Position numbers and translations under genes: made by a program | NCBI GenBank assembly: GCA_029213065.1 | Contig: JARGPH010000034.1 | Location: forward strand, 30,859 to 64,654 | Source of the DNA: Verrucomicrobiales bacterium | GTDB taxonomy: Bacteria; Verrucomicrobiota; Verrucomicrobiia; Verrucomicrobiales; DEV007 | DNA length: 33,796 bases | Direction: 5' to 3' | Shown: positions 1 through 33,796 of the stretch, piece after piece | How the letters are laid out: each line of letters begins with the position of its first letter | How positions within the stretch are numbered: the stretch's first letter is position 1 | Notes under the pieces: generated by a model | The model's database searches: none | Told to the model about the DNA's origin: nothing | Seen by the model: the letters and a program-made list of their open reading frames with translations, nothing else

Positions 1-915
1 CTTACGGATTCCTCTACGGTGGGTTGGAATGTAGAGGAATTGCGTGAGCATTTCTCTGCGCTTGCTCGGGGAGGTATCGGGGCGGGGATGCCTGGCTGAT
101 GCGGGAGAAATCCTTACGGATTCCTCTACGGTGGGTTGGAATGTAGAGGAATTGCGTGAGCATTTCTTTGTGATTGTTCGGGGATGTATCGGGGCGGGGA
201 TGTCTGGTTGATGCGGGAGAAATCCTTACGGATTCCTCTACGGTGGGTTGGGTGTAGAGGGATTGCGTGAGCATTTCTTTGCGTTTGTTCGGGGGAGGTA
301 TCGGGGCGGGGATGCCTGGCTGATGCGGGAGAAATCCTTACGGATTCCTCTACGGTGGATTGGGATGTAGAGGAATTGCGTGAGCATTTCTTTGTGATTG
401 TCCGGGGAGGTATCGGGGCGGGGATGCCTGGTTGATGCGGGAGAAATCCTTACGGATTCCTCTACGGTGGATTGAATGTAGAGGAATTGCGTGAGCATTT
501 CTCTGCGCTTGTTCGGGGAGGTATCGGGACGGAGTGCCTGGCTGATGCGGGAGAAATCCTTACGGATTCCTCTACGGTGGGTTGGGTGTAGAGGGATTGC
601 GTGAGCATTTCTTTGCGTTTGTTCGGGGGAGGTATCGGGGCGGGGATGCCTGGCTGATGCGGGAGAAATCCTTACGGATTCCTCTACGGTGGATTGGGAT
701 GTAGAGGAATTGCGTGAGCATTTCTCTGCGCTTGTTCGGTGAGTTTTCGGGGCGGGGATGCCTGGCTGATGCGGGAGAAATCCTTACGGATTCCTCTACG
801 ATGGGTTGGATGTAGAGGAATCGTGTGAGCATTTCTTTGTGATTGTTCGGGGAGGTTTCGGGAAGGAGTGCCTGGCTGATGCGGGAGAAATCCTCAAGGA
901 TTCCTCTACGGTGGG
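1..915. repeat. Tandem array of ~112-bp units, eight full copies plus a partial one
   Basis: Units begin at 1, 113, 225, 337, 449, 559, 671 and 783, each with CTTACGGATTCCTCTACG; a degenerate partial copy begins at 893. Six units are 112 bp and two (449, 783) are 110 bp. Each unit carries a near-perfect inverted repeat, ATTCCTCTAC and GTAGAGGAAT about 13 nt apart, which the flanking CTTACG/CGTGAG can extend using one wobble pair. This is followed by a G-rich stretch (GGGGAGG, then GGGGCGGGG). The unit length is not a multiple of 3, so reading frames through it shift between copies and short ORFs here are not credible genes. The array is open at the left edge, so its full size is unknown. No gene was found in this stretch. 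Function unknown; a structured intergenic repeat is the safest description. Confidence 0.95.
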
Positions 916-933
916 CTTTCCGGCTAAAATGGA

Positions 934-961
934 TTGAATATATGGAAAATATGGTTATTTT
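934..961 (+). promoter_or_regulatory. Candidate promoter close to the start codon at 967
   Basis: TTGAAT (934-939) and TATTTT (956-961) are 16 bp apart in a short AT-rich island between the repeat array and the FAD oxidoreductase. Only 5 nt separate the -10-like box from the ATG, so transcription would begin at or next to the start codon. No Shine-Dalgarno sequence is visible. AT-rich DNA matches such boxes easily, so this is tentative. Confidence 0.3.
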
Positions 962-966
962 AATAA

Positions 967-2157
967 ATGGATCAAGATCAGGACCAGCGATACGATGTGC
1001 TTATCGTGGGCGGTGGGATTGCCGGCAGCGTCGCTGCGTGGACTTTCTCGCGCGAGGGGCTGTCTGTGGCCTTGATCGATGAGCGTGATTTTGCGGCTCC
1101 GTTCTTCCGGGCCGAGCGGATATCATCGCTCGCGATCGCAGATCTGCGCGACCTCGGGCTCGGGGAGCTGATCGATGAGGTCGCTTTGCCTCTTGAGACA
1201 ACCGCCGTTATCAAAGGCGGCAAGGTTCAACGCATCACTCATGAAGTCGATTACTCGGTGCCGCTCTGGCAGCTCGTCAATCGCACCCGCGAGTCCCTGA
1301 AGGAGAATCCGCTCGTGGATTTTATTTCGGATGTGGTCGCAAGCGTTAAGACGGGCCCCGAAGGTCAGACTGTGTTGTTAAAAAAGGGGCAACGTGAATT
1401 GTGCGGCAAGCTGCTTGTGGTCGCGACGGGTGCTTCGACGGCCTTTTTGAAAAACATCGGAGTGGCGCGTGAGATCATCAGTAAAAACCATTCCTCCACC
1501 TTCGGGTTCGATCTGATCCCCGGTCCGGATTTTAAACTGCCGGCTTCATCGGTCACGATTCGGATCTGCCGCGAGGGTGCGGACTACATGAATGTTTTTC
1601 CGACACCGGAAGGCAACTACCGGGCGAATTTGTTTACCTACTGGAATGCCAGTGACGCGGTGCAGAAGGAATTCGTGAAAGGGGATTCAACGGCGCTTTT
1701 GAAACGTCTTTCACCGTCGCTCATGAACACAACCGGCTCTTGGACTGTCGGCGATACCCTTGAATGCGGGGCGGTCAGTGTCATGAAATCGACAGGTTAT
1801 GAGCAGCCGGGATTTGTGCTCATCGGTGATGCCTATGGCCGGATCTGTCCGTGCTGCGGTCGGGGAATCAACAAGGTGATTCGTGATGTCCTCACTTTGC
1901 AGAAAATGGTTCCCGATTGGATTGCTGACGATGTCGCCCTGACGCCGGAGGTTCTCGCAAGCTACTACCACGACGACACCCGCGAAGCCTACGAAGAGTG
2001 GGTCTACACGCAATCGCTGACGCTTCGGGAGCGCATCGTTGAGAGCACTCCCAAGCAGGTCCTGCGGCGCATTATTTATCACCACCTTCCGCCAAAGCTG
2101 CAGGACTTTTACTGGAAGCATCTAGGCAGCAGGAAACAGGTGCCGATCGCTCCATGA
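967..2157 (+). CDS. FAD-dependent oxidoreductase (PHBH/geranylgeranyl-reductase-like fold)
   Basis: The 396-residue protein opens with a dinucleotide-binding motif, VLIVGGGIAG (residues 11-20), giving a Rossmann GxGxxG for FAD. The second FAD contact is the GD motif in FVLIGDAYGRICPCCGRGIN (about residues 284-303), the place where this fold has GDAAH..P..G.G.N. There is no signal peptide, so it is probably cytoplasmic. The family includes aromatic monooxygenases, geranylgeranyl reductases and flavin halogenases; I see no clear halogenase motif, and the substrate is unknown. An unusual C-x-C-C cluster sits inside the GD motif. The start was chosen because the fold begins 10 residues in. A methyltransferase follows after about 24 nt, so the two may be co-transcribed and modify the same small molecule; this is inference. 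Confidence 0.8.
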   Translation: MDQDQDQRYDVLIVGGGIAGSVAAWTFSREGLSVALIDERDFAAPFFRAERISSLAIADLRDLGLGELIDEVALPLETTAVIKGGKVQRITHEVDYSVPLWQLVNRTRESLKENPLVDFISDVVASVKTGPEGQTVLLKKGQRELCGKLLVVATGASTAFLKNIGVAREIISKNHSSTFGFDLIPGPDFKLPASSVTIRICREGADYMNVFPTPEGNYRANLFTYWNASDAVQKEFVKGDSTALLKRLSPSLMNTTGSWTVGDTLECGAVSVMKSTGYEQPGFVLIGDAYGRICPCCGRGINKVIRDVLTLQKMVPDWIADDVALTPEVLASYYHDDTREAYEEWVYTQSLTLRERIVESTPKQVLRRIIYHHLPPKLQDFYWKHLGSRKQVPIAP

Positions 2158-2181
2158 GCTTTCTCCAATCGAATCGTCGTG

Positions 2182-2973
2182 ATGTGCAGTGATCTGAAAA
2201 AGCGGATGGATGAAAATCTGGAGACCTATGATGAGGTCATCACGGATTTCGAAAATCTCTACCTTTTCCCCGCAGAGGTCATCGTTCTCGACCGATTTCG
2301 CGATCAGTGGAGCCGGTTCGACGTCCTCGATATCGGTGTGGGCGTGGGGCGCACCGCCTGGGTCTTCAGTCAGAATACCAAATCCTACGAGGCGATTGAT
2401 TACGCGCCGAAGCGAATCGATCAGTGTCATCGTCTTTTTGCGGAAGCGCCGGATCGCAAGTTTTCAGTGGGCGATGCCCGCGATCTCTCAGGGTATCCCG
2501 ATGGGTCGTTCGACTTTGTTCTCTTTTCCTACAACGGGATCGACTACATCGACCCTGAAGGCCGTGAGGCTGCGATGGCTGAGATTAAAAGAGTTCTGAA
2601 ACCGGGGGGCTGGTTCTTCTTTTCGAGTCATTCCCTCGACGTCTTTCCCTTCAATCCACCGGTTGCAGATAAGCTTCGCGGAATCCTCTGTCCGTTGGGG
2701 CATCTCCTCCGAATCCGAAAGCGTCTCAAATTGCAATGGCGGAACCGGACCGTCGATGTGGCCGAAGCGAAAGGGCGCGGATGGGCCTGTCTCGTCGATT
2801 ATGCCGATGCGATGATGACCTACTACATCGATCCTGCGCGACAGGTCGAGCAACTCGAAGCGATGGGCTACCGCATCGATGCGACCTGGGATACGAAGGG
2901 CCGCCCCCTCGGGGAGGGGATCGCCGATGAGGAGTGGATGATCCATTACCTCGTTCAGAAAGCGTCCTCGTAG
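2182..2973 (+). CDS. Class I SAM-dependent methyltransferase
   Basis: About 263 residues. Motif I, VLDIGVGVGRTA (about residues 47-58), binds S-adenosylmethionine. The GDARDLSGYPDGSFDFVLFS segment and the EIKRVLKPGGWFFFSSHS segment are the usual later strands of a Methyltransf_11/25 domain. No signal peptide, so cytoplasmic. The methyl acceptor is unknown; partnership with the upstream FAD oxidoreductase is inferred from the short same-strand gap. The start may be this ATG or the adjacent GTG at 2179. Another ATG at 2154 overlaps the stop of the upstream gene (ATGA) but reads only 12 codons in another frame, which could be the remains of an original coupled start. Confidence 0.85.
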   Translation: MCSDLKKRMDENLETYDEVITDFENLYLFPAEVIVLDRFRDQWSRFDVLDIGVGVGRTAWVFSQNTKSYEAIDYAPKRIDQCHRLFAEAPDRKFSVGDARDLSGYPDGSFDFVLFSYNGIDYIDPEGREAAMAEIKRVLKPGGWFFFSSHSLDVFPFNPPVADKLRGILCPLGHLLRIRKRLKLQWRNRTVDVAEAKGRGWACLVDYADAMMTYYIDPARQVEQLEAMGYRIDATWDTKGRPLGEGIADEEWMIHYLVQKASS

Positions 2974-3039
2974 ACCCCGGGACGTGAATCTCGCGATCGC
3001 GTGATCGCTTTGCTTCAGCATCGTCGGTAGGCTTTCTGT

Positions 3040-4350
3040 ATGAACATTGCGAGATGGCTCCTGCTTTTTCTGATTTTGCCTATCCCGTCAGCCGTTTCGG
3101 CTGACGACTGGATCTTGAAGTCGCCGCGTCCTGACATTGCCATAGAGGGAACCTCAGTGGACGGTGAACTCACCCTGACGAGTCGGGATGAAGAGGGGTT
3201 GAACGGTTACTGGGAGCGTGAATTTCCTCTCGGTGAGGCCGGGTGGGTCGAGTTTCTCGCGAGTCGCAAAGCCACAGGCGTTGAATACGAGCGAAGATCC
3301 TGTGTCGTCAGAATCGAGTGGAAAGGGGCATCGGGGGAATCCGTCGCTTCTCCGTATCCGGTCAATTCCGACTATTTCGGCGATGTGGTCCCCTTGGCAA
3401 AGCCTGACTTTCCCAAAGATGGAAACGCTCAGGGTGACGGCTGGGTCGGCGTATCGGGGCGATACCGTGTTCCGGAGAAGGCGGTATCGGCTGTTGTCCA
3501 GCTTCACTTGCGATGGGCTCCGGGAGGCAGCGTGATCTGGAAGGATGTTTCACTGAAGGCGGCCGAACCGCTCCCACCACGGAAAGTCAAACTGGCGGCG
3601 GTTCATACGAATCTCTCCGGAAGCGGGCGAACCGTAGCTGAAAACCGGTCGTTGTTTGTTCCTTTGATAGAGGAGGCTGCATCGCAGGGCGCGGACCTCG
3701 TGGTGCTTCCTGAGCTGCTCACCTGCAAGGGCGTGACCCATGACTACGCCTCCGTCGCGGAAACCATTCCCGGAGCGACGACTGACTTTTTCGGGGCGCT
3801 CGCAAAAGAACACGACTGCTACCTCGTCGTCGGGATGCCCGAGAAGTCCGGTATTCTCGTCTACAATGTGGCCGTGCTGATCGGGCCGGACGGGAAGGTG
3901 GTCGGAAAGTATCGAAAGGTGACTTTGCCTCGCGAAGAGATTGACCGCGGGATTGCTCCCGGTTCGGAGTATCCCGTTTTTGAAACGCGTTTCGGGATAG
4001 TGGGATTGATGGTTTGTTATGATGTTTTCTTTCCCGAGGTGGCAAGGCGTCTCGCGATGTCGGGAGCCGAAGTCATTGCCCTTCCGATCTGGGGAGGAAA
4101 TCCGCGTCTCGCTGCGGCACGCTGTGCGGAAAATGGCATTTACCTCGTGAGTTCCACCTACACTGATCATTCAAAAAACTGGATGAAGTCGGCGATTTGG
4201 GACCGCGAGGGGAACAGGCTCGAGACGGCTGAGGAGTGGAACAGCGTCATCGTTCGGGAAGTGGATTTGAGTCAACCGAACTACTGGTATGGGCTGGGGG
4301 ATTTTCAGTCGAGGATCGCCCGAGAGGCGCCGGTTTGGAATGCTGAGTAA
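3040..4350 (+). CDS. Secreted carbon-nitrogen hydrolase (nitrilase superfamily) with an extra N-terminal domain
   Basis: 436 residues with a clear signal peptide (MNIARWLLLFLILPIPSAVSA, cleavage near residue 21). Residues about 22-180 form a beta-rich region resembling a carbohydrate-binding or jelly-roll domain, which I cannot assign. A CN_hydrolase domain follows from KLAAVHTNLSG. The Glu-Lys-Cys triad is visible: Glu in VVLPELLTC (about 225), Lys in KYRKVTLP (about 292) and Cys326 in MVCYDVFFPE. The family cleaves nitriles or amides or transfers acyl groups; the exported location and N-terminal domain suggest an amidase acting on an external or periplasmic substrate, but the substrate is unknown. 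Upstream and downstream gaps are 66 and 53 nt on the same strand. Confidence 0.85.
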   Translation: MNIARWLLLFLILPIPSAVSADDWILKSPRPDIAIEGTSVDGELTLTSRDEEGLNGYWEREFPLGEAGWVEFLASRKATGVEYERRSCVVRIEWKGASGESVASPYPVNSDYFGDVVPLAKPDFPKDGNAQGDGWVGVSGRYRVPEKAVSAVVQLHLRWAPGGSVIWKDVSLKAAEPLPPRKVKLAAVHTNLSGSGRTVAENRSLFVPLIEEAASQGADLVVLPELLTCKGVTHDYASVAETIPGATTDFFGALAKEHDCYLVVGMPEKSGILVYNVAVLIGPDGKVVGKYRKVTLPREEIDRGIAPGSEYPVFETRFGIVGLMVCYDVFFPEVARRLAMSGAEVIALPIWGGNPRLAAARCAENGIYLVSSTYTDHSKNWMKSAIWDREGNRLETAEEWNSVIVREVDLSQPNYWYGLGDFQSRIAREAPVWNAE

Positions 4351-4403
4351 TTGAGAGTTCGCCTTGAGTTTCAGTTCGCAGGTGTTCCACTGTTTCCATC
4401 CGT

Positions 4404-5897
4404 ATGAGTAACCAGTCCGCCGATCTGCAATTATTGATTCAGTCGTATCATCCGCTTGTCGTCGTGGAGACGATGGAGGAAAGGCGGGTCGATGGCCTAC
4501 TGAGAAACATCGCGAGCGATCTGGATATCGCATTGTTCACCTGGTCGGCAACGGAGGGGCTTTGCCGTGATTCTGACGGCGTCGCGCTCAACCGGGCGAC
4601 GATGGATGCGCGTGCCGGCCTGCAGTATATTCAGCAACTCGGGATTGAGGGGATTTTCCATTTGAAGGACATGGCCCCGTTTCTCAAGGATGCGGAGGTC
4701 GCGCGACAATTTCGCGATGTCACGAGTCAGTTCAGCCACTCCCGCTCCTGTGTGGTTTTGTCAGGTCACTCGGTCGAGCTGCCTTCCGGGATCGCCGCTG
4801 TTGCCGTCCATTTTGAATTGGCGTTTCCTTCACTGGCAGAGATCGCCGGCGTGGTCGATGAAACGATCATCACTTTGCAGGAGCGAGGCCAGTTCAATGC
4901 GGGGCTCTGTCCGGATGTTCGTGAGCAGATCGTTCGATCTTTCGCGGGAATGACGCTGGATCAGGTCAGGCAAAGTGTCGCCCGTGCCGCGCTGGATGAC
5001 GGTGTCGTCAATCTGGATGACTGCTGGAAAATTCTCCGGAACAAGGCAGATCAGATCAAAGAGGACAGTGTTCTTGAGTATTTCCCGGCGCAGAGCGACC
5101 TCACCGCGTTGGGCGGTTTTCAGAATATGAAACGCTGGCTCGACCGTGCCGCGGTCGGTTTCTCGGAGGAGGCGAGGGCGATGAACCTTCAGCCGCCGAA
5201 GGGCGTTCTTCTCACCGGTGTTCAGGGGTGTGGCAAATCGCTCGCCGCAAAGATGATCGCGCAGCGGTGGCGGGTTCCTCTGTTGAAAATGGATGCCGGC
5301 CGTCTCTACAACAAATACATCGGCGAGTCGGAACGGAATTTTCGGAAAGCGACAAAGCTTGCCGAGTCCCTCGCTCCGGCAGTGCTGTGGATTGATGAAA
5401 TTGAAAAGGCCTTCGGCGGTGGTGGAGGAGGCGGAAGCGAAGACGGCGGAACCAGTTTGCGTTTGTTAGGATCTTTCCTCACCTGGTTGCAGGAGAAGTC
5501 GGCTTCTGTTTTCGTAGTCGGAACTTCGAATGATCTTTTCACGCTTCCTCCGGAATTCCTGCGGAAGGGGCGTTTTGACGAAATCTTTTTCATCGATCTT
5601 CCCAATGCGGGGGAGCGCCTTGAGATTTTGAAAATTCACCTGGGGAAGCGAAAGCAGAATTCTGAACACTTTGATCTCACCGCTCTGGTGGAAGCGAGTG
5701 ACGGCTACTCGGGGGCGGAGATTGAGCAGGCGGTCATCGCTGCGCTCTACGAATCTCTTTATCAGCGCAACGCACTGACCACGGAGATCCTTCTCCGCGA
5801 AATCGGAAACACGGTTCCCTTGTCCGTTTCGAGGGCCGAGGATATTCAGCGTCTTCGCGCGGTAGCTGACGAGCGCTTTGTGAGAGCGTCAGAGTAG
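4404..5897 (+). CDS. ycf46: Ycf46-like AAA+ ATPase
   Basis: 497 residues. The N-terminal half (LLIQSYHPLVVVETMEERRV onward) resembles the Ycf46 family of cyanobacteria and plastids. The AAA module has a Walker A motif, GVQGCGKS (about residues 273-280), Walker B in VLWIDEIEKAF (about 327-337), a sensor in VVGTSND and an arginine-finger region FLRKGRFDEIF (about 384-394), then the helical lid with DGYSGAEIEQAV. A glycine-rich stretch (seven consecutive Gly) follows Walker B. Cytoplasmic, with no signal or membrane segment. Ycf46 has been linked to inorganic-carbon use in cyanobacteria; its role here is unknown. Length matches the family. The ATG was chosen because the family similarity starts within the first ten residues. 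Confidence 0.88.
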   Translation: MSNQSADLQLLIQSYHPLVVVETMEERRVDGLLRNIASDLDIALFTWSATEGLCRDSDGVALNRATMDARAGLQYIQQLGIEGIFHLKDMAPFLKDAEVARQFRDVTSQFSHSRSCVVLSGHSVELPSGIAAVAVHFELAFPSLAEIAGVVDETIITLQERGQFNAGLCPDVREQIVRSFAGMTLDQVRQSVARAALDDGVVNLDDCWKILRNKADQIKEDSVLEYFPAQSDLTALGGFQNMKRWLDRAAVGFSEEARAMNLQPPKGVLLTGVQGCGKSLAAKMIAQRWRVPLLKMDAGRLYNKYIGESERNFRKATKLAESLAPAVLWIDEIEKAFGGGGGGGSEDGGTSLRLLGSFLTWLQEKSASVFVVGTSNDLFTLPPEFLRKGRFDEIFFIDLPNAGERLEILKIHLGKRKQNSEHFDLTALVEASDGYSGAEIEQAVIAALYESLYQRNALTTEILLREIGNTVPLSVSRAEDIQRLRAVADERFVRASE

Positions 5898-5930
5898 AGC
5901 CGGGCTTTTCGGGCTCGACGGACATTGAGC

Positions 5931-5952
5931 GGCTCCCCGCGCGACGGGAGCC
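5931..5952 (+). terminator. Stem-loop after the AAA ATPase gene
   Basis: GGCTCCC (5931-5937) and GGGAGCC (5946-5952) form a perfect 7-bp stem with an 8-nt loop, 34 nt past the stop. A weaker GAGCC/GGCTC hairpin starts in the stop codon (5897-5916). There is no T-tract, so factor-independent termination is unproven. Confidence 0.4.
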
Positions 5953-6041
5953 TTGCGGTATTTCAATCGGGGTGGGGGCACCTCGTAGAGCATCTCCGTG
6001 CCTGAATATCAGGAATCCTTACCTGATACATTTGGGATTTC

Positions 6042-6093
6042 TTGATAATTCGTAGAAATTAAGCAATTATGAAAAAAATTGCAATTATGAAAA
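6042..6093 (+). promoter_or_regulatory. Candidate promoter with a duplicated 13-bp motif
   Basis: TTGATA (6042-6047) and AATTAT (6065-6070) are spaced by 17 bp in an AT-rich region. GCAATTATGAAAA occurs twice, at 6063-6075 and 6081-6093, offset by 18 bp. The first copy overlaps the -10-like box. An out-of-frame ATG lies within each copy. The repeat may be a regulatory site or a local duplication; which is not clear. Confidence 0.3.
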
Positions 6094-6105
6094 TTGAGTC
6101 TCATA

Positions 6106-6846
6106 ATGGAGAAGATGAGACCACTTTACCCGATTCACAAAGCGCTTTTGGCTGTCGTTGTTGCGATTTTCACCATGAGCAGCCTTTATGGGACTTCTTA
6201 TTACGAGGTCGCGACGACGAATCGCAATTCCCTCAACGACCTGATTCGCCGCGTTCCGGTCACCTCCCGGTCTAGAGAAAGAGAGCTGCGGGAGCTGAGT
6301 TCGATTCAGGAGCGCCTTATCGTGCATGAGCAACGAATGAAGGGCGCGGGGTTGCCCGGTGTGATGTCGGGAGCATTCGCGATCAACTACTCCGCGATTA
6401 TTGCGGCACTCGTGAATGACGAGATTTCCGAGGATTATGGACGCGATCTTCTATCGCTCCACCGACAGATGCTGGAGCGTTCCTACGAGTGGGCATCGAG
6501 CCGGAATCGCGACCCGGATTTCCCGGAAGAGCTTGTGAATAATATCCTTCATTTCCAGGAGGAAATGGCTGAGCGGAAAACGCCGGTTTTTGAAGTTCCC
6601 GAAAGCGTGAGAACGCCGATGATCAATGGCTATCAGGTCTGGGTGGGAGAGCTCCTCGCCTGGGGCTGCGACTGCGGTGGGCTCACACCGGGGCAGAGGT
6701 CACGAATTCAGGTGTCGCTTGACCACCTTGAGCGCTTCGAGTGCCTTTACAAGAAGGATGGACGGCTCATGCCTAACGAGCGGGCTGATCTGCACGAGCG
6801 CCTTCTCAGACTGACGCGGAAAACGATCGAACAGTTAAGCCGGTAA
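6106..6846 (+). CDS. Hypothetical exported or membrane-anchored protein
   Basis: About 246 residues from the ATG at 6106; ATG 6115 and an upstream TTG 6094 are alternatives. After a short basic start there is a hydrophobic stretch, ALLAVVVAIFTMSSLYG, that could be a signal peptide or anchor. The rest is mostly helical and charged: RERELRELSSIQERL, a middle helix bundle (DLLSLHRQMLERSYEWASS), and a late segment with two close cysteines (LLAWGCDCGGLTPGQRSR). I do not recognise a family. It precedes the exported peptidase on the same strand with a 76-nt gap that holds its own promoter-like sequence, so co-transcription is uncertain. An overlapping frame from 6069 begins MKKIAIMKIE but does not continue into anything protein-like. 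Confidence 0.6.
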   Translation: MEKMRPLYPIHKALLAVVVAIFTMSSLYGTSYYEVATTNRNSLNDLIRRVPVTSRSRERELRELSSIQERLIVHEQRMKGAGLPGVMSGAFAINYSAIIAALVNDEISEDYGRDLLSLHRQMLERSYEWASSRNRDPDFPEELVNNILHFQEEMAERKTPVFEVPESVRTPMINGYQVWVGELLAWGCDCGGLTPGQRSRIQVSLDHLERFECLYKKDGRLMPNERADLHERLLRLTRKTIEQLSR

Positions 6847-6885
6847 TCGACAGCGCGGTAAATCTCTAAACAACCTTATGATGGG

Positions 6886-6913
6886 TTGATATTTTTCATA
6901 AATACCATAAAAT
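6886..6913 (+). promoter_or_regulatory. Candidate promoter close to the peptidase start
   Basis: TTGATA (6886-6891), a 16-bp spacer and TAAAAT (6908-6913) fit a housekeeping-type promoter. The ATG at 6914 touches the -10-like box; the ATG at 6923 is 9 nt away, near the predicted transcription start, which is why 6923 is preferred as the start codon. Confidence 0.4.
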
Positions 6914-6922
6914 ATGGTGTTT

Positions 6923-8335
6923 ATGAAGCGTCTCATTTCGATTGTTGTCGCCATCACCATTTTAGCTGTAGGCGTTCGATTGAGTCAGAACGTCCTGCTT
7001 CGGCATGCCAACGGAAAATTCGGCGCTGCCTTTTCGGAAAGTCGGGTCGGAAGTTGGCTTAATTCCCTCGGAAGTGAGGGCGCGGGGACGCAGCAATATT
7101 CGAATGCCGGGGGCCTCGACACGGTTTGGACGCTGGCAAACGGGCGGCAGGTTGAGGCCGTTATTCTCGCTGCTGACTCGAGAAATGTTCAACTGAGAAC
7201 TTTGAAGCGTCAGGAGGTGGAGCAGGTGAAGCTGGCGGTGTTTGCAGAACCTGATCAGGAAAAAATTCTCACATGGCTCGAATCCGAGGGAATGAACGGG
7301 CTCGCGGGGAGACCGATTCCACTGAAGTCACACCGCTGGCCGCGTGATTGGCGGGCAGGGGGGGGATTGTCCCTCCAGCAGGTCGGTGATACGAACCGGT
7401 GGAACAGTGCCCATTTTGAAATCATCAATGAGGCGGGAGTGAATCGCGAGTCACTGGAGTCGCTAGTGACCATTTGCGAATCAGTCGATGGTGCCCTGAG
7501 TGCTCTCCCTCTGCCGCTTCCCGTGAACTGGGGGCGGCCGACTGACGAGAAGAGAAAGATAGTGATCGAGCCTGAGAATTCTCCCAAGCTCCTCGCCAAT
7601 ACAGCGGGCTATTGGAACAGTGGAACCGGGACTGTGCACATCTTTGTCGAGCACCTCCTTGAACCGGATCACCAGTTTGTCGTCTTCGAATTTGATAAAC
7701 CGGAGAAGGTCCAGAAATACGACGTTCTCGTTCACGAAGTGACGCACCAGTCAACCGCAGCGCTCATCTACATGAACGTGCCCGCCTGGCTTACCGAGGG
7801 AATCGCAGAATATATGGCGGCGACTCAACAGTCCCCGGCCTCCTACTACTTTGATAACACTCACGTCACGCTCCGCTATCATATCAACAAACTGGTTCTC
7901 GGGGATCGTATCGTGAAAGAACGGAGATTGAATCTCGTGCATCTCGAGAAGATGATGAACCGCGACATTCACGAGTGGAACCGCGTCGTTGAGGCCGGGG
8001 ATTCCGCCAGTGAAGTGCAATACAGTCAGGCGCTTCTTCTAATCGACTACTTCTGTCACAGGGACCATCGCAACGGGCTCCATTTCAGGAGATACCTCGA
8101 AGCCATACTCAGCGGCGTCTCGGAATTTGATGCCCGTCATATCCACCTTCTGCGGGGCCGGAGCTATGAGGAGATCGAGAAAGAAATGATCGATCTCTGG
8201 AAGCCTTTAAAATTCGCGATCAATTTTCAGGAACGTGGAGAGATCAAAGAAGATGATGTCACGATCGACTGGGAAGCCGAGGACATCAAAAAGACCCTGG
8301 CAACCCAACGGGCCATTCGTGCCCGTGCCGAATAG
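6923..8335 (+). CDS. Exported HExxH zinc metallopeptidase-like protein with an SHD1-like region
   Basis: 470 residues from ATG 6923 (473 from 6914). The N-terminus MKRLISIVVAITILAVGVRL is a signal peptide or anchor. Residues about 55-105 (WTLANGRQVEAVILAADSRN onward) resemble the SHD1 domain often seen in exported PVC proteins. The catalytic part holds LVHEVTHQS with His271, Glu272 and His275, then WLTEGIAEYMA about 20 residues later, which supplies a third-ligand Glu (292 or 296) as in gluzincins. This resembles the DUF1570-type peptidase group. Substrate and activity are unknown. The gene ends in a convergent junction with the small gene at 8409. Confidence 0.75.
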   Translation: MKRLISIVVAITILAVGVRLSQNVLLRHANGKFGAAFSESRVGSWLNSLGSEGAGTQQYSNAGGLDTVWTLANGRQVEAVILAADSRNVQLRTLKRQEVEQVKLAVFAEPDQEKILTWLESEGMNGLAGRPIPLKSHRWPRDWRAGGGLSLQQVGDTNRWNSAHFEIINEAGVNRESLESLVTICESVDGALSALPLPLPVNWGRPTDEKRKIVIEPENSPKLLANTAGYWNSGTGTVHIFVEHLLEPDHQFVVFEFDKPEKVQKYDVLVHEVTHQSTAALIYMNVPAWLTEGIAEYMAATQQSPASYYFDNTHVTLRYHINKLVLGDRIVKERRLNLVHLEKMMNRDIHEWNRVVEAGDSASEVQYSQALLLIDYFCHRDHRNGLHFRRYLEAILSGVSEFDARHIHLLRGRSYEEIEKEMIDLWKPLKFAINFQERGEIKEDDVTIDWEAEDIKKTLATQRAIRARAE

Positions 8336-8370
8336 GGGAATCTCTGCGGAGAACACGGTTCCCCGCAGAG
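8335..8370. terminator. Convergent-junction stem-loop with two alternative pairings
   Basis: CTCTGCGG (8342-8349) pairs perfectly with CCGCAGAG (8363-8370). A second pairing, GGGGAA (8335-8340) with TTCCCC (8359-8364), shares bases with the first, so only one can form. It lies between the ends of two convergent genes and is a natural bidirectional terminator candidate; there is no strong T-tract. Confidence 0.45.
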
Positions 8371-8408
8371 TAGCTCCCGGTTGAAATGAAATACAGCGGG
8401 GAGCGCGA

Positions 8409-8708
8409 CTATTTCACGGCACGCTTGTAATTCCCGTCCATGGAAATACGAAGTCCGATTTCATTGCGGCCTTCGGTCTGAGCTGGAAAATCGTCTGACC
8501 AGAGGACTTCCCAATGGGCTTTGCCATTCATGACTGAACCCTTTTTATAGGTCATCTGGTAAATATGTACTTTATCCTGAAGGCCCCGTGAATCGAGATC
8601 TGCCTGAGCGATCTCGATTGCCTTGATAGCCGGGAGTGACGGCTGGTTGGCGACAGCGAGAGTCGAAACAGCGAAAGAAAGAAAGAGGGCGCAGAGAAGT
8701 GCTTTCAT
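8409..8708 (-). CDS. Small exported PepSY-like protein
   Basis: 99 residues. The signal peptide is clear (MKALLCALFLSFAVSTLAVA, cleavage near residue 20). The mature part, AIEIAQADLDSRG then HIYQMTYKK, HWEVLWSDD and IGLRISMDGNYKRAVK, has the helix-strand-strand pattern of a PepSY-like domain: a helix over strands with a conserved W and a C-terminal strand. Such domains often inhibit peptidases or sit in periplasmic complexes. The convergent neighbour is a peptidase, but a functional link is only a guess. Family assignment is tentative. Confidence 0.65.
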   Translation of the reverse strand: MKALLCALFLSFAVSTLAVANQPSLPAIKAIEIAQADLDSRGLQDKVHIYQMTYKKGSVMNGKAHWEVLWSDDFPAQTEGRNEIGLRISMDGNYKRAVK

Positions 8709-8822
8709 ACCGTGATTGTGTTGATTGCCTTATGATGCACAAAATCCGCGTGGTCAATGTAAATTACATCTTCATTGCGGCGGTGCCTACCTGACCGGGC
8801 CGAAATGCGGAAAGGTCGGTGC

Positions 8823-8851
8823 TTGATTCTGTGGCATTCGGTCTGTATTCC
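8823..8851 (+). promoter_or_regulatory. Candidate promoter close to the aldo/keto reductase start
   Basis: TTGATT (8823-8828), exactly 17 bp, then TATTCC (8846-8851), with 6 nt before the ATG at 8858. The geometry puts the transcription start at the start codon and there is no Shine-Dalgarno sequence. Confidence 0.4.
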
Positions 8852-8857
8852 TTCCGC

Positions 8858-9847
8858 ATGAGTAATGCATCCAGCGCAGTGAAATTGAAGGATGGCGGGG
8901 AATTTCCGTCAGTGGGGCTCGGAACCTGGAAGATTCCGGACGAGGCCCTTCCTGACCTGATTCCCGAAGCGGTGTCACTGGGCTATCGTCATTTTGACTG
9001 CGCCTGTGACTATGGAAACGAAGTCGCGGTGGGGCAGGGGATTGCCAATGCGATCGAGTCGGGTGCCTGCACGCGCGACGATCTCTGGCTCACTTCAAAA
9101 CTGTGGAACACCTACCACCATCCCGATCATGTGCGGGCCGCCTGCGAGAAATCTCTCGGCGATCTCGGCGTTGATGAGCTCGATCTTTACCTGATTCATT
9201 TTCCCGTCACTCTCGCCTACGTTCCCTTCGAAGAACGCTATCCTCCGGGGTGGTTGTTTGACCCTGAAGCGGAGAACCCTTCAATGAAGCACGTTCCCGT
9301 TCCCCTCGCGGATACCTGGGGAGCGATGGAGGGGCTTGTCGATTCCGGTCTCGTTAAGCGCATCGGCATTTGCAACATGGGCACCGCAGCGATCCGCGAC
9401 CTGAAGTCCTACGCGCGAGTGCAGCCTTCGGTCCTTCAGGTCGAAATGCACCCGTATCTCACCCAGCAGAATTTGCTGCGCTTTTGCAAAGAGGAAGAGA
9501 TCGCGGTGACCGCCTTTTCCCCCTTTGGTGCCAGTTCCTACGTCCCTTTGAATATGGCGGGTGAAAACGAATCGGTCCTCGATGAGGCAATCGTCAAGGA
9601 CATCGGCGCGACGCACGGAAAGTCAGCGGGGCAGACCGTTCTCCGCTGGGCGCTTCAGCGCGGCACCGTTGCGATTCCCAAATCCCAGTCGACGGGGCAT
9701 TTGAAAGACAATATTGAGATTTCCGATTTCACACTCAGCGATGATGAGATGAAACAAATCGATTCGCTCGAGCGCAATCGACGTTTCAACGATCCCGCCG
9801 AGTTCGGCGAGGCTGCCTTCAATACTTTCTATCCGATTTTTGATTGA
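8858..9847 (+). CDS. Aldo/keto reductase
   Basis: 329 residues, the usual length for the NAD(P)H-dependent aldo/keto reductase superfamily. The catalytic tetrad is complete: Asp47 and Tyr52 in HFDCACDYGNE, Lys81 in LTSKLWN and His114 in YLIHFPV. The C-terminal cofactor region IPKSQSTGHLKDNIEISDF is also present. The sequence is closest in style to xylose/aldose reductases (WGAMEGLVDSGLVKRIGICN), so it probably reduces a sugar or sugar-derived aldehyde; the exact substrate is unknown. No signal peptide, so cytoplasmic. The start at 8858 was chosen over an upstream in-frame TTG (8819) because family similarity begins at KLKDGGEFP and the promoter-like sequence ends just before it. Confidence 0.93.
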   Translation: MSNASSAVKLKDGGEFPSVGLGTWKIPDEALPDLIPEAVSLGYRHFDCACDYGNEVAVGQGIANAIESGACTRDDLWLTSKLWNTYHHPDHVRAACEKSLGDLGVDELDLYLIHFPVTLAYVPFEERYPPGWLFDPEAENPSMKHVPVPLADTWGAMEGLVDSGLVKRIGICNMGTAAIRDLKSYARVQPSVLQVEMHPYLTQQNLLRFCKEEEIAVTAFSPFGASSYVPLNMAGENESVLDEAIVKDIGATHGKSAGQTVLRWALQRGTVAIPKSQSTGHLKDNIEISDFTLSDDEMKQIDSLERNRRFNDPAEFGEAAFNTFYPIFD

Positions 9848-9860
9848 GTCAGCCTTTCAG

Positions 9861-9874
9861 GGGGCTTTCGCCCC
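9861..9874 (+). terminator. Short GC stem-loop after the aldo/keto reductase
   Basis: GGGGC, loop TTTC, GCCCC, beginning about 14 nt past the stop codon. Compact and GC-rich but without a T-tract, so termination activity is a guess. Confidence 0.35.
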
Positions 9875-10002
9875 GGTGACCATGTCCGATTCAGCAATTC
9901 CGTGCCGGTTGCGTGGTCCGGAATGACCTGATTGCGCAGCCCTTGAATCACTTGCTTTTCGTCCTCCGAATCGGCACCGTAGGGAGAGTAAAAATCACCA
10001 CG

Positions 10003-10079
10003 CAACAGGGTTGGGTCTTTCATCCAACCCTGTCGCGTCGATGACCCAACCCTGTTGAATCAATGACCCGACCCTATTG
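10003..10079. promoter_or_regulatory. Four 11-bp dyads phased every 22 bp over a sulfatase start
   Basis: The pattern CAAC-N3-GTTG occurs at 10003-10013 (CAACAGGGTTG), 10025-10035 (CAACCCTGTCG), 10047-10057 (CAACCCTGTTG) and 10069-10079 (CGACCCTATTG). The centres are at 10008, 10030, 10052 and 10074, exactly 22 bp apart, about two helical turns. The first and third are perfect dyads; the others have one or two changes. The sulfatase ATG at 10063 lies between the third and fourth. The same motif and spacing recurs at 19982-20014. This looks like an operator array for a dimeric regulator binding one DNA face; a short repeat family is the alternative. Confidence 0.55.
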
Positions 10080-12270
10080 GAAATCTTTCCTTCTCGTAAC
10101 GACTCTCTTAACCGTTTCGATTTGGAGCAATGTTAGATCGGCGGATCAGCCGAACATCGTCTTTTTCTTCACCGACGATCAGACCACGAGCACGATCGGC
10201 TGTTACGGAAACCCGATCGTTCAGACGCCGAACATCGACGGGCTCGCGGAGCGGGGAACGCGGTTCGAAAATGCTTTTGTCAGTCACTCGATCTGCTGGG
10301 TCAGTCGAACCACGATTCTGACCGGTCTTACCGGACGGACCTACGGCACTCAGGGAAACCACGAGCTGGCACGACCTGAAGCGGTGGAGACGCTTTATTC
10401 GGATATTCTTCGAGAGAACGGCTATCGCACCGGCTACTTTGGTAAGTGGCACGCCAAGATGCCGAAAGGGTATAAGCAGCAGGATCACTTCGATGAGTTC
10501 GAGGCAATTGGTCGCAATCCTTTCTACAAAGAGCAGCCTGACGGATCGCTTCGACATGAGACGGAAGTGATCGTGGACCGGGGAATTGATTTCCTGAAGC
10601 GCCATCCCAAAGACAAGCCTTTCGCGCTCAACATGTGGTTCAACGCCTGTCACGCCGAGGACGGCGATCGTCGCCCGGGGATCGGTCATTTCGCATGGCC
10701 CCGCGCCATGGACGGGCTGTATGACGACACCGAGATGTATGCGCCGAAGCTGAATGATCCTGCGATTTTCAATGCGCTTCCTGACTTTCTCAAAACGACG
10801 ATCAATCGAGAGCGTTATTTCTGGCGCTGGAATACGGAGGAGAAATATCAGACTAACATGCGTGCGTATTTTCGCATGGTCAGCGGAATCGACAACGCGA
10901 TCGGCCGCTTTCAGAAAGCGCTTGAAGAGGCAGGTCTCGCTGAGAATACCATCATCGTCTATTCGGCCGATAATGGCTACCACATGGGCAATCGCGGGCT
11001 GGCCGGAAAATGGTCTCACTTTGAAGAGTCTCTGCGTGTCCCCCTGATTGTTGCTGATCCGCGTGTCCCTAAAGAGCAGCAGGGAAAGGTCACGGATGCG
11101 ATTGCTCTCAATCTCGATTTGCCTGCGACCTTCCTCGACTGGGCTGGTGCGGAAGTGCCCGCACGGTATCAGGGGCACAGTCTCAAGCCGATTGTCAGCG
11201 CCGGTGAACCTGCTGACTGGCGGACGGAAAGCTTTCACGAGCACTTCGCGGTCCGAAGTCGTATCCCCGCCTTTGAGGGAATCAGAAACAAGGACTTCAA
11301 ATACGTTCGCTATATCGATGAGGACAATTACGAGTTTTTGCACGACCTCAACAGCGATCCGGATGAGCTCGTGAATCTGGCGAAAGATCCTGAGTTTAAG
11401 AGCACGCTCGAGGAAATGCGTGCACGCACCGATAAGCGCGTTGAGGAGCTCGGCGGACCACTCGAACCGATGCAGCAAAAGCTTGCCGCTTCAACGGTCC
11501 CGCACCCCGAAGCTTCTGCAGCTGTCAGTCAAAGAGTTGGAAAAGACGGGTTCACCAACCTTCTAAACGGCAATAAGTTGAATAACTGGGAGGGTGATTC
11601 GAAATACTGGTCGATCAAGGATGGCGTCCTCACCGGCGTGACTGATGGCTCATTGAAGATGAATCGCTTCATCACCTGGAAAGGATCGACGATTCAGAAT
11701 TTTGATCTCCGCGTGAAAGTGAAAGTGAGCGAGGGCGGAAACAGCGGACTTCAGTATCGCGGTAAGTCGGCTCCGGAGCTCGGGCTCGATATCGTGACGG
11801 GATATCAGTGCGATGTCGTTGCCAATGTTCCGAAATACAACGGGATGCTCTACGAGGAGAGAGGTCGCCGGATTCTGTCCCACACCGGAGAGAAAGTCGT
11901 CGTCGATACGAAGGGGCAACCCTGGGTCGTTGGTGAGATGCCGGTGAAGGAATTCGCTTCCGGTGAGTGGCATGAATACCGTGTCCTCGTCCGGGGAAAT
12001 CATCATCAGCACTGGATCGATGGACACCCCACCGCTGATTTGATCGATCTCGATGAAAAGGGACGTTCCCTCGAGGGTGTCCTCGCGGTTCAGGTTCACG
12101 TCGGGCCGGCGATGGAGATTCAGTATAAGGATTTCAAGATCAAACACCTTCCTGATGATCTTCAGCTCAAGAAGGCAAAGGACGTCACGATCCCGGCTGA
12201 TGCTCACGGGGTGAAGCCTCAAGGCAAATTGCCGAAGGGGTGGAAGCCGCCTGTCTACGGTGAGCAGTAG
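10063..12270 (+). CDS. Secreted sulfatase fused to a C-terminal DUF1080 domain
   Basis: 735 residues. A signal peptide ends near SNVRSA (about residue 27). The sulfatase domain starts with QPNIVFFFTDDQ (metal-binding Asp38 and Asp39) and includes GKWHAKM and a late metal/phosphatase-fold motif YSADNGYH. The position of the formylglycine motif reads CWVSR (Cys78-Arg82) instead of CxPxR, so maturation to formylglycine is uncertain. Residues about 494-700 form a DUF1080 (3-keto-disaccharide hydrolase/LamG-like) domain with FTNLLNGNKLNNWEG and NSGLQYRG, which probably binds or cleaves sugar. The fusion suggests desulfation of a polysaccharide at the cell surface or in the periplasm; the substrate is unknown. 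The ATG lies inside the phased dyad array, and the third dyad is preceded by a second ATGACC like the real start. Confidence 0.9.
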   Translation: MTRPYWKSFLLVTTLLTVSIWSNVRSADQPNIVFFFTDDQTTSTIGCYGNPIVQTPNIDGLAERGTRFENAFVSHSICWVSRTTILTGLTGRTYGTQGNHELARPEAVETLYSDILRENGYRTGYFGKWHAKMPKGYKQQDHFDEFEAIGRNPFYKEQPDGSLRHETEVIVDRGIDFLKRHPKDKPFALNMWFNACHAEDGDRRPGIGHFAWPRAMDGLYDDTEMYAPKLNDPAIFNALPDFLKTTINRERYFWRWNTEEKYQTNMRAYFRMVSGIDNAIGRFQKALEEAGLAENTIIVYSADNGYHMGNRGLAGKWSHFEESLRVPLIVADPRVPKEQQGKVTDAIALNLDLPATFLDWAGAEVPARYQGHSLKPIVSAGEPADWRTESFHEHFAVRSRIPAFEGIRNKDFKYVRYIDEDNYEFLHDLNSDPDELVNLAKDPEFKSTLEEMRARTDKRVEELGGPLEPMQQKLAASTVPHPEASAAVSQRVGKDGFTNLLNGNKLNNWEGDSKYWSIKDGVLTGVTDGSLKMNRFITWKGSTIQNFDLRVKVKVSEGGNSGLQYRGKSAPELGLDIVTGYQCDVVANVPKYNGMLYEERGRRILSHTGEKVVVDTKGQPWVVGEMPVKEFASGEWHEYRVLVRGNHHQHWIDGHPTADLIDLDEKGRSLEGVLAVQVHVGPAMEIQYKDFKIKHLPDDLQLKKAKDVTIPADAHGVKPQGKLPKGWKPPVYGEQ

Positions 12271-12324
12271 CAACCTGTGCTCGGCCGGAACTCGATCACG
12301 TTAATCGGGGGATCGGCTGGAGGA

Positions 12325-12354
12325 TTGACAGGGGATCGTCGATAGCGCGATCCT
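12325..12354 (+). promoter_or_regulatory. Candidate promoter with an internal inverted repeat, upstream of the esterase
   Basis: A consensus TTGACA (12325-12330), an 18-bp spacer and GATCCT (12349-12354), with 7 nt before the ATG at 12362. GGGATCG (12332-12338) and CGATCC (12348-12353) form an inverted repeat covering the spacer and the -10-like box, a typical place for an operator. Confidence 0.42.
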
Positions 12355-12361
12355 CTGTGCC

Positions 12362-13291
12362 ATGAAAAGATTTTCTCTCACTCTCCTGAGCCTCGCTGTT
12401 TCCTTTTCTCTCCACGCGGAAGAGAAGAAGGCAGCGCCCAAGCCCAAGGCGCCCGCCCCGACGGAGGCGAATGTTTCCTACGGGCCGCATCCGGAGAATG
12501 TGCTCGATTTCTGGAAGGCAGAAGGCGAAGGACCGCGTCCGTTGCATGTCTACATCCACGGCGGAGGCTGGAGAGGTGGAACGAAGGCGGTGAAGCCCGG
12601 CCAGATGGATAGCTATTTGAAGCGCGGCGTTTCCTGTATTTCGGTGGAGTATCGACTGACCCCGGCCAATCCTCTCCCTGCGCCGGTTCATGATGCGGCA
12701 CGCGCGATTCAGTTTATCCGGACGAAAGCGAAGGAGTGGAATATCGATCCGGACAAGATCGTGCTCACCGGAGGCAGTGCCGGCGCCTGCACCTCGATGT
12801 GGCTGCTTATGCACGACGACCTTGCTGATCCCGATGCAGAAGATCCGGTCCTGCGGGAGTCCACGAGAGTAACCGCGGCTGCCGTATCCGGCGGCCAGAC
12901 ATCGATCGACCCGAAACAGATCGTTCCGTGGTTGGGCGAGAATGTTCTCAAGCACCTCATGATCGCCAATGCCGTGGGTGAGCCGAACGCGGAGGAGGCT
13001 CTCAAGAATTACGAAAAGCATGAGGCACTTTATAAGGAGTTCTCCGCTTACAATCATGTCAGCAAGGATGACCCTCCACTTTACATGGTCTATGGAAACG
13101 ATATGACGCTTCCTTCAAAAGACGCCGGGCACGGGATTCACCATCCGGTCTACGGGGTGAAGATGAAGGAGAAGTGTGACGAGCTCGGGGTTGAGTGTCA
13201 TCTCCAGATTTCAGGTGTCTCCAAAGCGGAGGGGTATTCGAGCAGCACGGATTTTGTGCTCAAGAAGCTGGGTGTGATCCCTGAAAAGTGA
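12362..13291 (+). CDS. Secreted alpha/beta-hydrolase esterase
   Basis: 309 residues with a signal peptide (MKRFSLTLLSLAVSFSLHAE) followed by a Lys/Pro/Ala-rich linker (residues 21-34). The oxyanion motif HGGGW is at residues 66-70 and the nucleophile elbow GGSAGA has Ser139. The later YGNDMTLPSKDAGHGIHHP region probably supplies the Asp and His. This is the BD-FAE/acetyl-esterase type of alpha/beta hydrolase, common beside polysaccharide-degrading genes, where it removes acetyl or feruloyl groups. The substrate is inferred from context only. It has its own promoter-like sequence. The next gene is 51 nt downstream on the same strand. Confidence 0.87.
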   Translation: MKRFSLTLLSLAVSFSLHAEEKKAAPKPKAPAPTEANVSYGPHPENVLDFWKAEGEGPRPLHVYIHGGGWRGGTKAVKPGQMDSYLKRGVSCISVEYRLTPANPLPAPVHDAARAIQFIRTKAKEWNIDPDKIVLTGGSAGACTSMWLLMHDDLADPDAEDPVLRESTRVTAAAVSGGQTSIDPKQIVPWLGENVLKHLMIANAVGEPNAEEALKNYEKHEALYKEFSAYNHVSKDDPPLYMVYGNDMTLPSKDAGHGIHHPVYGVKMKEKCDELGVECHLQISGVSKAEGYSSSTDFVLKKLGVIPEK

Positions 13292-13342
13292 TCGGGAAAT
13301 TGGAGGTGGTAATATCCGCTTTTTCAAAGAACAGTCCGTTCT

Positions 13343-14122
13343 ATGAAGCCCTCTGTTTGCATCGATGCCGTTTTCGAGAATCTGCCTGTCGCCGAAGCCT
13401 GTGCCAAGGTGAAGGCTTCGGGGATTTCCGCGATTGAGTTCTGGGCGTGGTGGGAGAAAGACCTCGATAAACTGGAGGCTGCGGTGGAGGCGTCGGACTT
13501 AACGATCGCGGCCTGTTGCACGAAGTTTATCAGCCTGACGGATCCCGCGCTCCGTGCCGATTACATCGAAGGGCTTCGTGAGTCCATCGTCGCGGCGAAA
13601 CGACTGGGCTGTGAAATTCTCATCTCCCAGGTCGGTGATTTTCGTGTCGGCGTTTCAGCGGATGAGCAGCATCAGTCACTCGTCGACGGGCTCAAAGAGG
13701 CCGCACCGCTCCTGGAGGAGGCCGGTGTTACCCTCGTGATTGAGCCGTTGAATGAGTTGGTTGATCACGCCGGGTATTTTCTGGTCCAAAGCGAAGAGGC
13801 TTTCGATATTATCGACGAGGTCGGAAGTGATCGTGTCAGGGTGGTTTTTGACATCTACCATCAGCAAATCAGTGAGGGAAATCTCATTTCAAACATTGCT
13901 GCGAACATCGATAAAATTGCTCATTTTCACGCGGCGGGGAATCCCGGTCGCCACGAACTGCAAATAGGCGAGATTAATTACCCTCAGGTTTTCGGAGCGA
14001 TTGAGAGTTCGGGCTACGATGGCTACATCGGCCTCGAATACTGGCCCGTAGCCGAAGACCCGACCGGTCCGCTCAGTGAGGTCGCTTCGTTGCTCGGTGC
14101 GACGAACCAGGAGGACTTTTAG
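13343..14122 (+). CDS. Hydroxypyruvate-isomerase-like TIM-barrel protein
   Basis: 259 residues, typical for AP_endonuc_2-fold sugar isomerases. Metal and catalytic residues expected for hydroxypyruvate isomerase are visible: Glu134 in VIEPLNE, Asp170 and His173 in VFDIYHQQ, His196 in HFHAAG, the strong family motif NPGRHELQIGEINYP (200-214) and Glu232 in GLEYWP. Cytoplasmic, with no signal peptide. It probably isomerises hydroxypyruvate and tartronate semialdehyde or a related keto sugar, which would link sugar-acid breakdown to glycerate. No companion glyoxylate-pathway gene is in the window, so the role stays at family level. Confidence 0.87.
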   Translation: MKPSVCIDAVFENLPVAEACAKVKASGISAIEFWAWWEKDLDKLEAAVEASDLTIAACCTKFISLTDPALRADYIEGLRESIVAAKRLGCEILISQVGDFRVGVSADEQHQSLVDGLKEAAPLLEEAGVTLVIEPLNELVDHAGYFLVQSEEAFDIIDEVGSDRVRVVFDIYHQQISEGNLISNIAANIDKIAHFHAAGNPGRHELQIGEINYPQVFGAIESSGYDGYIGLEYWPVAEDPTGPLSEVASLLGATNQEDF

Positions 14123-14169
14123 TTTTCCTACAGTAGCGAGGCGAAACTCGTTCCGCTGGCTCGAGACTA

Positions 14170-14192
14170 CCCAATTGCGGAGGGGCAATGGG
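14170..14192 (+). other. Hairpin just upstream of a -35-like box
   Basis: CCCAATTGC (14170-14178) and GCAATGGG (14185-14192) pair over 8 bp with one bulged A. The hairpin ends next to TTGACG of the candidate promoter for the cytochrome gene and follows the isomerase by 48 nt. It could be a terminator for the isomerase or a regulator site. Confidence 0.3.
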
Positions 14193-14221
14193 TTGACGGT
14201 TAGGTCTGTGCCTTGCAAGAT
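14193..14221 (+). promoter_or_regulatory. Candidate promoter close to the cytochrome dehydrogenase start
   Basis: TTGACG (14193-14198), 17-bp spacer, CAAGAT (14216-14221), then 6 nt to the ATG at 14228. The -10-like box is weak; support comes from the repeated geometry seen at other starts in this window. Confidence 0.35.
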
Positions 14222-14227
14222 CCTGCC

Positions 14228-17053
14228 ATGTTGATTCGACTTTTGATAGGTGTGATCGGGTGTTCGGCCTGCTTTCCCCTTGCTGCCGCAGATTTCCCTG
14301 AACCTTACAATACGGAGGAAGCGGCGGCTCCTCCCATGAGCGCTGAAGAGGTTGTCAAAACTGCGAAGTTACCTGAGGGCTTTCACCTCGAAGTCTTTGC
14401 TTCGGAGCCGCAGGTGCAGCAGCCAATCTCAATTGCTTTTGATGAGCAGGATCGCCTCTGGGTTGCGGAGTGTTACACCTTCGCTGAGCGTCCGCGGCGG
14501 TGGGACCTCGAACTCAGTGACCGCATCCTTGTGCTCGAAGATGAAGACGGTGACGGCAAAGCGGACAAACGCACTGTCTTCTGGGATGAAGGGAAAAGAA
14601 TGACGAGCGCGATTCCGGGGCACGGAGGTGTCTGGGCTTTGTGCGCTCCGCAGCTTTTGTTCATTCCGGACGCAGACAACGACCTCGTTCCCGATGGTGA
14701 TCCGGTAGTCGTCCTCGATGGTTTCGACGCTGAGAAGATTGGGCATAACATTGCCAATGGGTTGAAGTGGGGACCTGATGGTTGGCTTTACGGTCGGCAC
14801 GGTATCGTGGAGACTTCATGGGTGGGGGCATCGGGATCGCCGAAGTCGCAACGAACGCCGCTGAACACTTCGATCTGGCGTTATGATCCGATTGGCAAAA
14901 AATTCGAAGTGTTTTGTCATGGTGGAACCAATCCGTGGGGGCTTGACTGGGATAGAAATGGGCAGCTTTTTTACACGAACACGGTGATAGGACATCTCTG
15001 GCACGGGATACCCGGTGCTTACTATACGCGCATGTTCGGGACGCATCTGAATCGCCATGCCTACGAATTGATTCCGCATACGGCGGACCACTATCACTGG
15101 GACAACGGTTCTGAAAAGTGGAGCGATATCCGCGAGGGGATCACCGATACGACTTCAGCGCTGGGTGGTGGTCATGCTCACATGGGCTGTCTCATTTACG
15201 AGGGCGGTGTCTGGCCCGAGGAGTATCACGGAGATCTTTTCGCCTGCAATCTTCACGGACGGCGCGTCAACAGGGACCACCTCGAGAAAGAGGGCGTTGG
15301 CTACGTGGCGCATCACGGCGAGGACTTTCTCATGATTGAAGATCCCTGGTTTCGCGGGCTCGATCTCATTACGGGACCGGATGGTCAGGTTTGGATGAAC
15401 GACTGGTCGGATACGGGGGAGTGTCATGACAATGATGCGATTCATCGCACCAGTGGCCGAATTTACCGGATCGTCTACGATGGTCCTGACAAAGGCACAC
15501 CTGCGCCGAATCGCCCTCAGTGGCTGACTTCGCGGGCTGATCCTGATTTCGGGATGAAGGATATCGAGGCGCTTTTGAATTCCGGCGACGAGGCGAAGGT
15601 GGCGATGGGTGTTCGCTGGTTGGGAGAGGACGCGGGTGGCGAAGAGGGGACGCTTGCGACGCTTTTGAAAATTGCGGAAGACAGTCCCGCTCCGCTCGTG
15701 CGGTTGGAGTTGGCAGCCTCGCTGCAGCTTTTGAGCGGTAAAGACCGGTTTGCTTTGGCTGAAGTGCTTTCTCAAGAGGCACAGGATGCGGGAGATCGAC
15801 AGCAGTCCTTGATGATCTGGTATGGGGTTGAAGCGGTCGTTCCTGAGTTCTCCGCGCTTGCGGTTGCCCTGGCGGCGAAATCAAAGTTGCCCGATGTGAC
15901 GCGGCTCGTGACCCGTCGACTCGTCGAAGATCTTGAGGCGGCTCCGGGGCCTGTGAATGAACTTCTCTCGCAAGCGCTGTCTTCTGAAAAGCAAATTCAG
16001 TTGTCGATTTTGAGCGGGGTTGAAAGTGCTCTCGAGGGCTGGGGAAAGGCGCCTCAGCCGGCAGCGTGGAAGTCGTTTTCTGAGGCGTTGGCTGCGTTGC
16101 CTGAGGCGGCTGAGTCAGTGCAGGGGCTTGCTGTTCTTTTTGGCGATGGCAGGGCGAGGGACGAACTTTTTGCGATGGTGAATGATGAAGAGGCTGACCC
16201 GGTCGCGAGACGGTCGGCTTTGGGCAGTTTGCTCCGTCAACCGGATGAGGCTTTGCTCGCCCTCCTCAAGAAGCTGGTCAATGATCGCGTTGTTGGATTG
16301 GAAGTGGTTCGCGGTTTCGCCGCTTATGATGATCCGGATGTTCCGAAACTTGTCATGGGGCACTGGCAGCGATTCCCCCTGCACCGGGGAGCCGCGGCGG
16401 ACACGATGGTTTCGCGTCCTTCCTACGCCTCTGCTCTGCTCAGTGCGGTGGAGAAAAAGTATATCCCACGGGATGCGATTACCCCGTTTCAGGCGAGGCA
16501 GATCGTGAGCTTGAATAACACCTCTCTGACTGAGCGGCTTAAGAAAGCGTGGGGGGAAGTTCGCGAAACGCCGGCGGAGAAAAAAGAGGAGATTCGCTCG
16601 TGGAAATCCCTTCTCACCTCCGATGTTATTGGAGCGGCTGATGCGAAGCAGGGAAAAATTATTTTTTCTCAGACCTGTGGTGCCTGTCACCGGCTTTACG
16701 GCGAGGGTGGCGCGATTGGCCCCGATCTCACAGGCAGTGACCGTCACAGCATTGACTATCTGCTCGATAACACGGTCAATCCCAATGACGTCGTTCCCGC
16801 TGACTACATGCTCACCGTTTTCACGATGAAAGATGGGCGCGTCGTCTCAGGGGTGGTTCCTGAAGAGAATGAAAAGACCGTGTCGGTTCAATCGGCTGCA
16901 GAGATGATTTCCCTGAGTGTTGATGAGATAGAGAAGCGGGAGACCATGCCCGTCTCGCTGATGCCGGAGGGTTTGTTGAAAGCGCTCGGAGAAGACGCGG
17001 TCAAAGATCTCGTGGCCTACCTCATGACGAGGGGACCGATTTCCGATGAGTAG
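14228..17053 (+). CDS. PVC-type membrane-bound dehydrogenase with C-terminal cytochrome c domain
   Basis: 941 residues. A signal peptide (MLIRLLIGVIGCSACFPLAAA) precedes a beta-propeller-like dehydrogenase domain containing LPEGFHLEVFASEPQVQQP, RLWVAECYTF, HNIANGLKWGPDGWLYGRHG and GGHAHMGCLIYEGG. A HEAT-like helical middle follows (about residues 440-780). The C-terminal domain binds one heme through CGACH (Cys817, Cys820, His821), followed by IGPDLTGSDRHSIDYLLDN and late Met residues as possible axial ligands. This architecture is a hallmark of Planctomycetota and Verrucomicrobiota and probably oxidises a sugar in the periplasm; substrates are mostly uncharacterised. Its last 8 bp overlap the next sulfatase gene, implying translational coupling. 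An upstream in-frame TTG (14213) was rejected because it adds only five residues before a good ATG. Confidence 0.9.
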   Translation: MLIRLLIGVIGCSACFPLAAADFPEPYNTEEAAAPPMSAEEVVKTAKLPEGFHLEVFASEPQVQQPISIAFDEQDRLWVAECYTFAERPRRWDLELSDRILVLEDEDGDGKADKRTVFWDEGKRMTSAIPGHGGVWALCAPQLLFIPDADNDLVPDGDPVVVLDGFDAEKIGHNIANGLKWGPDGWLYGRHGIVETSWVGASGSPKSQRTPLNTSIWRYDPIGKKFEVFCHGGTNPWGLDWDRNGQLFYTNTVIGHLWHGIPGAYYTRMFGTHLNRHAYELIPHTADHYHWDNGSEKWSDIREGITDTTSALGGGHAHMGCLIYEGGVWPEEYHGDLFACNLHGRRVNRDHLEKEGVGYVAHHGEDFLMIEDPWFRGLDLITGPDGQVWMNDWSDTGECHDNDAIHRTSGRIYRIVYDGPDKGTPAPNRPQWLTSRADPDFGMKDIEALLNSGDEAKVAMGVRWLGEDAGGEEGTLATLLKIAEDSPAPLVRLELAASLQLLSGKDRFALAEVLSQEAQDAGDRQQSLMIWYGVEAVVPEFSALAVALAAKSKLPDVTRLVTRRLVEDLEAAPGPVNELLSQALSSEKQIQLSILSGVESALEGWGKAPQPAAWKSFSEALAALPEAAESVQGLAVLFGDGRARDELFAMVNDEEADPVARRSALGSLLRQPDEALLALLKKLVNDRVVGLEVVRGFAAYDDPDVPKLVMGHWQRFPLHRGAAADTMVSRPSYASALLSAVEKKYIPRDAITPFQARQIVSLNNTSLTERLKKAWGEVRETPAEKKEEIRSWKSLLTSDVIGAADAKQGKIIFSQTCGACHRLYGEGGAIGPDLTGSDRHSIDYLLDNTVNPNDVVPADYMLTVFTMKDGRVVSGVVPEENEKTVSVQSAAEMISLSVDEIEKRETMPVSLMPEGLLKALGEDAVKDLVAYLMTRGPISDE

Positions 17054-18614
17054 ATCAAAGATGAAATTATTTCCCGTTGCCGTCCTCCTGAGTTTGGGAT
17101 TCGTCACCTTCGCGGCAGCGGACCTGAGCCGCCCTAATATTGTTGTAATTCTTGCTGATGACATGGGGTGGGGCGACCCGCAATGTTATCAAGCTGAGTC
17201 AAAGATTCCGACGCCGAACCTGGATCGACTTGCTGCTGAGGGAATGCGGTTCACGGATGCGCACACGCCGTCGTCGGTTTGCACTCCAACACGCTATACG
17301 CTCCTGACGGGTCGCTACTGCTGGCGAACTTCGCTTGAGAAGGGTGTCCTCGATGGTTTCGGTCCACCACTGATCGGGGCTGATGAATCGACTCTGGCAA
17401 CGATGCTGAAGGGCATTGGTTACGACACCGCCTGTGTCGGGAAGTGGCATCTTGGAATGCAATGGCATGATCTCAGCGGAGAGCCCATCGGCGAGCGGGG
17501 AGCGCAGCGATTTCGTCCCGGCGATGACGTCGACTACCAGCGTGACATCACCGGGGGGCCGAATGATGTCGGCTTTGACAGCTACTTCGGGATTTCTGCG
17601 TCGCTCGATATGGCTCCCTATTTGTATCTTCGAAATCGTCGGGCAGAGACACTTCCCACGGAGCGCCACGAGGAGATTAAGGGGACGCTTTTTCTCAACG
17701 GGGTTTCAGGAGTGAAGTCCCCCGGGTTTGATATTCATGAGGTGCTGCCCCGATTCGGGGATGAGGCGGTGAAACTGATTGAGGATCGCAAAGGGAAGGA
17801 GAAACCGTTTTTCCTTTATCTTCCTTTGAATTCGCCACACCTGCCTGTTTCTCCGGCGGGATTCTCAAAAGGAAAAAGCGAGGCCGGTGCTTACGGCGAT
17901 TTTGTGTGGGAGACGGATCATGCTGTGGGCCGTGTTCTCAATGCGCTCGATGAGGCGGGCATTGCCGACAACACCCTCGTTCTTTTCACAAGCGACAACG
18001 GCGGGCTCTGGCACTGGTGGGATTTTTCGGCGGACGATGACGGCGGAAAAATCCCCATGACCGGGCGCGGCCAGTATGTGAAAGACTTCGGTCATCAGAG
18101 CAATGCGAAGTGGCGCGGGACGAAGGCTGATATTTACGAAGGAGGGCATCGTGTCCCTTTTATCGTGCGGTGGCCCCGGATGGTGGAGCCGGGAAAAGTG
18201 AGCGATGCCCTCGTCGAGCTGACGGATTTTTTCGCGACGGTGGCTGCCATCACCGGTGAGCCTGAGACGGTCGGGACTTCGGGGATGGACAGCTTTTCGT
18301 TTTTGCCGGTTCTGAAAGGGGAGGCTGAGACGGCGAGGCCTTTTTCGGTGCACCACTCGCTGAGCGGGATGTTTGCTCTGCGGGAGGGGAGTTGGAAAAT
18401 GGTCGAGGGGCGCGGGTCAGGCGGTTTCACCCGCCCGCGCAAGACGAGCGAGCTTCCCGGGAAGCCCACTGAGCCGGAGGGGCAGCTCTATGATTTGAAG
18501 ATTGATCCTCAGGAGCGGATCAATCAGTGGGCAAACGAAAGCGACCGGCTTGTGCGTATGCAGGAGCGGTTGGAATCGGTCAGGGAGGGATCAGGTCGAT
18601 CTGCGGCTCGCTGA
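17046..18614 (+). CDS. Secreted sulfatase (arylsulfatase family)
   Basis: 522 residues with a signal peptide (cleavage near FAAA, residue 25). The sulfatase fold starts at RPNIVVILADDMGWGD with metal Asp38 and Asp39. The formylglycine motif is CTPTR (Cys79-Arg83), followed by YTLLTGRY. GKWHLGM and FTSDNGG supply further active-site positions. The family hydrolyses sulfate esters after conversion of the Cys to formylglycine by a separate enzyme not present here. The ATG overlaps the end of the cytochrome gene by 8 bp, so oxidation and desulfation are probably linked. Downstream lies an inverted-repeat element at the convergent junction. Confidence 0.93.
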   Translation: MSRSKMKLFPVAVLLSLGFVTFAAADLSRPNIVVILADDMGWGDPQCYQAESKIPTPNLDRLAAEGMRFTDAHTPSSVCTPTRYTLLTGRYCWRTSLEKGVLDGFGPPLIGADESTLATMLKGIGYDTACVGKWHLGMQWHDLSGEPIGERGAQRFRPGDDVDYQRDITGGPNDVGFDSYFGISASLDMAPYLYLRNRRAETLPTERHEEIKGTLFLNGVSGVKSPGFDIHEVLPRFGDEAVKLIEDRKGKEKPFFLYLPLNSPHLPVSPAGFSKGKSEAGAYGDFVWETDHAVGRVLNALDEAGIADNTLVLFTSDNGGLWHWWDFSADDDGGKIPMTGRGQYVKDFGHQSNAKWRGTKADIYEGGHRVPFIVRWPRMVEPGKVSDALVELTDFFATVAAITGEPETVGTSGMDSFSFLPVLKGEAETARPFSVHHSLSGMFALREGSWKMVEGRGSGGFTRPRKTSELPGKPTEPEGQLYDLKIDPQERINQWANESDRLVRMQERLESVREGSGRSAAR

Positions 18615-18645
18615 CGTCACCCCGCCACGTCGCTAAGTCAGGTTT

Positions 18646-18758
18646 GTGGCGGCGAGTGCCAACGAGTGGCCGTCGGGGCCACAAACCATTGGTTCCCCCG
18701 ACTGTTTGTCGAAGCTGACAGGCAGGGCGTTCCACTCGCTGGGCGCTCGCCGCCACCT
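18646..18758. repeat. Inverted-repeat element A (113 bp) at a convergent junction
   Basis: The left end GTGGCGGCGAGTGCC plus AACGAGTGG matches the reverse complement of the right end, CCACTCGCTGGGCGCTCGCCGCCAC read in two parts, over about 24 positions with few changes. An inner GTCGGGG/CCCCGAC pair adds a second stem. It fills the space between the sulfatase ending at 18614 and the Gfo/Idh gene ending at 18765. Shares its ends with the elements at 27219 and 30883. It encodes nothing and may serve as a bidirectional terminator. Confidence 0.75.
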
Positions 18759-18764
18759 GAACCA

Positions 18765-19958
18765 CTACTTGAGTCGGGTCAAAGCATTGGTCCGGTTCTC
18801 GAGGGGGATGGAGACACTCTTTCCTCCCTGGCTATGAGATTCGAAGGCACCGAGAATCATTTCGAGAATGATTCTGCCGTCTTTTTCGTTACAAAGCGGA
18901 GCGCGATCTTCTTCGATGCATTCGATGAGGTCGTAGGCGGCCGCCTGGTGCGACATCACAAATTTACCGATTCCGGGATCCGTGTCGGGTTTCCCAACTC
19001 CGCCTGTCGTGATCGGCTCCCATTTGCGAGCTTCTTTGTTCGGGTGAAACGGGCTGCCTTTGAGGATGTGCGCGAGCGGGTTTCGATCGGCTCGCAGATC
19101 GATAATGCCTTCGGTTCCGATCAGTTGAAGGCCGAACCCTGCCTCGCGAGAGCCTGCTTCCTGAATGGAGTCGAAAAACACGGGGATGTCACTTTCGGTG
19201 GTGTAGCGGGCATGAACTTCATTACCGGCAAGTGGGCCGAGCCCTTCTGCTCCGTCTTTGACGTCGGCGGCGGTAACAGGTCGTTTGTCCTGAAAGATCG
19301 TGGCGGAGCAGCTCGTTGGCGCTCCCGTGAAGTAGTTGGCGAGGCTGAGGAGATGGGACCCTAACACCCACATGTCCTGGCTTCCGCCTCGACCATCCTC
19401 TTTCCCACGAAGCCTGACTTCGAGCCATTTTCCGATCGCACCATCTTCGACGAGTTTCTTCACGATTGGCAAAACAGGGTGGTAGCGATTCCGGTGCGCA
19501 ATCGCGAGTTTCGTCCCCGATGCTTCGCAGGCGGCGACGATGTCATCCGCTTCGGCAAGGTCGCGACAGAAGGGTTTCTCCACGTAGATGCCTTTTGCCC
19601 CGGCCTTGATTGCCGCGAGGATCATGGCGTGATGCTGATCGGTGTGCCGCAGCGCAACGGAAACGATATCGGGCTTCGTTTCATTGAGAAGCTTTTCGTA
19701 GGAAGCGAATCCCTGTTCCGGTTTGAGGCCCAGTTTCTTTACCACTTTGGCGAGACCTTCCGGGACAGGGTCGGAAACGGCGATAATCTTTGTTTCCGGG
19801 ACGGTTTTCCAAAACGAGTCCATCGCGTGACCAAAATCTCCCCGTCCGGTGTGACCGAGGACTCCAACCGTGTAGGTTTTCTTTTCAGCGGCGAAAGCGC
19901 CCATTGATAAAAAGGGAAGTGCCGTGGAAGCGGCGAGAAAGTGACGGCGATTGCTCAT
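18765..19958 (-). CDS. Exported Gfo/Idh/MocA oxidoreductase
   Basis: 397 residues. The N-terminus MSNRRHFLAASTALPFLSMGAFA is a twin-arginine (Tat) type leader, consistent with export of a folded, cofactor-loaded protein. The Rossmann motif VGVLGHTGRGDFG (about 31-43) binds NAD(P), and VEKPF (126-130) is the family's EKP signature. IAHRNRYHP and the C-terminal alpha/beta domain follow. Family members oxidise, reduce or epimerise sugars and their derivatives. It is divergent from a second Gfo/Idh gene, sharing a 167-bp intergenic region with a pair of phased dyads. Confidence 0.9.
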   Translation of the reverse strand: MSNRRHFLAASTALPFLSMGAFAAEKKTYTVGVLGHTGRGDFGHAMDSFWKTVPETKIIAVSDPVPEGLAKVVKKLGLKPEQGFASYEKLLNETKPDIVSVALRHTDQHHAMILAAIKAGAKGIYVEKPFCRDLAEADDIVAACEASGTKLAIAHRNRYHPVLPIVKKLVEDGAIGKWLEVRLRGKEDGRGGSQDMWVLGSHLLSLANYFTGAPTSCSATIFQDKRPVTAADVKDGAEGLGPLAGNEVHARYTTESDIPVFFDSIQEAGSREAGFGLQLIGTEGIIDLRADRNPLAHILKGSPFHPNKEARKWEPITTGGVGKPDTDPGIGKFVMSHQAAAYDLIECIEEDRAPLCNEKDGRIILEMILGAFESHSQGGKSVSIPLENRTNALTRLK

Positions 19959-19981
19959 GATTTTTCGGATAAGAAAGGATT

Positions 19982-20014
19982 CAACAGGGTTGTTCGAGGC
20001 ACTAAACCCTGTTG
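19982..20014. promoter_or_regulatory. Two phased 11-bp dyads between divergent Gfo/Idh genes
   Basis: CAACAGGGTTG (19982-19992) and AAACCCTGTTG (20004-20014) have centres 22 bp apart, the same motif and spacing as the four sites at 10003-10079. On the minus strand the first site reads CAACCCTGTTGAATC, identical over 15 bp to 10047-10061. The pair lies 24-56 bp upstream of the minus-strand start, a sensible place for an operator. Confidence 0.5.
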
Positions 20015-20125
20015 GGTGGACTTAGGCAAGTCGAGCCGGTGGATTTTTCCAGAGTGAGGTCCCAGACACGTTATTGCGTTGAGAGAGTTCTCGAAAAGGG
20101 GGCGGGATCTCAGCAGACTGCATCT

Positions 20126-21442
20126 ATGAATTCGACACGAAGGAATTTTATCGCGACCGCTGCTGCGGGGATCGGCTTTCCAACGATTATACCGGGATCT
20201 GCTCTCGGGAAAGAGGGGCGCCCCGCGCCGTCGAATCGACTCACGATGGGGTTTATCGGAATGGGGAATCGCGGGATCGGAGTGATGGAGGCATTTCTCA
20301 ATCACGGTGACGTGCAGGGCGTCGGCATATCCGATGTTCACGATTTGCACTACCGGGATCGCGAGTGGGGCGAAGGCAGGGCTCTCGGACGCAAGCCGGG
20401 GAAAGCGGTCGTGGATAAGCAATACGAAAACGAAGACTGCAAGGCTTACAACGAGTTTGAAGCCCTTCTCGATCGGGGGGATCTCGATGCGGTGATGGTG
20501 GCGACTCCGTATCACTGGCATTACCACATCACGATGGCGGCGCTGCAGCGTGGTTTGGCTGTCTACTGTGAGAAGCCGGTCACGCATTTGTTTGGCGAGG
20601 GGCAGGAGGTCTATCGGGAAGTGGCGAAGCATGATTCCGTATTTCAGGTGGGATCGCAGCAGCGCTCGGAGCCGGTCTTTCGTCAGGCGGTGGAGATCGT
20701 GAGAAACGGGCATCTCGGCAAAATCAGCGGTTTTGAAGTGGGTTTACCTGCCGGTTACGACGAGGCACAGGGCTCCACGGCTCTGGTCGATGTGCCGGAA
20801 GGGCTCGATTACAACCGCTGGTGTGGCCCGTCGGAGATGTTGCCTTACATGCGGGCCCGCCATCACCGCTGGTGGCGCTGGCATACTGCCTTCGGAGGTG
20901 GAAACCTGATGGATTGGATCGGACACCACAATGATATCGCCCACTGGGGGATGGGGTATGAGTCGTCGGGGCCCGTTGAACTGGAGGCGAAGGGGTGGAC
21001 CTGGGCCGGCGAGCCGGCTTATGACACGCCGGTCGATTATGAAATTCATTCCGAATACCCCGATGGGAAAACGGGAATTATTTCAACGAAGTTCCGTCAG
21101 GGCGTGAAGTGGATTGGCGACAATGGCTGGGTCTGGGTCAACCGGGGCCAAATTGAAGCGTCCAATCCGGAGTGGCTGGAGGATGGCTTTGAGGCAGGGG
21201 ACTGGAAAGCGTATCGCTCTCCGGGGCATCAGCGGAATTTCATCGACTGTGCGAAAGAGGGGCGCAGCGAGACGGCGGCTCCGGCGGAGAACGGGCATCG
21301 ATCAATCACTCCCGGACACCTCGGTTGGGTATCTGCGAGAGTGAGGAGAAAGTTAAAATGGGATCCTATCGCCGAGACGATCAGCGGTGACGAGGAGGCC
21401 TCGGTGAAGCTGATGGCGATGGATTACCGGGAGTGGCAGTAG
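20126..21442 (+). CDS. Exported Gfo/Idh/MocA oxidoreductase (second copy type)
   Basis: 438 residues from the ATG at 20126; an upstream in-frame TTG at 20012 would add 38 residues ahead of the Tat leader and is rejected. The leader has twin arginines (STRRNFIATAAAGIGF). The Rossmann motif GFIGMGNRGIG is at about 42-52 and EKP is in VYCEKPVTH (about 148-155). The C-terminal part (YNRWCGPSEMLPY, HHRWWRWHTAFGGGNLMDWIGHHNDIAHWGMG) is typical of the exported branch abundant in PVC bacteria. Probably acts on a sugar in the periplasm with a tightly held nucleotide. Only 6 nt separate its stop from that of the convergent pectate-lyase-like gene. Confidence 0.92.
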   Translation: MNSTRRNFIATAAAGIGFPTIIPGSALGKEGRPAPSNRLTMGFIGMGNRGIGVMEAFLNHGDVQGVGISDVHDLHYRDREWGEGRALGRKPGKAVVDKQYENEDCKAYNEFEALLDRGDLDAVMVATPYHWHYHITMAALQRGLAVYCEKPVTHLFGEGQEVYREVAKHDSVFQVGSQQRSEPVFRQAVEIVRNGHLGKISGFEVGLPAGYDEAQGSTALVDVPEGLDYNRWCGPSEMLPYMRARHHRWWRWHTAFGGGNLMDWIGHHNDIAHWGMGYESSGPVELEAKGWTWAGEPAYDTPVDYEIHSEYPDGKTGIISTKFRQGVKWIGDNGWVWVNRGQIEASNPEWLEDGFEAGDWKAYRSPGHQRNFIDCAKEGRSETAAPAENGHRSITPGHLGWVSARVRRKLKWDPIAETISGDEEASVKLMAMDYREWQ

Positions 21443-21448
21443 CGCGAA

Positions 21449-22915
21449 TCAATTGCGGAGCGAAGGCTCGCCGGCTTCAGCTTTACGGAGCGCTTCGATG
21501 TAATCAGCCATCGGGTTCATATTTTTGGAAAACAGCCTCGCGTCAATCTCATCGTCGTTGAGCCAGTAGCCTTTTTCGGTTTGTGCCTTCATTGCTGAGC
21601 GGACTTTTCCTTTCAACTCACGACTTCTCTTCTCCCATTCTTCAGGGGAATAGGGACGGGTTCGTGATCTCATGATGTTGGCAGGATCTTTTTTCAGTTC
21701 TTTCCGGATGAGGTCAATTTTCTTCCGGAGGCTGGAGCTGATTTTGAATCCGTAGTGGCCTGGAGTATTGGTACCGTCGTAAGTGACCTTATAAGTTTCA
21801 GCTTCACAGTAGAGCGGGCGGTTTGTTTTCAGTTCGTAGAATCGAGCCCACTGGCCGTCCTCGAGGCGACTCTCTTCCAGCCATTTCAGAGCGTCCGAGA
21901 CGGTTTCGATGAATCGTGATTCACCGGTCGCTACCCACAATTCGAACAAGGCTTCAACAGCTCCCATCGTCTCGGCCGAGGAGACGGCAGGGGGCTCGAA
22001 CTTTCTCGCCCAGACCGGCACCATTTCGTGGTTGTACTGCTGGGACCAGCCGCGCTGAGAACCGGTGTGTTGGGCAAGAAACAGAAATTCCCCGCAGCGT
22101 TTTGCTGAATCCAGGTATCGAACGTCGCCTTCCAGTTTGTAGGCACGGAGAAGAAGTTTTACGACATTGAGGAGATTGTTGTCATTGAGCGTGTAGAAAT
22201 GGACGTAGGATTCCTTAGGGTGTTTCGGCGGGTAGGAATCGGGCATTGAGACGGGAATCACCGGGGCGTCGCTGTAGGCGGATACGGAAGAATACTGCTG
22301 GGGCCAGGCTCCGTTGGGTGCTTGATAGTGGATCAGCCTGTCCCAGGCATACTCAAGGGCCTCTCTGATCTCCTCGGAAACGTCGGCGTCGGGTGTGTTG
22401 ACCAGCTCGACGAGAAATTGCATCGCTGACTGGGTCTTGTTGTCGTCCAGCGTCGAGTAGTCGCTCCGTTTTCCCCGTTCGGTGTCACCTTTGAGAAGGT
22501 CGCTCCTGAGATGGTATCGCTTTTGCTTTTCCGGATCGAAATCAAAATCCGATCCCCAGCCTCCTGTTGCGAGCTGGGATTGCACGAGGCACGCCGCGGC
22601 TTCTTTTGCCTGTGTCAGGAAAAGTGGATCACCTGTCGCGCGGTAGGCCCGAAGTAAACTCAGGCCGATCGTGGTGGTCCCGGGAGGTTGGATCGAAATA
22701 ATCGTGGGTGATTCTTTGCCTTCGGTCCGGCCCTCGCTGAGGTCCTCCGGCCATTGGGAAGCGTAGCCTCCGTTGACTGCAAGGTTGTTGCGGTAGAAGG
22801 TGGCGGCACGCTTCATCGCCGCGAGCACTTCCGTTTCGCCGGGTTCGTCGGCTGCCTTCCCGTCAGCGTTGAAGAAGGTTGCAGCCAGTAGTGTTGTGAA
22901 GAGAATGGTTCTCAT
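21449..22915 (-). CDS. Exported pectate-lyase-like protein (PL10-like)
   Basis: 488 residues with a signal peptide (MRTILFTTLLAATFFNA). The (alpha/alpha) barrel-like region has YSTLDDNKTQSAMQFLVEL, NGAWPQQYS and YTLNDNNLLNVVKLLLRAY, matching the pattern of pectic acid lyase family PL10 (DN.AT..., G.WPQ, .ND.A...). The family cleaves polygalacturonate by beta-elimination with calcium. The match is from memory of motifs, so the exact activity and substrate are inferred; a relative acting on another uronic-acid polymer is possible. The start ATG overlaps the stop of the ceramidase-like gene by 4 bp (ATGA), implying translational coupling. Confidence 0.75.
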   Translation of the reverse strand: MRTILFTTLLAATFFNADGKAADEPGETEVLAAMKRAATFYRNNLAVNGGYASQWPEDLSEGRTEGKESPTIISIQPPGTTTIGLSLLRAYRATGDPLFLTQAKEAAACLVQSQLATGGWGSDFDFDPEKQKRYHLRSDLLKGDTERGKRSDYSTLDDNKTQSAMQFLVELVNTPDADVSEEIREALEYAWDRLIHYQAPNGAWPQQYSSVSAYSDAPVIPVSMPDSYPPKHPKESYVHFYTLNDNNLLNVVKLLLRAYKLEGDVRYLDSAKRCGEFLFLAQHTGSQRGWSQQYNHEMVPVWARKFEPPAVSSAETMGAVEALFELWVATGESRFIETVSDALKWLEESRLEDGQWARFYELKTNRPLYCEAETYKVTYDGTNTPGHYGFKISSSLRKKIDLIRKELKKDPANIMRSRTRPYSPEEWEKRSRELKGKVRSAMKAQTEKGYWLNDDEIDARLFSKNMNPMADYIEALRKAEAGEPSLRN

Positions 22916-24351
22916 TTGAGTGATTTCAGTTCAGCGAGCATTTCAAGAAGTTGTTCGGTGAGGATGTCTGACGATGCCTCCTCAAACTTCGAGGTTCCCA
23001 GCCAGGTTTCGTATCCGCCGAGTTTGTGTTGATTGGGCGGGGGAAGGTATCCGTAGCCGCCGTTGGCGAGTGATATGGTAAAGGTGTGAGGGAATGGGCT
23101 CTTTGCTTTGATATCGAGGCCGATTTCGACGAGGACTTCAAAGGGCATCGAAACGATTGCCTGATCTCCGATGCGGATGGCTTGAATGATGACGGATTCA
23201 GTTTTCGGTGAAGCGGGATCGGCGTAGGCGATTGTGTTCGACGCTACCGAGCTGGTGCGTTTGTTGATTTTGTTGCGCTCTTTTGCCGATAGTTTCATCA
23301 ACTCCAGTGCTTTCTTGAGATCGGCTTCGTTCGGAACCCGGTATTTCAATTTTACCTCACGCTGGAGCATCGCGACGAGGGGCGCTTCGTCGTAGGACTC
23401 AATCTTCTTTGTTGCGCGCCACGCCGCGTCGGCTGTTTTGCTCGCGACGACACGGATTTGTTCGAAGGGGGCACGCGGAGCCCGCTTGCTGTAGAAATCA
23501 ATGTTGTTGATGTCGCCACTGGTTCCATTGGTCATCATCGCCACGAAGTTTTCAGGTGGTTTCGAGCCTCCGATGCGAAAGGGCATGACGCGTGCAAACT
23601 CCCCGTAGTAGTCGGCTGAAGCCATCCCGAACTCTATTCCATCTTCGTAGACCTTGGGGATGCCGCCGACATAGTGGAGAGAATAGTTGGCGAGGAGCCC
23701 GAGGGCGCGCCCTTTCCGTGTTCTAACATCGACAACACAGACTTCCGGATCGGTGGGGCCTGCCGGTTTGACGAGATCACCTCGCGGGGCGTTGGTGCGG
23801 ACCTGATCGAGTCCTCCGAGGGGATTGGGATCCATCGTTCCCGGTTTGAGGTGCCACCTCCGGTTGTAGACTTCGGAGGGTTCCTCGTCAGAGGCGAATC
23901 CGACCTTTGCCGGTTCGAGGGATTGAATCGCTTTGGTGAGTGCCTCGATGAGCCCGTCCTTGCGCGTTTTCTCGTAGGCGATGCGGCCCGGTGAGGTATC
24001 GCCTCCTTTGGGCGCGGTGTGGGTATGGGTCCCGCTCACGAGCATTTCCTCGACCTTCCATCCCGTCTTTTCAGCCACTGACGCTTTCGCTTCGTCGGTC
24101 ATTTCACGTCCGACTCCTATGGCGTCGACGAGGGCGAGGACAGCCCGGCCTTCACCGTTCTGGAAAGCGATCGCGCGCACGTGAAGCGGGTCGTGGACGT
24201 AGTCTGATTTTCCCGAGCGCAATTGGATCGGGAATACCGTTGGGGAAATGTCGACGGCGGCGGTTCCGACCTGAAGGCCTTTTGCCGGTTCGGCCGTGAG
24301 CAGGGAACTCGTTCCGAGCAATACGATCAGGGCTGTCAGGATTCTCTTCAT
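22912..24351 (-). CDS. Exported neutral/alkaline ceramidase-like protein
   Basis: 479 residues with a signal peptide (MKRILTALIVLLGTSSLLTA). The N-terminal domain of neutral/alkaline non-lysosomal ceramidase is indicated by LQVGTAAVDISP, the zinc motif SGTHTHTAP (about residues 106-114), LLANYSLHYVGG and MMTNGTSGDINN. Eukaryotic ceramidases hydrolyse ceramide, but the many PVC-bacterial proteins with this domain are uncharacterised and often sit with polysaccharide genes, so ceramide should not be assumed. First gene of a two-gene operon with the pectate-lyase-like gene, divergent from the large FAD protein. Confidence 0.82.
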   Translation of the reverse strand: MKRILTALIVLLGTSSLLTAEPAKGLQVGTAAVDISPTVFPIQLRSGKSDYVHDPLHVRAIAFQNGEGRAVLALVDAIGVGREMTDEAKASVAEKTGWKVEEMLVSGTHTHTAPKGGDTSPGRIAYEKTRKDGLIEALTKAIQSLEPAKVGFASDEEPSEVYNRRWHLKPGTMDPNPLGGLDQVRTNAPRGDLVKPAGPTDPEVCVVDVRTRKGRALGLLANYSLHYVGGIPKVYEDGIEFGMASADYYGEFARVMPFRIGGSKPPENFVAMMTNGTSGDINNIDFYSKRAPRAPFEQIRVVASKTADAAWRATKKIESYDEAPLVAMLQREVKLKYRVPNEADLKKALELMKLSAKERNKINKRTSSVASNTIAYADPASPKTESVIIQAIRIGDQAIVSMPFEVLVEIGLDIKAKSPFPHTFTISLANGGYGYLPPPNQHKLGGYETWLGTSKFEEASSDILTEQLLEMLAELKSLK

Positions 24352-24480
24352 AGCGAATTGGTGTCTTGGTATATCCGGGCTGGTGAGGGGGCTCCACGCC
24401 TGTAGACCGGGATTTAGATGGTCACTTTATCCAGTTATAGTTACTGACAACAGGGGCGCTCAGCAATGCCGCGAATAGGG

Positions 24481-24510
24481 ATCGATTTCGATGGGAGGTT
24501 CATCGATTTC
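24481..24510. promoter_or_regulatory. Two direct ATCGATTTC repeats in a divergent intergenic region
   Basis: ATCGATTTC at 24481-24489 and 24502-24510, offset by 21 bp (two helical turns). The region separates divergent ceramidase-like and FAD genes. A regulator site is possible; chance is not excluded for a 9-bp motif. Confidence 0.25.
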
Positions 24511-24582
24511 AGTTATTTTTTGAAACTCGGCCGACTGGATTGAGAGGTCGGTTTTATGGGTGTGTTCAGTAGATTTTGTAAG

Positions 24583-27213
24583 ATGAAACGATTTTTGATT
24601 CCAGCGTTAGTGTTAGTCGGTTGTGGTTTGGTGAGTGCAGAGGAGCCAGAGAATCTTCAAGCTGATCTCCTTGTCGTCGGGGCGACCGAGTCAGGATGGG
24701 CGGCGGCGATTCAGGCGGCCCGCATGGGGGTGGGTAAGGTCATCATCGTTCATGATGGTGAGTGGTTTGGCGGTCAGTATACGGAACAGGCCCTTGCCTG
24801 CGTCGATGAGGATAAAGGCAATGGTAAAGTGGGCTGGGGTGTTGATTGGCATCCAATGAAGCGTTCCTTTCATCGCAGTGGTCTGTTCAAAGAACTGATG
24901 GATAGGATCGAGAGTGAGAACGTTGAGCGATATGGATCGAAAATGCCGGGGCGTCCCTATCATGGGCCTTCGACCTTCCGTCCCGCCGAAGCTGAGGAGG
25001 CTTTCAGGTCTATCATTCAGCCCTATCTCGATTCCGGTCAGATTTCGGTGGTGTGGAATCATTACCCGGTTTCGGCGAAGCTTGAAGACGATGGCAATCG
25101 CCTGATCGGGGTTGGTTTTGCCCCTGTAGGTGATGATGCGCTCGCATTGAACGTTGACGCGACGATGACGATTGACGCTTCGGATTGGGGGGAGGTCGTT
25201 CAAGTTGCCGGTGCCGAGTATGAAGTCGGTCCCGATCCAAAATCCCGATACAATGAGCCGAGTGCCTCTGAGACCGTGATTGCGAACGAGATGAACCCGC
25301 TCACCTGGGCGATGATCATTGAAGAATCTCCGGACGGTTCCGATACGCCGATTGCGGAGCCGGCGAATTTTGATGATAGAAATTATCCCCGTGCGACCCA
25401 TTTCAGCCGGAAGGCGTTCGGGACCCTTGAGTGGGACCGGAAGGCATCGAGAGGATCGATTCCCCACTGGCCGGACGGCGGGGCGGCGAATACTTCACCT
25501 CGGCAGTTGAGTGTTTTCACTGTCCGCCGGATTGTTGATGGTTTCACGAGCAAGGATGGCAAGACCAGTATCCTTCTGAATTACATGAATGGACAGGACT
25601 ACCCGCTGATGCGTTTGCCCCGCCGCGTAACCGAGGCATTGGAGGCCACGGAAGCAGGAGCCTCAGAGAAGAACATCGTCGAGATGACGAGAGCGCAGCG
25701 TGCCATCATCTTTGAAGATGCTAAGAAACATTCGCTTGGTGTGCTCTATCATATGCAGAATTTCGTTCATGAGCATGCTCCGGATAAATCGAATTCGTTT
25801 CGCAAGTTTCGCCTCAGCCGTGAGTTCGGAACTTCTGACAACCTTCCGCCGAAGCCGTATATTCGCGAGTCACTTCGTTTGAAGGCGATGTATATGATGC
25901 GGGAGCAGGACGGACGGAATCGCGACGGCGAGACGAAAGAAGCGGCGTTGGAGCGATTTGCTCCTGTGATGTATCCGGACGGACTTTTCGCGTGGCAGTT
26001 CCATTACGATTTTCATCGCACCGGGCGCACCTACTTGAAAGAGGGGGGCGAAGACGGCCCCTGGATTGATTACGAAACGCCGGGGCGTCACACGCGACAT
26101 GTCAGTGACCGGAGTGTGTTCCCCGCGCGGAGCCTTGTCCCGGTTCGAATGGATGGACTGCTTGGGGCACAGGGTAATGTGGGGAATAGCAGTATTGTAA
26201 GTGCGGCAATCCGGCTTCACGATCAGCGCGTTCATGTGGGGCAGGCGAGCGGGGCGATGGCGGCGGTGAGTTTGCTGGAGAAGGTGGATCCCCGCGAGAT
26301 TGTTTATGATCGCGGTTTGCTGGAATCGGTGAGGGATGGGCTTTGCGGGGGAGCGGAGGGCGTTCCTCTCTTGCTCTATCCGTGGCGGGATTTGAAGCCG
26401 GAGGATCCGTGGTTTGTGGCGGTAAACCGCCTGTCGGTCCAAGGTGGAGGAAGTTCAAATCCACAGGAGGTTGATTTTCGTGGCGAAGCGGAATTGAAGT
26501 CCGGTGAGGTGGATTTGCAGTGGTTAAATGAAGTCGAACCTTCTGATCTGACACGCGGTGAGGCAGCTCAGAAAGCCTGGAGCGCAATCGCCGGCGCGGA
26601 GCTGGGAGAGGTTGCGAGAAAGTCTCAAACCGACGCAGACGGGGACGGAATTCCGGATCTCGATGACGCGCTTTTGTTCACTCCGAATGAACCCGTTGTC
26701 TGGAAAGTGGAATTGGCTTCGATTCTACCTGAGAATGACGGGCTTATTGAGGCCGGGTTGAAGGGGGCGGGGAAGCGCTTTGATTTTGCAGGGAAAGGAG
26801 TTCCTGCGGCCGACGGGTTCACTCGTGATCGCGGCGCTGTGTATTCAAAGGAACGCGGTTTTGGCTGGGCGCGTGATATCTCTGCGAACGCGCGGGTTCG
26901 GAATCAGATGCCGGAGCACGAACGGGATGCTTTTCTCTTCACGCGGAAAGAGGATATCTGGGAGGTCGGTGCCGAAAATGGGGACTACGAAGTAACGGTT
27001 TGCGTCGGCGATTCGGGTCACGGTCAAAAGGGGCAGTATGTCAGGGTGGAGGGAGAATCTCTGATCTCGAATGTGGATACAACGACAGGGCGGTTTCACG
27101 AAGCGACTGCCACGGTTTCGGTATCAGATGGTCGCCTTACCGTCACGATCGGGCGGCCCGGGGGAGGCTCCAACACCGCCTTGTGCTGGCTTGCGCTGAG
27201 GAAGGTGGATTGA
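24583..27213 (+). CDS. Exported FAD-dependent oxidoreductase with Ca-binding linker and C-terminal binding module
   Basis: 876 residues from the ATG at 24583; an ATG at 24556 adds nine residues before a normal signal sequence. The leader contains LVGC (Cys14), a possible lipobox, but VSA-EE is a possible ordinary cleavage site. The FAD_oxidored-type domain opens with LLVVGATESGWAAAIQAARMG and FGGQYTEQAL. After about residue 640 there is a thrombospondin-3-like calcium loop, DADGDGIPDLDD (684-695). The last ~170 residues (KRFDFAGKGVPAADGFTRD to NGDYEVTVCVGDSG) resemble the galactose-binding-like module seen in rhamnogalacturonan acetylesterases. It probably oxidises a bound carbohydrate outside the cytoplasm; the substrate is unknown. 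Confidence 0.85.
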   Translation: MKRFLIPALVLVGCGLVSAEEPENLQADLLVVGATESGWAAAIQAARMGVGKVIIVHDGEWFGGQYTEQALACVDEDKGNGKVGWGVDWHPMKRSFHRSGLFKELMDRIESENVERYGSKMPGRPYHGPSTFRPAEAEEAFRSIIQPYLDSGQISVVWNHYPVSAKLEDDGNRLIGVGFAPVGDDALALNVDATMTIDASDWGEVVQVAGAEYEVGPDPKSRYNEPSASETVIANEMNPLTWAMIIEESPDGSDTPIAEPANFDDRNYPRATHFSRKAFGTLEWDRKASRGSIPHWPDGGAANTSPRQLSVFTVRRIVDGFTSKDGKTSILLNYMNGQDYPLMRLPRRVTEALEATEAGASEKNIVEMTRAQRAIIFEDAKKHSLGVLYHMQNFVHEHAPDKSNSFRKFRLSREFGTSDNLPPKPYIRESLRLKAMYMMREQDGRNRDGETKEAALERFAPVMYPDGLFAWQFHYDFHRTGRTYLKEGGEDGPWIDYETPGRHTRHVSDRSVFPARSLVPVRMDGLLGAQGNVGNSSIVSAAIRLHDQRVHVGQASGAMAAVSLLEKVDPREIVYDRGLLESVRDGLCGGAEGVPLLLYPWRDLKPEDPWFVAVNRLSVQGGGSSNPQEVDFRGEAELKSGEVDLQWLNEVEPSDLTRGEAAQKAWSAIAGAELGEVARKSQTDADGDGIPDLDDALLFTPNEPVVWKVELASILPENDGLIEAGLKGAGKRFDFAGKGVPAADGFTRDRGAVYSKERGFGWARDISANARVRNQMPEHERDAFLFTRKEDIWEVGAENGDYEVTVCVGDSGHGQKGQYVRVEGESLISNVDTTTGRFHEATATVSVSDGRLTVTIGRPGGGSNTALCWLALRKVD

Positions 27214-27218
27214 TTGGT

Positions 27219-27502
27219 GTGGCGGCGAGCGTCCATACCTTTAGATTATGAGATTATAGTAGCAGGCTGAAAGCCTGAACGCACAAAGCCTCAGGCTTTA
27301 GCCTGGGGGGTAGATTCTCAAGTTTATGCGAGCTGTAGGGACGCTCGTGAATGCCGGGAGCAGTGAAAATTTGCGAGCGACCCTACAGGTCGCACACGTC
27401 ATCATATTTAACCTGGGACTGAAGTCCCAGGCTCGGTGCGATTAGGCTTTCAGCCTATTTAGAGCACTGTTCAGGGTTGCGGCAATCGGTGCTCGCCGCC
27501 AC
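27219..27502. repeat. Inverted-repeat element B (284 bp) at a convergent junction
   Basis: Bounded by GTGGCGGCGAGCG (27219) and the inverse GCTCGCCGCCAC (ends 27502). Inside are nested palindromes: AGGCTGAAAGCCT, CTCAGGCTTTAGCCTG, CCTGGGACTGAAGTCCCAGG, AGGCTTTCAGCCT and a pair built on CTGTAGGG/CCCTACAG. It fills the gene-free stretch between the FAD protein gene and a convergent sulfatase gene. The reverse complement of element C matches it over much of its interior (for example TAGATTCTCAAGTTT). No coding potential; probably a non-autonomous repeat able to form a branched structure. Confidence 0.85.
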
Positions 27503-27517
27503 CGGTGGGAGGCTGAA

Positions 27518-29017
27518 TTAAATCTCCGGCTTCTCAATTGTGGGGCGCCATGGCCTTGGTTTCGGCTCGCGGTAATCGGGATGGTCTTTGGGGGCATGGT
27601 GGCGTCGTGCCTTTGATCCTCCCCCATTCCAGATGTCGTATTTGGGATCGGCGTAGTAATCAAAGTAGTGCATCAGTTGCTCCGAGAGTTCGGCCTGCTT
27701 CGCTGCATATTCGGTCTGCCCGAAAAGGTTGAATCGTTCCATCGGATCATTCTTCATGTCGTAAAATTCTCCGGGGCCATCGGGTGAACGTCGTTCGACA
27801 TACTTCCAGTCTTCGGTCCGGAGAGAACGGCAGCTTTCCATTTCGTAATACATTTCGGTCTCCCAGGGGATTTCTTCACCTCGCAGGATGGGGGCGAAGT
27901 TCCGTCCGGGTAGTTTGGGCTCTTCAGGGATTCTCTCATCGAGCCCGAGGTAGCTGAGAACACTCGGCATGAAATCGTAGTTGGTGACCATTTCGCTTCG
28001 TTGTCCCGCGCTGACCGCACCGGGTTGCCAGAAGAGAAGCGGGATTTGCATCATCATGTCATGAGCGGCCATCGGCTTGGTGTGGTCGCCCATACCGAAG
28101 AATCCGTTTTGGCCTCCCATCCAGCCCTGATCTCCGGCGAAGATCACAAGGGTGTTTTCGTCGAGGCCGTTTTTTCGAAGTGTTTCAAAAATCGCCCCGA
28201 CCCCGTCGTCGACGCCGCTGACTTCAGCCGCGACTCGTCTGATGCTGTCGATGTTGTTGTGATAGTTGAGATTTGAATACTGCCAGGGGTGTGCCGTATC
28301 GCGGGGAAATGAAGGCAGGTACTTGTCGGCGTAGAACTCGGCCCAGCGGTTCTTCGCGGGGCGCAGGAGCAGGTTGCTCAGGCAATAGGGGCCGTTGTAG
28401 GCGAGGTAGAGAAAGAACGGCTTTTCACCGTCCTTGTTCTGCTCGATGAAATCAATGCCGCGCTCGGTCCAGAGATCGGTCATGTATTTGGGAGACTTTT
28501 CAATGAGCTTCCCGTCGAGAATGACGGGGTCCTCATACATGCTGCCGGTGCCGCCACGGGGCATCGTCGCCCAATAGGAAAATCCATCCGGCGGGTTCAT
28601 GTTATCGCCGAGATGCCACTTTCCGCTGAGCCCGCAGACGTAGCCTTCGGAATGGAGAATCTCCGGAAGGGTGTCAAACTCTTCGAGCGCGTAATAGGCT
28701 TCGTCGCCCATCATGTATTTTTGGTCGAGGAAGGAATGAATCCCGTGCTGAGAGGGAAGCAGTCCCGTGAGAAAAGTGGCGCGGGTCGGGGAACAGACCG
28801 GGTTGCTCGACATCGCCCGCATGAATTGCGTTCCCTCGGACGCCATCCGGTCGAGGTTCGGCGTCTGGATGTCCTTGTTCCCGTAGCAGCCCAGGGTCCA
28901 TGCCCCGTGGTTGTCTGTCAGGATAAAGATGACATTCGGCTTTTTCTCTTCACCGGTTGAGGTGCTGACGATGAGAAAAAGTGAGAGAAAGACCCAATGA
29001 AGAATGCCGGTTTTCAT
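27518..29017 (-). CDS. Secreted sulfatase
   Basis: 499 residues with a signal peptide (MKTGILHWVFLSLFLIVSTSTG). The sulfatase fold begins KPNVIFILTDNHGAW; the formylglycine motif is CSPTR (Cys75-Arg79) followed by ATFLTGLLPSQHG. GKWHLGD and FAGDQGWMGG are present. The second residue of the usual DD metal pair is Asn (Asp35-Asn36), and the late DNG is DQG, both seen in some sulfatase subfamilies. Substrate unknown. Converges with the FAD protein across element B. The start is 100 nt from the end of the DUF3817 gene on the same strand. Confidence 0.92.
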   Translation of the reverse strand: MKTGILHWVFLSLFLIVSTSTGEEKKPNVIFILTDNHGAWTLGCYGNKDIQTPNLDRMASEGTQFMRAMSSNPVCSPTRATFLTGLLPSQHGIHSFLDQKYMMGDEAYYALEEFDTLPEILHSEGYVCGLSGKWHLGDNMNPPDGFSYWATMPRGGTGSMYEDPVILDGKLIEKSPKYMTDLWTERGIDFIEQNKDGEKPFFLYLAYNGPYCLSNLLLRPAKNRWAEFYADKYLPSFPRDTAHPWQYSNLNYHNNIDSIRRVAAEVSGVDDGVGAIFETLRKNGLDENTLVIFAGDQGWMGGQNGFFGMGDHTKPMAAHDMMMQIPLLFWQPGAVSAGQRSEMVTNYDFMPSVLSYLGLDERIPEEPKLPGRNFAPILRGEEIPWETEMYYEMESCRSLRTEDWKYVERRSPDGPGEFYDMKNDPMERFNLFGQTEYAAKQAELSEQLMHYFDYYADPKYDIWNGGGSKARRHHAPKDHPDYREPKPRPWRPTIEKPEI

Positions 29018-29117
29018 TCAGCCATTTTTCCTGCAATGGCGGCGTGTGGCAATCCTCAAACTGGCGGAATTGAGGACTTCCTGTCTCGAAATTTCGCGGT
29101 CTCAATGTCGTGGCCGT

Positions 29118-29420
29118 TCAGGGCGCTTCAAAAGTTTTTAACTTTTTGTCGAGAAGGAAAGGGGCAAACGGAAAGAGCGCGCAGAGAAAGGTGATAACGC
29201 ACCATTTGAAGGGGAGTCGTTTTTTGACGAGCGCAAGAAAGAGAAAAAGGCAAAGACCGAGAAAGAGAAACCCGTGAAGCGACCCGACAATACGAACGGC
29301 CAACGGCATCTCGGCGAGGTATTTCAGGGGCATTGCGATTCCGAGAAGAATCAGATACGAGATGCCGTCGAGAATCGAAAAAAGTCGGAGTCGGGGAATG
29401 ATGCTGGATCGAAAAGTCAT
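29118..29420 (-). CDS. DUF3817-family small membrane protein
   Basis: 100 residues with three hydrophobic segments: ISYLILLGIAMPLKYL, RIVGSLHGFLFLGLCLFLFLALV and WCVITFLCALFPFAPFLL. The pattern DGISYLILLGIAMPLKY and GSLHGFLF is characteristic of the DUF3817 (YdzA-like) inner-membrane family, whose function is unknown. Length matches the family. Divergent from the sulfatase at 29480 with a 59-bp gap. The link to the sulfatase genes around it is probably positional only. Confidence 0.85.
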   Translation of the reverse strand: MTFRSSIIPRLRLFSILDGISYLILLGIAMPLKYLAEMPLAVRIVGSLHGFLFLGLCLFLFLALVKKRLPFKWCVITFLCALFPFAPFLLDKKLKTFEAP

Positions 29421-29479
29421 GACGATGAGAGTTGTCTTTCAGTATCACTCTGACAGTATCTTACGCAAGAATTGAGAAG

Positions 29480-30862
29480 ATGATTATCAAATTACCGATT
29501 ACGATTTTGAGCGCCCTCGGGTTGCTGTTTGTTTCCGCAGGGGCGGCGGAGAAGCCCAATATTCTTTTCATCATGGCCGATGATCTCGGGATCGAAGGCC
29601 TGAGTTGCTATGGGAGTGATTCCTACGAAACGCCTCATCTTGACCGGCTTGCCGATGAGGGGATGAGGTTTTCGCATGCGTATTCGCAGCCTTTGTGCAC
29701 ACCGACACGGGTGCAGATCATGACGGGGAAGTACAACCATCGGAACTGGTTGTATTTCGGAATCCTCGATCCGGGAGAGCGGACCTTCGGGCACCTTATG
29801 CAGGACGCGGGTTACAAAACCTGCATCGCCGGTAAGTGGCAGCTGCAGTCATACGATCCACCGGAGTGGCCCAATTCCGAGCGGCGGCGTGGCACAGGGA
29901 TGAAAGTGGAGGACGCGGGCTTTGACGAGTGGTCGCTCTACCATGCCTGGGAGACCGAGGACAAAGGTTCCCGCTACGCGAATCCCAGCTTTGATTGGAA
30001 CGGGACATTACAGGGGCCGCTAGACGGGCAGTATGGGCCCGATACCTCCGTTGAGTTTCTCTTAGACTGCTTCGAAAACCGGAACGGGAAACCGCTCTTC
30101 GCCTATTTCGCGATGGCCCTGCCGCATTGGCCCATGGTCCCGACGCCGGATTCTGAGGAGTGGAAGGAGCCGGCGCAGCGTCTCGATGAGAGCGTCGATT
30201 TCTTTCCTGACATGGTCCACTACATGGACAAGGTCGTGGGTCAGCTTGTTGATGGGCTTGTGGAGCTGGGTGAGCGCGAGAATACGATCGTGATCTTCTA
30301 CGGAGACAACGGCACTGATATGAGGGTGACCTCACAGTTTCGCGGCGAAGCGATTCAGGGTGGAAAAGCCTCGCCACTGCAAACGGGGATACGTGTCCCT
30401 CTCATCGCGAACTGGCCCGGGAAAATTAAGGCTGGGGAAGTCTCAAGTGACCTCGTCGATGCCTCCGATTTCCTCCCTACTTTTGCTTCACTTGCCGGTT
30501 CAGAGATTCCGGGAGACTGGGTTCACGACGGGATCAGTTTTGTTCCGGAGCTTTTGGGTGAAGAGGGGCCAAAGCGGGAGATGGCTTTCTTCTGGTATGA
30601 TCCGAGGCCGGGCTGGGATAAGGAGAAGTTTTCACGTCATGTTTTTGCTCTGAATCATGATTACAAGCTTTTCTCTGACGGCCGTCTCTACGATGTAAAA
30701 GGGGATGGACTGCGGGAGGAATTGCTGGATGTCTATAGCCTGACAGGTGAACAAAAGTTACAGCGCGACGCTCTCGCGGATTACATGCAGAAGATGATGT
30801 CGGTTCCGATGTCGGCGTCGGCAAAGATTGAAGTCGATGCCTATGGCGATCCCGTGGAGTGA
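29480..30862 (+). CDS. Secreted sulfatase with GKWQ in place of GKWH
   Basis: 460 residues from the ATG at 29480, which starts a normal signal peptide (MIIKLPITILSALGLLFVSAGAA); an upstream TTG at 29432 is rejected. Metal Asp34-Asp35 in FIMADDLG, formylglycine motif CTPTR (Cys73-Arg77) and YGDNGTD are all present. The usual GKWHLG is GKWQLQ, replacing an active-site His with Gln, and the protein is shorter than the other three. This points to a distinct subfamily or altered specificity. Converges with the formate dehydrogenase gene across element C. Confidence 0.9.
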   Translation: MIIKLPITILSALGLLFVSAGAAEKPNILFIMADDLGIEGLSCYGSDSYETPHLDRLADEGMRFSHAYSQPLCTPTRVQIMTGKYNHRNWLYFGILDPGERTFGHLMQDAGYKTCIAGKWQLQSYDPPEWPNSERRRGTGMKVEDAGFDEWSLYHAWETEDKGSRYANPSFDWNGTLQGPLDGQYGPDTSVEFLLDCFENRNGKPLFAYFAMALPHWPMVPTPDSEEWKEPAQRLDESVDFFPDMVHYMDKVVGQLVDGLVELGERENTIVIFYGDNGTDMRVTSQFRGEAIQGGKASPLQTGIRVPLIANWPGKIKAGEVSSDLVDASDFLPTFASLAGSEIPGDWVHDGISFVPELLGEEGPKREMAFFWYDPRPGWDKEKFSRHVFALNHDYKLFSDGRLYDVKGDGLREELLDVYSLTGEQKLQRDALADYMQKMMSVPMSASAKIEVDAYGDPVE

Positions 30863-30882
30863 TCGGGCCGGGATTGGGCCAT

Positions 30883-31269
30883 GTGGCGGCGAGCGCCGAT
30901 TAGCGTTAAGTTAAGCGATGGTCCAAATAAGCTGAAAGCTTTATCGCTCAAAGCCTGGGACTTCAGTCCCAGGTTAAGAAGGAAGCCGTGTGCGACCTGT
31001 AAGGTCGCTCGAGAATTTCCCCTGATTCCAAGATTCACGGGCGCCCCTACAGGTCGCGAAAACTTGAGAATCTAAACCCCGGGCTGAAGCCCGGGGCAAT
31101 GTTCGGTCAGGCTTTCAGCCTGTTTTCACGATCTTTTATCTTTACGGGTATGGGCACTTGCCGAGCGAGGGGCATACTCTCTGAATCGCGAGGGAGAATG
31201 ACTTTCCGTGCCACGATGGCATAGACCGGCGGGGGCTTTCGTCGCCCACCCGTTGGCACTCGCCGCCAC
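30883..31269. repeat. Inverted-repeat element C (387 bp) at a convergent junction
   Basis: Bounded by GTGGCGGCGAGCGCC (30883) and an inverse end finishing CTCGCCGCCAC (31269). Internal palindromes include CCTGGGACTTCAGTCCCAGG, GTGCGACC with GGTCGC, CCCCGGGCTGAAGCCCGGGG and AGGCTTTCAGCCT. In reverse complement it aligns with element B, plus about 130 extra bp before the right end. The right end, read in reverse, matches the left end of element A (GTGGCGGCGAGTGCCAACG). It fills the gene-free stretch between a sulfatase and the formate dehydrogenase gene, which converge. Confidence 0.85.
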
Positions 31270-31278
31270 TGCTATGCT

Positions 31279-33796
31279 CTACACCGGGGTAATCCGCACG
31301 GGGCAGACTTTGAGTTCGGCAGTTTGTGTCACGGGATCGTAGCCGGAGCCGGTGAGGATATTCACAGGAACGTTGGCGAAGGAAAACGAGGTGAAAACGG
31401 TGCCTTTCGGGGAGCGATCATTGATTTCCACTTCGATCTCGATTTCGCCACGGGCGCTGACCATTTTCGCCATGGCGCCGTGAACCAGTCCCAGTCGTTC
31501 CGCATCCTCCGGATTTACTTCGAGTGTTTCCCGGGAAAGCAGATACTCGATCCCGGCGCTGCGCCCCGTTTGGGTGCGGCTGTGGTAGGCTTCGAGTCGA
31601 CGTCCTGTCGTCAGCCAGATCGGGAATTCATCATTGATGACCTCCGCTGGATCGCGGTAGCCGACGACGGTGAATTTGCCGCGTCCGTTTTTGAACTCTT
31701 TTTCGTGAAGTCGAGGTGTCCCCGGATGCCCCTTTTCCGGGACGGGCCACTGATACTCACCGTTTTCGATTCGATCCCAGTCGAGACCTGCATAGATAGG
31801 GCTCAGTTCACAGATCTCGTTGAAGATTTCTTTTGCTGATTCGTATTCGAATCCGGGTGTTCCGAGACGCTTGGCAATTTCACTGACAATCCACCAATCA
31901 GGCTTGGACTCGCCCCAAGAGGGAACCGCCTGGCGAAGGCGCTGGACGCGACGCTCCGTGTTGGACTGGACACCGTCTGTTTCACCCCAGGCGGTGGCCG
32001 GAAACACGACGTCGGCAAATTCAGCCGTTTCGGTGCGGAAAATATCGATGACCACGAGGTGCTCGAGGCTCCTGAGGGCGTGCTCGCAGTGATTGCGGTC
32101 CGGGTCGGTCACAACAGTGTTCTCACCGTCGATGATCATTGCGTGGATACTCTTTCCGCATTCGTTGAGCGCGGTCACTTTCGTGATCCCTCGCTCGCAG
32201 TCGATTTCCCGGCCGTAGGCTTTGGAAATTTTCTCTACAGACTCTGGATCGTCGCAGGGTTGAAATCCCACGAAATTGTTGGGAACCGCTCCGCAGTCGC
32301 CAGCGCCCTGAATGTTGTTCTGGCCCCGCATCGGGTTGATCCCCCCGCCTTCGACTCCGAGGTTGCCGGTCATGAGGGCGAGGTTGCAAAGCGACTTCAC
32401 GTTGTCGACTCCGCAGATATGCTCGGTGATTCCCAGGGTGTAGAAAATGGCTCCGGGATTGGCGTTTCCGTAGAGCAGTCCGGCTTTTTCAATGTCAGCC
32501 GCGGGGACTTCACAAATCTCCGAAGCCCATTCGGGAGTGAACCCTTTGACGTGCTCGAGAAACTCTTCCCCGCCGGCGGTCCGGTCCGCGATGAAGGATT
32601 CATCGACGAGGCCCTCCCGCTCGATGACATGCGCCATTGCGAGCAAAAGGGCAACATCAGAGCCCACCCGGATGGGAAGGTGGAGGTCCGCCATTTTCGC
32701 GAGTCGTGTCTTCCGCGGGTCGGCCACGACCATCTTCGCGCCGTTCGCAATCGCCTTTTTGAGGCGTGTCGCGGCGACGGGGTGACATTCTGTCATGTTG
32801 GTGCCGATAGCGAATATCACATCCGGCTTCTCCATGTCTTTCAGAGGGTTGCTCATCGCGCCTCGTCCTATCGTAGCTGCCAGACCGGCAACTGTGGGAG
32901 CGTGTCACGCTCGCGAACAGTTGTCTATGTAGTTGGTCCCGAAGCTGGCCCTCATGTATTTCTGCATGGTGTAGGCGGCCTCGTGAGGAGCACGTCCGGA
33001 AGCGATTCCGTAAATGCTGTGTCGTCCAAATTTATCGCGGACTTTCTGAAATCCGGCGGCGGCGAAATCGAGGGCCTCGTCCCACTCGCATTCGTGGAGT
33101 TCGCCATCTTCGCGACGAATCAGCGGTTTGCTGAGTCGATCCGCATTTTGAATGAAGTCGAAAGCGAACTGTCCTTTGACGCAAAGGGCGCCTTCGTTCG
33201 CGGGGCCGTCCATGGCCGGCTGAACTCCGACGATTTTGTCGCCTTTGCTGAGGAGATCGACGCTGCAGCCAACGCCGCAATAGGGGCAGATGCTGCGGGT
33301 CTTTTTGACCTCGCCTTCAGTCTCGGCGTCGCGCAAAGCTTTCTTGTCGCCGAGCGCTCCGGTGGGGCAGGTCTGAACGCATTGTCCGCAGAAGGTGCAA
33401 TTCGAGTCGCGAAGGTCCTTGTTGAATTCTGCGATGATCTGAGTGTGAAACCCGCGGTTCATCACGTTGATCGCGTAGTCGCCTTCCTGCTCTGCACATA
33501 CCCTGACACAACGATAACAGGAGATGCAGTTGTCGTAGTCGCGGAGGATGAAAGGGTTTTTGTCCTGCGTGTTCGAAGTGCCCGATTTCTTGCCGAGGAA
33601 GCGACCGGTGCGGGCGCGGTATTTGTTTACGAGATTGGCGAATTCCTGCGAGGCGTAGCCGCTCAGTTCATCGACGTCGACGGACTTGTTTTCGGAGACA
33701 ACCAGTTCGAGAAGCGTCTTGCGATGTTTCTCTATCACCTCGGTTCTTGTCCTCACGACCATACCCTCGGTGGCCTTCGTGGTGCAGGATGCGACA
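31279..33796 (-). CDS. fdhF: Formate dehydrogenase alpha subunit, selenocysteine-containing, 5' end outside the window
   Basis: Read leftward from the right edge. Visible in order: the end of a likely N-terminal 2Fe-2S domain (ATEGMVVRTRTEV), two 4Fe-4S motifs (CISCYRCVRVC; CTFCGQCVQTCPTG), the molybdopterin-domain cluster CPYCGVGC, and the molybdopterin oxidoreductase and dinucleotide-binding domains ending CPVRITPV. It oxidises formate (or reduces CO2) at a Mo/W bis-MGD site. The frame is interrupted only by TGA at 32905-32907, giving NCSRA-TGA-HAPTVAGLAA; this is exactly where homologues have Cys or Sec before H-x-P-T-V-A-G. Both sides are in the same frame, and a SECIS-like hairpin follows, so TGA is read as selenocysteine and the apparent start at 32856 is false. 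Partner subunits and the selenocysteine machinery are not in the window. Confidence 0.9.
32876..32892 (-). promoter_or_regulatory. Bacterial SECIS-like hairpin downstream of the in-frame TGA
   Basis: On the minus strand GTTGCC-GGTCT-GGCAGC forms a 6-bp stem (one wobble pair) with a five-base loop, beginning 12 nt after the TGA. The GGTCTG apex matches the known SelB-binding hairpin of E. coli fdhF, where the minihelix also starts about 11 nt after UGA. Confidence 0.8.

Follow-up and report, generated by a model that had tools for sequence, protein, structure and literature searches.

A Pro-free CWVSR motif conserved in a sulfatase family next to S1_25

The FGE (formylglycine-generating enzyme) consensus is given as CXPXR (PMC4505483). 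In the SulfAtlas alignment, the residue at +2 from the catalytic Cys is Pro in 87% of sequences and Ala in 369 of 4058, with any other residue below 1%, and the updated signature, [CS]-[STACGMV]-[PA]-[STAGF]-R, is typical, not defining (PMC5066984). A rule of the form [CS]-x-[PA]-x-R guides both the recognition of genomic sulfatases and the design of aldehyde tags.

The closest described system to the protein analysed here, P0001, is SulfAtlas subfamily S1_25, represented by the 6hr5 module of a Formosa GH78/sulfatase. This module is the best sequence match of P0001 (294 bits) and the best match of its predicted structure by VIA-align (Z 46.9, 2.2 Å over 363 residues), with other S1 sulfatases following, and as the nearest solved relative it has the motif CAASR, which is also Pro-free. 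Subfamily S1_25 includes SWF4, a reported fucoidan exo-3-O-sulfatase, and loss of the active-site His called HisA (K-F/Y-G) is reported as characteristic of the subfamily (PMC6315715). The S1_11-type N-acetylglucosamine- and galactose-6-sulfatases (5g2v, 7lha, 7p24), about 30% identical to P0001, come second to S1_25 by sequence and by VIA-align, but first by Foldseek E-value, where 5g2v leads and 6hr5 is ninth. The motif of 5g2v is SGPSR, i.e. with Ser and Pro.

The CWVSR protein and its active site

P0001 is encoded in the window, by which we mean the whole stretch of DNA analysed (33,796 nucleotides), and combines a sulfatase with a 3-keto-disaccharide hydrolase (DUF1080) domain whose PDB relatives are 4jqt and 3u1x (Table 1). 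Codons 78-82 read TGC TGG GTC AGT CGA, which confirms CWVSR as real. As the preliminary description had stated, Val thus replaces Pro in this protein, whereas the window's three remaining sulfatases all keep Pro (CTPTR, CSPTR and CTPTR). The sequence departs from the updated SulfAtlas signature at +1 (Trp) as well as at +2 (Val).

Table 1. Features of P0001 and the other sulfatase reading frames of the window
Feature	Position	Strand	Evidence
Sulfatase / 3-keto-disaccharide-hydrolase fusion (P0001), 735 aa	10063..12270	+	ORF, Pfam, full-length relatives
Probable N-terminal secretion signal, residues 1-27	10063..10143	+	Translation judged by eye; low model confidence there
Pfam Sulfatase domain PF00884, residues 30-363	10150..11151	+	168.9 bits
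D38 D39, metal-site aspartates	10174..10179	+	Invariant in 10-row alignment; at least 90% in 78-row alignment
Formylglycine motif CWVSR (C78 W79 V80 S81 R82), start of helix 78-87	10294..10308	+	Codons, relatives, model
K128 W129 H130 (GKWH; His absent from characterised S1_25 enzyme)	10444..10452	+	Alignments
H197, active-site His	10651..10653	+	Alignments
D303 N304, second half of metal site	10969..10974	+	Both invariant in 10-row alignment, kept in 34 fused relatives; D303 invariant in 78-row alignment
SGSH_C domain PF16347, residues 310-458	10990..11436	+	Pfam
K316, active-site Lys	11008..11010	+	Alignments
3-keto-disaccharide hydrolase domain PF06439 (DUF1080), residues 496-694	11548..12144	+	116.3 bits over 1-187 of 187, above cut-off
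Other sulfatase, CTPTR	17046..18614	+	ORF
Other sulfatase, CSPTR	27518..29017	-	ORF
Other sulfatase, CTPTR	29432..30862	+	ORF

The rest of the active site is that of an S1 sulfatase, with residue roles assigned by alignment to those described for S1 enzymes in the available texts of PMC5066984 and PMC6315715. P0001 has both the metal-site residues (D, D, D, N/Q) and the sulfate-site residues (K, H, H, K), and ten aligned members agree without exception at ten residues (D38, D39, C78, R82, K128, H130, H197, D303, N304 and K316), which bears out the preliminary observation that the other active-site motifs are retained. The Cys nucleophile and the Arg at +4, C78 and R82, are also invariant in the 78-row alignment. 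Thirty-four fused relatives keep C78, R82, K128, H130, H197, D303, N304 and K316, with H130N in L376, where GKWH becomes GKWN, as the sole exception.

A model of residues 1-470, built for the sulfatase domain only from 78 alignment rows, has a pLDDT of 91.4 and a pTM of 0.91 (a full-length model from 10 rows, with a pLDDT of 57.6, was set aside). This confident model predicts a normal S1 sulfatase fold with Cys78 heading the catalytic helix, residues 78-87, and both the fold, as compared with 6hr5, and the Pfam domain are those of S1 sulfatases. P0001 shares with the S1 sulfatases that carry CxPxR or CxAxR the fold, the Cys nucleophile, the Arg at +4 and the metal- and sulfate-site residues; unlike them, its fused family has Trp at +1 and Val, Ile, Met or, rarely, Ala at +2.

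Conservation of the motif and the surrounding clade

Relatives were sought in genome contigs from one genome per species, across 84,980 species, using six peptide patterns that excluded the motif. The scan gave 266 relatives of P0001, and the motif, counted in the best 80 of these, was readable in every one: CWVSR in 77, CWISR in one (L081), CWMSR in one (L105) and CWASR in one (L110). The motif of the fused family is thus C-W-[V/I/M/A]-S-R, and since Pro is found at +2 in 0 of these 80 relatives, a private mutation is ruled out; the homologue comparison proposed in the preliminary description accordingly identifies CWVSR as a conserved feature of a subfamily. The five codons are spelled in 34 distinct ways, with all four Val codons in use and Trp79 as TGG in 80 of 80, and so it is the amino acids that are conserved, not the DNA. 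In all 80, the match reaches residue 726 or further, indicating that they retain the DUF1080 fusion. Judged by record title, their hosts are planctomycetes, verrucomicrobia (Opitutales, Akkermansiaceae and others) and a few MAGs titled ‘bacterium’. Counting stand-alone relatives as well, matches at 1e-150 occur in 44 of 74 genomes in the family of the window's own host. A literature search for CWVSR found no related account.

A set of 50 loci comprised 34 fused proteins (CWVSR 29, CWISR 5), which partly overlap the best 80 so that the two sets are not independent, and 16 shorter matches. Among the shorter matches, L379 (70% identity, CWVSR) stops at a contig edge, L310 (58%) has CWVSR and L362-L364 (56-58%) have CWASR, while eleven at 49-54% identity have CWVGR (6), CWVSR (3) or CAASR (2). 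The Lys-His motif varies alongside: GKWH is found in the fused family, the CWASR forms, L310 and L361, GKEH accompanies CWVGR, GKTH occurs in L373 and L374, and GKFG in the CAASR forms. The six CWVGR/GKEH sulfatases L367-L372 all lie in open frames of 945-1442 aa and are therefore probably joined to other domains.

A tree of 183 sulfatase domains groups the CWVSR fusion proteins, their shorter relatives and the CAASR forms in one clade of 28 tips with a support of 0.999, in which Pro never occurs at +2; the adjoining branches are CGPSR and CMASR proteins of the window's own genome. (Two truncated duplicates of own-genome sulfatases are in the tree, and leave this clade unaffected.) The CAASR/GKFG protein L366, about 50% identical to P0001, matches 6hr5 at 367 bits, compared with 294 bits for P0001 itself. 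P0001 differs from the S1_25 enzymes in having CWVSR and in keeping HisA (GKWH, versus KFG/KYG in SWF4 and 6hr5), and its fusion partner is DUF1080, whereas that of the Formosa enzyme is GH78. Because HisA is kept, we dropped membership of S1_25 for P0001 and place it beside this subfamily, not inside: it belongs to a Pro-free clade next to S1_25, sharing the well-supported clade with the CAASR/GKFG relatives.

Proposed maturation in the host and possible substrate

The conserved Cys pair of FGE is a copper site. Sixteen places in the window's own genome match PF03781, the Cys pair being found by sequence pattern only in L111, a protein of 319 aa (286 bits) with the Cys-pair sequence GGSFLCHLSYCNRYR; the host thus has an FGE with the catalytic pair. 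PMC12123546 deals with the copper site of FGE in general. An anSME was not found in this assembly, which is 96% complete, the best TIGR03942 match scoring 161 bits against a cut-off of 349.45. We dropped this weak match (an L132-type radical SAM protein) as a candidate anSME, as it is far under the cut-off, and by eye it resembles another SPASM-type enzyme. A dedicated maturase beside the gene was likewise rejected, the own FGE protein having no match at 1e-15 in 80 loci, searched with flanks of up to 8 kb, shorter at contig ends.

Sites without Pro occur among the sulfatases that this FGE would serve. Among the matches listed, the genome has 117 distinct readable sulfatase sites by a profile-aligned count, of which 116 keep Cys and Arg, and the +2 residue at these 116 is Pro in 99, Ala in 9, Val in 4, Ser in 2 and Thr in 2. 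Seventeen of the 116 listed sites therefore lack Pro, CWVSR included, and Val occurs in CWVSR, CGVSR, CVVSR and CSVAR. The other listed sites with neither Pro nor Ala at +2 are L164, L024, L178, L197, L204, L161 and L196, reading CGVSR, CVVSR, CSVAR, CSSSR, CHSSR, CSTSR and CSTFR, respectively; one sulfatase, L183, reads CRPSL and is without the Arg. In 37 other sulfatases that flank relatives of P0001, the +2 residue is Pro in 28, Ala in 8 and Thr in 1.

With 16 other Pro-less sites among the matches listed beside a single Cys-pair FGE, such sites look routine in this host, and CWVSR is one of several Pro-free sites that the host must mature if those enzymes work. The poor maturation suspected in the preliminary description finds no support in view of these sites and the conservation of the motif, and nothing in the catalytic residues points to the different role that it suggested. 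P0001 is probably an active, formylglycine-dependent S1 sulfatase of the Pro-free clade next to S1_25, matured by the host FGE. It is most likely matured and catalytically ordinary, and we infer maturation by the host FGE as the simplest account, with L111 serving all sulfatases, CWVSR included.

In the mechanism that we propose, the secreted precursor would be recognised mainly via Cys78 and Arg82, a small or hydrophobic residue being tolerated at the Pro position, and Cys78 would be oxidised to formylglycine by the host's only detected Cys-pair FGE, of the aerobic, copper type. The hydrated formylglycine would then take sulfate off a sulfated sugar; the same glycan may also be acted on by the fused DUF1080 domain. 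W79 and V80 may be maintained because they pack or touch substrate near the catalytic helix, and not because they mark the protein for a special maturase, given that hosts in which FGE, anSME or neither was detected have essentially one and the same motif.

By analogy with S1_25, the substrate could, as a guess, be a sulfated deoxy-sugar glycan of the fucan or ulvan type. The DUF1080 fusion is a weak hint of a coupling between desulfation and a 3-keto-glycoside route. Window neighbours include a Gfo/Idh/MocA oxidoreductase and a sugar-isomerase-like TIM barrel, but neither was found near relatives of P0001 (80 loci, flanks of up to 8 kb), which is why we regard the hint as weak. The region 12362-19958 of the window resembles a sugar-degradation cluster (BD-FAE esterase-like, sugar-isomerase-like, DUF7133/cytochrome c, a second sulfatase and Gfo/Idh/MocA), the genes of which were mostly not found beside the relatives in the same 80 loci and flanks. 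At the left end of the window, positions 1-920 hold a tandem array of about eight repeat units of 112 bases.

Family hosts without a detected FGE or anSME

Maturases were also sought in 49 family-holding genomes, many of them incomplete MAGs, namely the own genome and 48 of those that contributed the 80 loci (30 loci and L086 lie outside this set). Sequence patterns served to look for the Cys pair. A Cys-pair FGE was found in 24 of the 49 (the own genome and 23 others) and an anSME above the TIGR03942 cut-off in four, three of which also have FGE; besides these four, 29 of the 49 have weak TIGR03942 matches (E ≤ 0.001, under the cut-off). By eye, L302 looks QhpD-like and L303 MoaA-like. Neither a Cys-pair FGE nor a TIGR03942 match above the cut-off was found in 24 of the 49 genomes, many of which are MAGs; these 24 do not include G032, which has an anSME as well as part of an FGE where a contig ends. 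Across these maturase classes, the motif is CWVSR, bar a few V-to-I/M/A variants.

All PF03781 places (E ≤ 1e-6) were read in three closed planctomycete chromosomes, CP036432 (G010), CP036526 (G031) and CP036272 (G041), and the Cys pair was found in 0 of 28 (10, 10 and 8, respectively). TIGR03942 likewise gave nothing above the cut-off in the three, which have at least 138 PF00884 matches each. Among 24 sampled sulfatases of G041, all have the Cys and the Arg, with Pro at +2 in 22, Ala in one and His in one. In the other FGE-negative genomes, absence was judged from comparison with L111 (thresholds of 1e-22 or 1e-38); matches at these levels in G021, G023 and G028 are without the Cys pair. The absence of FGE is not universal in the order of G010, as 71 of its 118 genomes have an FGE match at 1e-60 (FGE being judged here by E-value) and five an anSME. 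Seven of the 118 carry the CWVSR family, two of them (G053 and G084) with an FGE match and five with none.

In the literature, searched mostly outside subscription papers, we found no report that bacteria of this kind lack the catalytic pair. In PMC6388578, PF03781 genes of its Kiritimatiellales are counted as FGE-domain genes, and six FGEs are cited for Rhodopirellula baltica, a genome outside those examined here. For Escherichia coli, a third bacterial system has been recorded (Benjdia 2007, as cited in PMC6189696). The FGE- and anSME-negative hosts may have a remote form of FGE, or a maturase that belongs to neither family. Tentatively, the sulfatase-rich Pirellulaceae and relatives that have neither Cys-pair FGE nor anSME, with about 140 sulfatase matches each, might rely on another formylglycine-forming enzyme, one that takes CxPxR as well as the Pro-free CWVSR, although we hold this to be somewhat less probable than its converse.

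It is a separate and unlikely proposition that Cys78 is converted to formylglycine by a maturase that belongs to neither the FGE nor the anSME family and is common to the hosts of the CWVSR proteins. The 24 genomes with neither known maturase detected, the three closed chromosomes rich in sulfatases, the CxPxR sites of 22 of the 24 sampled G041 enzymes and the third system recorded for E. coli could all be read in its favour. However, 24 of the 49 genomes, including that of P0001, have a Cys-pair FGE and need no special route, and the question of the missing maturase concerns all sulfatases of the remaining hosts, not the CWVSR family alone. The other route raised in the preliminary description is thus not needed in the own genome, and keeps its place for hosts in which no known maturase was found.

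Two further readings are more improbable still. The enzyme might work with Cys78 itself as a slow nucleophile: a choline sulfatase with CxPxR can remain unmodified in E. coli and still show slow turnover (PMC6189696), so that sequence gives no guarantee of maturation. This is very doubtful for P0001, given that Arg82 and the remaining formylglycine-type active site are conserved, and slower catalysis would not explain why the motif is so strictly conserved. Alternatively, P0001 might be a sulfatase that has decayed or is non-catalytic and persists because it binds glycan, the chemistry being left to the DUF1080 domain. While the retention of the fusion in all of the best 80 of 266 relatives fits this, the metal- and sulfate-site residues are invariant, and the stand-alone relatives without DUF1080 (L310 and L361-L364) keep CWVSR or CWASR, which makes such a role just as hard to credit.

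For the reading that we prefer, an active sulfatase matured by the host FGE, a large and strictly conserved family breaks the [CS]-x-[PA]-x-R rule at two positions, which indicates that the rule is too narrow. The CWVSR family offers natural peptides for probing the real requirements of formylglycine-forming enzymes. It also points to planctomycetes that are rich in sulfatases but in which no known maturase was found; if these do use another formylglycine-forming enzyme, that enzyme could be probed cleanly with this family.
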